52,073 nt of DNA from Ralstonia sp. TCR112. GTDB lineage: Bacteria > Pseudomonadota > Gammaproteobacteria > Burkholderiales > Burkholderiaceae. The translations under genes were made by a program, and so were the position numbers. Shown piece after piece: positions 1 to 52,073 of the stretch (its first letter is position 1; every line of letters begins with the position of its first letter). The DNA is taken from assembly GCF_007997035.1 (NCBI RefSeq), contig NZ_VOSS01000100.1:1-52073 (forward strand). The letters run 5' to 3'. The notes beneath the pieces were generated by a model. The model worked only from the letters and a program-made list of their open reading frames with translations, ran no database searches and had not been told where the DNA came from.

Positions 1-85
1 AAGGCGCCATCTAGGGCAGGTAAGTCAAAGGCCACACCGGCGGCGTGCAAAGGGTGTTGCCAGTTTTGCGTCTTGCCGGTGTTCA
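1..85. other. Upstream edge of the nitrate-assimilation operon, no complete gene
   Basis: Short stretch downstream of the flavoprotein gene that ends at 86. In related operons the assimilatory nitrate reductase nasA often comes next (family knowledge), so its start may lie here on the minus strand. An ATG on the minus strand at position 10 and a GTG near 36 both stay open to the window edge, but neither has a convincing ribosome binding site. No gene is claimed. Confidence 0.3.
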
Positions 86-1318
86 TTACGCCGCTTCCGC
101 TTCGCAGAGCGCGCGGCCAAACAACAGGCGCTGGCGGATCGACGTGATGGGCACCTCGCGTTGGATCAGGTCGAAGTACCACGGGCCGTCGGCAACATCG
201 CCGTACAGGACTGCGCCGACGATGCGGTCTTCCTTCAGCACCAGGCGCTTGTAGACGCCGCGGCGCGGGTCGCGCAGCACGATGTCTTCGGTGCCGTCGC
301 CGCCGATGAAATCGCCTGCCGAATACAAGTCCACGCCGGTGACCTTCAGCTTGGTGGCCGTGGCCTGCTGGACATAGCGGCGGTGCCCGGCGCCGGCCAG
401 GTGCGCGGCACACACGCGGGCCTGGTCCCAGATGGGAGCAACGAGGCCGAACGTGGCGCTGCGGTGCTGCACGCATTCGCCCACGGCGTAGATGCGCGGA
501 TCGTAGGTCTGCAGCGTGTCGTCGACGATGATGGCGCGTTCGCAATGCAGGCCGGCCGCCTTGGCAAGCTCGATGTTCGGGCGTACGCCGGCCGTCATGA
601 CGACGAGGTCGGCGGGGATCTCGGTGCCATCCTTGAAGCGCACGGCGGTCACGCGGTCGGTGCCCAGCAGCTCCGCCGTGTGCGCCCCCAGCAGGAAGCG
701 CAGGCCCTTGGCTTCCAGCGCCTTCTGCAGCAGTTGTGCGGCGGGCTTGTCCAGCTGACGCTCCATCAGCGTGTCGGGCAGGTGCACGACCGTCACGTCC
801 ATGCCTTGGCGCATCAGCCCGTTGGCCGCTTCGAGCCCGAGCAGGCCGCCGCCGATGACGACCGCATGCCGATGGTTGCGCGCGGCTTCGAGCATCGTCT
901 CCACGTCCTGGATGTCGCGGAAGGCAATCACGCCGGGCAGCAGATGCCCCGGCACCGGCAGGATGAACGGCCGCGAACCGGTGGCGATCAACAGGCGGTC
1001 GTAGCGCACCTCCACGCCGTCGCGCGAGCGCAGCGTGCGGCGCGGTCGGTCGATAGCCACCACCGGGTCGCCTGCATGCAGCGTGATGTGGTTCTGTTCG
1101 TACCACTCACGCGTGTTGAGCATGATGTCGTCAACCTGCTTTTCGCCCGCCAGCACAGGCGAGAGCAGGATGCGGTTGTAGTTGCCGTGCGGCTCTTCGC
1201 CAAACACGGTGATGTCGTACAGGTCCGGCGCGAGCTTGAGCAATTCTTCGACCGTGCGCATGCCGGCCATGCCGTTGCCGATGACGACCAGCTTGGGGCG
1301 TACGGTCTTGGCGTTCAT
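86..1318 (-). CDS. NAD(P)/FAD-dependent oxidoreductase of the nitrate/nitrite assimilation operon
   Basis: Pyridine nucleotide-disulfide oxidoreductase of 410 residues. The FAD site VVIGNGMAGM is near residues 11-20 and the NAD(P) site VVIGGGLLG near 153-161, with a late GECVQH stretch of the FAD fold. It aligns by eye along its whole length with residues 1-400 of NirB in the same operon but lacks the [2Fe-2S] and siroheme domains, so it is a stand-alone copy of NirB's flavin module. The likely role is passing electrons from NAD(P)H to the assimilatory nitrate reductase expected just outside the window (inference). The start at 1318 is chosen because AGGAGAG lies a few bases upstream; longer in-frame extensions lack a site. 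It lies 86 bases after nirD, as the last complete gene of the operon. Confidence 0.85.
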   Translation of the reverse strand: MNAKTVRPKLVVIGNGMAGMRTVEELLKLAPDLYDITVFGEEPHGNYNRILLSPVLAGEKQVDDIMLNTREWYEQNHITLHAGDPVVAIDRPRRTLRSRDGVEVRYDRLLIATGSRPFILPVPGHLLPGVIAFRDIQDVETMLEAARNHRHAVVIGGGLLGLEAANGLMRQGMDVTVVHLPDTLMERQLDKPAAQLLQKALEAKGLRFLLGAHTAELLGTDRVTAVRFKDGTEIPADLVVMTAGVRPNIELAKAAGLHCERAIIVDDTLQTYDPRIYAVGECVQHRSATFGLVAPIWDQARVCAAHLAGAGHRRYVQQATATKLKVTGVDLYSAGDFIGGDGTEDIVLRDPRRGVYKRLVLKEDRIVGAVLYGDVADGPWYFDLIQREVPITSIRQRLLFGRALCEAEAA

Positions 1319-1404
1319 GCTGCCCTCTCCTGAAGGTTGTCGGTCATTGGATTCACTCAGTGCCGGCGGCCATGGCCCCGGCTTCACTGCTTACGGCTTG
1401 CGGC

Positions 1405-1743
1405 TCATGCCGCTACCCACACCTTGCCGTCTTCCACCTTGGTCGCGTACGCGTGCACGGAGTTGGCCGGCGCTTCGAGGCACTCACCCGTGGTCAGGTC
1501 GAAGTGCTGCTTGTAGATCGGCGACGCCACGACGATGCGTTCGCCCAGGTTGCCGACCAGCCCGCGCGAGAGCACAGCGGCATCGGAGTTCGGATCGTAG
1601 TTGCCGATGGCGTACACGCCTTGCGACGTGCTGCCGGCCACACGGAACACGGCAACCTGGTCTCCGTCCACCAGCGCGCACACGCCGGTGTTGGGAACGA
1701 TGTCGTCCAGGGCACAGACCGGAGTCCAACGGGATGCTTGCAT
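1405..1743 (-). CDS. nirD: Nitrite reductase (NADH) small subunit NirD
   Basis: Small subunit of the cytoplasmic NADH-dependent nitrite reductase that makes ammonium for assimilation. It has 112 residues, normal for the family. The fold is Rieske-like, but the usual CxH and CxxH iron-sulfur ligands are absent: the first ligand loop reads YAIGNYDP and the second PIYKQHF, as is typical of NirD. The start at 1743 (MQASRW) has GGAGGA just upstream; an in-frame codon at 1773 would run back through that site. It lies 26 bases after nirB, in the same operon. Confidence 0.93.
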   Translation of the reverse strand: MQASRWTPVCALDDIVPNTGVCALVDGDQVAVFRVAGSTSQGVYAIGNYDPNSDAAVLSRGLVGNLGERIVVASPIYKQHFDLTTGECLEAPANSVHAYATKVEDGKVWVAA

Positions 1744-1769
1744 GGGGTCCTCCTCTTCCTCTATCAGGC

Positions 1770-4325
1770 TCAAGCGGCTTCAGCAACAACGGGAATGCGC
1801 ACGGGCCGTGTCTTGGCGCGCTCTTCCACCGTAGCCGGGCGAATCTGGCCGCGCTCCTCGACGAAGACGACATTCGCATCCTTCGCCTCGCTGTTGACGA
1901 AGTGGCGGAAGCGCTTGCGCACGTCGGGGTTGGTCACGGCCGTCTTCCATTCGTCCTGGTAGGTGTCGACCACATGCTGCATCTCGGCTTCGAGTTCGGC
2001 CACGATGCCCAGCTTGTCGTGGATGACCACGTCCTTCAGGTAGTCGAGGCCGCCCTCCAGGTTGTCGCGCCATGTGCTGGTGCGTTGCAGGCGATCGGCC
2101 GTGCGCACGTAGAACATCAGGAAGCGGTCGACATACTTGATGAGCGTTTCCTGGTCGAGGTCGGCCGCCAGCAGTTCGGCATGGCGGGGCTTCATGCCGC
2201 CGTTGCCGCACACGTACAGGTTCCAGCCCTTCTCGGTAGCGATGATGCCGACGTCCTTGCCTTGCGCCTCGGCGCATTCACGCGTGCAGCCCGACACGCC
2301 AAACTTCAGCTTGTGCGGCGAGCGCAGGCCCTTGTAGCGGTTCTCCAGCGCAATCGCAAAACCGACCGAATCGCCCACGCCATAGCGGCACCATGTGGAA
2401 CCCACGCACGACTTCACCGTGCGCAGCGATTTGCCATACGCGTGGCCCGACTCGAAGCCTGCCGCGATCAACTCTTCCCAGATCAGCGGCAGTTGCTCCA
2501 GGCGCGCGCCGAACAGGTCGACACGCTGGCCGCCGGTGATCTTGGTGTACAGGCCGTATTTCTTGGCGACCTGGCCCACGGCGATCAGGCCGTCTGCCGT
2601 GACCTCGCCGCCGGGCATGCGCGGCACCACGGAGTACGTACCGTCCTTCTGGATGTTGGCGAGGAAGTAGTCGTTGGAATCCTGCAGGCTGGCGTGCTCC
2701 TTCTTGAGCACGAAGTCGTTCCAGCACGAAGCGAGGATGCTCGCCACAGCCGGCTTGCAGATGTCGCAGCCCATGCCGCTGCCGTGCGCTTCCAGCAGCG
2801 CTTCGAACGACTGGATGCGGCCCACGCGCACCAGGTGATACAGCTCCTGACGCGAATACGGAAAGTGCTCGCAGATGTGGTTGTTGACGGCCAGGCCCTG
2901 CTTCTTCATCTCGGCCTTCATCACCTGCGTCATGAGCGGCACGCAGCCGCCGCACGAGGTACCGGCCTTGGTCGCGTCCTTGAGCGCGCCTACCGACGTG
3001 GCGCCGGCACACACCGCTTGGCACAGCGCGCCCTTCGACACGTCGTTGCACGAGCAGATCTGCGCGCTGTCGGGCAGCGCGTCCACACCCAGCGCCGGCC
3101 GCGCATTGCCATCGGCCTGCGGCAGGATCAGGAATTCCGGTGCTTCGGGCAATTCGATGCGGTTGAGCATCATCTGAAGCAGCGTGCCGTATTCGGCCGC
3201 ATCCCCCACCAGCACGCCGCCCAGCAGGTACTTGCCGTCTTCGGACAGCACCAGCTTTTTGTAGATCTGCTTGCGCTCATCTGTGAACAGCACGCTGCGG
3301 CTGCCCGGCGTCACACCCTGCGCATCGCCCAGGCTGGCGACGTCCACGCCCATCAGCTTGAGCTTGGTGCTCATGTCGGCGCCGCTGAACTCCGACGCGT
3401 CGTCCGCCGCCAGGATCTGCTTGGCGGTGATGCGGGCCATCTCGTAGCCGGGCGCAACCAGCCCGTAGACCTTGCCGCCCCACAGCGCGCATTCGCCAAT
3501 CGCGTACACATCGGGCGCGGAGGTGCGGCACTCGGAGTCGATCACGATGCCGCCGCGCTCGCCCACTTCCAGCCCGCAGGCGCGCGCCAGTTCATCGCGC
3601 GGGCGGATGCCGGCCGAGAAGACGACCATGTCGGCCTCCAGGTGCGTGCCATCGGCAAAGTTCAGGCGGTGCGTCGCCGTTTCGCCGTCGACGATTTCCG
3701 ACGTGTTCTTCTGCGTGTGGACGGTCACGCCCAGGTCTTCGATCTTCCGGCGCAGCATGCGGCCGCCGCCGTCGTCCACCTGCATCGCCATCAGGCGGCC
3801 GGCAAACTCGACCACGTGCGTTTGCAGGTTCATGTCGCGCAGCGCCTTGGCGCATTCCAGCCCCAGCAGGCCGCCGCCGATGACGACGCCGGTCTTGGCC
3901 CGTTGGCCGCACTCGGCCATCGCTTCGAGGTCTTCGATGGTGCGATAGACGAAGCAGTCCTTGCGATCGCGGCCCGGCACCGGCGGCACAAACGGCGAAG
4001 AGCCCGACGCGATGACGAGCTTGTCGTACGGCAGCACCTCGCCGGTGGAGGCCGTCACCGTTTTGGCGCTGGTGTCGATGGCCGTGGCGCGGGCGTTGAG
4101 CTTGAGCACCACGTCATCGCGGTCAAAGAAGCCCGGCGCCACGAGCGAGAGATCTTCCGCCGTCTTGCCCGTGAAGAATTCCGACAGGTGCACGCGGTCG
4201 TAGGCGGGGCGCGGCTCTTCGCACAGCACCGTCACCTCAAGGTGATGGCCCGGTGCATGCAGCAGGCTTTCCAGAAACTTGTGGCCCACCATTCCGTGGC
4301 CAATGACGACGATCTTCATGGTCAT
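1770..4325 (-). CDS. nirB: Nitrite reductase (NADH) large subunit NirB
   Basis: Catalytic subunit reducing nitrite to ammonium with six electrons from NADH; 851 residues, full length for the family. Domains in order: FAD site KIVVIGHGM at residues 4-12 and NAD(P) site VVIGGGLLG near 148-156; a BFD-like [2Fe-2S] domain (CSCN then CGGC) near 424-462; sirohaem/4Fe-4S reductase domain with CVGSTWC near 640-646 and CTREC near 680-684, the four cysteines that ligate the coupled cluster. The start MTMKIVV has AGAGGA upstream. It begins 14 bases after narK and is followed by nirD. Expression is probably set by the leader at 5685-5808. Confidence 0.97.
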   Translation of the reverse strand: MTMKIVVIGHGMVGHKFLESLLHAPGHHLEVTVLCEEPRPAYDRVHLSEFFTGKTAEDLSLVAPGFFDRDDVVLKLNARATAIDTSAKTVTASTGEVLPYDKLVIASGSSPFVPPVPGRDRKDCFVYRTIEDLEAMAECGQRAKTGVVIGGGLLGLECAKALRDMNLQTHVVEFAGRLMAMQVDDGGGRMLRRKIEDLGVTVHTQKNTSEIVDGETATHRLNFADGTHLEADMVVFSAGIRPRDELARACGLEVGERGGIVIDSECRTSAPDVYAIGECALWGGKVYGLVAPGYEMARITAKQILAADDASEFSGADMSTKLKLMGVDVASLGDAQGVTPGSRSVLFTDERKQIYKKLVLSEDGKYLLGGVLVGDAAEYGTLLQMMLNRIELPEAPEFLILPQADGNARPALGVDALPDSAQICSCNDVSKGALCQAVCAGATSVGALKDATKAGTSCGGCVPLMTQVMKAEMKKQGLAVNNHICEHFPYSRQELYHLVRVGRIQSFEALLEAHGSGMGCDICKPAVASILASCWNDFVLKKEHASLQDSNDYFLANIQKDGTYSVVPRMPGGEVTADGLIAVGQVAKKYGLYTKITGGQRVDLFGARLEQLPLIWEELIAAGFESGHAYGKSLRTVKSCVGSTWCRYGVGDSVGFAIALENRYKGLRSPHKLKFGVSGCTRECAEAQGKDVGIIATEKGWNLYVCGNGGMKPRHAELLAADLDQETLIKYVDRFLMFYVRTADRLQRTSTWRDNLEGGLDYLKDVVIHDKLGIVAELEAEMQHVVDTYQDEWKTAVTNPDVRKRFRHFVNSEAKDANVVFVEERGQIRPATVEERAKTRPVRIPVVAEAA

Positions 4326-4339
4326 GGTGATGTCCTCTT

Positions 4340-5662
4340 TCAGGCGTTGCCGGCAGCGGCCAGCGTGTTGTCGTAGAGCGCTTGTTCACGCGCCTTGTGT
4401 TCCGGCGAAAAGCGCACGGCAATCGCACAGATGGCAGACAGCCCGACCAGCACGCCCAGCACCGACAGCGTGGCCTGCGTATCCGCCATGCCCTTGAGCA
4501 GGAAGCCCGCAGCCACCGCGCCGGCGTTGCCGCCCGCGCCGATGATGCCGGCCACACCGCCCAGCGCACGGCGATCGATAAACGGCACCAGCGCATACGT
4601 CGCGCCGCATGCCATGTGCGTGAACAGGCCGAAGCCGAGCATCGCCAGGATGGCGATCGGCACGCTGCCCGCATGGGCAAATCCGAACAGGCCCAGGCCC
4701 TCGCCCACCATCAGCACGCACAGCAGTTGGGTCCGTGCATCCAGGCCGCGCTTGGCGGCCACGCGATCCGAAACGATGCCGCCCAGTGCGCGGGCAAACA
4801 GCGCCAGCAGGCCGAAGCTCGCGGCAGCCATGCCCGCGGCCGACAGCGACAGGCCGAAGTGGTCGACGTAGTAGGTAGCGGCGATGTTGTGGATGAAGAT
4901 CTCCACGCCAAAGCACGCGCCGTAGGTGATGAACAGCAGCCACACACGGTAGTTGCCGGCAGCGGACACAAAGCTGCCCCAGCCGCCCTTCTTGCCGCCG
5001 TCGATGGTCTTGCCGGCGGCGCGCAGCGCGCTGAAGTTGCCCTCCGGGCAGTCCTGCGTATAGCGCCAGTACAGCGCCGCGACGATCAGCATCGCCACGC
5101 CCGGCACCACCATGGCGAGGCGCCACCCCAGGCTCTGCGTCACGCCCATCATCACGATGGCGGTCAGCAGCAGCGGCATCGTGCCTTGCGCCACACCGCC
5201 GCCTGCGTTGCCCCAGCCTGCAGCCGCCGCGTTGGCCGTGCCGACCACGTTGGGCGCGAACATGACCGACGTGTGGTACTGCGTGATGACGAAGCTCGCG
5301 CCGATCGCGCCGATCGCCAGGCGGAAGAACAGGAAGGCCTCGTAGCTTTGCGCCAGCGCCACGCCCAGCACGGGGACGGCGCCGAGCAGCAGCAAGCCGG
5401 TATAGGTCTTGCGCGGGCCGAAGCGGTCGCACAGCGGGCCGACAATCAGCCGCACCAGGATCGTCACCGCCACGGCCGCGATGTTGATGTTGGCGATCTG
5501 GCCCGGCGTGAGGTGGAACTCGCCCTTGAGCACCGGCATGAGCGGCGCGCAGGCAAACCACGCGTAGAAACACACGAAGAACGCGAGCCACGTCAGATGG
5601 AAGGCGCGCATCTGCGGCGTGCGCAGGCTGAACAGGTCGATTCGGGTCGCTTTGCCGGTCAT
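4340..5662 (-). CDS. narK: Nitrate/nitrite transporter, NarK/NasA family MFS
   Basis: Inner-membrane major facilitator of 440 residues with about 12 hydrophobic segments. It carries both nitrate-signature motifs of the NNP family: AGWGNAGGG in the fifth helix region and GAGGNAGA near the eleventh. This supports nitrate uptake (or nitrate/nitrite exchange) feeding NirBD. The start MTGKATRID at 5662 is preferred because GATGGGA lies at the right distance; an in-frame codon at 5677 would add five residues. First gene of the narK-nirB-nirD-flavoprotein operon, preceded by a terminator-bearing leader and a sigma-54 promoter. Confidence 0.93.
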   Translation of the reverse strand: MTGKATRIDLFSLRTPQMRAFHLTWLAFFVCFYAWFACAPLMPVLKGEFHLTPGQIANINIAAVAVTILVRLIVGPLCDRFGPRKTYTGLLLLGAVPVLGVALAQSYEAFLFFRLAIGAIGASFVITQYHTSVMFAPNVVGTANAAAAGWGNAGGGVAQGTMPLLLTAIVMMGVTQSLGWRLAMVVPGVAMLIVAALYWRYTQDCPEGNFSALRAAGKTIDGGKKGGWGSFVSAAGNYRVWLLFITYGACFGVEIFIHNIAATYYVDHFGLSLSAAGMAAASFGLLALFARALGGIVSDRVAAKRGLDARTQLLCVLMVGEGLGLFGFAHAGSVPIAILAMLGFGLFTHMACGATYALVPFIDRRALGGVAGIIGAGGNAGAVAAGFLLKGMADTQATLSVLGVLVGLSAICAIAVRFSPEHKAREQALYDNTLAAAGNA

Positions 5663-5663
5663 G

Positions 5664-5677
5664 TTGAATCCCATCAA
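5664..5677 (-). promoter_or_regulatory. FNR/ANR-like half-site pair over the narK ribosome binding site
   Basis: On the minus strand TTGAT-GGGA-TTCAA matches the FNR consensus TTGAT-N4-ATCAA at 9 of 10 positions. It lies inside the transcribed leader and over the ribosome binding site, an unusual place for an activator site, so it may be chance or a block to transcription. Confidence 0.2.
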
Positions 5678-5684
5678 TCAGGGG

Positions 5685-5741
5685 CCAAAAAAAAGAAAGG
5701 CGTCCGAGAGCCCGGCTGCAGTAGCCGGGGTCTGGGACGCC
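5685..5741 (-). terminator. Leader attenuator (intrinsic terminator) ahead of narK
   Basis: On the minus strand GGCGTCC (5741-5735) pairs with GGACGCC (5705-5699), enclosing a second seven-pair stem CCCGGCT/AGCCGGG (5729-5723 with 5717-5711). It is followed at once by TTTCTTTTTTTT. This is a strong Rho-independent terminator placed between promoter and first gene, so transcription of narK-nirBD requires read-through. Confidence 0.88.
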
Positions 5742-5808
5742 GTTGTCCAAGTAGCCCTGAGCACCAGGGCCTTCACCACGAAGAGCACGAATCGCCTTTG
5801 ACCCGCGC
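5735..5808 (-). promoter_or_regulatory. ANTAR-type tandem hexaloop antiterminator in the nitrate operon leader
   Basis: Two hairpins on the minus strand each carry a six-base loop with A at position 1 and G at position 4, the ANTAR recognition pattern. Hairpin P1 spans 5808-5785: arms GCGCGGGUC and GAUUCGUGC give nine pairs, three of them G-U, around loop AAAGGC. Hairpin P2 spans 5748-5735: arms GGAC and GUCC around loop AACGGC. P2 uses the same bases as the 5' arm of the downstream terminator, so binding that stabilises P1/P2 would prevent termination. An extra hairpin, GCCCTG/CAGGGC, sits between them at 5754-5770. NasT or NasR is the expected ligand (family knowledge); neither gene is in the window. 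Confidence 0.75.
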
Positions 5809-5818
5809 AATGGTGCTA

Positions 5819-5835
5819 TGCAACAGGTATGCCAG
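5819..5835 (-). promoter_or_regulatory. Sigma-54 (-24/-12) promoter of narK-nirBD
   Basis: The minus strand reads CTGGCATACCTGTTGCA, matching the sigma-54 pattern TGGCAC-N5-TTGCA with the GG and GC pairs exactly twelve bases apart. The -12 C is at 5820, which puts +1 at about 5808, the first base of hairpin P1. This fits NtrC-dependent nitrogen control. An inverted repeat GCACCG/CGGTGC at 5912-5936, about 110 bases upstream, might be an NtrC-type enhancer site, but its spacing is not the standard one. Confidence 0.75.
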
Positions 5836-6049
5836 GCGGGCAAAGCCTTGAGCTATCGCGGTTTGCGGGAGATTGACGAGAAATCGCCGCCCGCGCGTGC
5901 CTCATGCGGGAGCACCGCGCCGCACGGTTTCGGTGCAGATGCGGTTCGGGATGGTGCGGCACAGCAAATGCGTGGGCCGCCGCCAATGGCGACCGGCACA
6001 TCACCTGCATGACGTGTGGAAGGAGAAGCTGCCGGATCCGTAACCGACG

Positions 6050-6343
6050 TCAGTAGCCGTGCGTCACGATCGACAGCACAGACAGATCCGGATGCGTGCC
6101 GTCGACGATGCTGCGCGCCACGTGCACGGCTTCTTCCATGGCTTCTTCGGGGCTGCGGAAGGTCTCGTCGCCATCGGCATGAAACGCCACGACGTGACCG
6201 GGCAACTGCGGATCGGCGCCGGGGTGGCACACGTAGCCGGTGTAGGTGTAGCGCGTGGAGTTTGCCCGAGTCGGGCTTGGCACAACGTGAATCTCGAACC
6301 CTTCGTAGAGTTCTTGCGGTGCGGTGGTGAGCTGGTCAGACAT
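6050..6343 (-). CDS. Conserved hypothetical protein, 97 residues
   Basis: Soluble acidic protein beginning MSDQLTTAPQ, with GCGAGG just upstream of the start. There is no signal peptide or membrane segment. The core GYVCHPGAD..HVVAFHADGDETFRSPEEAMEEAV looks like one small alpha/beta domain of a kind seen as stand-alone proteins in Ralstonia and Burkholderia (recognised by appearance only). No function can be assigned. It lies on the minus strand upstream of the nitrate promoter region and downstream of the YmgE-like gene, with 161 bases between them. Confidence 0.65.
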   Translation of the reverse strand: MSDQLTTAPQELYEGFEIHVVPSPTRANSTRYTYTGYVCHPGADPQLPGHVVAFHADGDETFRSPEEAMEEAVHVARSIVDGTHPDLSVLSIVTHGY

Positions 6344-6447
6344 GGTGGCCTCGCCGGGTTAGCGTGTACCGGCCGCGCAGGCGCTTGTGGCGCGGCGCGG
6401 CTGCCCTTGGTTCAACCAGTCTAGGTGATGCGGTGCATGTTGAAATC

Positions 6448-6479
6448 CGGCGGTTGGATGACATCCGCATCCACCGCCG
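6448..6479 (-). terminator. Probable terminator after the YmgE-like gene
   Basis: CGGCGG-T-TGGATG pairs with CATCCACCGCCG around a seven-base loop, a twelve-pair stem with one bulged T. It starts about 25 bases beyond the stop of the gene ending at 6505. The T-tract on the minus strand is weak (GATTTC). Confidence 0.5.
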
Positions 6480-6504
6480 TTCTTGGGATTGGTGCTGCCT
6501 TGCG

Positions 6505-6759
6505 CTATGCGCGCTTGATCAGCCGGATGATGAACAGCAGGATCACCGCGCCGATGACCGCCGTGACGATCGAGCCGATCCACCCGCCGCCCAGCGAGAT
6601 GCCCAGCACCCCCGCCAGCCATCCGCCGATGAACGCGCCGACGATGCCGACCACGATGTCGACGAAGATGCCGAAACCACCGCCCTTGACCAGGATGCCG
6701 GCCAGCCAACCCGCTACCGCGCCGATGATCAACCAGGCAATCAAACCGTGTGAGGCCAT
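6505..6759 (-). CDS. GlsB/YeaQ/YmgE family stress-response membrane protein
   Basis: An 84-residue protein made almost entirely of three hydrophobic, glycine-rich segments (GLIAWLIIGAVAGWLAGILVKGGGFGIFVDIVVGIVGAFIGGWLAG). This is the transglycosylase-associated protein pattern of small inner-membrane proteins induced by stress in several bacteria (family knowledge). GGAGCG precedes the ATG. It is monocistronic, with its own hairpin downstream. Confidence 0.88.
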   Translation of the reverse strand: MASHGLIAWLIIGAVAGWLAGILVKGGGFGIFVDIVVGIVGAFIGGWLAGVLGISLGGGWIGSIVTAVIGAVILLFIIRLIKRA

Positions 6760-6871
6760 GTTCGCGCTCCAATGAATGTGCGTTTTGAGGGACGTTACCG
6801 CACAGGCATAGTAGGCGAAGACCGCACAATCGCGATGCGGCGCTCACACGGTTTTTGCAATTGCGTCGTGT

Positions 6872-8416
6872 TCAACGGAACACGTTCACCGCCTCCACCA
6901 AGCGTGTCGCCTGGATGCGCAGGCCCTCGGCCGCCGCCGCGCTCTGGCCGACCAGCGTGGCGTTCTCCTGCGTGACCTGATCCAGATGGTTGACCGCCTG
7001 GCTGACCTGCGTGATGCCTTCGGTCTGCTGCGCCGTCGCCAGGCTGATGTCGGCGATCATGGCCGAGACCTTCTTGACCTGCTCGACGATGTCGTCCATG
7101 GTCTTGCCGGCGTCGTCCACCAGCCGCGAGCCGGATTCCACCTTGTCGACACTGGTGCCGATCAGCTCCTTGATCTCCTTGGCTGCACCGGCGCTGCGCT
7201 GCGCAAGCGCACGCACCTCGCCCGCGACGACAGCAAAACCACGCCCCTGCTCGCCGGCACGCGCGGCTTCCACGGCCGCATTGAGCGCCAGGATGTTGGT
7301 CTGGAACGCGATGCTGTCGATCACGCCGATGATGTCGGCAATCTGCTTGGCGCTCTGCGTGATGGCGCTCATGGTGGAGACCACCTGTTCCATGGCACGG
7401 CCGCCGTTGACCGCCGCCTGCGTGGCCGCGCTCGACAACGTGTTGGCCTGCCCGGCCGTCTCGGCATTGCTGGCCACCGTGGCGGTCATCTGCGTCATCG
7501 AGCTGGAGGTTTCTTCCAGGCTGGCAGCGGCCTGCTCCGTGCGGATGTTGATGTCGCCGTTGCCCTTGGCGATCTCCTGGCTGGCCGATTGCACGTTGAC
7601 GACCTGCTCGGCCACGTCGTCGATCAACCAGCGAAACATCAGCCCGAGCTGACTGATCGTGCGCAGCGTCATGCCGATCTCGTCCACGCGGTCTGCGATG
7701 GCGACTTTCCGGCTCTCACCCGAGGCCACGCTCAGTGCGAGCTCCTGCAGCTTTTCAAGCGGCGTGGCGATCTGCACCTTCAATGACCACGACGCCAGCG
7801 CCAGCGCCACGAGCAACGCGCCGGCAAAACCGCCGAGCGCCGCGCCGGAGAGCCCAAACGCCCACGCCACCGCCACCAGCGCGGGCAGCAATGTGAGAAA
7901 CGTGAGCCGGATGCGCCAGCGCACCGGCATCACCTGAAACACCGAACGCCAGGCCATCAACCCGGTTCGCACGATCAGACCCTTGTGAAACTTCCGGCTG
8001 CCGGCTTGGCCGGTGCGGAAATCCTTGTAGAGCGCCTCGGCTGCAGCGATCTCCTCGCGCGTGGGCTTGGTGCGCACTGACATATAGCCGCTGGTCCGGC
8101 CGTTACGCACCACGGGCGTTGCATTGGCACGCACCCAATAATGGTCGCCATTCTTGCGGCGGTTCTTGACCAGCGCCGTCCATGGTTGCCCCGCCTTGAG
8201 CGTGGCCCACATGTCGGCAAATGCCTCGGTTGGCATATCCGGGTGACGCACGATGTTATGTGGCTGCCCTTCGATCTCTTCGCGGGAAAAACCGCTCACC
8301 TCCACAAACGCTGCGTTCGCATACGCGATGTAGCTCTGGGTATCGGTGGTCGACATGAGCGTGGCGTTGTCCGGGAACTCGTATTCGCGCTGGGTAACAG
8401 GTTCGTTGACACGCAT
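6872..8416 (-). CDS. Methyl-accepting chemotaxis protein with N-terminal PAS domain (Aer-like)
   Basis: A 514-residue chemoreceptor that probably senses redox or oxygen state. Residues about 10-110 form a PAS domain ([31 protein letters not shown]). A hydrophobic pair of segments near 170-212 anchors it to the inner membrane. It is followed by a HAMP-like linker and a signalling domain with the conserved hairpin tip [20 protein letters not shown], which binds CheA/CheW. There is no periplasmic domain, consistent with a cytoplasmic PAS input. Start 8416 ([14 protein letters not shown]) follows AAGGAG; an open extension to 8509 has no site. No C-terminal CheR-docking pentapeptide is seen. Confidence 0.9.
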
Positions 8417-8712
8417 GGGGAATCTCCTTTGATGATTTGCTTCGCAACGGATTATCGGCACATAACCGGATTTATTAAGGCCGGATAACCCCGCTTTGGC
8501 GCTCACCAAACGCGACTCATTCCCTTGCCCGAGCAGATAAACGCATTATGAAAAATGATTCGCATCTACCTTATCCGGAGCAGATTTCTCGGCTCGCGCG
8601 ACGAGCGCATCGGATTACCGCCGCCAAGCACGTTCGTTAATACCCCATCTGCGTTAATTCTTGGCGCCTGAACTTGAGATAAAACATAAAAACGGTGCGC
8701 CACATGCGCCGT

Positions 8713-8729
8713 TGTGAGTAAACCTCACA
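8713..8729. promoter_or_regulatory. 17-bp palindrome, operator candidate
   Basis: TGTGAG-TAAAC-CTCACA has perfect six-base arms about 120 bases upstream of the gbsR-like start. It resembles a CRP half-site pair but has a seven-base instead of a six-base core. It is equally plausible as the operator of the adjacent GbsR/MarR-type regulator. Confidence 0.4.
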
Positions 8730-8833
8730 TATTGCGACGCGATAGCTCCCGAACCACAGCACACCCCCCCCGCGACAGCGCGCCACATTGCGAGGCCGGC
8801 CAAGACAGCTAAACTTTCACAAATTCCTAAAAA

Positions 8834-8847
8834 TTGAGAAAGATCAA
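8834..8847 (+). promoter_or_regulatory. FNR/ANR-like box just upstream of the bd oxidase operon start
   Basis: TTGAG-AAAG-ATCAA matches TTGAT-N4-ATCAA at 9 of 10 positions. It ends four bases before the ATG at 8852 and covers the ribosome binding site. At that position binding would repress; ANR is known to repress cioAB in Pseudomonas aeruginosa. Inference only. Confidence 0.35.
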
Positions 8848-8851
8848 AACA

Positions 8852-9412
8852 ATGCAACTCTCCCCCTTGAAACAGCGCTTCGTCCTGCATTTCGGCGAGA
8901 TGGGCAGCCGCTGGGGCATCAACCGCACCGTCGGGCAGATCTACGCGCTGCTCTACGCCGCGCGCGAGCCGATCAACGCGGACGAGATCGCCGAGGCGCT
9001 GGGCTTCTCCCGCTCCAACGTGAGCATCGGGCTGAAAGAGCTGGAGTCGTGGAAGCTGGTCCGGCTCTCGCACAAGCCGGGCGACCGGCGCGAATATTTT
9101 TCCGCCCCCGACGACATCTGGACCATCTTCCGCACGCTGGCCGAAGAGCGCCGCAAGCGCGAGATCGACCCCACGCTTTCGCTGCTGCGCGACGTGATGC
9201 TCGAATCTCCCAACGATCCGGATGACCGCCACGCCCAGGCGCGCATGAAGGAGATGTACCAGCTCATCACGCTCATGACGAACTGGTTCGACGACGTGCA
9301 GAAGCTCGACGCCGAATCGCTGCAGCAGCTCATGAAGATGGGCGCCAAGGTGCACAAGCTGCTGGAAATGAAGAACAAGCTTGCCGTTGTCGTTGGCGGC
9401 AAATCGAAGTAG
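8852..9412 (+). CDS. GbsR/MarR-family transcriptional regulator
   Basis: DNA-binding protein of 186 residues. A winged helix-turn-helix covers roughly residues 20-90 (QIYALLYAAREPINADEIAEALGFSRSNVSIGLKELESWKLV), followed by a wing with GDRREYF and a helical C-terminal half for dimerisation. This layout is that of the GbsR branch of MarR-like proteins. The ATG at 8852 is preferred over a TTG at 8834, which lies within the FNR-like site. It ends 19 bases before the bd oxidase subunit I gene and is probably cotranscribed with it, acting as an autoregulator of the operon. Confidence 0.88.
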   Translation: MQLSPLKQRFVLHFGEMGSRWGINRTVGQIYALLYAAREPINADEIAEALGFSRSNVSIGLKELESWKLVRLSHKPGDRREYFSAPDDIWTIFRTLAEERRKREIDPTLSLLRDVMLESPNDPDDRHAQARMKEMYQLITLMTNWFDDVQKLDAESLQQLMKMGAKVHKLLEMKNKLAVVVGGKSK

Positions 9413-9431
9413 CCCGTATCAAGAAAAAACC

Positions 9432-10820
9432 ATGTCGCTCGATCCCGTTGTCCTGGCGCGCATCCAGTTTGGCGCCAACATCACCTTCCACATCCTCTTT
9501 CCCACCATCAGCATCGCGCTTGCGTGGGTGCTGCTGTTCTTCAAGCTGCGCTATCGCAAGACCGGTGACGAAGCCTGGATGTCCGCCTATCGCCTTTGGG
9601 TGAAGGTCTTTGCACTGACGTTCGCGCTGGGCGTGGTGTCCGGCGTGACGATGAGCTTCCAGTTCGGCACGAACTGGCCGGGCTATATGAATACCGTCGG
9701 CAACATCGCCGGGCCGCTGCTGGCGTATGAAGTGCTGACGGCGTTCTTTCTGGAAGCCAGCTTTCTGGGGATCATGCTGTTCGGCACGGGCCGCGTAAGC
9801 CCGCGCATCCACACATTCGCGACGTTCCTGGTTGCCCTGGGCACGACCATCTCGGTGTTCTGGATCATCGCGCTCAACTCGTGGATGCAGACCCCCGCCG
9901 GCTACGTGATGATCGACGGCCGCGCGCATCCGCAAAGCTGGCTGGCGATCATCTTCAACCCGTCGTTCCCCTACCGGTTCACGCATATGCTGCTGGCCTC
10001 GGGGCTGACGGTGTCGTTCCTGCTGGCGGGGGTATCGGCCTACCGCTGGCTGCGCAACGACCGCGGCGGCGATGTGCGTGCGGCGCTCAAGACCGGCGTG
10101 GTGCTCGCAGCCATGCTGATCCCGCTGCAGATTGCCGCCGGCGATGCGCACGGCCTCAACACGCTGGAGCATCAACCGGCCAAGCTGGCCGCGATGGAAG
10201 GCATCTGGCAAACCGAACGCGGCGTGCCCGCCGTGCTGTTCGGCATTCCCGATGCGGCTTCGCACAGCAACCGCTACGAGATCGCGGTGCCGAAGCTGGC
10301 ATCGCTGTATCTCACGCATTCGCTCGACGGCGAGGTACGCGGGCTCGATCAGTTTGACGAGCATCCGCCGGTACTGCCCGTGTTCTTCGCCTTCCGCTTG
10401 ATGGTGGGCGTGGGGCTGCTGATGCTGGCGGTGTCGTGGACAAGCGCCTGGCGCCTTCGCCGCAACGGCAAGCTGCCGCGCTGGCTGGCGCGTGCCCTCG
10501 TCGCCATGACGTTCTCCGGCTGGGTCGCTGTGGTGGCCGGCTGGTACGTCACCGAGATCGGCCGTCAGCCGTGGCTCGTCTACGGCGTGCTGACCACCGC
10601 GCAGGCAGCGTCGTCCGTGCCCGCGCGCATGATTGGCAGCACGCTGGCGATGTATCTCGCGCTGTACGCGTTCCTCATCGCCTCGTATATCGGCGTGGTG
10701 TTCTATCTGGCCCGCAAGGCCGGTGGCGTGATCGACCCCACCGACCCCGATGCCACCGGCACACCCATCATCGAAACACCCAACCCGGTCTTCGCCCAAC
10801 CCGCCCGGAGCCAAGCATGA
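9432..10820 (+). CDS. cydA: Cytochrome bd ubiquinol oxidase subunit I (CIO/CydA type)
   Basis: Haem-bearing subunit of a quinol oxidase that reduces oxygen to water in the inner membrane. It has 462 residues with about nine hydrophobic segments. Visible markers are the N-terminal ITFHILFPT with the haem b595 histidine, the quinol-loop sequence GDAHGLNTLEHQPAKLAAMEG, and GRQPW near residue 377. The quinol loop is short, as in the cyanide-insensitive (CioA) subgroup. The start is MSLDPVVLARIQFG at 9432; an upstream in-frame extension overlaps the regulator. Its stop overlaps the next start (ATGA). Confidence 0.95.
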   Translation: MSLDPVVLARIQFGANITFHILFPTISIALAWVLLFFKLRYRKTGDEAWMSAYRLWVKVFALTFALGVVSGVTMSFQFGTNWPGYMNTVGNIAGPLLAYEVLTAFFLEASFLGIMLFGTGRVSPRIHTFATFLVALGTTISVFWIIALNSWMQTPAGYVMIDGRAHPQSWLAIIFNPSFPYRFTHMLLASGLTVSFLLAGVSAYRWLRNDRGGDVRAALKTGVVLAAMLIPLQIAAGDAHGLNTLEHQPAKLAAMEGIWQTERGVPAVLFGIPDAASHSNRYEIAVPKLASLYLTHSLDGEVRGLDQFDEHPPVLPVFFAFRLMVGVGLLMLAVSWTSAWRLRRNGKLPRWLARALVAMTFSGWVAVVAGWYVTEIGRQPWLVYGVLTTAQAASSVPARMIGSTLAMYLALYAFLIASYIGVVFYLARKAGGVIDPTDPDATGTPIIETPNPVFAQPARSQA

Positions 10821-11848
10821 GCACCATCCCCGACCTGACCCAACCCGCCGGCTGGCTGCCGGTGGTCTTCATGGCCCTGATGGGGATCTCCGTGCTGGCC
10901 TATGTCGTCCTCGACGGCTACGACCTCGGCGTCGGCATCCTGCTGCGCCGCGCCGACGACGCTGAGAAGGACACCATGATCGCCTCCATCGGCCCGTTCT
11001 GGGACGCCAACGAAACCTGGCTCGTGCTCGGTGTCGGGCTGTTGCTGGTGGCGTTTCCGGCCGCGCATGGCGAGATCCTGGGCGCCCTCTATTTGCCCGT
11101 GGCGCTGATGCTGTTCGGCCTCATCCTGCGCGGGGTTGCATTCGACTTTCGGGTCAAGGCACGCGCGCACCACAAGCCGTGGTGGAACCGCGCGTTCTAT
11201 GCAGGCTCCGTCATCGCCACCGCTGCGCAGGGCCTGATGCTCGGGCTATACATCACCGGCTTTCAGTACGACGCGGCCAACGTCGTCTTTGCGATCTGCA
11301 CGGCGGGCGGCCTGATTGCCGGCTACCTGCTGCTGGGCGCCACGTGGCTCATCATGAAGACGGAAGGTGCGCTGCAGCTGCGCGCGGTGCAGTGGGCACG
11401 CGGCAGCCTGTGGTTCACCGCGCTGGGCGTGGGTGCCGTGTCGCTGGCCACGCCATGGGTCAGCACACGCGTGTTCGACAAGTGGTTTGCGCTGCCGAAC
11501 ATCATCCTGCTGGCGCCCGTGCCGCTGGTGACCATCGTGCTGTTCCTGCTGATCGACTGGGTCCTGCGCCGCCTGCCGCAGCAGATTGCCAAGGGCGATG
11601 AACATCTGATCTGGGCGCCGTTCGTCGGTACCGGGGCCATCTTCCTGCTCGCCTTCAATGGCCTCGCCTACAGCCTCTTCCCGTATCTGGTGGTGGATCG
11701 GCTCGACATCTGGCAGGCCGCAAGCGCACCGGAATCGCTTGAATTCATGCTGGTGGGCGTGGCGATTGTGCTGCCGACCATCGTCGGCTACACGATCTAC
11801 TCGTACAAGGTGTTCCACGGCAAGGCGACGGAGTTGCGCTACTACTGA
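10817..11848 (+). CDS. cydB: Cytochrome bd ubiquinol oxidase subunit II (CydB type)
   Basis: Partner subunit of the bd oxidase, 343 residues with about eight or nine membrane segments. The N-terminal YVVLDGYDLGVGILLRR is diagnostic of CydB, as is GPFWDANETWLVLGVG. The start lies inside an ATGA overlap with subunit I, so translation is coupled. No CydX/CydZ-type micro-ORF is visible in the 80 bases after the stop. An eight-pair hairpin there (CCGCCCGC/GCGGGCGG, 11854-11888) may help end the transcript. Confidence 0.95.
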   Translation: MSTIPDLTQPAGWLPVVFMALMGISVLAYVVLDGYDLGVGILLRRADDAEKDTMIASIGPFWDANETWLVLGVGLLLVAFPAAHGEILGALYLPVALMLFGLILRGVAFDFRVKARAHHKPWWNRAFYAGSVIATAAQGLMLGLYITGFQYDAANVVFAICTAGGLIAGYLLLGATWLIMKTEGALQLRAVQWARGSLWFTALGVGAVSLATPWVSTRVFDKWFALPNIILLAPVPLVTIVLFLLIDWVLRRLPQQIAKGDEHLIWAPFVGTGAIFLLAFNGLAYSLFPYLVVDRLDIWQAASAPESLEFMLVGVAIVLPTIVGYTIYSYKVFHGKATELRYY

Positions 11849-11853
11849 GCACG

Positions 11854-11888
11854 CCGCCCGCATACGGCATTGACCGGACCGCGGGCGG
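11854..11888 (+). terminator. Hairpin after the bd oxidase operon
   Basis: CCGCCCGC and GCGGGCGG form an eight-pair GC stem around a 19-base loop five bases after the cydB stop. There is only a weak T-stretch afterwards (ACGTTTAGG), so termination efficiency is uncertain. Confidence 0.35.
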
Positions 11889-11928
11889 ACGTTTAGGCTG
11901 GTGCGCTTCCGACCTCACCACACGCGCC

Positions 11929-12234
11929 ATGATCACCTGCTACCTCCGCTACATCATCAACCCGGCACGGCTTACCGAATTCGAAGCCTACGGAAAGATG
12001 TGGATTCCCCTGGTCGAAAAATTCGGCGGCCAGCACCACGGCTACTTTCTCCCATCGGAAGGGGCGAACAACGTCGCGCTGGCCTTGTTCTCGTTCCCGA
12101 GTCTGGCGACCTACGAGGTCTATCGCGAGCGCGCCAAGACCGACCCCGATTGCATGGCGGCCTTCCAGTACGCCGAAGACACCGGCTGCATCGTCAGCTA
12201 CGAACGCAGCTTCTTCCGTCCGGTATTTTCCTGA
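11929..12234 (+). CDS. NIPSNAP family protein
   Basis: Small ferredoxin-like alpha+beta barrel protein of 101 residues. It shows the family's opening pattern (ITCYLRYIINPARLTEFEAYGKMWIPLVEKFGGQHHGYFLPSEG) and a closing YERSFFRPV strand. Bacterial members have no settled function; related dimeric barrels bind small hydrophobic ligands. No clear ribosome binding site precedes the ATG. It lies 80 bases after cydB and ends seven bases before the convergent LuxR-type gene. Confidence 0.85.
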   Translation: MITCYLRYIINPARLTEFEAYGKMWIPLVEKFGGQHHGYFLPSEGANNVALALFSFPSLATYEVYRERAKTDPDCMAAFQYAEDTGCIVSYERSFFRPVFS

Positions 12235-12241
12235 CAGCCGT

Positions 12242-13360
12242 CTAGCGTTGCGGCCTGCGCTGGGACAGCACCCACAGCATTGCGCCCACGGCCTCCGCCT
12301 GCGATCGCGTGCACGTCTTTTCAAAGATTGCCCGCAGCTGCGAACGCACGGTCGACATGGCGACGTTGGCGTTGGCCGCGTATTCGTCAGGCGTCTTGCC
12401 GGCGATCAGCGCTTCACCCACCGCCGCCTCCGCCGCTGACAAACCAAACGCCTGGCGCAGTTGCACGGCCGTCACCGGTGCGGCATCGCCCTTGCGGCGC
12501 GCCGTGACCAGCATGGCGGCATCGCCGAACGCGGCATGGGCGGCGTTGGCCGGCAATTGCGAAATACCGAGGAAGACTTCGTGCGGCGCCCCGAGTGCCG
12601 GCCGCACGGCAAGGCTCTCGCCCTTGCGTGACTTCGCCACCCGCGCCAGCGCGGCTTGCAGGCCATCGTTGTCGGCGGCAAACGCGGCAGCCAGCCGGCC
12701 GTGCTCCAGCCGCAGGCAAGTCGATGCGCGCAGCAACGCTTCGGCCTGCGCGTTGGCAAACAGCACACGCTGATCCCGCCCGAGTGCGAACACGGCCAGG
12801 CCAAGCTGCTCCATCAATTCTGCCCCGACGGCTGCATCGCGATGCAGCACGCGCGTGTCCTGCCAGAGATTGATGGTGCGCTGCAGGTGGCCCGTCATGC
12901 CGGCAGCCGTGGCGCGTTCCTCGTCGGAAAACGGAGCGCGGCCGTTCGCGCGCAGCATGCCCAGCAGGATGTCGCTGCCGCCGGGACGCGCCAGCCGCAC
13001 GCCCATCAGGTAGCGAAATCCCGACGGAAGCTGAAAGTCCTGGTAGAACTCGCTGCGCTCGACGTAGGCATCGGACACGTAGTCCTGGCAGAAAGCAAAC
13101 TCGCCCTGCGCGGCACGCTCGACATGTGCGCGCCGCGGATCAAGCGCGCCGTAGTACTGGTCGTAGCGGGCAATGGCATCGTCCCACCCCCTTCCTGGGG
13201 AGTAAGTCGAAAGATGGGGCGCGTTCCGAACGGGGTCCCAACTGAACATGTGGAACACGTTGGCGCCCAGCGCTTCCGTGACGTCGTGAAACACGTCCAG
13301 GAAACCGTCCTGCGTCACCGCAGCTTCGTACAGATCACCAATGAGCTGATCTTTAAGCAC
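12242..13360 (-). CDS. LuxR-type helix-turn-helix transcriptional regulator
   Basis: A 372-residue regulator. The C-terminal 65 residues form a GerE/LuxR helix-turn-helix (FGLSAAEAAVGEALIAGKTPDEYAANANVAMSTVRSQLRAIFEKTC). The N-terminal 300 residues hold a sensory region without receiver aspartates, with a PAS-like stretch near 190-235 (LGLAVFALGRDQRVLFANAQAEALL). The start is GTG at 13360, with GGGGAGGGG just upstream. It is divergent from the large lipoprotein gene at 13605, and a strong inverted repeat lies between them, which suggests that gene or itself as the target. Confidence 0.85.
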   Translation of the reverse strand: MLKDQLIGDLYEAAVTQDGFLDVFHDVTEALGANVFHMFSWDPVRNAPHLSTYSPGRGWDDAIARYDQYYGALDPRRAHVERAAQGEFAFCQDYVSDAYVERSEFYQDFQLPSGFRYLMGVRLARPGGSDILLGMLRANGRAPFSDEERATAAGMTGHLQRTINLWQDTRVLHRDAAVGAELMEQLGLAVFALGRDQRVLFANAQAEALLRASTCLRLEHGRLAAAFAADNDGLQAALARVAKSRKGESLAVRPALGAPHEVFLGISQLPANAAHAAFGDAAMLVTARRKGDAAPVTAVQLRQAFGLSAAEAAVGEALIAGKTPDEYAANANVAMSTVRSQLRAIFEKTCTRSQAEAVGAMLWVLSQRRPQR

Positions 13361-13480
13361 ACTCCCCTCCCCCGAAGGATGGCTGTCTGGCCATGGCGCC
13401 CGCCGTGCTCACCCGGTGTAAACAAAGTGGCAGCGGACATGTTATGCGCGCAAACGTAGCACGCGCGTGCGCCAATCAAC

Positions 13481-13518
13481 ATCGTTCATTTGGCGACGCT
13501 TTCCTCCAAATGAATGAT
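13481..13518. promoter_or_regulatory. 13-bp-arm inverted repeat, operator candidate
   Basis: Left arm ATCGTTCATTTGG (13481-13493) and right arm CCAAATGAATGAT (13506-13518) are complementary except at one position and are separated by twelve bases. It sits midway between the LuxR-type regulator and the lipoprotein gene. The arms are AT-rich in a GC-rich region, favouring a protein-binding site over a terminator. Confidence 0.55.
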
Positions 13519-13604
13519 GCGCATGCCTGGGGCGTGCTTCGAGAATCTCCGTGCCGAATAACGGCGTCGCATGTACGGCGCACCCACGATCCAGGGAGGA
13601 CTCC

Positions 13605-15707
13605 ATGAAACTCACCCCCATTGCAATCGCTCTGGCCACGCTTGCCCTGTCGGCCTGCGGCGGTGGCGATTCCGGCAGCAACGCCAGCACGGCGCCAGGC
13701 ACCAACGTTCCGGCAGCACAGACCGTCAGCGGGGTCGCTGCCACGGGTGCAGCCATGCAAGGCGCCACGGTCACGCTGATGGATGCGAGCGGCAAGTCGG
13801 TCGACTGCCCCGCTAACGCCACGACGGGCGCCTTCCAGTGCACGGTCACGGGTCTTACCGCGCCGTTCGTGCTGTCGGCAGCCGGCAACGTTGCCGATTC
13901 GCAGGCCACGCTGATTGCGCTGTCTGCCAGCGCCGGCACGCAGACGATCAACATCACGCCCATCACCAACGCCATTGCAGCCACCATCGTGGGCGACAAC
14001 CCGAGCAAGCTCCTGGGCAACACGGGCCTGCTGCAGAGCAAGGTGACCGCGCAGACCGTCTCCAGCACCGTCGCCGCCTATGCCGCCGCGCTGGCCGACC
14101 TGCTGGCCGCCACCGGCAACACCGGGGTAGATCTGATCTCGGGCCCATTGACGGCCGGCGCCCCGGGGCTCGATCGTCTGCTCGATCAGGTGAAGGTGAA
14201 CGTGCTGCCGGACGGCAGCGTGCAGATCAGCTCCGTGGCAGGCGCGTCGAGCGATACGCCTGCGCAGTTGCAGCTCTCGCCCGGCGTAGCGCCCCAGCCC
14301 AGCGACAAGGCCAGCCTGCCAAGCGTAGCGACCATCAATGGCAACCCCGTCTCGAACCTGCCGACCGCGTCCGATCTGGTGGCGCTGCAAACGGCGCTCA
14401 ATCAGTGCTTTGCGGGTTCCACGGGCGCGGCGCGCACGGGCGGCAGCGTGCCCGTCTGCGGTCAGATCTTCGTGGACGACGTGGCCAGCGGCGCGCTCAT
14501 CAACGGCGTGCCGTCGGCCTACCTGAACAACGGCCTGACTGCCGACAAGGAATTCGGCCCCGCATTGGGCGGCGGCGCGCCTGGCCTGTTTGCCGATGAC
14601 GCGATGAACAACGCCAGCTTCAGCCTGCCGGAGATCATCCGCGTGACATCCAGCAGCGGTGACACGCTGTGGGTCAAGCTCGCCTGGACCCGCGCCGACG
14701 GCCTTCGCGACGGCATGCAGCAGCACGTGCAAGTGGCGGTGCAGCCCGCCGCCCGCGCCAGCGGCGACAACGGCTGGCGCATCGTCGGCAACCAACGCGC
14801 CGTGTTCACCAAGGTCAACGCCAACGCGCAGAAGTGGGACTGGTTGAACAGCGCCACCGCAATGACGGGCACCAATGCGTTTGTCGATTCGATCAACATG
14901 CAGGTCGGCATCGTCGACGCCGCCGGCACGCCGGTCGATTTCGCGATCGTGACCGGCCCGGGCCTGCGCAACGGCGTGTTCCTGCAACCGTCTTCCGGCA
15001 CGTGCGACACGCTGAACATCCGCGCCCAGATTGGCGCAAGCCAAACCCCGGCGCAGCTTGCCGGGCTGACCAGGCAAAGCGCCTGCCGCAACAACTTCCG
15101 CCTGGCAGGCGTGGCGCAAGACCCGGCCAACCAGGGCAGCTTCACGTGGCCGGGCGATGCGCCGCGCAACAACACGGCCTGGGCCAAGCCGCAACTGACG
15201 GCAGCGGAGCTGGCGACCATCACGCCGTTCAGCGCCTACACGATCGCCATCTATCAGGGGGGCGTGACGAGCCAGCCGTCGAAGACGTACACGGTGCGCC
15301 TGCGCACGCCATCGCCTTCGCCCGATGCGCTGCGCCAGTACACGTGGCAGGACGTCTCACAGGCCACGCGCGACATCCTCACCCCGGGCACGGCATCGAC
15401 GTTTGCGGGCGGCCCCACCCTGCCGGTCACGTGGACGACCAAGGCCGGCGTGCCGTTCGTGAAGCGCGTCAATGTGCAAATCCGTTCCACGATGTCGGGC
15501 CAGCCGACGGTGTTCGTCAACGGCGTGGGCCGCGCCTCACCGGCTGCGCCCGGGACCACGCTCACGCTGAACGTGGCGGGTGACCAGGGGACGGCCTTCC
15601 CGGCGGTGACGGGGTGGACGGGCACGCAGGACATGTCGTTCACCAACATGTCGTGGGCCGATCCGATGGATCTGAACTTCACGACGTCGGTCGAATACGA
15701 CCGCTGA
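13605..15707 (+). CDS. Large secreted lipoprotein of unknown function
   Basis: A 700-residue protein with a signal peptide ending in a lipobox (LALSAC, Cys18) followed by a GGGDSGSN linker, so it should be lipid-anchored. Residues about 35-90 (VSGVAATGAAMQGATVTLMDASGKSVDC...TAPFVLSAAG) look like a carboxypeptidase-regulatory or Ig-like beta-sandwich, as in many surface proteins. The rest is Ser/Thr/Ala/Asn-rich beta-type sequence without an enzyme motif I recognise. The start at 13605 follows AGGGAGGA. Convergent with the dipeptidase gene, with a terminator between. The function is unknown. Confidence 0.85.
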   Translation: MKLTPIAIALATLALSACGGGDSGSNASTAPGTNVPAAQTVSGVAATGAAMQGATVTLMDASGKSVDCPANATTGAFQCTVTGLTAPFVLSAAGNVADSQATLIALSASAGTQTINITPITNAIAATIVGDNPSKLLGNTGLLQSKVTAQTVSSTVAAYAAALADLLAATGNTGVDLISGPLTAGAPGLDRLLDQVKVNVLPDGSVQISSVAGASSDTPAQLQLSPGVAPQPSDKASLPSVATINGNPVSNLPTASDLVALQTALNQCFAGSTGAARTGGSVPVCGQIFVDDVASGALINGVPSAYLNNGLTADKEFGPALGGGAPGLFADDAMNNASFSLPEIIRVTSSSGDTLWVKLAWTRADGLRDGMQQHVQVAVQPAARASGDNGWRIVGNQRAVFTKVNANAQKWDWLNSATAMTGTNAFVDSINMQVGIVDAAGTPVDFAIVTGPGLRNGVFLQPSSGTCDTLNIRAQIGASQTPAQLAGLTRQSACRNNFRLAGVAQDPANQGSFTWPGDAPRNNTAWAKPQLTAAELATITPFSAYTIAIYQGGVTSQPSKTYTVRLRTPSPSPDALRQYTWQDVSQATRDILTPGTASTFAGGPTLPVTWTTKAGVPFVKRVNVQIRSTMSGQPTVFVNGVGRASPAAPGTTLTLNVAGDQGTAFPAVTGWTGTQDMSFTNMSWADPMDLNFTTSVEYDR

Positions 15708-15751
15708 TACACCGCTGACAAGCAGGGCACACGGGGAAGTGCGGTGATCGG

Positions 15752-15780
15752 GCCCGCAAGGTTTTGGCCGCCTTGCGGGC
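15752..15780. terminator. Bidirectional terminator hairpin between convergent genes
   Basis: GCCCGCAAGG (15752-15761) pairs perfectly with CCTTGCGGGC (15771-15780) around TTTTGGCCG. Flanking GATCGG/CCGATC extends the pairing after a small interruption. It lies between the stops at 15707 (plus) and 15786 (minus). Confidence 0.75.
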
Positions 15781-15785
15781 ACCGA

Positions 15786-17213
15786 TCAACCCACCGTCGC
15801 TTCGAACACGCGCCGGTAGTTGCCGCCCAGGATCTGGCCAACTTCCACTGCCGTGAATCCCGCCTTCAGCAATGCCGTGGCCAGCGCCGGCAACTGCGTA
15901 TAGCTGGTGAACACCGGCGGCCGGATGAAACCCAACATGTCAGTACCCAGCCCCACGTGTGCCACGCCGACCACATCGGCCATGCGCTTGATGCCCAACG
16001 CCATGGCATCGAGGCTGGGAAAATCCGCCGCATTGGGCCACACGCCAATCACGCCGCCGGTGTCCGCCACCGCGCGTGCATGGTCGGCGGAAATCAACCG
16101 GCTGCGCGGCCTGGGCGACCCTGACAGCGCCGTATGCGACAGCACCAGCGGTTTGGTCGTCGTCGCCGCTGCACGCTTGACGAGGTCATACGTGCCGTGC
16201 GCTACGTCCACCACAATGCCCAGCGCATTGCAGCGGCGCACCACATCGGCGCCGAAATCCGTCAGGCCGCCATGCACGGGCGGCTCGGTCTGGATATCGC
16301 CCAGTTCATTCACGCGGTAATGCGTCAGCTGCAGGTGCCGCAGACGGTGCTGCGTGTAGGCCTCGTCCACGCGTTCGACGCGGCCCTCCAGAAAGTCCGC
16401 ACCTTCCGACGCGATGATGACGCTCGGCCCCTGCGTGCCCATGGCGGCCAGCGATGCGGCGTCGGTCACCACATGCAGTTGCTCACGCTCGATCAGCCGC
16501 TGGGCACGCGCAAACTCTGTCATGCCGAGCTGGTACAGCTCCCCGGGCTCGGGCGTGCGGAACGCCTCGAAACGGTTGCCGCCAGCGCCCACGTGCACGG
16601 CCGTGGTGTCGGTCACGATGGCCAGGCAGATGACCTGCATGCCGCCGGCGCGCATCGGCTCCGCCACCGGCAAGAAGGGGCGGTTGGCGCCGATCTTGGG
16701 GTCGCGGGAGATGATGACGCGCCCGGCATGGGAATGCATGTCGATGGTGAGCGCACCGGGTGGAGGCGTCCACCGAATATCGCCGTCAGACGGGCCATCG
16801 GTGTAGTTGGCAAAGCGGCCCGGTGCACACGCCGCCAAGCCCATCGCGGCACCTGCGGCCAGGAACACGCGACGACTGACGCGCGGTGATCCGGCCACAG
16901 CGTGCCCGCGCGCAAGCGACGCATCCACCAATTGATAACGCCAGCCTGCGGGGTCGTCCTGCAAGCGCACCAGCCGGCCCCGCACGCGCGTCATGTCACC
17001 CACCGGAAGGGGCTGCACCGCAAGGACTTCGATGCTGGTGGCCGGGTTGCGCGACACGCAACCGCCGCAGCACGGCGTTTCGGCGCTCAGCAGGAAATAG
17101 TCGGCGGACTGGGCCGCGGCGTCCAGCGGCATCGCCCAGCCTTCCAGGTCGACGACCGTGTCGTGCAGCGCGTCAGCCTCGCGCGTGGCGATGAGGGACC
17201 AATCGATGAGCAT
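15786..17213 (-). CDS. Membrane dipeptidase (M19 family) with extra N-terminal domain and internal Tat signal
   Basis: Zinc dipeptidase of the renal-dipeptidase family, 475 residues. Metal-ligand motifs are visible in order: DMHSH near 148-152, QLTHYRVN, VDVAHGT, LSHTAL and GLGTDMLG. Unusually, a twin-arginine signal with a lipobox (SRRVFLAAG, then LAAC with Cys129) sits at residues 113-129 rather than at the N-terminus. Before it is a 110-residue domain with a CCGGC cluster near 48-52, which I do not recognise. The start at 17213 has GGAG five bases upstream. No well-placed ribosome binding site was found for a start just ahead of the Tat motif (a GTG is possible). Either a fused regulatory domain or two overlapping products is possible. 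Confidence 0.85.
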   Translation of the reverse strand: MLIDWSLIATREADALHDTVVDLEGWAMPLDAAAQSADYFLLSAETPCCGGCVSRNPATSIEVLAVQPLPVGDMTRVRGRLVRLQDDPAGWRYQLVDASLARGHAVAGSPRVSRRVFLAAGAAMGLAACAPGRFANYTDGPSDGDIRWTPPPGALTIDMHSHAGRVIISRDPKIGANRPFLPVAEPMRAGGMQVICLAIVTDTTAVHVGAGGNRFEAFRTPEPGELYQLGMTEFARAQRLIEREQLHVVTDAASLAAMGTQGPSVIIASEGADFLEGRVERVDEAYTQHRLRHLQLTHYRVNELGDIQTEPPVHGGLTDFGADVVRRCNALGIVVDVAHGTYDLVKRAAATTTKPLVLSHTALSGSPRPRSRLISADHARAVADTGGVIGVWPNAADFPSLDAMALGIKRMADVVGVAHVGLGTDMLGFIRPPVFTSYTQLPALATALLKAGFTAVEVGQILGGNYRRVFEATVG

Positions 17214-17400
17214 GCTCACTCCGCAAAATTGAGCTGCGGTATTGTGCGCGCGATGGGCTCATCGCTCTATCGGCGTTGGTTACACGGTCCTACACCGCGA
17301 GACGCTCGCCGCAGCCGAAACGCGGGGCCCACCGGCGCCATTTGCGCTACGCTTACGGCCTTTCGCCCGACCGGGCCTTCATCGCCTCTTGCGTCACCTC

Positions 17401-17832
17401 ATGCCCGCCCTGCAACACGTCGACCTCCGCACGGATCCCGCCGCCCGCCCCTTCGTCAAGGACGAGACTGTCCACGTCGACTTTGCCGCCGAAGCCGGCG
17501 AGCTGATGAGCCTGGAAGGCCCGAACCGCTACGCCCCCGGCGATGCGCTGATCACCGGCTCGACCGGAGACCGCTGGGTGGTCTCGCGCGAGCGCTTCGA
17601 TGCGAAATACGCTCCCGCCGATGCATCGCTCGCGCATGGTCAGGCTGGCGCCTACCGCAACCGACCGAGCGTGGTGCTGGCCAAGCAGATGCGTGAAGCG
17701 TTCTCGATGGCGCGCTCCGAGGCCGGCGACGTGCTGCACGGCCAGGCCGGCGACTGGGTGCTCCAATACGCCCCCGGCGACTACGGCGTCGTGCAGGCGC
17801 AGCGCTTTGCCAAGGTCTACCGCCCGGCCTGA
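17401..17832 (+). CDS. PGDYG domain protein
   Basis: A 143-residue cytoplasmic protein containing the family-defining PGDYG near its C-terminus (LQYAPGDYGVVQAQRFAKVY) and a repeat-like earlier half with APGDALI. There is no signal peptide. The function of the family is unknown. The start at 17401 (MPALQHVDLRTDP) removes an arginine-rich, non-conserved-looking extension that is open upstream. It is divergent from the dipeptidase gene and nearly abuts the convergent secreted protein gene (four bases between stops). Confidence 0.8.
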   Translation: MPALQHVDLRTDPAARPFVKDETVHVDFAAEAGELMSLEGPNRYAPGDALITGSTGDRWVVSRERFDAKYAPADASLAHGQAGAYRNRPSVVLAKQMREAFSMARSEAGDVLHGQAGDWVLQYAPGDYGVVQAQRFAKVYRPA

Positions 17833-17836
17833 AGCG

Positions 17837-18724
17837 CTACTGCGCCGTCTGCTGGCGCTCGATTTCGTGGTGCTTCATCTGCAGGTAATCCTGCCGTTCC
17901 ACTTCATGCAGCTGGCGCGGGTACTGCTCGGTGGCGTTGAACCACGTGTTCAGCCGCTGCTGCACGCGCTTGTCCGGCGGCGCAGACAGCGACTTCAGAT
18001 AGGCGTCGATCGCGAGGTAGTAGCGCATCGTGTTGCGCTCGAGCAGGCCCCGCACGCCGCCCACATATTCGGGCTCCCCGCCCGATGAGGATTCCGCCGT
18101 CTTGGTAAAACCGACCTTGCCGCTGCCCACGGTGGCGAGGTACGTGCGCATCGCCAGTCGACCGGCCGTTCCATAGCCGTACGCGTAGGTCAGGTGCAGG
18201 AAAGTGTGGTTGCCGGCGCCAGGGGCGGGAATGGCCTCCAGCATGATGTGGTAGTCCCGGGTGCTGAGCGGGCCGGAAGCCGCGCTGAGTTCCACGCGGA
18301 AGTAATCCGCATTGCTGACGACAGGGTGGTAGCCGAACTCGAGGCGGTAGCTGCTGGAAAGCGAGTCCTCCACCTTGCGGCCCAAATTCACGTTCAACAC
18401 GCTGCTCTCGGTGCCCTGCGTGGCATGGCAGTACTTGATGTTCAGATGCAGGATCAGCACGTCGCACCAGTTGGCAGCGCCGCGCTCGGGGTCGCCCAAT
18501 GCGCTCCTGACGGTGGCGAACGGGTAGTCGAGCACGCTATAGATGTCGCTCTTGAGCCGTTCGGGCGCTTCGGTGGATTCCAGGACCAGCGGGCGGTGGA
18601 ACGCGTTGTCAGCCAACTGCGGCGCCACGGTCTGGTATTTGTCGCGCAGCGCTTGCGCGTTGTCCGCCGCACGCGCGGGGACGCTGAGGCACAGGCCTGC
18701 CATCAAAGCACTCAGGGCAAGCAA
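17837..18724 (-). CDS. Secreted protein of unknown function, start possibly out of phase
   Basis: About 295 residues with a signal peptide core (LLALSALMAGLCLSVPARA, cleavage before ADN). There is a mixed alpha/beta mature part, and no catalytic motif or lipobox. The only in-frame upstream codon is a poorly supported TTG at 18724. Seven C bases on the minus strand (18748-18754) separate this frame from an ATG at 18759 in another frame. With six C's the reading would start MTPHRHSAWSGLLALSALMAG, a textbook signal peptide. So either the tract is misread, slips, or the gene is weakly translated. The function is unknown. Confidence 0.7.
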   Translation of the reverse strand: MLALSALMAGLCLSVPARAADNAQALRDKYQTVAPQLADNAFHRPLVLESTEAPERLKSDIYSVLDYPFATVRSALGDPERGAANWCDVLILHLNIKYCHATQGTESSVLNVNLGRKVEDSLSSSYRLEFGYHPVVSNADYFRVELSAASGPLSTRDYHIMLEAIPAPGAGNHTFLHLTYAYGYGTAGRLAMRTYLATVGSGKVGFTKTAESSSGGEPEYVGGVRGLLERNTMRYYLAIDAYLKSLSAPPDKRVQQRLNTWFNATEQYPRQLHEVERQDYLQMKHHEIERQQTAQ

Positions 18725-18948
18725 ACCTGACCAGGCGGAATGTCGATGGGGGGGTCATAGGCGTGGCGTTCTTGTGGAATCGTTCTTCATTCTAGGAGGC
18801 GCGGATGCACATGCCGTCGCAACAAATGGTCCTGCGCCGGCACATCGTCCATGCGGCGTTCTGTCATCACGGCTGCCAAGGCATGCGCCGATGCGGCTCG
18901 GTAAAATGAGTGCTTCTTCGCCTCGTGCTTCCCGGCACCTTCGGCACC

Positions 18949-19845
18949 ATGCCCTCGCCACTCGACGCCATTCGCGAACGCATCGCCAATCAGGTCCGCG
19001 GCCTGACGCGCGCCACCGGCAGCCTCACCCTCGATATTGCCTCGCCGCCCGGCGACCCGGGTCTGTTCGGCCCCGACGCGGTCTGCTGGAAAGTGCACGC
19101 CGATTTCCCGGCGATGATGGCCGGCGGCATCAGCGCATTGTTGTTGCAGGCGCTGCACCCACGAGCGCTGGCCGGCGTGTGGGATCACTCCAACTTTCGT
19201 GAAGACCTGCAGGGGCGCCTGGGCCGCACCGCGCAGTTCGTGGCCGGCACCACGTATGGCAGCCGGCAAGATGCGCTGGCGCTCATCGAGCGGGTGAAGA
19301 CCATCCACGACCGCGTGCAGGGCATCGCGCCCGATGGCCGGCCGTATTCCGCCAACGACCCCGACCTGCTCACCTGGGTGCACGTGGCCGAGATGTCGAG
19401 CTTCCTGGCGGGCTATCTGCGCTACGTGGATGGCAGCCTGAGCGGCGCGCAGCAGGATCGTTACTTTGAAGAGACCGCGCTGGTGGCCGAGATGCTCGGC
19501 GCGCGCGACGTGCCGAAATCGCGGGCGGCGGTCCAGACCTATCTGAATGCGATGCGTGCCGAGCTGGTGGCCAGCGATCGCACGCGCACGGTGGTGGAAG
19601 TCTTGATGACGTGGCAGGCGCCGCGCCCGGGGTTGCGCCCGGCGGTACGCCTCTTCCTGGATGCGGGCATCCAGTTGCTGCCGCCGTGGGCAATACAGAC
19701 GCTCGATCTCAAGCGGCCGCCGCTGCAGGCGGCCTTTGCATCGGCGGCCATGCGCACCGTGGCGCCGACGCTGCGCTGGGCGTTGCATGACGGCAGCGTG
19801 GCGCGCCGCGCTCGAAGGCGGGCGCTGGCGCCTGCCGCCAGCTAG
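18949..19845 (+). CDS. MpaB-like oxygenase (DUF2236 family)
   Basis: A 298-residue protein of the family that includes rubber oxygenase-type and MpaB proteins. The conserved parts are seen: a GPDAVCWKVHADFPAMMAGGISALLLQALHPRALAGV opening, DHSNFREDLQGRLGRT, and a WVHVAEM core whose histidines are the expected haem or metal contacts (family knowledge). The start at 18949 is preferred over a longer extension from 18910 because the conserved region begins soon after. It ends twelve bases before the convergent drug exporter gene. The substrate is unknown. Confidence 0.85.
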   Translation: MPSPLDAIRERIANQVRGLTRATGSLTLDIASPPGDPGLFGPDAVCWKVHADFPAMMAGGISALLLQALHPRALAGVWDHSNFREDLQGRLGRTAQFVAGTTYGSRQDALALIERVKTIHDRVQGIAPDGRPYSANDPDLLTWVHVAEMSSFLAGYLRYVDGSLSGAQQDRYFEETALVAEMLGARDVPKSRAAVQTYLNAMRAELVASDRTRTVVEVLMTWQAPRPGLRPAVRLFLDAGIQLLPPWAIQTLDLKRPPLQAAFASAAMRTVAPTLRWALHDGSVARRARRRALAPAAS

Positions 19846-19857
19846 CGCGCCCTGCTT

Positions 19858-21438
19858 TTACTCGATGGCTTCGGCAAGCGACACCTTGCCGCGCAGCGCC
19901 TTCTCTTCCAGCCGCACGATCAGCAGCGGCGAAATCACCGACACCGCAGCGGCAAAGAAGAACAGATGCCGGAACGCGCTCTCGCCTGCGCGTTGCAACG
20001 CCTGGGCGTCGGCACCGCTGCTGGCAAGTGCCGCGTGGAAAAGGTCCATCAGCACGTCGCCGCCGGCGGCCACCTGTGCTTCGGGCGCAGCCTGACGCAG
20101 CAGCGCAATCAGCACGGACGTCAGCACCGCTACACCCACAGCGCCACCGAGCAGGCGCGAGAACGCCGTCAGCGCCGTGGCCAGGCCCACCGTCTGCGGC
20201 GGCACCGCGTTTTGCGTGGCGACCAGGCCGGTCGGGAATTGCACGCCAATCGCCAGGCCCAGCACGATCATCGCCAAGGTCAGCGCCAACACGCTGTGCG
20301 GGTCCAGCAAACCCAGCGATGCCACAGCAAACGGCACCACGCATGCGCCGCCCACCATCAGCGGCTTATAGCGGCCGCTGTGCGTCATCCACTTGCCGGC
20401 GATGAAGGCACCAAGCGGAATCGACAGCGTCAGCGGCACGAGGCGCAGCGCCGCGGCGTCGGGGCTGGCACCGGCCACCATCTGGAAACGCAGCGGCATC
20501 AGCACCGACGTGGCGATCAACTGGAAGAAGCACAGGAACAGCGCCAGGCAGCAGATCGTGACCGTGCGCACCCGGAACATCGACAGCGGAATGATGGGTT
20601 CGACGGCGCGGTTTTCCTGCCAGACGAACGCGCCCAGCAACACCACCGCGCCCGCCAGCAGGCCGAGGTTGTCGGGCTGCGTGAGCGGCGTGCCCTGCCC
20701 CACGCGGGTAATCATCAACAACAACGCGGTCAGGCCCGCGGCAAACAGGACCACGCCCGGCACGTCGATCGGGCGACGCTGATGCGCCACCGGCAGATGT
20801 CGCAGCGTGCGGCGCACGACGAGCAGCGCGACGATGCCCAACGGCAGGTTGATCCAGAAGATCCAGCGCCACGACAGGTAATGGGTGAGATAGCCGCCGA
20901 TCACCGGCCCGGCGAGGCTAGCCATGGCCCACATGCCGCTCACGTAGCCCTGGTAGCGGCCGCGCTCGCGCAGCGGCACCACATCGGCGATCGTCGCCTG
21001 CGACACCGAGATCAGACCCCCGCCGCCCAGGCCCTGCAGCACGCGCGCAAACAGCAGCATCGGCATGCTGGTCGCCAGCGCACACGCCACCGATGCCAGC
21101 ACAAACAGCACGATGGCCGTCGTCAGCATGGCGCGGCGGCCGTAGAGGTCGCTCAACTTGCCGTAGATGGGCGTGACGACGGTAGACGCCACCAGATACG
21201 CCGACACCAGCCACGCCATCAGCGCAAAGCCGTTGAATTCGCCGGCGATCACGGGCAGCGCCACCGCAACGATGGTCTGCTCCAGCGCGCCCAGCAAAAT
21301 GGCGAGCATCAGCCCGCCCATCACCGCCATCACGGGAATGTCGGCCACCGGTAGCGCGTCCAGCGGGCTGGGTGCCGACGCGATGGGCGCAGTGGGCGTG
21401 TCTGGCTTGGGCGGTTCAATGCTGGGGCGGGAGGACAT
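19858..21438 (-). CDS. DHA2/EmrB-type multidrug MFS exporter
   Basis: A 526-residue inner-membrane transporter with about 14 hydrophobic segments. The DHA motifs are visible: LEQTIVAVALPVIAGEF in helix 1, GKLSDLYGRRAML after helix 2, and RVLQGLGGGGLIS in helix 4. The role is proton-driven efflux of toxic compounds. The ATG at 21438 (MSSRPSIEPP) is chosen; a GTG at 21468 is open but has no better site. It follows the frameshifted LysR gene by 90 bases in the same direction and may share its transcript. Confidence 0.88.
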   Translation of the reverse strand: MSSRPSIEPPKPDTPTAPIASAPSPLDALPVADIPVMAVMGGLMLAILLGALEQTIVAVALPVIAGEFNGFALMAWLVSAYLVASTVVTPIYGKLSDLYGRRAMLTTAIVLFVLASVACALATSMPMLLFARVLQGLGGGGLISVSQATIADVVPLRERGRYQGYVSGMWAMASLAGPVIGGYLTHYLSWRWIFWINLPLGIVALLVVRRTLRHLPVAHQRRPIDVPGVVLFAAGLTALLLMITRVGQGTPLTQPDNLGLLAGAVVLLGAFVWQENRAVEPIIPLSMFRVRTVTICCLALFLCFFQLIATSVLMPLRFQMVAGASPDAAALRLVPLTLSIPLGAFIAGKWMTHSGRYKPLMVGGACVVPFAVASLGLLDPHSVLALTLAMIVLGLAIGVQFPTGLVATQNAVPPQTVGLATALTAFSRLLGGAVGVAVLTSVLIALLRQAAPEAQVAAGGDVLMDLFHAALASSGADAQALQRAGESAFRHLFFFAAAVSVISPLLIVRLEEKALRGKVSLAEAIE

Positions 21439-21528
21439 GGGAATGTGCGCGAATGCCGCTCGGAGCACGCGCGCCGATGGGAGGAGCGAAGCCGTTGATG
21501 ATACTGCCGATTCGCATTCGTTGCAGAG

Positions 21529-22481
21529 TCAACGATCGGGTTGGCGGACGATGTCCTCGTAGCACCGGCTGACGTTTGCCGTCATGCCCGGTAGCTCCTC
21601 AGCCAGGAATTCGATGAACGCGCGCACGGCCGGCACCAGCCCGCGGCGTGACGGAAACACCGCGTGAAACTGGTGCACCGGCAAGCGGTATTCCGGCAGC
21701 AGCACGACGAGCCGGCCATCGCGCACCGGCTCCGCGCACAGGTTGAACGGAAGTTGTGCAACGCCAATGCCAGCCAGTGCCGTCTGCCCCATCAGGTAGA
21801 GGTCGTCCGTCACCAGCGCGGGGGTGTATTCGATATCGATCGCGCCGCCTTCAGGCGCGGTCAGGCGCCAGCGCGTCCGCTCTCCGGCCGCGCCGTCGAC
21901 GCCCACGCCCACGCCCATCACGCCGCGCATCGATTCGGGTGTCTCGAACGGGCCATGCTCGGCGACAAACGACGGGCTGGCCACCAGCACCTGGTCGCTC
22001 ACGCCAAAGCTGCGCACGACGAGGTTGGAATCGTCCAGGGTCGAGCGCACGCGCAGCGCCACGTCGTAGCCGTCGCCGATCACGTCGACACGGCGGTTCG
22101 TCACGTCCAGCTCCAGCCTCACATCGGGCTGCGCGCGCAGGAATTTGGACAGCACCGGCGCGATGAACACATGCGCCACGCCCACCGGGCAACTTACGCG
22201 CAGCCGGCCCGAAGGCTTTTCGCTAGCGTGCTCGGCCACTTCGAAGGCGGCACGCGCGGCATGCGTCATCGATTCGCAATGCGTGAAGAACGCCGAGCCC
22301 ACGTCCGTGACATGCACCGCCCGCGTTGATCGCTGCAGCAGCCGCACCCCCAGGCGCGTTTCCAGATCGGCCACACGCCGGCTCACGCGCGATTTGGGAA
22401 TCCCGAGCGCCCGGGCGCGCCGGAAAAACTGCCGTGTGTCACCACGCTGGCAAACAGGACGAGGTCGTTCAGGTCTTCCAT
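21529..22481 (-). pseudogene. LysR-family regulator with a one-base frameshift near its N-terminus
   Basis: The regulator should begin at the ATG at 22481 with MEDLNDLVLFASVVTHGSFSGA, the usual LysR opening. After residue 22 the frame runs into PGRSGFPNRA and a stop. The next frame continues perfectly with ARALGIPKSRVSRRVADLETRLGVRLL and a complete effector domain to 21529. One missing G near 22414-22421 (GCGCCC where GCGGCCC is expected) explains it. The region is divergent from azoR and probably controls it or the exporter downstream. It is either a fresh pseudogene or an assembly error. Confidence 0.85.
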
Positions 22482-22608
22482 GGCCGTTCTCCAAAGCACC
22501 GGCGCATTGTCTCACCCATAGAACGATGTGTGTCGATTCAACCCACTACTGGAACTCGCTGCATCGCACTATCTTTGCAGCAACCCACCTTTTTCTTGGA
22601 GAGACACC

Positions 22609-23235
22609 ATGCAAGTCCTTCACATCGATTCGAGCATCCTCGGTGACGCCTCGGCTTCGCGCCTCCTGAGCGCCGCCATTGTTGACGAACTACGTCGCGA
22701 AAACCCCAGCGCCACCGTCGTCCACCGCGACCTGTCGGTCGAAGCCATTCCTCACCTGGACGGCGCCATTGCCGCCGGCTTCCGCGCCACGGGCGCCGCC
22801 GATTTTGACGACGCAACCCGCGCCGAGCATGCCCGCTCCGAAGCGCTCGTGAATGAACTGCTCGCCAGCGACGTGATCGTGGTCGGCGCGCCGATGTACA
22901 ACTTCTCGGTGCCGAGCCAGCTCAAGGCCTGGATCGACCGCGTGGCGCAAGCCGGCCGTACGTTCAAGTACACCGAAAACGGCCCGGTTGGCCTGGCCGG
23001 TGGCAAGAAGGTGATCGTTGCATCGACGCGCGGCGGCATGTACTCCGCCGGCCCGGCCGCCGCCATGGATTTCCAGGAGGCGTATCTCAAGACCGTGTTC
23101 GGCTTCTTCGGCATCACAGATGTGCAATTCGTGCGCGCCGAACGCCTGGCGATGGGCCCGGACGCCCGCGCACAGGCCCTCGAAGCCGCTCACGCCGCCA
23201 TGCGCGACGTTGTCAGCCAGGCCGTGGCAGCCTGA
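22609..23235 (+). CDS. azoR: FMN-dependent NADH:quinone/azo reductase AzoR
   Basis: A 208-residue flavodoxin-fold enzyme reducing azo dyes and quinones with NADH; usually a homodimer. It has the FMN-binding opening VLHIDSSILGDASASRLLS, PMYNFSVPSQLKAWIDRV in the middle, and ASTRGGMYSAG around the isoalloxazine site. The start at 22609 follows TTGGAGAG. It is divergent from the frameshifted LysR gene, with 127 bases between. A clear terminator follows at 23291. Confidence 0.93.
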   Translation: MQVLHIDSSILGDASASRLLSAAIVDELRRENPSATVVHRDLSVEAIPHLDGAIAAGFRATGAADFDDATRAEHARSEALVNELLASDVIVVGAPMYNFSVPSQLKAWIDRVAQAGRTFKYTENGPVGLAGGKKVIVASTRGGMYSAGPAAAMDFQEAYLKTVFGFFGITDVQFVRAERLAMGPDARAQALEAAHAAMRDVVSQAVAA

Positions 23236-23290
23236 GCGAACACGGTTGCGGCGCAACGGAACGCGCCGCACTTTGCCTCGCAGAATGCCA

Positions 23291-23329
23291 AACGGGCGCC
23301 CACAGCAGTGCGGCGCCCGTTTTCGTTTT
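23291..23329 (+). terminator. Intrinsic terminator of azoR
   Basis: AACGGGCGCC (23291-23300) pairs perfectly with GGCGCCCGTT (23312-23321), followed by TTCGTTTT. Ten-pair stem and U-rich tail, about 55 bases after the azoR stop. Confidence 0.88.
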
Positions 23330-23379
23330 CAATCAGTGCGAGAAGCAGATGGGATCGGCGCAGCGGGCCGATCGGCTGA

Positions 23380-23526
23380 TCACTCTTCGCGGTGTTCGCG
23401 CGCTTCGTGCATCGCTTCGAGCACACGGCGCGTGCGCAGCTTGCCCCACATGACCGGCACGACGATCGCGGTGGCGATCAGGCACGGTGCAGCCCAGGCG
23501 ATGGTGGATTCCAGAATGTTGGCCAT
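23380..23526 (-). CDS. Small single-pass membrane protein, 48 residues
   Basis: MANILESTIAWAAPCLIATAIVVPVMWGKLRT... has one hydrophobic segment over residues 8-26 followed by a charged tail rich in Arg and Glu. A GGGGGGAC run lies at the right distance before the ATG at 23526. It converges with azoR, with the azoR terminator between. The function is unknown. Confidence 0.5.
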   Translation of the reverse strand: MANILESTIAWAAPCLIATAIVVPVMWGKLRTRRVLEAMHEAREHREE

Positions 23527-23975
23527 GATGCGTCCCCCCGATGTGTGTTGCCGACGCGCACGGTTGGGCGGTGCGCATCGCATGGTCCCCGCGGGGCTTT
23601 GCTGTCCCGGCTCGACCGAGACGCCCCGACATCTATATGAACGGCTATCGGCGCTGAGCGTTCAAACTTGAAGCCCAACGTTTGCCGTTTGTTGTATTTC
23701 CCGCCTATCTCGACGATCTGTCAATAGTGTGGCGATAAGTTCGTGGAACATTGTGGCGCTGTGCTGACAGTCGCTGAACAGGCCCGGGCCGCTCCACAGT
23801 CTGATCGCAAAGGTAACGGCAAATTACGGCCGCCCTGGCAGGAGCAATGTCAGCCCGAGACGGGCCGCCATTTACCGGCCTGGGCGCCACAGTTTTACTT
23901 ACAAACGGTAAAGCGCGGTTGCGAAGCGTTTCCATACAGTGAGGCCAAGTCCAACGATCACCACGGAGCCTCATC
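23527..23975. other. Intergenic region without a supportable gene
   Basis: About 450 bases separating the 48-residue membrane protein from the small lipoprotein. Open frames here have no ribosome binding site or recognisable content. The promoter of the lipoprotein gene is expected in the AT-richer part near 23890-23950 (ACAGTTTTACTTACAAACGG), but no clear -35/-10 pair is seen. Confidence 0.5.
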
Positions 23976-24107
23976 ATGAAACGCACCCTTGCCCTGCTCA
24001 TCCTTGCCGCTGCCGCCACGTCTGCGCTGAGTGCGTGCGTGGTGGTGCCGGCAGGCGGCTATTACGACCGCCCGCATTACTACCACCCGTATTACCGCGG
24101 GTATTGA
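23976..24107 (+). CDS. Small tyrosine/histidine-rich lipoprotein, 43 residues
   Basis: MKRTLALLILAAAATSALSAC is a full lipoprotein signal with lipobox LSAC (Cys21). The mature part is only about 23 residues, VVVPAGGYYDRPHYYHPYYRGY, rich in Tyr and His. CGGAG precedes the ATG. Similar small YXX-rich lipoproteins occur in many Ralstonia/Burkholderia genomes (recognised by pattern only). It ends 14 bases before the convergent S10 peptidase stop. The function is unknown. Confidence 0.7.
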   Translation: MKRTLALLILAAAATSALSACVVVPAGGYYDRPHYYHPYYRGY

Positions 24108-24121
24108 TCCGCAAACCGGGC

Positions 24122-25702
24122 TCAGGCCTTGCGCGCTTGCAGCATGCGGATGCGCGCGACGGCCTGGTGGTCGGTCGTGGCGGCGTCGTATAAGCGCGCC
24201 AGGTCGGCCTTCAATGCCGTGCGCGAGCCGGCGTCCAGGTACACCATGTGCCCCGACGGATAGAACCCCGCCGAGAGGTTCTTGCGCACGCCCGCATCCA
24301 GCAACGGCATCGCCTTCAGGTCCAGCATGGTCTGGTAGAACGGCGTGACGAAGTCGTAATAGCCGTTGGCGGAAAACACCTTCAGATCCACGTTCAGGCT
24401 CATCGTCGCGGCGAGGTCGCCGGCGGTGTAAAGCGCGACGTTGCCGTTGGCATCGAGCCCCTTCTGCGCGCCGGTCGGGTCGGTATGGCGGAAGTCCCAA
24501 TGACGGAAGGCTTGGTCGTTCAGATCCGTGAAGGCGGAGTTGGAGGTGAATTTCAGGTCGTCGTTCAGGTAGGTATTCCACATGGCCGTGTAGACGCCGG
24601 ACACCGCCGTCATGGTCGGATCGTTGCCGCCGGAGTTCGGATCGACACTCGCTGCAATGCCGGTGTGGATGCCCGTGACGCGGCCGTCGTACGCTCCAAG
24701 CGACAAGCCCTTGTCGGCGAGCAGCGTGGTCAGGAACAGCGACGTGCCCGCCCCGTCATACGCGGCCACATCCAGCCGCCAGCCCTGCAGCGTTGCCGCA
24801 TCGATGCCGGTATAGGCAGACAACGTTTTGAGCACCGCCGGATCGGCATGCGTGGGTTTAGCGAGCGCTTTTTCGTAATCGGTGCTCGCAAAGACGGCGG
24901 CGGCTTCGGCAAAGTCGCCCACGTCTGCGGGCAGCGAGCCGCCTTTGGGCGCAGTTGCTCGCTTGTGAAACCACGCGTCCGCCGCGCACGTCGGCAAGAG
25001 CCCCACGGGGTTGCCCGCCTGCGTGTAGTCGAGGATGGACGACTGCAGCGTGATGCCGTTCAGGTCGACCCCGTCTTCGTGCAGCACATACGACAGCACG
25101 CAGGAACGCGCCGTGCCGTAAGACTCGCCAAACAGAAACTTGGGCGAATTCCATCGATCATTGGCCGTCAGCCAGCGCTTGATGAACTGCGCGATGCTGC
25201 GCGCGTCCTGGTCCACGCCCCAGAAATCGAGGTTGCGCTTGGGCGCGATGGCCGTCGAATAGCCGGTGCCGACCGGGTTGATGAAGACAAGGTCGGAGCG
25301 ATCGAGCAGGCTGTCGGGATTGTCTTCCATGCGATACGGCGCGGGCGGCGTGAAGGACGGCATCGCCGTCACGATGCGGCGCGGCGCAAACGACCCGAGC
25401 AGCACAAACACCGCCGAAGACCCCGGCCCGCCGTTATAGAAAAACGTTACGGGCCGCGCCTGCGCGCCGCCTTCCGGAGCATCGGCCACAAAGGCCACAT
25501 GGAACATCTTGGCCACCGGCTGCGAACTGCTCGGGTCGACCGTGACGAGGTGGCCGGCGTGCGCGGTGTAGGCAATGTCGCGTCCGCCGATGCGCACGGT
25601 GTGGTGCGTGATCGCCATGCCCTCGCTGGTGTCGGTCACGCTGTCGTCGGGGCCGTTGCCGTAGGCGGTGGGGTCGAAGAACGGCTGGTCGGTGGTGGTC
25701 AT
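24122..25702 (-). CDS. S10 family serine carboxypeptidase-like peptidase
   Basis: A 526-residue alpha/beta hydrolase of the serine carboxypeptidase family. Visible are the oxyanion/carboxylate-binding NGGPGSS, nucleophile elbow GESYGT, the acid in NGYYDFVTPF, and the histidine in YPSGHMVYLD, so the catalytic set is complete. No signal peptide is seen at the N-terminus (MTTTDQPFFDPTAYG). The start at 25702 has GCGAGG upstream; longer extension is arginine-rich junk overlapping the upstream gene. It begins 13 bases after the S53 peptidase, so the two are one operon. Both families usually work at acid pH (family knowledge). Confidence 0.92.
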   Translation of the reverse strand: MTTTDQPFFDPTAYGNGPDDSVTDTSEGMAITHHTVRIGGRDIAYTAHAGHLVTVDPSSSQPVAKMFHVAFVADAPEGGAQARPVTFFYNGGPGSSAVFVLLGSFAPRRIVTAMPSFTPPAPYRMEDNPDSLLDRSDLVFINPVGTGYSTAIAPKRNLDFWGVDQDARSIAQFIKRWLTANDRWNSPKFLFGESYGTARSCVLSYVLHEDGVDLNGITLQSSILDYTQAGNPVGLLPTCAADAWFHKRATAPKGGSLPADVGDFAEAAAVFASTDYEKALAKPTHADPAVLKTLSAYTGIDAATLQGWRLDVAAYDGAGTSLFLTTLLADKGLSLGAYDGRVTGIHTGIAASVDPNSGGNDPTMTAVSGVYTAMWNTYLNDDLKFTSNSAFTDLNDQAFRHWDFRHTDPTGAQKGLDANGNVALYTAGDLAATMSLNVDLKVFSANGYYDFVTPFYQTMLDLKAMPLLDAGVRKNLSAGFYPSGHMVYLDAGSRTALKADLARLYDAATTDHQAVARIRMLQARKA

Positions 25703-25715
25703 GCGTGCCTCGCTG

Positions 25716-27314
25716 CTAGAAAAGGTTCGCGATCGCGTCGCCCTTGGGGCTGCCCAGGCCGGTGCAGGCGTCCCAACCGGGCGCGGCGGCAAAGGTGCCG
25801 TTGTTGCCCTGCTTGATGTCGTTGAACGCGCCGGGGTTTTGATACAGCCGCGCGTGCAGATACCCCGCCGGGCGGCGCTTGATGGCGTTGATGCGCGCGA
25901 TGAGCGCAGCCCACAGCGGCGCCGCAGCGCTGGTGCCGCCCACGACGCCGGTCTCGCCATCCACGCGGACGACGTAGCCCGTCAGCGGGTCGGCATCGGC
26001 CGATACATCGGGCACGCCGCGCCGCGCCAGTGGCACACTCGCGCCCCGCGTCTGCTGGGCCGCCAAGCCTTGCTGCCAGCTGGGCAGCGCAAAGACGGCG
26101 CTCACCCCGCCGCCGCCCGCACCGCCCTGCGCGCCGTCGTTCCACACCGTTTCCTCGGCGATGCGGTTTCCGTTGGCGCGCACGCTGGTGCCGCCGCATG
26201 CGAGCGCGTACGGGCTGGAGGCAGGAAAGTCGACGTGGTCCGCGCGATCGGGCTGGCCGTCGCTGGAGCCGCTGTCGCCCGAGGCCACACACACCGTCAC
26301 GCCCATCGTCGCGGCACTCTGCAGCGCGGCGTTCACGGCTTGCATGGCTTGCGGCGTCCAGGCGCTTTCGGGTGCGCCCCAACTGATTGACACCACCGAT
26401 GGCCGCAGCTTGGTGTCATGGATGGCAGCATTGATGGCCTGCACGAAACCGGCATCGGTATTGACGGTGAAGTACACGGCCAGCGTGGCGCCCGGTGCCG
26501 CAGCGCCTGCCACCTCAAGATCGAGCATGACTTCGCCATCGGGACCGCTCGGGTCGCCCGTTGGCCGATTGGCGCCTTGCCCGACGGGCACGGCTGTCAC
26601 CGTCGGCATCGGCACGCCCAGCTCCTGGAAGTACGCCCGCAGATCGTCTTCCCGATAGCCGCCGCCGAGTTCGATCAACGCAATGCACTGGCCCGCGCCG
26701 TCGCCCTCCGGAAAACCATAGAGCTGCGCGAGCTGCACCGGCGTGTACGACGCCGTAGGTGCTGCACGCGCGGGCCGGATGCCTCCGGGCTCGGTCGACC
26801 CGGTGGGCAGCGGCACGAAGCGGAAATGCGGCTCCGTCTGCGGGCGTGAGTCGAGCCCCAACACGGCAACGACCACGTCCTGCAAAGACTCCGGCAACCG
26901 CAGCGGGCCGGAACGCCCGCGGTATTCGCAATCGCCATGCGCGACCCGATGCAGATGCGTATCGAAGGCCTTGCAGAACTGTTCGACGGAGCCTTCGAGC
27001 GTGACGGTGGCGGCGGCCACATTCACCTCAGCCACCTGCAGTCCGTGTTCGCGGGCAAAGGCGCGGACGGCGTCGATGTCGTCCGTGGTTGCGCCAAACT
27101 GGGCGGCCCATTCTTCGCGGGTCAGCGGTGTGGGCGGCGGCGTCCCGGCAGCATGCGCGTGGGCAAATCCGGACAGGCGCGTATCCAGATCCGCCTCATT
27201 CGGGCGGCGCAATTGCACGAGCGCGTGGATCTGCTCCGCAGGGTGCGCATCGCCGAGGATGCGTGCGTCTTCAGGAATGGTGCGCTCGCTGCCGCGCAGG
27301 GGGTGCCGGACCAT
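25716..27314 (-). CDS. S53 family serine-carboxyl peptidase (sedolisin/kumamolisin type)
   Basis: A 532-residue acid peptidase. Residues about 1-160 form the pro-kumamolisin activation domain (VNVAAATVTLEGSVEQFCKAF). The catalytic domain shows VMLDLEVAGAAAPGA with the Glu/Asp pair, GDSGSSDG, the nucleophile in GGTSAAAPLW, and the calcium site FNDIKQGNNG...GWDACTGLGSP. No signal peptide is visible, odd for a family that is normally secreted. The start at 27314 follows GGAGAT. A six-pair hairpin (27315-27320 with 27337-27342) sits around that ribosome binding site. It is followed directly by the S10 gene. Confidence 0.92.
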   Translation of the reverse strand: MVRHPLRGSERTIPEDARILGDAHPAEQIHALVQLRRPNEADLDTRLSGFAHAHAAGTPPPTPLTREEWAAQFGATTDDIDAVRAFAREHGLQVAEVNVAAATVTLEGSVEQFCKAFDTHLHRVAHGDCEYRGRSGPLRLPESLQDVVVAVLGLDSRPQTEPHFRFVPLPTGSTEPGGIRPARAAPTASYTPVQLAQLYGFPEGDGAGQCIALIELGGGYREDDLRAYFQELGVPMPTVTAVPVGQGANRPTGDPSGPDGEVMLDLEVAGAAAPGATLAVYFTVNTDAGFVQAINAAIHDTKLRPSVVSISWGAPESAWTPQAMQAVNAALQSAATMGVTVCVASGDSGSSDGQPDRADHVDFPASSPYALACGGTSVRANGNRIAEETVWNDGAQGGAGGGGVSAVFALPSWQQGLAAQQTRGASVPLARRGVPDVSADADPLTGYVVRVDGETGVVGGTSAAAPLWAALIARINAIKRRPAGYLHARLYQNPGAFNDIKQGNNGTFAAAPGWDACTGLGSPKGDAIANLF

Positions 27315-27447
27315 GGGCCATCTCCACGTAGGTAGGTGGCCCGTGCGTCGCAACCGGCGTGCCGAGGGTGCCCAGCGTGCCGACAGGGAGCGGCGCCACC
27401 TCCAACCACGTTAGGCGATGGCTTGCCCGCTTGATTTACAGGGCTCG

Positions 27448-28506
27448 TCAGTCGGCGAAATCCGCGCCGCCGGCCCCTTCTGCGGAATGCTGCGGCTTGC
27501 CTTCGGCAAAGGCACGGCGGATCAGTGCGCCGCATGCCGCGCTGCGCACATAGGCGCGGGGGCCCAGCGTCTCGCGTACGAGCATGCCGTAGTGCTGCTT
27601 GTCAGCCGTGATCCACGGATAGAAGCCAAAGGCGCCGGCCGAACTGAACGCGCCATCGCCGCCGGGCTGATCCTCGATCCAGTAGTTGAGCGCGTAATGC
27701 CACGGCAATGCGGCCGGCGTGCTGACGGCCGTGGGGCATGTCCCGGGCTCGGTGCAAACGGCATGCTGGCCGAGCATCTTGCCGAGCTTGTATTCGCCCC
27801 GGATGAGGCGGCGCAGGAACTGGCCGTAAGCCGCCGGCGTGGCGATCATTCCGCCGGCGGGTTCGGGGGCGAGATAGCGGATGCCGAGCGGCTGGCCAGC
27901 GTCGCGCAGACCCGGCGCGTTGGCGAGTTGGCGGTCGAGATCGTTGTTGAGCGCCTCGGCATCGGCGCGGCCCAGGCCAAGATCGATCAGCAGCTTCTGG
28001 TCATGGCCGCCGTTGTAGCTGAAACGCCCGACGTGCCCCGGCGTGAAGGTGGCGTTGCGACCGCGCTCGAAGCAGCTTTGCACGGTGTCATTGCGATTGC
28101 ACAGCAGCGGATTGAGCCCGTCGTAGCCGGAGCGCATGGTGAGTGCGTCGATTTCTGCCGGTGTGGGCTTGCCGCGCGCCCGTTCGATCACGTAGGCGCC
28201 AAAGACCCATTTGGATGCCGACGCCAACCGGACCGTCTTGTTTGCGCCGATGCGTTGGCCCTGTTGCCCATGCATCAGCTCGCCGTGGGCATCGCCGATT
28301 TCCCAGTAGTAGTCGCCCAGACGCTGACAACTGGCGGCATGCGCCAAGGTGGATTCCACAGCGGCACGGCGTGTAGCCAGACTCGGTGGGGCGGCCTGCG
28401 CGGCGGCCGTTGCCACCAACGCCGCCCATACCGCCAAAGCGGCACGCCGCCCTTGCCCGAACCCCGCGAACGCCCTGTTCTTCCGGGCGCGTCTTGCTTG
28501 CGTCAT
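27448..28506 (-). CDS. Exported SxxK serine hydrolase (beta-lactamase-like fold)
   Basis: A 352-residue protein with an Arg-rich then hydrophobic signal (RRAALAVWAALVATAAAQA, cleavage before APP). LASASKWVFGAYVIERA supplies the SxxK nucleophile/base pair near residues 108-111, and FSYNGG gives the YxN motif. A GAFGFYPW stretch is in the place of the KTG strand. Together this fits a class C/penicillin-binding-like serine hydrolase or esterase; true beta-lactamase activity cannot be claimed. The start at 28506 (MTQARRARKN) has GCAGGA upstream. It is 133 bases before the S53 gene, possibly in one transcript of three hydrolases. Confidence 0.8.
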   Translation of the reverse strand: MTQARRARKNRAFAGFGQGRRAALAVWAALVATAAAQAAPPSLATRRAAVESTLAHAASCQRLGDYYWEIGDAHGELMHGQQGQRIGANKTVRLASASKWVFGAYVIERARGKPTPAEIDALTMRSGYDGLNPLLCNRNDTVQSCFERGRNATFTPGHVGRFSYNGGHDQKLLIDLGLGRADAEALNNDLDRQLANAPGLRDAGQPLGIRYLAPEPAGGMIATPAAYGQFLRRLIRGEYKLGKMLGQHAVCTEPGTCPTAVSTPAALPWHYALNYWIEDQPGGDGAFSSAGAFGFYPWITADKQHYGMLVRETLGPRAYVRSAACGALIRRAFAEGKPQHSAEGAGGADFAD

Positions 28507-28696
28507 GTCGATGTCCTGCTCTTTCTCTGATGCATTGCCAACCCGGCGGCACTGTACCGCAGCACGCGTGGCATTTCGCTGTTTTACGCTCGGGCGCCTC
28601 TTGCCGTGCAGTCTTGCAACACGTCGCCCCCGAACGCGCATGACTGTATCGGCCGCACCTTGCAGGCAGGTTGCGAGGGTGCCACGACATGCGTTT

Positions 28697-28712
28697 CAAA
28701 CGTAAGCGTTTG
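28697..28712. promoter_or_regulatory. 16-bp palindrome, operator candidate
   Basis: CAAACG-TAAG-CGTTTG, perfect six-base arms. It lies 22 bases from a second palindrome, about 190 bases upstream of the serine hydrolase gene and 210 upstream of the 66-codon ORF. Confidence 0.4.
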
Positions 28713-28734
28713 CGTATCGATTAATCGTCTTGGA

Positions 28735-28752
28735 AAGTGATGAATATCACTT
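28735..28752. promoter_or_regulatory. CRP/FNR-superfamily-like palindrome
   Basis: AAGTGAT-GAAT-ATCACTT has perfect seven-base arms. It reads as AGTGA-N6-TCACT, the CRP geometry with one change in each half-site, or as GTGAT-N4-ATCAC, the FNR geometry with altered ends. A member of that regulator superfamily is the natural candidate. Confidence 0.5.
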
Positions 28753-28924
28753 CATATTCGCACCCCCAATATGTCCTAAACCTCCCGTTTATGAGCCAAA
28801 TGGACGATAAGAATCATGCCAAGGGGCGCTAGCGGTCTGCATAGCGTGTCCTAGAATGCAACCGAAGAATAGTAGATTTAAATAAAACTAAATACGCGGC
28901 AGCGGCGAGCTTTCGGGAGCGGCC

Positions 28925-29125
28925 ATGGGAACAATCAAACGGGGAACAGCGAGCTTGACTGCTCGCCTGGGGTGGGAACGCCACCCTGCTAATTGGCAGG
29001 TGATTCCTACGCGTCGGCGCCTTTTTCAAACGCGGCTTCCGGCGACGCGCACTTCCACCGTCTTGCTGTGGCTGCTGGCCGTCTCGATTACCGTAGGTGT
29101 CGGACTGCTGCACCGGTTGTGGTAA
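28925..29125 (+). CDS. Possible small membrane protein, 66 residues
   Basis: MGTIKRGTASLTARLGWERHP... is basic for its first 43 residues, then has one hydrophobic segment STVLLWLLAVSITVGVGLL near the C-terminus, as in a tail-anchored protein. GGGAG lies nine bases before the ATG. It is preceded by an AT-rich, promoter-like region. No family is recognised; it could also be a chance frame. Confidence 0.4.
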   Translation: MGTIKRGTASLTARLGWERHPANWQVIPTRRRLFQTRLPATRTSTVLLWLLAVSITVGVGLLHRLW

Positions 29126-29396
29126 CCAAAAAAAGACATAACGGAATTTTGTACGGGGAAGGTCGCAGCGCGAGAGCGAACCCGCAGTCAACTACCGAAT
29201 TGACAGACCGTATAACGGCACCGAGGGATAGTCCGACCCGCTTCACTGGGTCAAACGCATCCGGATGGATTCAACATCTGGAGCATCGTCATCCCTCCAT
29301 TCGGCAACCACGCTCCTGCATGTGATCACTGCGCCGCGAAAGCGGCATGTGGGGCACGCCGCTCAATCGGCGCGTCTGATCAATGGGGGGAGCATC

Positions 29397-29738
29397 ATGA
29401 ACATTTCATTCACCGGCAAGACCTTCAGGTCCGTAGGCGACCTGTTCTTCCAAGCCATCGTCGACGGCAAGGTCGTGAGCTGTTTCGTCACGTCCGAAGC
29501 GCTGTCGCTCTGCGATTGCGCACATCAGAAGATCACGGCCGAAGAGGTCTATCGCAATTACCGCGACTGGATCGAACTGGCTGCATCGGACCTGATCCGC
29601 GCAGGCTCGCTCGCCCCGGTCATCGTGCGCGGCCGCGACCTGGCCGCCTCACGTGCCTCGCTGCCGCACGGCGGCGTGCCGGCCTACGATCTGGATCGCG
29701 CGCGTCAATTGCGCCTGGTCCCGCGCTCGTCGCGCTGA
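29397..29738 (+). CDS. DUF1488-like protein
   Basis: A 113-residue soluble protein starting MNISFTGKTFRS after a GGGGGGAG site. The pattern (beta start, VDGKVVSCFVTSEAL, then a helical EEVYRNYRDWIELAASDLIRAG) resembles DUF1488 proteins, which are small and uncharacterised. It is preceded by 271 bases without features and followed by a strong hairpin shared with the convergent acyl-CoA synthetase gene. Confidence 0.65.
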   Translation: MNISFTGKTFRSVGDLFFQAIVDGKVVSCFVTSEALSLCDCAHQKITAEEVYRNYRDWIELAASDLIRAGSLAPVIVRGRDLAASRASLPHGGVPAYDLDRARQLRLVPRSSR

Positions 29739-29759
29739 TATCAGTCAGCGCTGGCGCAG

Positions 29760-29791
29760 CGGAACGTGCGGTCGGGGGGCCGCACGTTCCG
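29760..29791. terminator. Twelve-pair hairpin between convergent genes
   Basis: CGGAACGTGCGG (29760-29771) pairs perfectly with CCGCACGTTCCG (29780-29791) around TCGGGGGG. It lies between the stops at 29738 (plus) and 29817 (minus). No T-tract is seen on either strand, so it may act as a stabilising or Rho-assisted end. Confidence 0.6.
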
Positions 29792-29816
29792 TGGGTGCCA
29801 AAGCCCGACGCACGCA

Positions 29817-31514
29817 TCAATCGGTCGGGAAATCCTCTTCCCAATATTCCAGCAGGTTGCGTACGCCAGCGGTGTTCTCGCTGCGCGCGGCTTCTCGCAT
29901 GCGCAGTTCGACGCGCCGGATCTTGCCCGAGATGGTTTTGGGCAGATCGGCAAATTCGATCCGGCGCACGCGCTTGTAGGAAGCCAATCGGCTGCGGCAA
30001 AAGCGGAGGATGTCGCGCGCCAGTTCCGGCCCGGCTTCGTGCCCCGCGCGTAGCACCAGGAAAGCTTTCGGCACGGCCAGGCGCAGCGGGTCGGGGCTCG
30101 GCACAACGGCGGCTTCGGCGATGGCCGGGTGCTCGATCAGCACGCTCTCCAGCTCGAACGGGCTGACTCGGTAATCCGATGCCTTGAATACGTCGTCGGC
30201 GCGACCGACGTACGTCAGGTAGCCGCTGCCATCGCGCGCCGCAATGTCGGAGGTGTGATACACGCCGCCGCGCATCGCTTCGGCGGTTTTGTCGGCGTTG
30301 CCGGCGTAGCCTTCCATCAGGCCGGTCGGCCGTGCATTCAATTCGATGCAGATCTCTCCCTCTTCCGCCTCGTGGCCGTCAGGGTCGCGCAGCGTGATGC
30401 GGTAGCCCGGCAGCGGCCGCCCCATCGAGCCCGCCTTGACAGGCTGCCCCGGGCTGTTGCCGATCTGGCAGGTGGTTTCGGTCTGGCCATAGCCGTCGCG
30501 GATGGTGATGCCCCACGCGGCGCGCACCCGTTCGATCACCTCCGGGTTGAGCGGCTCGCCTGCGCCCACGAGTTCGCGCAGCGCCGGCTTCCACGCGGCC
30601 AGATCTTCCTGGATCAACATGCGCCATACCGTGGGCGGTGCGCACAGTGTCGTCACCTTGGCGCGGCAGAGGACGTCGAGCGCCGCCTTGGGTTCAAAAC
30701 GCGCGTAGTTGTAGATGAAGACGGTGGCGCCGGCATTCCACGGCGCGAAGAAGCAGCTCCACGCGTGCTTGGCCCAGCCGGGCGAGCTGATATTCCAGTG
30801 CACATCACCGGGGCGCAGGCCGATCCAGTACAGCGTGGATAGATGCCCGACCGGATAGCTCGCATGCGTATGCATCACGAGTTTGGGTTTGGACGTGGTG
30901 CCGGACGTGAAATACAGCAGCAACGGATCGCTGGCCTGCGTGGGCGCATCCGGCGTGAATTCGGCGGAGGCATCGTAGGCGTCTTCAAAGCGGTGCCAGC
31001 CGGCGGGCGCCTTGTCCGTACCGACCGCGATGCGCGTGAAGGTGCCCGACACGGCGTCGAGCTTGGCGCAATCCGCCGCACCCACCACCACGTGGCTCAC
31101 CTCGCCCATGGCGATGCGTTCGCGCAGGTCTTCGGCGGTGAGCAGCGTCGTGGCCGGGATGATGACCGCGCCGATCTTGATGCTGGCGAGCATCACATCC
31201 CAAAGCCCCGGCACGTTGCCGAGCATGAGCAGGATGCGGTCACCACGCTGCACACCCAGTGCCCGCAAATGGTTGGCGACGCGCGCCGAGCGCTCGGCCA
31301 TCTGCGCGAACGACAGCCGCGTCTCGTTGCCCTGATCGTCGACGACCCAGAGGGCGATCGCGTCGTTGCCGCGCGCCATGGTGTCGAAATAATCGAGCGC
31401 CCAATTGAAGCGGTCCAACGTGGGCCACGCAAAATCGCGCACGGCGGTGTCGTAATCCTCACGGTGCGCGAGCAGAAAGTCGCGGCACCGCAGGAAGGCA
31501 TCCAGCGATGTCAT
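29817..31514 (-). CDS. Acyl-CoA synthetase (AMP-forming, acetyl/acyl-CoA ligase family)
   Basis: A 565-residue adenylating enzyme activating a carboxylic acid as acyl-AMP then acyl-CoA. The core motifs are present: LLLYFTSGTTSKPKLVMHTH (phosphate loop), DGYGQTETT (A5), the GRADDVFKASDYRVSPFELE hinge, and PKTISGKIRR with the catalytic lysine near the C-terminus. The overall form is like medium-chain or aromatic acyl-CoA ligases; the substrate cannot be read from sequence alone. The start at 31514 follows CAGGAGA. It appears monocistronic. Confidence 0.92.
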   Translation of the reverse strand: MTSLDAFLRCRDFLLAHREDYDTAVRDFAWPTLDRFNWALDYFDTMARGNDAIALWVVDDQGNETRLSFAQMAERSARVANHLRALGVQRGDRILLMLGNVPGLWDVMLASIKIGAVIIPATTLLTAEDLRERIAMGEVSHVVVGAADCAKLDAVSGTFTRIAVGTDKAPAGWHRFEDAYDASAEFTPDAPTQASDPLLLYFTSGTTSKPKLVMHTHASYPVGHLSTLYWIGLRPGDVHWNISSPGWAKHAWSCFFAPWNAGATVFIYNYARFEPKAALDVLCRAKVTTLCAPPTVWRMLIQEDLAAWKPALRELVGAGEPLNPEVIERVRAAWGITIRDGYGQTETTCQIGNSPGQPVKAGSMGRPLPGYRITLRDPDGHEAEEGEICIELNARPTGLMEGYAGNADKTAEAMRGGVYHTSDIAARDGSGYLTYVGRADDVFKASDYRVSPFELESVLIEHPAIAEAAVVPSPDPLRLAVPKAFLVLRAGHEAGPELARDILRFCRSRLASYKRVRRIEFADLPKTISGKIRRVELRMREAARSENTAGVRNLLEYWEEDFPTD

Positions 31515-31566
31515 GCCTGTCTCCTGAGGTTCGGAGCGTGTGATGCACGCTCCAACAGCACGCCTC

Positions 31567-31594
31567 GTCCGGGCGCTACAGTCCGGGCGCTACA
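31567..31594. repeat. 14-bp perfect tandem duplication
   Basis: GTCCGGGCGCTACA occurs twice head to tail (31567-31580, 31581-31594), just upstream of the acyl-CoA synthetase gene, where it would lengthen the promoter or leader. Possibly a recent slippage event. Confidence 0.8.
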
Positions 31595-31675
31595 GAAACG
31601 CACCTGCAACCGACATCGCCACTTATAGGAGGAATTCCTTCGCCAGACCAGCCCGGATTGTCCCGAGCCATGCGC

Positions 31676-32197
31676 TCATTGCGAGCGCGGCGGAAAGCGC
31701 AACGAACGGCCACCGCCCAGGCTCAGCCACGCCCAGGCCGTCGCTGCCATCACCACGCCCAGCACGACGATCCATTGCGCGCTGACGAGCATCAGCTCGA
31801 TCGTGCCGGCCATGTCCGGCAAAATCTGCGGCCACGCGGGGGCAAGCCAGCCGTCCGCGTCGAACCATGCGCCGCGTCCGGCACCCGTGGCGAGTTCCAC
31901 CGCCAGCAGCGCCGCGTTGATGGCCGCGAATGCCATGCCGCTGTGTGCGAGCAATCGGCTGAACACCGGCAACTCATACAGCGGCTTCATATATTGGATG
32001 TGCCGCGTGAGCGACCACGCGCACACGATCAGCAGCGCCACGCTGATGGCCACCATGGGCGCCGGGCTACGCAGGCACACGCCCAGCGCGATCCACGCCA
32101 GCGCATTGATCTCGTGGCGCCGATAGATGCGCAGCGCACGCGCCGCGTGCAGCAGGCCGATCGGCGGAACACCTGGGGGAACACCGGCAGACGCCAT
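31676..32197 (-). CDS. Hypothetical inner-membrane protein with four hydrophobic segments
   Basis: A 173-residue protein with hydrophobic stretches near INALAWIALGVCL, MVAISVALLIVCAW, SGMAFAAINAALLAVEL and MLVSAQWIVVLGVVMAATAWAW, so about four membrane passes. The start at 32197 (MASAGVPPG) has GGAG six bases upstream, within an in-frame ATG further up (32209). No family is recognised. It stands alone between the acyl-CoA synthetase promoter region and a LysR gene. Confidence 0.65.
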   Translation of the reverse strand: MASAGVPPGVPPIGLLHAARALRIYRRHEINALAWIALGVCLRSPAPMVAISVALLIVCAWSLTRHIQYMKPLYELPVFSRLLAHSGMAFAAINAALLAVELATGAGRGAWFDADGWLAPAWPQILPDMAGTIELMLVSAQWIVVLGVVMAATAWAWLSLGGGRSLRFPPRSQ

Positions 32198-32340
32198 GAT
32201 GTGCTCCATGAGCGGAGGGTTGGTGCGGCGCCGCACGTTTGTAGCTGGGCAAACCGCAACTGCTTGCAGTGTACCGACGCGTTTTCAGCCGCGCGAGTTC
32301 AAACAGCATCTCTCCGCCAAATGACGGACGCGCACCCCGC

Positions 32341-33225
32341 TCAGGCCTCGCGCAAATGCTCGATCAACTGCCGTGCGAAGACGGGCAAGTCGTCGAAATG
32401 GCGCACGCAGATCCGCAGAAGGCGCGTCGCCCAGGCGTCGGTCAGGCGCACCCGGCGGATGCCCATGGAGCGCTGCAGCCGGATCGCCGCATGCTCGGGA
32501 ATCACCCCCACGCCCACGTTCCGTTCCACCATGCGGCAGACGGCGTCGAAGCTGCGCAACCGCACGCGGTATTTGAGCCGATGACCTGCGCGGGCGGCGT
32601 GCCCCGCCAGATAGGCCTGCAATGCGTTGTCGCCCGTCAGGCCGACAAAATCTTCCTGCAAGGTTTCAACGAAGGCCAGCTCGCGGCGCTCGGCCAGCGG
32701 GTGGTCGCGCGCGGTCACCAGCACGAGGCGGTCGTGGCGGAACGGAAAGGTCTCCAGCCCCGACAAGTCGACCGCGTCGTTGACGATACCGATGTCGGCG
32801 CGCCCCTGCGCAATCGCTTCGACAATCTCGTGGCTGACCAGCTCTTCCAGATCGACGTCGACTTCCGGATGGGCGGCCAGAAAAGCGCTGAGCGTTTCCG
32901 GCAAAAACTCGGTCATGGCGGCCGTGTTGGAAAGCAGCCGCACGTAGCCTTTGAGGCCACGCGCGTATTCCCCCAGCTCACCGCGCATGCGGTCCATCTG
33001 TTGCAGGACGACGCGGGCGTGGTGGACCAGGGTTCGGCCGGCCGCGGTGGTTTCCACGCCGCGACGATTGCGCGTGAGCAGCGGCACGCCCAGCGTGTCT
33101 TCCATGCCGCGGATGCGGGCGCTGGCCGACGCCAATGTCAGGTGTGCACGCTCGGCGCCTGCAGTGATGCTGCCCGCCTCGGCGGTGTGGAGAAAGAGTC
33201 GAAGGTCTGTGAGGTCGAAGCGCAC
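32341..33225 (-). CDS. LysR-family transcriptional regulator
   Basis: A 294-residue regulator: helix-turn-helix over residues about 5-65 (LTDLRLFLHTAEAGSITAGAERAHLTLASASARIRGMEDTLGVPLL) and a periplasmic-binding-like effector domain after. The GTG at 33225 (VRFDLTDLRLF) is preferred over a TTG at 33237; ribosome binding is weak. It is divergent from a TauE/SafE exporter gene with only 80 bases between, holding a nine-base inverted repeat. The expected role is control of that exporter in response to its substrate. Confidence 0.88.
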   Translation of the reverse strand: MRFDLTDLRLFLHTAEAGSITAGAERAHLTLASASARIRGMEDTLGVPLLTRNRRGVETTAAGRTLVHHARVVLQQMDRMRGELGEYARGLKGYVRLLSNTAAMTEFLPETLSAFLAAHPEVDVDLEELVSHEIVEAIAQGRADIGIVNDAVDLSGLETFPFRHDRLVLVTARDHPLAERRELAFVETLQEDFVGLTGDNALQAYLAGHAARAGHRLKYRVRLRSFDAVCRMVERNVGVGVIPEHAAIRLQRSMGIRRVRLTDAWATRLLRICVRHFDDLPVFARQLIEHLREA

Positions 33226-33246
33226 AATGCGTCTCAAAATTGGCGT

Positions 33247-33271
33247 GAGCCTCAGTCCTGCGCTGAGGCTC
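33247..33271. promoter_or_regulatory. Inverted repeat between LysR gene and TauE/SafE gene
   Basis: GAGCCTCAG and CTGAGGCTC are perfectly complementary with seven bases between. Located in the divergent gap, it is a good candidate for the LysR-type regulator's binding site or for overlapping leader structure. Confidence 0.5.
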
Positions 33272-33305
33272 GGTCAATGTATCGCACATTGTGGAGGGGC
33301 CGCCA

Positions 33306-34121
33306 GTGCCCGAGACTGAGGCACCTAAAAACAAAACATCCCAGACATCGCCCCCAATGGAATCCGCCACGCTGCTGCTTTTTGGCGCGGGCCTGCTCGC
33401 CGGCATGATGAACGCGCTGGCCGGCGGCGGCTCGTTTGTCACCCTGCCCGCGCTCATGTTCGCGGGTGTGCCGTCCGTATTTGCCAATGCGTCGAGCACG
33501 GTCGCGCTCCTGCCCGGCGCGGCCACGTCGGCCTGGGCGTATCGCGCGGACTATCGCGGCTTCGGGCAGGTCTCGATGCGCGCCATGGTCGCGATCAGCC
33601 TGGTGGGCGGGCTGCTCGGCGCGCTGCTGCTGATGAACACGTCGTCTCGTGCGTTCGATTTCATCGTGCCGTGGCTGCTGCTGGTCGGCTCGCTGGCGTT
33701 CACCTTCGGCAAGCAGGCCGGTGCGTGGTTGCGCCGGCGCGTGCAGATCGGGCGGACAACGCTGCTGGTCGCGCAAGGCGCGCTCGCCATCTATGGCGGC
33801 TACTTTGGCGGCGCGGTGGGAATCATGATGATGGCGGTCTGGGCACTGTTCGGCCACGACGACATCAAAGCATTGAACGCCTCACGCACGCTGCTGGTGG
33901 GCGCGACCAACCTTGTGGCGGTGGCCTGTTTTGCGCTGGCGAGGATGGTGTGGTGGCCTCAGACGCTGGTCATGCTGGTGGCCGCCGCGCTGGGCGGTTA
34001 TCTCGGCGCGCATGTCGGCAAGCGCTTGCCGGTATCCGTTGTGCGGGCGTTGATTTCCACCTTCGGCTTTTCGATGACGGCGCTGCTGTTCTGGCGCGCT
34101 TGGTCGCACGTTTGGGCATGA
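33306..34121 (+). CDS. TauE/SafE family anion exporter
   Basis: A 271-residue inner-membrane protein with about eight hydrophobic segments. The family opening is seen (FGAGLLAGMMNALAGGGSFVTLPALMFAGVPSVFANASSTVALLPG) and a second copy near YGGYFGGAVGIMMMAV. Members move sulfite, sulfonates or other organic anions. GTG at 33306 is chosen because GGAGGGG lies just upstream; an ATG at 33357 begins at the conserved region but lacks a site. It is divergent from LysR and followed after eleven bases by a small gene. Confidence 0.88.
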   Translation: MPETEAPKNKTSQTSPPMESATLLLFGAGLLAGMMNALAGGGSFVTLPALMFAGVPSVFANASSTVALLPGAATSAWAYRADYRGFGQVSMRAMVAISLVGGLLGALLLMNTSSRAFDFIVPWLLLVGSLAFTFGKQAGAWLRRRVQIGRTTLLVAQGALAIYGGYFGGAVGIMMMAVWALFGHDDIKALNASRTLLVGATNLVAVACFALARMVWWPQTLVMLVAAALGGYLGAHVGKRLPVSVVRALISTFGFSMTALLFWRAWSHVWA

Positions 34122-34132
34122 GGAGAACCGCC

Positions 34133-34411
34133 ATGTCGCACATGCAGCCTCATTCGACGCGTCGCACGGCCGTGCCACGCGCCCATCGCGATCCTCTGGC
34201 CCACCGGGCAGCGCGCAGTGCCTGGCACGCCCACATTGCCGAAACCGCCTCTGCCGAGCCGGAAATGGCGGGCGCGCAAGCGGTGTTCTACATCGCGCGT
34301 GGTGTCGCGGTCTTGCTGGCCGCCCTATCGGTGGGCCTGGGAGCCCCATCCAATGACGCAGAGCCACGTTCCACGGCATACCCCTCTTCTTCGCAGGCGA
34401 CAGCGCGCTGA
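34133..34411 (+). CDS. Small hypothetical protein, 92 residues
   Basis: MSHMQPHSTRRTAVPRAHRDPLAHRAARSAWHAHIAETA... is His/Arg-rich at its N-terminus with one hydrophobic segment (YIARGVAVLLAALSVGLGA) near residues 52-70. AGGAG sits eight bases before the ATG. It lies eleven bases after the TauE/SafE stop and is probably cotranscribed. No family is recognised. Confidence 0.5.
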   Translation: MSHMQPHSTRRTAVPRAHRDPLAHRAARSAWHAHIAETASAEPEMAGAQAVFYIARGVAVLLAALSVGLGAPSNDAEPRSTAYPSSSQATAR

Positions 34412-34463
34412 GCGCGCGCTATCATCCGCCCCCGCCGCAGCACAGATCCGGTAGCCGGCCGGA

Positions 34464-34501
34464 CAAAGAAAAAGCCCGCGGGCCGGGGGGCGGGCGGGCT
34501 T
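34464..34501 (-). terminator. Intrinsic terminator (minus strand)
   Basis: AAGCCCGC (34501-34494) pairs with GCGGGCTT (34479-34472) and is followed by TTTCTTTG. It would end both the candidate small RNA and any read-through from the thioredoxin-like gene at 34648. Confidence 0.8.
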
Positions 34502-34577
34502 AACATCTTCAGCCTTTGACGACGAAAGATGGTCGGGTGTGCTTTGTGAACGAGCAATGCGCCGGAATTCACAAAGC
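34464..34577 (-). ncRNA. Candidate small RNA with own promoter and terminator (about 113 nt)
   Basis: On the minus strand a perfect TATAAT (34589-34584) lies six bases before a G at 34577, where a perfect ten-pair hairpin begins: GCTTTGTGAA (34577-34568) with TTCACAAAGC (34550-34541). A second hairpin follows, CATCTT/AAGATG (34531-34526 with 34509-34504). The transcript would end in an intrinsic terminator AAGCCCGC/GCGGGCTT plus TTTCTTT. The -35 is weak (TATGGC, 17-base spacer). No reading frame is evident. Unpaired C-rich stretches (CACCCGACC and the terminator loop) could pair with G-rich ribosome binding sites. It lies between a plus-strand gene end (34411) and a minus-strand operon end (34648). 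Confidence 0.55.
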
Positions 34578-34647
34578 GAGGCCATTATAAAAAGTGCGCG
34601 CCCCCCGCCATACCCCAACAACGAGGGGGGTCCGTGTCGTTTTCTGA

Positions 34648-35154
34648 TTAATCCCTGAGCGCTGCTTCCAATACTTCGGGCGTCAGCAAGCCGCTCGATG
34701 CGTGGCGCTTGCCGTCCGGACGCAGGATGATCGTGCGCGGCATCTCGCCCTGCCAGCCAGGGTCGAGCGCGGCGCGCAGGCGTTCCGGCATATCTTCGGC
34801 ATTGGCGTATTGCGGCACGCGGGCAATGTCGATCTTGCTGTCGCGGGCCAGCGGCGCCAGCGCGCGGTTCAGCATCTCGGCCTGGTCGGGGCCGTCCATC
34901 GAGACCATCACCACATCGACGTTCTTCTTGGCCGTGCGCCGCCATTGCGCGATACGGGCGATGTTCTCGCGGCAGTAGCTGCATTCCAGTGACCAGATTT
35001 CGACGATGAGCGGGCGCGCCTGTGGTGTCTGCAGCAGTGCCGGCACATCGCGCGCATGCAGCGGCTGGAATTGCAGCGTGCCGGCGGCCTGCGCTGTAAA
35101 AGCGGCGGCGGCCAGCGCCACGCCCATCGCAAACGATTTCCATCGTCCCTTCAT
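34648..35154 (-). CDS. TlpA/thioredoxin-like periplasmic protein
   Basis: A 168-residue protein with a signal peptide (GVALAAAAFTAQA, cleavage near residue 23) and a thioredoxin fold. The redox pair is in WSLECSYCREN, Cys58 and Cys61 (CxxC), followed by a VDVVMVSMDG strand. The cis-proline region MPRTIILRPDG closes the site. The start at 35154 has GGAGG upstream and overlaps the previous gene's stop (ATGA). Last gene of the DUF2946-TonB receptor-propeller-thioredoxin operon; a role in keeping cysteines of its partners reduced or loading a metal is inferred. Confidence 0.85.
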   Translation of the reverse strand: MKGRWKSFAMGVALAAAAFTAQAAGTLQFQPLHARDVPALLQTPQARPLIVEIWSLECSYCRENIARIAQWRRTAKKNVDVVMVSMDGPDQAEMLNRALAPLARDSKIDIARVPQYANAEDMPERLRAALDPGWQGEMPRTIILRPDGKRHASSGLLTPEVLEAALRD

Positions 35155-36404
35155 TTCGATGCCTCCGTTGATGGATTGGACGGACTGACATTGCCGATAT
35201 CCATCAGCCGATAGCCCTCGGCCTGCGTGCGCCACGACAGATAGACATGGCCATCGCGTGCGAGCAGTTGCGGGTGGTCGCTGCCGCCATTGGTGCTTGT
35301 CACGCTGGCGGGCGCTGTCCAGTGCGCGCCGCCGTCCGTGGACTTGCGCAGCAGGATCTGCATGCGGTCGTCGGCAAACTGTTTCCAGACCAGCCACAGC
35401 GCGCCGTCCGCGGCGAGCAATGCGGGGTGCGATGCCTGCGCGCCGGCTTGTGGCGAACCGGCAAAACCCCAAGCCTCGCCGATCGGTTTGCCGCCGGCCG
35501 AGAGCCGGCTGTAGAACAGGCCGGGCTTGTCCTGCTGCACGGAGAACCACGCCATGTGCCGCACGCCATCGGCCGTGACGGCCAACGCGGGGCCATGGTG
35601 CGGACACGCATCAACGCGCCAGTCCGAGAACGTCGCGCGCGTGACGGCAAGCGGCGCATTATCAATCGGTAATGTTGCCAACGCGTGATCGCGAATCTGC
35701 CCGGCAAACACGTTGCGCCACAGGGCGAGCATGTGGCCGTCGGCATCGGGCGCGAGCGCAATGCGGCAGCATTCGCAGGTCTGGTCGATGATCTTGCGCT
35801 CGGGCGCAAAGGTGGCGCCGCGGTCGGTCGAAACGGTGTAGTACACCGCCGCGCCGTCGTACGGCTGTTTGGCTGCCTGCGCGCGCAGCAGATCGCGCTT
35901 GTCGATCCACGTAACGAAGATGCGGCCGGCGCTGTCGACCGCAATCGAATCGAAGCGGTGCGTGATCGGCTGGCGATCGTGGTGGACAGTGACCGGCGCG
36001 CTCCACGTCTTGCCGCCGTCGAGCGAGCGCGAGAAACGCACGAAACCCGTATACGGCGCATCGAGCGGGCGCGACCAGCTCACATACAGCGCACCGTCCG
36101 GGCTGGCGATGACTTTCGGGCGGTTCTCGCCGTCGGTATAGATCGGTTCCGGTTGCGGGTTCACGCGCTGCGGCACGGACAGCGTCTTGCCCAGATCGTC
36201 GGACGACGCGACCACCACGTGCTGCCCTTCCGCCCACGTCACCCACAGGCGCCCTGCCTTGTCGAACGCGGCCGTCGTGGCGAGCTGCGGTTTGGCGGCC
36301 GGCTTGGCTGCCATGGCGCCGTGGTCGTGGCCTTCATGCGCTGGCGCCACCGTGGCCGCCAAGGCCAGCAGCGCACCGGCAAGGAATCGAGGAATCGACT
36401 GCAT
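35151..36404 (-). CDS. Sialidase-like (BNR repeat) beta-propeller with His-rich and CxCC motifs
   Basis: A 417-residue exported protein. After the signal (LAGALLALAATVAPA) the mature N-terminus starts HEGHDHG at 23-29, a typical metal-binding cluster. Asp-box repeats of a beta-propeller follow (SLDGGKTW near 127-134, STDRGATF near 192-199, STDGGAHW later). Midway is TCECC (Cys210, 212, 213). Sialidase catalytic arginines are not evident, so enzyme activity is unlikely. The start at 36404 overlaps the TonB receptor stop (TAATG); a start at 36416 is also possible. Its stop overlaps the thioredoxin-like start. Inferred to bind or deliver a metal. Confidence 0.82.
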   Translation of the reverse strand: MQSIPRFLAGALLALAATVAPAHEGHDHGAMAAKPAAKPQLATTAAFDKAGRLWVTWAEGQHVVVASSDDLGKTLSVPQRVNPQPEPIYTDGENRPKVIASPDGALYVSWSRPLDAPYTGFVRFSRSLDGGKTWSAPVTVHHDRQPITHRFDSIAVDSAGRIFVTWIDKRDLLRAQAAKQPYDGAAVYYTVSTDRGATFAPERKIIDQTCECCRIALAPDADGHMLALWRNVFAGQIRDHALATLPIDNAPLAVTRATFSDWRVDACPHHGPALAVTADGVRHMAWFSVQQDKPGLFYSRLSAGGKPIGEAWGFAGSPQAGAQASHPALLAADGALWLVWKQFADDRMQILLRKSTDGGAHWTAPASVTSTNGGSDHPQLLARDGHVYLSWRTQAEGYRLMDIGNVSPSNPSTEASK

Positions 36405-38722
36405 TACAGACGCCATTTCAGTTGTCCATAGAAGGTGCGCGACGGATACGGGTGGTACACGAAATACCGCCGGTCGGTCAGGTTATCGACGCCCAGCGCC
36501 AGCGTGATGTGCTTGTCGATACGGTAGCTGGCCTTGAGGTCCACGGTGAAGAAGCTGCTGGTGCCGCCGTAGACGTTCGGCAGCACATCGGTGTTGTCGA
36601 GCGTGCCGTATTGGCGGCCGGAGTAACGCATGCCCGCGCCGACCGTCCAGTCCGGCGTGGCATGCCAACTCGCAAAGAGATTGGCGCGCACGCGCGGCAT
36701 GCGCGGCCAGGTCTTGTCGACGTAGGTCGGGTTGGCGGCATCGGCCAGCGTCTTCGACTGCGTGAAGGCGACGTTGGCCTCGACGTCCACGCCACGCAGG
36801 CCTGCGCCCTGCAAGACGTCCTGCCCGGAGTACGCCAGTTCAATGCCGCGCGTGCGCACGCGACCGACGTTCTGCACGTTCGTCACGTTGGGCGTGACGG
36901 TGATGTTGGTCTGCGTGTAGATGCTGTCGCGCACGTCGCTCTGGAACAGGCTGGTACGCAGCACGCCGTACGGCACGGCCTGCTCGACGGTGAAGTCGAA
37001 ATCATTGGCGCGTTCAGGCTTGAGATTCGGATCGTTGTTGACGATCGTGTTGCCGCTGATCGTGCCCTGGAACAGCTCCGCCACCGTCGGAAAGCGCACG
37101 GCGCGGCCGTACGACAGGCGCAGCAGCGTGTCTTGCGTGGCCTGCCACTGAATGGCCGCCTTGGGCGAAAACGCGTCTTCGGTGCGGCTGGCGTAGCCCA
37201 ACGTACTCGTGCCGTTGCCCAGCTGGCCGTTGTAGGCGCGCCAGCTTTCGTAGCGCAGGCCCAGCGTGGCGAGCCAGCGCGGCGCAAACGCCCAGGCATC
37301 CTGCAGGAAGACGGCCTGCGTTTGCGTGTCGCCCTGGTAGCTGGATTTGAGCGTGGAGAGCGTTTCCGTCGACCAGTTCGTCGCGTTGAAGGTCTGGTTG
37401 CGCAGGTGGTATTGGTCGTAGTGGTAACCGGTCGTGAAGGTATGGCCGGACACCGTGGGCGACGTCGCCTTGATGTCGAAGTTGGACCAGCCGGTGCCGT
37501 CGCCGTAGAACACCGTGCCGGGCCCATTGCCGGCCGCCGTGTTCGACGCGCGAAGGATGTCGCGCGAAACGTTGTAGGCCGACGCGTTGGTGTCGATCTT
37601 CCAGCCACCGATCTTGCCCTTCACACCCAGGCCGTAGAGCCAGTTTTCCTGGTCGCCGTTTTGCGGGGCGAAGGTGTTCGGGGCGATCGTGTACGGCGTG
37701 CCGTTGATCAGCACATTGCCGCCCGTGACGGTGTTGCCGGCCGCATCGCGCAGGAAGCTGAGCGCCTGGTCGTTGAAATGGTTTTCCCAATGGCCCAGCG
37801 TGAGCGATGCTTCCAGGCTGTCGCTGAACACGTAGCCGAGTCGCAACGTCTCCTGCAGCTGCTGCGTGCGCTCGAGCATCTGCGGCCCGAGAATCACGCG
37901 GGGCTGGCCGTTGGGACCAAGATCCTGCCGCGCACCCGTGACCGGCACCGGCGTGCCGCCCGCGGTGAACCTCGAGTTGGGCGTGGCGTATTGCATCGGC
38001 TGGCTGTCGTTCTCCAGCCGGTCGACCGACAGCGCATACCAGAACTTGCCGATGCGGTCGCCCAGCGATGCGCTTTCGTGGTTTCCGGTGACGTTGCGCG
38101 AAAAGCCGTAAGCATCGTTGTAATGCTGGCTCATCACCTGCGTCTGCGCGGCGGCCTCGAATTTTTCGGGGCGGCGCAATGTCATCGCGATGGTCGTGCC
38201 CATCGAGTTGCCGGGCAGCAGCGCCGAGAACGGCCCATACAAAATATCGACGCGCGCCAGGTCATCCGGCCCGACCATCGACCAGCGCGGCGGGAAGCTG
38301 TAGCTGGAGCCCAGCAGGTTCGAAAGCAGGATGCCGTCGGCATACAGCAGGCCGCGTGCACTTTGAATCTCGTTGAAGTCGCGGCCGGCAAAGATGGAGT
38401 TGCGGTCGCCAATGAAGCGGCGGCGCACCATCACGTTGGGCTGGTATTTGACGGCGTCTTCGGTGGTGACGACGTTGCGGTCGGCCAGTTGATCGGCTGT
38501 GACGCTTTGCACGACGGCTGGCGTATTGCGCGCGAATGGCGCAGGGTTGGCGTTGGCCCGTACCACGGTGGGCGCAAGTTCCTGCATGACGGGCACGGGC
38601 GCAGATGCCGCGTCCTCGGCAGCAAAAGCGGACAGCGGTGCCGCCGCGCTCAGCGCGAGCGCTGCACGGCACACCAGCGTGCGCTTAGGGGCGGCGGCCC
38701 CGGCGCGCTTGTGGAATGACAT
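36404..38722 (-). CDS. TonB-dependent outer-membrane receptor
   Basis: A 772-residue receptor with a signal peptide (ALALSAAAPLSAFA), a plug domain from about residue 60 (TPAVVQSVTADQLADRNVVTTEDAVKYQPNVMVRRRFIG...VDILYGPFSALLPGNSMGTTIAM) and a long beta-barrel ending YGQLKWRL. The substrate is unknown. The DUF2946 gene upstream is a common neighbour of OprC-type copper receptors (family knowledge), which hints at copper. CGGAG precedes the start. The stop overlaps the next gene. Confidence 0.9.
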   Translation of the reverse strand: MSFHKRAGAAAPKRTLVCRAALALSAAAPLSAFAAEDAASAPVPVMQELAPTVVRANANPAPFARNTPAVVQSVTADQLADRNVVTTEDAVKYQPNVMVRRRFIGDRNSIFAGRDFNEIQSARGLLYADGILLSNLLGSSYSFPPRWSMVGPDDLARVDILYGPFSALLPGNSMGTTIAMTLRRPEKFEAAAQTQVMSQHYNDAYGFSRNVTGNHESASLGDRIGKFWYALSVDRLENDSQPMQYATPNSRFTAGGTPVPVTGARQDLGPNGQPRVILGPQMLERTQQLQETLRLGYVFSDSLEASLTLGHWENHFNDQALSFLRDAAGNTVTGGNVLINGTPYTIAPNTFAPQNGDQENWLYGLGVKGKIGGWKIDTNASAYNVSRDILRASNTAAGNGPGTVFYGDGTGWSNFDIKATSPTVSGHTFTTGYHYDQYHLRNQTFNATNWSTETLSTLKSSYQGDTQTQAVFLQDAWAFAPRWLATLGLRYESWRAYNGQLGNGTSTLGYASRTEDAFSPKAAIQWQATQDTLLRLSYGRAVRFPTVAELFQGTISGNTIVNNDPNLKPERANDFDFTVEQAVPYGVLRTSLFQSDVRDSIYTQTNITVTPNVTNVQNVGRVRTRGIELAYSGQDVLQGAGLRGVDVEANVAFTQSKTLADAANPTYVDKTWPRMPRVRANLFASWHATPDWTVGAGMRYSGRQYGTLDNTDVLPNVYGGTSSFFTVDLKASYRIDKHITLALGVDNLTDRRYFVYHPYPSRTFYGQLKWRL

Positions 38723-38805
38723 CGGAAAGGTCTCCGGATTGCGATGGCGCTGGCCCCAACGAGGGCCGAACGCAAAGGCGCCACGGCATTACGTCCGCGG
38801 GCGCG

Positions 38806-39207
38806 TCAGATCGACAACGACGGAGACACAGGAGGCGCGCGCGACTCGGCCACGCGCAGCGCACTGCGCGCGTACACGGGCGCCGGGGTGGCCGGCTGCC
38901 GCACGCGATAGACAAAATGGGCGGAAGGAACATCCAGCGCCGGCAACGAGGCGAGCGCCAACCCGGCGGCAAACCCCGGGCAATACAGACAGTGCGCCAC
39001 GCTGTGGTGGGCGGCCGAATCGTCGGCAGAGCCATCGCCAGGCACATCGATGGCGACCTGCACAGTGCTGCCATGCGGTGCCGTTGCGCTGCACAGCTCG
39101 ACGGCCAGCGTGCCCGTGGCCGCCGCACGAGCGGAAGCGAGCACCGGCGACAGTACGTTCAGTACGATCGCAAGCCAGACGAGGAAGAGCCAACGGCGAT
39201 GGAGCAT
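38806..39207 (-). CDS. DUF2946 family protein
   Basis: A 133-residue exported protein: hydrophobic start WLFLVWLAIVLNVLSPVLASARA, then a small domain with HHSVAHCLYCPGF, the CxxC plus histidines typical of the family and suited to metal binding. Members sit next to TonB-dependent copper receptors (family knowledge). No clear ribosome binding site is seen before the ATG at 39207. It is 83 bases before the receptor gene and probably the first gene of the operon. Confidence 0.82.
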   Translation of the reverse strand: MLHRRWLFLVWLAIVLNVLSPVLASARAAATGTLAVELCSATAPHGSTVQVAIDVPGDGSADDSAAHHSVAHCLYCPGFAAGLALASLPALDVPSAHFVYRVRQPATPAPVYARSALRVAESRAPPVSPSLSI

Positions 39208-39266
39208 GGATGGACAACGTCAGAATGTGTGGAGTATAGCGCTGCACACAGTTCCCCGAATTGCCT

Positions 39267-39281
39267 GCGGCACAGTGCCGC
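39267..39281. promoter_or_regulatory. 15-bp palindrome in the DUF2946/ATPase divergent gap
   Basis: GCGGCAC-A-GTGCCGC, perfect seven-base arms, 60 bases upstream of the DUF2946 start. Possible operator for the receptor operon; it does not match the usual Fur or CueR sites. Confidence 0.35.
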
Positions 39282-39324
39282 GCAAGGGAAGATCGCCGAA
39301 GAACGACTGGCAATTCGATGGGAA

Positions 39325-39353
39325 TTAGCCTTAATTATTGGATCAACTATAAT
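39325..39353 (+). promoter_or_regulatory. Probable promoter of the AAA ATPase gene
   Basis: TATAAT at 39348-39353 with TTAGCC 17 bases upstream, in an AT-rich stretch (39310-39375) unlike the surrounding sequence. About 40 bases before the ATPase start. Confidence 0.5.
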
Positions 39354-39394
39354 TTATACCGATTTCCATAATCAGGTCTAAAACAGGGCTTTCC

Positions 39395-40584
39395 ATGGAT
39401 TCCCGACTCGATTCCGGCGATACCAGCCGCTTCAACTTCCACCGCCAGGACCTGGCCAATACGCTGTGCGACAGCCTGGAAGGCAAGGGGCTGGCCGACG
39501 CGCGCTCCGGGCTCTTCCTCGCGGCGCCCCGGCGCACGGGCAAAAGCACGTTCCTGCGCGAAGACCTGGTGCCGGAGGTCGAGCGCCGCAAGTGGATCGC
39601 CATCTACGTCGATTTATGGGCCGACCGCGCCCGCGACCCCGGCCTGCTGATCGCCGACGCCATCAAATCGAAGCTGGCCCAGTTCGACGGCCCGATCGCG
39701 AAGCTCGCCAAGCAGGCCGGCATGGAGAAGGTCGACGTGTTGCGTACGTTCACGTTCAACCTCGGCAAGATCGGGCTGCCGCCGGGCATCACCCTGGCCG
39801 ACGCGCTGGATGTGCTGTACAAGGCGGTGCAGCGGCCCGTCGTGCTGATCATCGACGAGGCGCAGCACGCGTTGTCCACCGAGGCCGGCACCAATGCCAT
39901 GTTCGCGCTCAAGGCCGCGCGCGACCAGATGAACCAGGGGGTGGAAGAACCGCGCCTCTTCCTCGTCTTTACGGGGTCGAACCGCGACAAGCTCGCCAAC
40001 CTGCTGCTCAATCGGACGCAGCCGTTTTTCGGCTCGCGCGTGACCAACTTCCCGCTGCTGGGGCGGCCGTATGTGTCGGCGTACACGGCGTGGGTCAACC
40101 AGCACCTGCGCCGAACAACCAGTTCAAGGAAGACGACATGTTTGCCGCCTTCCAACTCGTCGGGCACCGGCCGGAGATGCTCAAGGGCATCGTCAGCGAG
40201 ATCGCCCTGGAGCTGGGCGAAGCCGCCAGCCTGGGAGAGCTGCTCAAGCGGGGCGCGCAGGGTTTTCGGGACCGCATCTGGGGCGAGATCGAAAGCGATT
40301 ACAGCGCGCTGACGGAAATCCAGCGCGCCGTGCTGGCGGTGCTGATCGAGCGCGGGCAAGGCTATTCGCCGTTTTCGGAAGACTCGATGAAAGCGTACGC
40401 GGCCAAGCTCGGTCACAGTGAGTTTTCTACCGCCACGGTGCAGGCCGCGCTGGACGCGCTGCGCGACAAGAACCTGATCTGGAAGGAATCCCGCGGCGCC
40501 TACGCGCTGGAAGACGAAAGCCTGGCGCTGTGGTTTCGCGAGACGCGTGGCGCGCATGCCGTGCCGCCGAAGCTGAGCAAATAG
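39395..40584 (+). pseudogene. AAA-type ATPase with winged-helix C-terminus, one-base frameshift
   Basis: The N-terminal part from 39395 has a P-loop (AAPRRTGKST near residues 43-52) and Walker B (VVLIIDEAQHAL). The C-terminal part continues in another frame from about 40112 (NNQFKEDDMFAAFQLVGHRPEMLKGIVSE) to 40584, ending with a winged-helix-like region (ALTEIQRAVLAVLIERG...LRDKNLIWKE). One missing G near 40106-40112 (CTGCGCCG for CTGGCGCCG) separates them; restored length is about 396 residues. It resembles the archaeal-type ATP-binding family (Cdc6-like), function unknown. The AT-rich upstream region may hint at acquisition. Pseudogene or assembly error. Confidence 0.82.
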
Positions 40585-40672
40585 CGCGTCTGGGGCGATC
40601 ATCCCGCGGCACGCAATGGCTTGTGCCAGCTACACTGGACAGACGACACAACAATATTCGGGGAGCAGCCAA

Positions 40673-41695
40673 ATGGCACGCAATCACACCACGTGGCGCG
40701 CGCTCGCGGCCGCGTTTTTTCTGCTGACGGGCGCGGGCGCCGCTGTCGCGCAAGACGCAACGCCCGCACAGGCACAGGCCGCGGCACCGAACTGTCCGCC
40801 CCCCGCCTCCAGCTTCATCCCGAAGGACGGCTGGGTCGCCGCCGCGCAACGCGCGACCGACCACGGCCTGCTCTGGCGCATCGAAAAGAACGGTCACACC
40901 TCGTGGCTCTACGGCACGATCCACGTGGCGCGGGCCGACTGGATGCTGCCCGGCCCCACCGTGCGCAGCGCGCTTCAGCAGGTCGACAGCATCGCGCTCG
41001 AACTCGACCTGCTCGACAAGGACGCCGACCGCAAGCCGCTGACCGCGCACAACAGCGCAGAAGACCGCCGGCTCCTGACCGGCCGTCGCGGCGAACGCTT
41101 CAACAAACTGCTCTCCGCGGCGTGCCTGCCCGACACGGCCCTCATACAGATCCGCAAGTTCCAGCCGACCATGCAGCTGGCCTCGCTGGCGGTGCTGGGG
41201 GTGCGCACGGACGGGCTCTATCCGGATTTCGGCATCGACCTGTTTCTCACCACCTACGCCAAAAGCGTGCACCTGCCGATCGTGCCGCTCGAAACGCTGG
41301 CGCAGCAGGTGCGCGTGCTCAACGAGATCGTGCCGAAGAACGAGGTTGCGCAGCAGTTCGATACCGTGCTCGACGCGATTGAATCCGGCGAGGCGCGCAC
41401 GCAGACGCTCACGCTCGCCAATGCGTGGGCCGACAGCGATATCAGCACGCTCGAGCACTACCCGCAGTGGTGCGATTGCCTGAAGACGGCGTCGGACAAA
41501 CGCGCCTTCCGGCGTCTGGTGACGAACCGCAACCGCGCCATGGCCGAAAACATCGCGCGCGTGCACAACAGCGGCCAGCGCGTGTTTGGCGCCGTGGGGG
41601 CGCTGCACATGATCGGACCCAAAGGGATTCCCGCGCTGCTGGCGGCACGCGGGTACAAGGTCACGCCGGTGTTGCCGGCACCCGAGCCGCGCTAG
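40673..41695 (+). CDS. TraB/GumN family protein
   Basis: A 340-residue exported protein; the signal ends AAVAQ/DATP. Two histidine motifs define the family: LYGTIHVARADW near residue 80 and VFGAVGALHMIGPKGIPALL near the C-terminus; members are thought to be metal-dependent hydrolases related to TIKI peptidases. The start at 40673 follows GGGGAG. It stands alone; its stop is 38 bases from the convergent DUF1272 gene. Confidence 0.88.
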   Translation: MARNHTTWRALAAAFFLLTGAGAAVAQDATPAQAQAAAPNCPPPASSFIPKDGWVAAAQRATDHGLLWRIEKNGHTSWLYGTIHVARADWMLPGPTVRSALQQVDSIALELDLLDKDADRKPLTAHNSAEDRRLLTGRRGERFNKLLSAACLPDTALIQIRKFQPTMQLASLAVLGVRTDGLYPDFGIDLFLTTYAKSVHLPIVPLETLAQQVRVLNEIVPKNEVAQQFDTVLDAIESGEARTQTLTLANAWADSDISTLEHYPQWCDCLKTASDKRAFRRLVTNRNRAMAENIARVHNSGQRVFGAVGALHMIGPKGIPALLAARGYKVTPVLPAPEPR

Positions 41696-41709
41696 GCGGC
41701 GCGCGTTTT

Positions 41710-41737
41710 CGCTATTCGGTCAGCGCTATTCCGTTAG
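41710..41737. repeat. Imperfect 14-base tandem repeat between convergent genes
   Basis: CGCTATTCGGTCAG (41710-41723) is followed by CGCTATTCCGTTAG (41724-41737), then a partial third copy CGCTT. It lies between the TraB stop and the DUF1272 stop codon and overlaps the latter, so copy number could alter the C-terminus. Confidence 0.7.
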
Positions 41738-42042
41738 CGCTTTGCTGGCGGTGTCGATCCAACGGCCGCCGCCAGTTCGGCATGCGCGGCCAAATCCGCC
41801 CGGCGATGCTTGACCGTCGTACTGGCCGGATACTTGCCCAGGAAGTTGCCGTTCTTCCAATCCTTCGACGGGCGGATCGGCCGCGCCGTAAAGCCGCCGC
41901 CGCAGTTCGGGCAGACATTGCCGAACACGCCGTCCGCGCACGTCGCGCAGAACGTGCATTCGAATGAGCAGATGCGCGCGTGCGTCGTGTCGGGCGGCAG
42001 TGCGGTGTTGCAGTGTTCGCAGGTCGGGCGGAGTTCGAGCAT
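41734..42042 (-). CDS. DUF1272 zinc-ribbon-like protein
   Basis: A 102-residue protein rich in paired cysteines: CEHC, CSFECTFCATC and CPNCGGG in the first 50 residues, the DUF1272 pattern, probably binding zinc. The C-terminal half is a basic/alanine-rich extension. No function is established. It is 20 bases downstream of the SorC-family regulator and may be cotranscribed with it. Confidence 0.85.
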   Translation of the reverse strand: MLELRPTCEHCNTALPPDTTHARICSFECTFCATCADGVFGNVCPNCGGGFTARPIRPSKDWKNGNFLGKYPASTTVKHRRADLAAHAELAAAVGSTPPAKR

Positions 42043-42062
42043 CGTATCTTCGGTGTGGTGAA

Positions 42063-43016
42063 TCAGTTAATGGCAGCCAGGATGCGCTGCGCGCAGGCTT
42101 CGTCGGTCACAAGACCGGTCAGCCAGCCGCCCCGCAAGGCCGCCCCGATCGCGCCCGCCTTGGCCATGCCGCCAGCAATGGCGATGACAGGGCGAGACGG
42201 CATCGGCTTGAGCGGCAAGCTGGTGATGCGGGTCTGCAAGGGCACCTCCAGCAAGCGGCCCTGGGCGTCGATCGGCCGGCCGATCAGCTCGCCCGCCGCG
42301 CCGTGGGCGAGCAGATCGTCCACATCCTTCTCGCTGATGAAACCATCGACCTGCAATGGGCAACCCGGCCCGATCGTGCCGACACCGATGAAGGTGACAT
42401 CCGCCTGCGCCGCCAGATCGGCCACCACGCCGTAGAGCCGGTGGTGGCACCACTGCCGCGTGTCTTCGGCGCTGTCGGCAACGAGCGGCGCGGGCAGCAG
42501 GTAGTAGCGGCTGCGGGTTTTCTCCGCCGCGGCGAGCGCAACGTCGTAGCGGTTGGAGGACCCATCCGCCGCAATCGCCCCGACCATCGAGACGATGCGG
42601 TGTTGCGGCCGGTCAAGGTCGGGCAGTTGGTCGATCGCGGCGCGCAGCGTGCGGCCCGAGCCGACGTTCACCACGCGCGGCGCGTCGGCCAGCAGGTGGC
42701 GCTCCATGATTTCCGCGGCGGCCACGGCAATCATGCGCTGGGCGGCGTCGGCATTGTCGGCATTGGCCGGCACCACGTGGCAGGTTTCCAGCCGGAAACG
42801 GCTGCGCAGGCTCTCGGCGAGCTCCAGACACGCCGACACCGGGTGCGTCACCCGCACCTTCACCAGCCCATGCTCCACCGCATAGGCGACCAGCCGCTGG
42901 GCGATCTGGCGCGACACGCCCAACTGCTCGGCGATGTCATGTTGCGTGTGGTTGCCCACGTAATAGAGCCACGCCGCGCGGGCGGCCTGGTCTCGTTTCT
43001 CTTGCTGCTTGGACAC
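42063..43016 (-). CDS. SorC/DeoR-family sugar-binding transcriptional regulator
   Basis: A 317-residue regulator: an N-terminal helix-turn-helix (HTQHDIAEQLGVSRQIAQRLVAYAVEHGLV, residues about 24-53) and a SorC-type sugar-phosphate-binding domain (VNVGSGRTLRAAIDQLP; FIGVGTIGPGC). The start is GTG at 43016 after GAGGAGG. It is divergent from the polyol ABC operon, so it is the likely local regulator responding to the polyol or its phosphate. It replaces the AraC-type MtlR known from Pseudomonas mtl operons (established for that genus). Confidence 0.9.
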   Translation of the reverse strand: MSKQQEKRDQAARAAWLYYVGNHTQHDIAEQLGVSRQIAQRLVAYAVEHGLVKVRVTHPVSACLELAESLRSRFRLETCHVVPANADNADAAQRMIAVAAAEIMERHLLADAPRVVNVGSGRTLRAAIDQLPDLDRPQHRIVSMVGAIAADGSSNRYDVALAAAEKTRSRYYLLPAPLVADSAEDTRQWCHHRLYGVVADLAAQADVTFIGVGTIGPGCPLQVDGFISEKDVDDLLAHGAAGELIGRPIDAQGRLLEVPLQTRITSLPLKPMPSRPVIAIAGGMAKAGAIGAALRGGWLTGLVTDEACAQRILAAIN

Positions 43017-43084
43017 GCAGCGCCTCCTCTAGTACCTCGGCGATATGGGATGCATCGTAGCGTGCTTTTGCCCTTTCAACGAGC

Positions 43085-43146
43085 ATTTGCTTGACAAGCG
43101 CAACATCGCATCCGATTATTTGCTCACAACACGGACAATTGCTCAA
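43085..43146 (+). promoter_or_regulatory. Three copies of an A(A/T)TTGCT motif, likely SorC operator sites
   Basis: ATTTGCTTGA at 43085, ATTTGCTCAC at 43118 and AATTGCTCAA at 43137 share one word, spaced 33 and 19 bases. They overlap the -35, the -10 and the start region of the promoter at 43091-43119, as repressor sites would. Confidence 0.45.
43091..43119 (+). promoter_or_regulatory. Sigma-70 promoter of the polyol operon
   Basis: A perfect TTGACA (43091-43096), a 17-base spacer and GATTAT (43114-43119). The start of transcription is expected near 43126, about 83 bases before the binding-protein gene. Confidence 0.65.
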
Positions 43147-43208
43147 ACCTCGAAGCAAGTCCAGGCGGTGCGCCCGCATCGCCACATTCCAAGAAAGGAG
43201 ACGACTGC

Positions 43209-44558
43209 ATGTTCCGCACGCTTCTGCGCGGGATGGCCCGCCCATCCCGGCTACTCAAGCTGACCGCCTTCGCTGCCCTCCCGGCCTTCACCGCCATTTC
43301 CGCGCACGCCGCGCCCACCACGCTCACCATCGCCACGATCAACAACCCAGACATGATCGTGCTGCAGAAACTGTCGAGCCAGTTCGAGCAGGCGCATCCC
43401 GATATCAAACTGCGCTGGGTCACGCTGGAAGAAGGCGTGCTGCGTCAGCGCGTGACCACCGACATCGCCACCGGCAGCGGCCAGTTCGACCTGATGACGA
43501 TCGGCGGCTACGAAGCGCCGCTGTGGGCCAAGAAGGGCTGGCTCACGCCGCTGGACATGCCCGCCAGCTACGACATGGCCGATCTGTTGCCGACGGTGCG
43601 CGATGGTCTGTCGCAGGGCGGCAAGCTCTTCGCCGTGCCCTTCTATGCCGAAAGCTCGATGACGTACTACCGGCGCGATCTGTTCAGCGCAGCGGGCCTG
43701 AAGATGCCCGAGCAACCGACGTATGACGACATCGCCAAGTTCGCCGCCAAGCTCCACGACCCGGCCAAAGGGGTGTACGGCATCTGCTTGCGCGGCCGTG
43801 CGGGCTGGGGCGAAAACATGGCGCTAGTGTCGACGATGGTCAACACGTTCGGCGGCCGCTGGTTCGACGAGAAATGGCAGCCGACCATCGATACGCCGCA
43901 GTGGAAACAGGCGGTCAACACATATGTCGACCTGCTGAAGAAATACGGCCCGCCCGGTGCAAGCAGCAACGGCTTCAACGAAAACCTCGTGCTGTTTTCG
44001 GGCGGCAAGTGCGGCATGTGGATCGACGCCACCGTCGCGGCCGGCATGGTCAGCAGCGCGAAGGATTCCAAGGTGGCCGACAAGGTGGGCTTTGCGAATG
44101 CGCCCGTCGCGAGCACACCGAAGGGCTCGCACTGGCTGTGGATCTGGGCGCTCGCGGTGCCGAAGTCGTCGAAATCGCCGGAGGCTGCCAAGACGTTCGC
44201 GGCCTGGGCGACATCGAAGGACTACATCCGCGCCGTGGCCAAGGCGCAGGGCTGGGGCGAGGTGCCGCCGGGCACGCGCGCATCGACGTATGACGACCCG
44301 GCCTACCAGAAAGCCGCGCCGTTCTCGGGCTTCGTGCGCCACGCCATCGAAACGGCCAACCCGAACGATCCGTCCGCACAGAAAGTGCCCTACACCGGCG
44401 TGCAGTTCGTGACGATTCCGGAGTTCCAGTCGCTGGGCACGGTGGTCGGCCAGGCAATCGCCGGCGCGCTCACGGGCAAGACGACCGTGGACGACGCGCT
44501 GCGTGTCTCGCAATCGCAGGCACAGCGTGCGATGCGCCAAGGCGGCTATCTGAAGTGA
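43209..44558 (+). CDS. mtlE: Polyol ABC transporter substrate-binding protein
   Basis: A 449-residue periplasmic solute-binding protein. The signal (LLKLTAFAALPAFTAISAHA) is followed by a family-1 sugar-binding fold (TLTIATINNPDMIVLQKLSSQFEQAHPDIKLRWVTLEEGVLRQRVTTDIATG). It captures mannitol, arabinitol or glucitol for the two permeases that follow; the exact polyol is inferred from the downstream dehydrogenase. The start at 43209 follows AAAGGAG. First gene of the operon. Confidence 0.92.
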   Translation: MFRTLLRGMARPSRLLKLTAFAALPAFTAISAHAAPTTLTIATINNPDMIVLQKLSSQFEQAHPDIKLRWVTLEEGVLRQRVTTDIATGSGQFDLMTIGGYEAPLWAKKGWLTPLDMPASYDMADLLPTVRDGLSQGGKLFAVPFYAESSMTYYRRDLFSAAGLKMPEQPTYDDIAKFAAKLHDPAKGVYGICLRGRAGWGENMALVSTMVNTFGGRWFDEKWQPTIDTPQWKQAVNTYVDLLKKYGPPGASSNGFNENLVLFSGGKCGMWIDATVAAGMVSSAKDSKVADKVGFANAPVASTPKGSHWLWIWALAVPKSSKSPEAAKTFAAWATSKDYIRAVAKAQGWGEVPPGTRASTYDDPAYQKAAPFSGFVRHAIETANPNDPSAQKVPYTGVQFVTIPEFQSLGTVVGQAIAGALTGKTTVDDALRVSQSQAQRAMRQGGYLK

Positions 44559-44586
44559 TGCAGCCGCGGCTGCGCCCGGAGGTGTC

Positions 44587-45540
44587 ATGGAACATGTATT
44601 GGAGTCGCGGGTGAACGGCATGGGCGGCACGCCGTCACCCGCCCAGCCCGTACAACCACAAAACGGCGCGCGGCGCTGGCTGCCGACGCTGCTGGTGTCG
44701 CCGTCGGTGCTGGTGCTGCTGTTGTGGATGACGGTGCCGCTGGCGATGACGCTGTATTTCTCCGTCAGCCGCTACAACCTGCTCAACCCCGATCAGACCG
44801 GCCTGGCGGGGCTCGACAACTACCGCTTCCTCATCGAAGACCCAGCCTTCTGGCCGGCCATCGGCAACACGCTGGTGCTGATCGGCTCGGTGCTGGTGAT
44901 CAGCGTCGTGGCCGGCACGCTGCTGGCGGTGCTGTTCGACCAGCCGTTTGCGGGGCGCGGCGTGGCACGCATCCTTGTCATCAGCCCGTTCTTTGTCATG
45001 CCGACGGTGGCCGCGCTCATCTGGAAGAACATGATGCTGCACCCCGTGTACGGCCTGGCCGCCTGGGTGGCGCGGCTGTTCGGGGCCGAGCCGGTGGACT
45101 GGCTGGCGACGCATCCGATGCTTTCCGTGATCATCATCGTGGCGTGGCAGTGGACGCCGTTTGCCTTCCTGATCCTGCTGACGGCGCTGCAATCGCTCGA
45201 CCCCGAGCAGAAGGAAGCCGCGCAGCTCGACGGCGCGAGCCCCGTGCGCATCTTCTGGCACATCGTCCTACCGCACCTGAAGCGCGCGATTGCCGTGGTG
45301 GTGATGATCGAAACCATCTTCCTGCTCTCGATCTTTGCCGAGATCCACACCACCACCGCGGGCGGCCCCGGCACAGCCACGACCAACCTCGCCTACTTCG
45401 TCTACAGCCTCGGCCTGCAGCAGTTCGACATCGGCATTGCGTCGGCCGGCGGCATCGTGGCCGTGGTGCTGGCAAACGTGGTGGCGTTCTTCCTCGTCCG
45501 CATGCTGGCCCGCAACCTGAAGGGAGTGCACGAGCAATGA
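44587..45540 (+). CDS. mtlF: Polyol ABC transporter permease 1
   Basis: A 317-residue inner-membrane permease with six core segments. It has the EAA loop contacting the ATPase (EQKEAAQLDGASPVRIFWHIVLPHLK, residues about 208-233). GGAGG precedes the ATG. The stop overlaps the next start (ATGA), so the two permeases are translated together. Confidence 0.93.
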   Translation: MEHVLESRVNGMGGTPSPAQPVQPQNGARRWLPTLLVSPSVLVLLLWMTVPLAMTLYFSVSRYNLLNPDQTGLAGLDNYRFLIEDPAFWPAIGNTLVLIGSVLVISVVAGTLLAVLFDQPFAGRGVARILVISPFFVMPTVAALIWKNMMLHPVYGLAAWVARLFGAEPVDWLATHPMLSVIIIVAWQWTPFAFLILLTALQSLDPEQKEAAQLDGASPVRIFWHIVLPHLKRAIAVVVMIETIFLLSIFAEIHTTTAGGPGTATTNLAYFVYSLGLQQFDIGIASAGGIVAVVLANVVAFFLVRMLARNLKGVHEQ

Positions 45541-46358
45541 GCACCCTCACCTCAACCTGGCGCACGCGGCTGGCCGGTGTGCTGGCGTGGGCGATTGCCC
45601 TGGCGCTGTTCTTCCCCATCGCCTGGGCGGCGGTGACCGCCTTCAAGACCGAGCAGGACGCCTATACGCCCACGCTCCTGTTCACGCCGACGCTCGACAG
45701 CTTCCGCGAGGTGCTGGAGCGCGCGCACTACCCGAGCTTCCTCGGCAACTCGCTGGCGGTATCGATCATCTCCACGTTGCTGGCCCTGGCGATTGCCATT
45801 CCGGCGGGCTATGCGATGGCGTTCTTCCCGAACAAGCGCACGCAGCAGGTGCTGCTGTGGATGCTGTCGACGAAGATGATGCCGGCCGTGGGCGTGCTGC
45901 TGCCGGTGTACCTGCTGGCAAAAACGGCGGGGCTGCTGGATTCCATCACCGCGCTCGTCATCGTCTACACGCTCGCCAACCTGCCGATTGCCGTGTGGAT
46001 GGTCTTCACCTACTGCAACGACGTGCCGCGCGAGATTCTGGAGGCCGCGCGCATGGACGGCGCCAACCTCTGGCAGGAACTCGTCTACGTGCTGCTGCCG
46101 ACGATGCTGCCGGGGCTCGCCTCTACCGCGCTGCTCCTGCTGATCCTGTCGTGGAACGAAGCCTTCTGGAGCCTGAACCTGACGAGCATCGATGCCGCGC
46201 CGCTCACCGTCTTCATCGCGTCGTACTCGAACCCCGAGGGGCTGTTCTGGGCGAAGCTGTCTGCGGCCTCGGTCCTGGCCATTGCGCCGATCCTCGTGCT
46301 GGGCTGGCTGGCACAACGGCAACTCGTGCGCGGCCTGACGTTCGGGGCCGTGAAATGA
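45537..46358 (+). CDS. mtlG: Polyol ABC transporter permease 2
   Basis: A 273-residue partner permease with six segments and the EAA loop REILEAARMDGANLWQELVYVLLPTM. The opening LFFPIAWAAVTAFKTEQDAY is typical of the MalG-like subunit. It overlaps both neighbours by four bases (ATGA), in a tightly coupled operon. Confidence 0.93.
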   Translation: MSTLTSTWRTRLAGVLAWAIALALFFPIAWAAVTAFKTEQDAYTPTLLFTPTLDSFREVLERAHYPSFLGNSLAVSIISTLLALAIAIPAGYAMAFFPNKRTQQVLLWMLSTKMMPAVGVLLPVYLLAKTAGLLDSITALVIVYTLANLPIAVWMVFTYCNDVPREILEAARMDGANLWQELVYVLLPTMLPGLASTALLLLILSWNEAFWSLNLTSIDAAPLTVFIASYSNPEGLFWAKLSAASVLAIAPILVLGWLAQRQLVRGLTFGAVK

Positions 46359-47071
46359 CGCCACATGCCAACGAATATGCCAACGCGCGCCCGCCCGCCT
46401 ACCTGATCTGCGATTGCGACGGCGTGCTGATCGACAGCGAATCGGTGGCGCTGCGCGCGCTGATCCGCACGCTCGGTCCGCACGTGCCGCATCTCTCATC
46501 CGCCGCGCTGGAAGAAGTGCTCGAGCCGCGCCTGGGCATGAACACGATGGCGCTGCTGACGGAGCTGCAGAGCAGCATAGGCTTTCATCTGTCCGACACG
46601 CAACTGGCCGGCGTGCTGGCCGATGTCGAACACGACTGCGCCACGCAATCGCAGCCCGTGCCCGGCATTGCCAACCTGCTTGCCACGCTGCCGCAGCCCA
46701 AGGCCGTCGCCAGCAACAGCAGCCGCCCGCGCATTGAAGCAAGCCTGCGCAGAGCAGGCCTGCTCGACGTATTTGGCCCCCACATCTATAGCGCCTACGA
46801 AACACCGCGGCCCAAGCCGGCACCGGATGTGTATCTCGCCGCCTGCGCGGGCCTGGGCGCCAGCCCCGCGCAATGCCTCGTCATTGAAGACAGCGACACC
46901 GGCGTGCGCGCCGCCCGAGCCGCCGGCCTGACCGTATTCGGCTTTGCCGGCGTGGCACATGTGCCGGCAGTTGCCACACAGCGCCTGCTCGCAGCGGGCG
47001 CGCGCCACGTATTTACCGACATGCGGGCACTGGCCGACGCGCTGACGTCGACCCTTGCCACGCCCGCCTGA
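46355..47071 (+). CDS. HAD-superfamily phosphatase/mutase within the polyol operon
   Basis: A 238-residue HAD enzyme of the beta-phosphoglucomutase/phosphatase branch. Motif I is CDCDGVLIDSE, motif II ASNSSRPRI, motif III lysine in RPKPAPD, motif IV VIEDSDTGVRAA. A likely role is dephosphorylating a sugar or polyol phosphate. This is odd in a pathway whose import and oxidation steps involve no phosphate before the kinases, so it may remove a toxic by-product. It overlaps the permease stop by four bases. Confidence 0.9.
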   Translation: MTPHANEYANARPPAYLICDCDGVLIDSESVALRALIRTLGPHVPHLSSAALEEVLEPRLGMNTMALLTELQSSIGFHLSDTQLAGVLADVEHDCATQSQPVPGIANLLATLPQPKAVASNSSRPRIEASLRRAGLLDVFGPHIYSAYETPRPKPAPDVYLAACAGLGASPAQCLVIEDSDTGVRAARAAGLTVFGFAGVAHVPAVATQRLLAAGARHVFTDMRALADALTSTLATPA

Positions 47072-47105
47072 TCCGCACACAGAACACGCCCAAGGAGACC
47101 TCGCC

Positions 47106-48215
<1,110 letters not shown>

Positions 48216-48246
48216 GTTTCACACCGCAACGTTGCACGCCCCGACC

Positions 48247-49665
48247 ATGCCTTCCCCCAACGCTTCTTCCACCTGGCTGCACCTGGGTGCCGGCTCTTTC
48301 CACCGCGCGCACCAGGCGTGGTATCTGCATCGCCTTCGCGAGACCGGCGACACATCGTGGCGCCTGGCGCTTGCCAATATCCGCGACGATGCCGGCACGC
48401 TGCTGCATGACCTCGCTGCCCAGCACGGCGCCTACACACTGGAGACGGTCGACACCGCCGGTCGTCGCCAATACACGCGCATCCAATCGATTGATGCGGT
48501 CGTGCCGTGGGATGCCGAACTTGCGGCACTGTGCGAGATCGGCGCGGCACCCGACACGCGCGTGATCTCGTTCACCGTGACGGAAGGCGGCTACTACCTC
48601 GACCAGCAGCACCAGCTCGACGCCACGCAGCCGGACATCGCGGCCGACCTGCGCGGCAGTGCCTGCACGCTCTACGGCGCACTGGCGCGCCTGCTGCGCC
48701 TGCGTTGGCAGCGCGGCGACGCTCCGCTCACGCTGCTCAATTGCGACAACCTGCGCCACAACGGCGAGCGCTTCCGAAGCGGCCTCCGCCAGTTCCTCAC
48801 GCTGCGGGGCGAGCCCGGCGACAGCGACCTCATCGCATGGCTGGACGCGCACGCCAGCACGCCCAACACGATGGTCGACCGCATCACGCCGCGCCCCACC
48901 GACGCCTTGCGCCAACGCGTGGCCGCACAAACCGGCTGGCCAGACCGCTGCCCCGTGATGGCCGAAACCTTTGCGCAATGGGTGGTAGAAGACGACTTCC
49001 GCGCCGGGCGGCCCGCGCTCGAACGCGTGGGCGTGGACTTCGTCGCCTCGGTGCTGCCGTACGAGGAAGCGAAGATCCGCGTGCTCAACGCCAGCCATAG
49101 CTGCATCGCGTGGGCCGGCACGCTCCTCGGGCTGCACACCATCGATGAAAGCGTGGCCGTGCCGTCCATCCACCGCATGGCGAGCGCCTATGTGACCGAC
49201 GATGTCATCCCGTGTCTCACGGCCAACCAGCCCTGCCCCATCGACCTGGCCGCCTACCGCGACACCGTGCTCGACCGTTTCGCCAATCCGCACATCCGTG
49301 ACACCAACCAGCGCGTGGCGGCAGACGGCTTTTCGAAGATTCCCGGCTTCATCACGCCCACGTTAGCGGAGTCCTTTGCGCGCGGGCATGTGCCCCTTGC
49401 CACGGCGATGCTGCCGGCGCTGTTCTTCGTCTTCCTGGAGCGCTGGCAAGCGGGCACGCTGCCGTATGCCTACCAGGATGGCCAGTTCGATCCGGTTGCC
49501 GCGCACGCCATGCTGGAGGCCGACGACCCGGTTGCCGTGTACTGCCGGAACACTGCCCTGTGGGGCAGCCTTGCGGGCACGGAAGCGCTCACGGCGCTCG
49601 TCCGCAACGCCGTCGCGCGTGTGCGGGCGTGGCTGGCAGTCGAACAAGCCGCCACTGCCGGCTAG
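48247..49665 (+). CDS. mtlD: Polyol dehydrogenase, mannitol 2-/D-arabinitol 4-dehydrogenase family
   Basis: A 472-residue long-chain NAD-dependent dehydrogenase. The nucleotide site is [18 protein letters not shown]. The catalytic signature K-x-R-x-L-N-x-x-H is seen in [17 protein letters not shown] (residues about 276-292). It would oxidise mannitol to fructose or arabinitol to xylulose; the xylulokinase and fructokinase that follow fit both. Ralstonia solanacearum DalD (D-arabinitol dehydrogenase) is a member of this group (established), so dalD is an equally apt name. Confidence 0.92.
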
Positions 49666-49733
49666 TCATCAGCAAACGCAACGGCGGATTCGCGCGACAA
49701 TCCACGGTTCAAGCAACCGGACCCGGCGGCCTC

Positions 49734-51232
49734 ATGTACCTCGGCATCGATCTCGGAACCTCGGGAGTCAAAGTGCTGTTGCTGGACGCGGCGGGCACCA
49801 TCGTCGGCACGGCTGGCGAGCCGCTCACCGTATCGCGGCCGCATCCGGGTTGGGCCGAGCAAGAGCCCGAAGACTGGTGGCAGGCCACCAGCGCCGCCAT
49901 CGGCAAACTGCGCGATGCGGCGCCCCAAGCCTTCGCCGCCACCCGCGCCATCGGCCTGTCGGGCCAGATGCACGGCGCGGTGCTGCTCGACGCGCGCAAC
50001 CGCGTGCTGCGTCCTGCCATGCTGTGGAATGACACGCGCAGCACCGCTGAATGCCTTGAACTCACCCGCCGCGTGCCCGACCTGCACGCCGTTGCCGGCA
50101 ACCTGGCGATGCCGGGTTTTACCGCGCCAAAGCTGCTGTGGAGCGCACGTCATGAACGCGACGTGTTCAACGCCATCGATTGCGTGCTGCTGCCCAAGGA
50201 CTACCTGCGCCTGCGCCTGACAGGTGAACGCGCGTCCGACCCGTCGGATGCGGGCGGCACGCTGTGGCTCGACGTGGCACGACGCACCTGGTCTGACGAA
50301 CTGCTCGCCGCGACGGGCCTGTCACGCAGCCAGATGCCGCGCCTGGTGGAAGGCAGCGCGCCCAGCGGCACCTTGCTGCCGAGGTGGCCGATGCATGGGG
50401 CCTGGCGCGCGGCGTCGTCGTCGCTGGCGGCGGTGGCGATGGCGCGGCCAGCGCCGTGGGCATCGGCGCGACCCAGCCGGGCGATGGCTTTCTGTCGCTC
50501 GGCACGTCGGGCGTGATCTTTGTCGTCAATGACCGCTTCCGCCCAAACCCAGCTCAAGCCGTGCACGCGTTCTGCCACGCGCTGCCGGGGCGCTGGCACC
50601 AGATGAGCGTGATGCTGTCCGCCGCGAGCTGCCTGCGTTGGTTCTGCCGGCTGACGAGCGTGCCGGAAGCCACGCTGCTGCCTGAAATTGCTGCGCTGGC
50701 TGAATCCGAACGCCAGTCAGCGCCGTTCTTCCTGCCCTACCTCAGCGGCGAGCGCACGCCGCACAACGATGCGTTTGCGCAAGGGCATTTTCACAACCTC
50801 ACGCATGCCAGCGACCGCGCCGCGCTCGGTTACGCCGTGCTCGAAGGCGTCGCCTTTGGCATGGCGGATGGGCTGGACGCCTTGCGCGCAGCCGGCACGC
50901 AGGTGGCCTCGCTCTCGTTTGTGGGCGGCGGCTCGCGCAGCCCGTTCTGGGCGCAATTGCTGGCTGACACGCTCAACACCGAACTGACGACCCATGTCGG
51001 CAGCGAAGCCGGCGGCGCGCTCGGTGCCGCGCGCCTGGGCTGGATGGCCGATGGCGGCATCGAAGCGGCCGTCTGCGCCAAGCCGCCCGTGCAAGCCACG
51101 TATCGGCCCGATGCCGCACGCCACGCGCGCCTTGCCGAACGGCTGTCGACATTCCGTGCGCTGTATCGGCGCGCTTCGCCGCTGCCAGTCGCGCCTTCTG
51201 CCCAAACTTCCGATCTCCCCTTGCCTGCATGA
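49734..51232 (+). pseudogene. xylB: Xylulokinase with a one-base frameshift
   Basis: An FGGY-family kinase. The N-terminal half MYLGIDLGTSGVKVLLLDAAG...GLSGQMHGAVLLD runs in frame from 49734 to about 50377. It then continues in another frame as EVADAWGLARGVVVAGGGGDGAASAVGIGATQPGDGFLSLGTSGV, with ATP-site GGGSRSPFWAQLLAD, to 51232. One missing G near 50377-50382 (CTGCCGAGG for CTGCCGGAGG) explains it; the repaired length is about 499 residues, normal for xylulokinase. It phosphorylates D-xylulose from the dehydrogenase before it. As read, the product would be truncated after the first domain. Confidence 0.88.
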
Positions 51233-52073
51233 CCGACGCCCTGCCCTTGCCCCGCCTCGTCGTCTTTGGCGAAGCGTTGACCGATTTCCTGCACCAAGGC
51301 AACGGCCAATGGCTCGCCCGGCCAGGCGGCGCATGCTGGAACGTGGCGCGCGTGGCGGCGCGCTTGGGCGTGCCCACGGGTTACGCGGGCGCCATCAGCA
51401 ACGACGTGTTCGGCGACGCGCTCTTCGCCGATTCCCAGGCCGCCGGGCTCGACCTGCGCTATCTGCAGCGCGTGGATCGCTCGCCCTTGCTGGCGATGGT
51501 CACGTCGACCCAGCCGCCGCACTATTTCTTCGTGGGCGATGACAGCGCCGACCTGCATTTCGATGCGCAAGCCCTGCCCGCCGGCTGGCAAACCGCCGTG
51601 GAGATCGCCCACTTCGGCTGCATCAGCCTGGCGCGCGAGCCGTTGGGCAGCCGCCTCGTGGCGCTGGCCGAAACGCTGGCCGCGCAAGGTACCCGCATCA
51701 CCTTCGACCCGAACTGGCGCACGGCGATGGACGCACCGCACTACGCGCCACTGCTGCTGCGCATGGCCGCCATCGCATCGGTCATCAAGGTGTCGGATGA
51801 AGACTTGCGCCACCTGTTTCCCGGCGATGCCGATCCGCTGACCACGCTGCGCGCCCTCGCGCCGCAAGCCGACATCCTGCTCACGCTCGGGGCGGAGGGC
51901 ATGGAATGGCTGGCAGCGGCGCACGGCGGGCAAGACGATGCGCGTATCGCGCAGCCGGCCTTTGCCGTGCCGGTGGCGGACACCGTCGGCTGCGGCGATG
52001 CCGCGATGGGCGCCTGGCTGGCGAGCCAGCTGCAGTCGCCCGAGGCGCCACCGCAGGCACATCTGCGCCAAGC
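51229..52073 (+). CDS. mtlZ: Fructokinase, PfkB family (cut by window end)
   Basis: Begins MTDALPLPRLVVFGEALTDFLHQG within an ATGA overlap with xylB and stays open to the last base. The PfkB features are present: GEALTDF, GGACWNVARVAARLG in the substrate region, and DTVGCGDAAMGAW near residue 245-257, matching the DTxGxGD catalytic signature. It would phosphorylate fructose formed from mannitol. About 281 residues are visible; the C-terminal 20-30 are outside the window. Confidence 0.9.
   Translation, partial: MTDALPLPRLVVFGEALTDFLHQGNGQWLARPGGACWNVARVAARLGVPTGYAGAISNDVFGDALFADSQAAGLDLRYLQRVDRSPLLAMVTSTQPPHYFFVGDDSADLHFDAQALPAGWQTAVEIAHFGCISLAREPLGSRLVALAETLAAQGTRITFDPNWRTAMDAPHYAPLLLRMAAIASVIKVSDEDLRHLFPGDADPLTTLRALAPQADILLTLGAEGMEWLAAAHGGQDDARIAQPAFAVPVADTVGCGDAAMGAWLASQLQSPEAPPQAHLRQ

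Follow-up and report, generated by a model that had tools for sequence, protein, structure and literature searches.

The window analysed here is the whole of a 52,073-nucleotide contig (C3) of Ralstonia sp. TCR112, whose genome is assembled in 292 contigs. Four closely spaced genes run along its minus strand up to the contig end: a narK-type MFS transporter (4340..5662; Pfam MFS_1), assigned to nitrate/nitrite by context, the nitrite reductase large subunit nirB (1770..4325; Pfam domains), the Rieske-like small subunit nirD (1405..1773; Pfam Rieske_2) and an ORF for an FAD/NAD-dependent oxidoreductase (86..1387; Pfam Pyr_redox_2 and Rubredoxin_C), which probably belongs to the narK-nirBD operon. 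Conservation points to the ATG at 5662-5660 as the likely start of narK.

Promoter and leader elements upstream of narK

Promoters of the sigma-54/NtrC type carry the consensus TGGCAY-N5-TTGC together with an upstream NtrC dyad. A -24/-12 element of this kind, TGGCATACCTGTTGC, is located upstream of narK at 5820..5834 on the minus strand, as are all leader features described below, and sigma-54 geometry predicts a +1 at 5808, 12 nt after the C of the -12 motif. The predicted +1 is preceded, at a distance of approximately 130 bp, by an NtrC-like palindrome, TGCACCGAAACCGTGCG (5921..5937), 9 or 10 of whose 12 positions fit the NtrC consensus by raw count. Both elements are present in all 16 same-genus leaders; the -24/-12 element varies at positions 6 and 7 only and the palindrome is found 103 bp (13 leaders) or 93 bp (three leaders) upstream of it. 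Measured against the consensus, the element, the upstream dyad and the presence of RpoN and NtrC in the genome point to a sigma-54/NtrC promoter. A simple sigma-70 promoter scan of the window found nothing. Farther upstream, the 16 genus sequences share another nearly invariant block at ~5973-5951, centred on TTTGCTGTGCCGCACCAT, which is possibly a second activator site.

The predicted +1 is also the first base of a hairpin, which we term P0 (P1 in the original prediction), at 5785..5808, in which GCGCGGGTC and GATTCGTGC form nine pairs, three of them G-U, around the hexaloop AAAGGC (5799-5794). The antiterminator hairpin P2 (5732..5751) has the arms CTTGGAC and GTCCCAG enclosing the hexaloop AACGGC (5744-5739); its GGAC/GTCC core forms four pairs, with two more outside a U-C mismatch, and the hairpin alone folds at only -4.9 kcal/mol. 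An intrinsic terminator hairpin, GGCGTCC...GGACGCC (5699..5741; -31.5 kcal/mol), overlaps P2 in loop positions 4-6 and in the 3′ arm and is followed by the U tract TTTCTTTTTTTT at 5687..5698. P0 and P2 each have three or more pairs and an A1/G4 hexaloop, as looked for in an ANTAR leader. The region 5808-5680 folds with a z score of -2.99 against 200 shuffles. In folds of growing prefixes P0 appears first, a middle hairpin M preceded by a small additional one comes next, and last comes P2, which is displaced by the terminator once the 3′ arm of the latter is made, so that P2 and the terminator are predicted to be mutually exclusive. The original prediction, made from the letters of the window, had placed the promoter element, the start at 5808, the nine-pair AAAGGC hairpin and a second hairpin with loop AACGGC overlapping the 5′ arm of a terminator that ends before narK, and sequence and folding bear out each of these base-level claims. 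A mechanical scan of the window reported no terminator, probably owing to internal mismatches in the stem and to its limitation to loops of 3-8 nt. We discarded a leader peptide (frame GTG GTG AAG ... across linker and terminator, found by eye) as its frame is broken by indels in the leaders L011, L015 and L017.

Distribution of the leader and its candidate regulators

With the 196-base leader as query, 17 of 41 genomes (our own plus 40 relatives) gave a match, namely our own, all 15 of the other same-genus genomes and one from another genus. The original prediction had named conservation of the hexaloops in relatives as a check, and none of the 16 same-genus leaders departs from A1 and G4 in either loop. 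Positions 1, 2, 4, 5 and 6 of the P0 loop are invariant, the third base being A (ten leaders), T (four) or C (two), and the P2 loop is invariant throughout. Across the order, a pattern spanning promoter to P2 loop occurred at 110 places in 94 of 399 genomes as opposed to two places for the reversed control. That the hairpins are chance or a relic, with narK-nirBD controlled at the promoter only, is very improbable given this difference, the conservation of the leader and its association with genes; the sigma-70 scan of the window is uninformative either way.

The pattern is found at only two places in our own genome, one ahead of narK and the other ahead of nrtA on contig C92. The nrtA leader (L031 2550-2420, minus strand) shares with the window the sigma-54 promoter, the P2 loop AACGGC and the overlapping terminator; unlike the window it contains two hairpins only, with almost no linker, and its first loop is AACGTG. 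A family version of the pattern occurs in at least 151 of 249 family genomes, and among the matches listed each of the 16 genus genomes has exactly two, the second preceding nrtA in our own genome and in loci L020-L029. A genus model, R1, matches 22 of 300 order genomes, at six of which (L083, L085, L086, L088, L091 and L093) the leader script finds no leader.

We collected 191 leaders from all 247 loci, which had been enriched by searches with Rfam, R1 and two patterns, requiring the P2 form [AG]CAA[AC]GGCGTC; 40 of the listed family-pattern places that had lacked a locus were retrieved. One of six recognised genes follows 176 of these leaders: narK (74), nrtA-like (78), FAD oxidoreductase (18), NasS-like (3), nasA-like (2) and nirB (1), labelled by tblastn against six reference proteins at identities of 68-100 % for narK and down to 34 % for nrtA-like genes, and counted in a sample whose frequencies are not those of the population because it was enriched by our own searches and has a fixed P2 form. 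Other P2 forms are missed by this requirement and close relatives recur, 16 of the 74 narK leaders being from the window's genus. Some of the 15 leaders with no recognised gene are surely chance matches. All 176 gene-linked leaders, and 187 of 191 overall, have a terminator that overlaps P2, its 3′ arm pairing with the loop and the 3′ arm of P2, compared with 13 of 191 when the downstream sequence is shuffled.

The presence of an ANTAR protein in the genome had likewise been set as a check, and a profile search identified one (G000:C102:2651-2806; 74.2 bits, cut-off 27.3). Its Pfam ANTAR match scores 72.1 bits, above cut-off, and is preceded by a Response_reg match of 20.1 bits, below the cut-off of 30.2; the protein is 96-97 % identical to its six best matches, four of them from Ralstonia. 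As no other ANTAR protein was found, and this one has a weak receiver match besides ANTAR and no NIT domain, we rejected NasR-type (NIT-ANTAR) control as unlikely. The genome encodes one NtrC above the curated cut-off and two genes with an RpoN (sigma-54) DNA-binding domain (G000:C268:37931-38401 and G000:C212:67799-68269). Of the dual control originally put forward, by NtrC at the promoter and NasT or NasR at the leader, the NtrC and NasT-like parts are thus supported by the leader anatomy and its conservation, the ANTAR/NasT-like, NtrC and RpoN genes, the palindrome and the leaders of the same class before nitrate-assimilation genes, and the NasR part is unlikely.

The nasT gene lies on the 3.2-kb contig C102, which ends in a repeat array, and the nrtA contig starts within the same repeats; in Ralstonia sp. 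NFACC01 (L021) nasT, the repeats, the leader, nrtA and two further transporter ORFs, to which the names nrtB and nrtC could be given by inspection only, are contiguous. The repeats between nasT and the nrtA leader are 42-nt tandem units, with 7.2 copies in our own C102 (L002 2920-3221) and 8.9 in L025 (6832-7206). An array is also found in L021 (~6840-7060), the array is not the same from one Ralstonia genome to another, the repeat core occurs as a single copy elsewhere in our own genome (C46, C229 and C259) and an exact pattern for the core is found in 10 of the 16 genus genomes. A role for the repeats as a NasT sponge was rejected on the basis of weak folds (z -1.76 and -0.01) and a common unit with no A1/G4 hexaloop hairpin.

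No NasS distinct from NrtA was found in the 16 genus genomes with the NasS-like query L081, which has one relative each in 15 (partial in G007) and matches two stretches in the remaining one. In our own genome that relative is the nrtA product, which by eye has an RR-type signal-like N-terminus, and none of nine weaker NMT1_2 matches in this genome matches the query at E 0.001. We therefore claim a NasT-like regulator alone rather than a NasS-NasT pair, and the nitrate signal may reach NasT through NrtA or another route.

The middle hairpin of the P0-P2 linker

The linker between P0 and P2 is 33 nt long in the window, or 36 nt if P2 is counted as GGAC/GTCC, and the original prediction, which had noted a 36-base linker with a hairpin of its own, suspected that so long a linker may be a variant. 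This suspicion was well placed, as the linker contains a third hairpin, M (5753..5771; -11.6 kcal/mol), with the arms GGCCCTG and CAGGGCT around the loop GTGCT, which is not an ANTAR hexaloop. The first 13 nt of the linker (5772..5784) include CTTCGTGGTGA, invariant in the alignment of all 16 genus leaders; the linkers of other genera differ from it. Within the genus 96.2 % of the cells of M are paired (15 distinct rows), the changes are one-sided and the pairing is not above column shuffles; with no double changes, covariation in the genus is uninformative for M. In a sister genus (g3) six of nine pairs of the middle stem show double changes, in 22 cells, among 14 of its 17 narK leaders (L212, L213 and L215, with no P0 found by the script, were excluded). 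Covariation there is 0.552 compared with 0.201 after shuffling, the score being reached by 0 of 500 shuffles and the number of pairs by 12 of 500, for a structure taken from the fold of one row and shuffles that ignore relatedness; when the partners are slid the score drops to 0.134 or less.

Long linkers are general among the narK leaders. All 70 of the 74 in which the script detected P0 have linkers of 28-52 nt, none short, and in all 74 the P2 loop is 86-103 nt from the first base of the promoter; among the nrtA-like leaders 33 of 78 have linkers of less than 20 nt. Linker folding was assessed on 60 representatives, after dropping linkers below 25 nt, near-duplicates and leaders with no recognised gene or no P0. 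The 39 of these long linkers (all gene classes) with no middle hexaloop have a mean z of -2.43, with 30 below -1 and nine not, and in the narK subset 16 of 18 are below -1.

A third A1/G4 loop sequence occurs in the middle of six narK leaders, all of one other family (f8), with the loops AATGAT, AACGGC, AACGAG (twice), AACGAT and AACGGT, the last two closed by a U-G pair, and in none of the 64 narK leaders that come from the family of the window. The minimum-energy linker fold lacks an open hexaloop in four of 25 three-loop leaders, including the narK leaders L092, L127 and L128, where loop base 1 pairs with base 6 and a four-base loop is left. Leaders with three A1/G4 hexaloop hairpins were also seen in several families of the order (L045, L051, L066, L070, L107, L108, L152, L175 and others).

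The centre of M is 18-25 nt from the centre of the P2 loop (median 20.5) in the 64 narK leaders with no middle hexaloop, the middle loop of three-loop leaders is 19-29 nt from the P2 loop (median 24, n = 25) and the P1 loop of short-linker leaders is 20-41 nt from it (median 24, n = 42). These equal distances suggest that M occupies the canonical place of P1 and that P0 is an extra, promoter-proximal hairpin. After folding, the external unpaired linker of the 64 narK leaders has a median of 12 nt (1-24); the raw linker of short-linker leaders, with a median of 4 nt (0-18), is shorter than this, yet the folded narK linkers come closer to it. On balance we lean towards the narK leaders of the order being a three-hairpin ANTAR subclass, P0-M-P2, in which all three hairpins carry NasT-type loop sequences in one family, and the middle one is kept as a hairpin but has no such loop in the window's family. 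As M then has no recognition loop, NasT would have to span the 28-52 nt between P0 and P2 or be passed across them.

We consider it highly probable that the window leader is a transcription-antitermination leader controlled by a NasT-like (ANTAR) protein, with M most likely a folded spacer and P0 a recruitment hairpin; NasT binding, the transcription start and the nitrate response are predictions from sequence. Under nitrogen limitation phosphorylated NtrC would activate the sigma-54 promoter, with transcription starting at 5808. Without nitrate the terminator would prevail and transcripts would end near 5687. Nitrate would free or activate NasT, a dimer of which would bind P0 and then P2; with P2 held by NasT the terminator could not close and narK-nirBD would be transcribed. 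EutV antitermination is reported to be harmed by a 14-nt linker and abolished by a 20-nt insertion (Ramesh 2012; Walshe 2022), so that a linker of 33 nt might fail with one dimer. Folding of M would leave a shorter path between P0 and P2, and we propose that M may act as a spacer that brings both hairpins within reach of one NasT dimer; this role is favoured and takes about half of the weight, with hand-over or pausing next.

In the same NasT-controlled leader, M may instead delay the polymerase while P2 is synthesised, allowing NasT on P0 to capture P2. The position of M 18-25 nt ahead of the P2 loop is compatible with such a pause or hand-over element, as is the variation of its loop and stem sequence between genera while the hairpin is mostly kept, and a model in which the protein binds successively while the polymerase is stalled has been put forward (Walshe 2022). 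However, the ordinary position of P1 alone accounts for the spacing of M, and we regard the pausing role as a tentative second choice. Least probable of the three roles, and in our view unlikely, is that M is a disguised NasT contact or a site for another protein or small RNA that adds a further signal. The invariance of CTTCGTGGTGA beside M in the genus, and a CATG that 11 of the 14 rows from the sister genus have in the loop of M, go beyond what a bare spacer would need, but M has an A1/G4 hexaloop in none of the 16 genus rows, its loops differ between genera and no Rfam family reaches threshold on the window. With M as a folded spacer still the favoured role, a three-hairpin subclass, if real, would break the EutV linker rule. 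It would imply either that reach is restored by a structured spacer or that hand-over proceeds in steps and involves more than one dimer of NasT.

Comparison with known antitermination leaders

ANTAR proteins bind two hairpins with A1/G4 hexaloops, the second of which is mutually exclusive with a terminator (Ramesh 2012; NasR paper PMC7496416). This dual-hairpin motif, described for EutV, NasR and AmiR (Ramesh 2012), has in common with the window both A1/G4 hexaloops and the exclusion between P2 and terminator. The two differ in the linker, 33-36 nt with a hairpin of its own in the window and 5-12 nt in the motif as given for the eut leaders of Enterococcus faecalis, although the definition itself calls the linker 'variable' (Ramesh 2012); the window linker with M therefore fits the wording of the definition and departs from EutV spacing. 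NasT has been reported to bind the leader RNA of Paracoccus nasA (PMC3795266). Bradyrhizobium narK has predicted NasT hairpins, yet its expression is up, not down, in the absence of nasT (PMC6759348).

Among the closest known systems is Pseudomonas nirBD, reported to require RpoN, NtrC and NasT (PMC8092218, PMC12830290). Its NalA/P11 leader (RF00625) shares with the window a sigma-54/NtrC promoter, NasT, a terminator and nirBD downstream (PMC12830290, PMC8092218); P11 and NalA appear to be one leader. As we read it, the RF00625 consensus opens with a -24/-12-like sequence and also contains a hairpin with a hexaloop as well as GGACAAAGGCGUCC. The RF00625 model has one hexaloop hairpin before P2 where the window has two hairpins, and the first gene of the window is narK. 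The consensus of the narK RNA motif (RF03032) has a -24/-12-like GGCaCAgcucUUGC at its start and the loops AACGGC and AAAGAC. The window scores 14.8 bits against RF00625 (gathering score 70) and 17.1 bits against RF03032 (gathering score 43.2; ~30 inserted bases), and with both scores below threshold we rejected Rfam membership of its leader. The nrtA leader of our own genome scores 31.1 bits (E 0.001) against RF03032, also below the gathering score. Among 300 order genomes 54 match RF03032 at E ≤ 0.01, three of them above the cut-off, and none of 14 control genomes does. An Rfam radC match upstream (22.3 bits against 40) was taken as chance. RF03032 and P11 are both plausibly NasT/ANTAR leaders.

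Among the matches listed in open-licence literature we found no mention of the narK motif or narK RNA, and those for Ralstonia with NasT and narK were genome papers alone. No description of a third hairpin in ANTAR leaders was found in this literature, although one may exist beyond it. The wording three, third or middle hairpin is absent from the accessible part of Ramesh 2012, as is three, third or additional hairpin from that of Walshe 2022.

As NasT antitermination behind a sigma-54/NtrC promoter is known from Pseudomonas nirBD, the kind of switch present in the window is not new. We suggest that a single class of leader, located before nitrate-assimilation genes in many genomes of the order, unites the ANTAR mechanism with the narK RNA motif and the P11/NalA leader of Pseudomonas. 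Short two-hairpin versions, three-loop versions and versions with a loop-less middle hairpin occur side by side in this class, two of them in this one genome, and as these natural versions coexist, how an ANTAR dimer engages two loops during transcription can be tested by comparing variants. The narK leaders represent natural exceptions to the short-linker rule measured for EutV, and what is new relative to the known kind is an extra conserved hairpin in the linker, where the usual spacing rule allows none.
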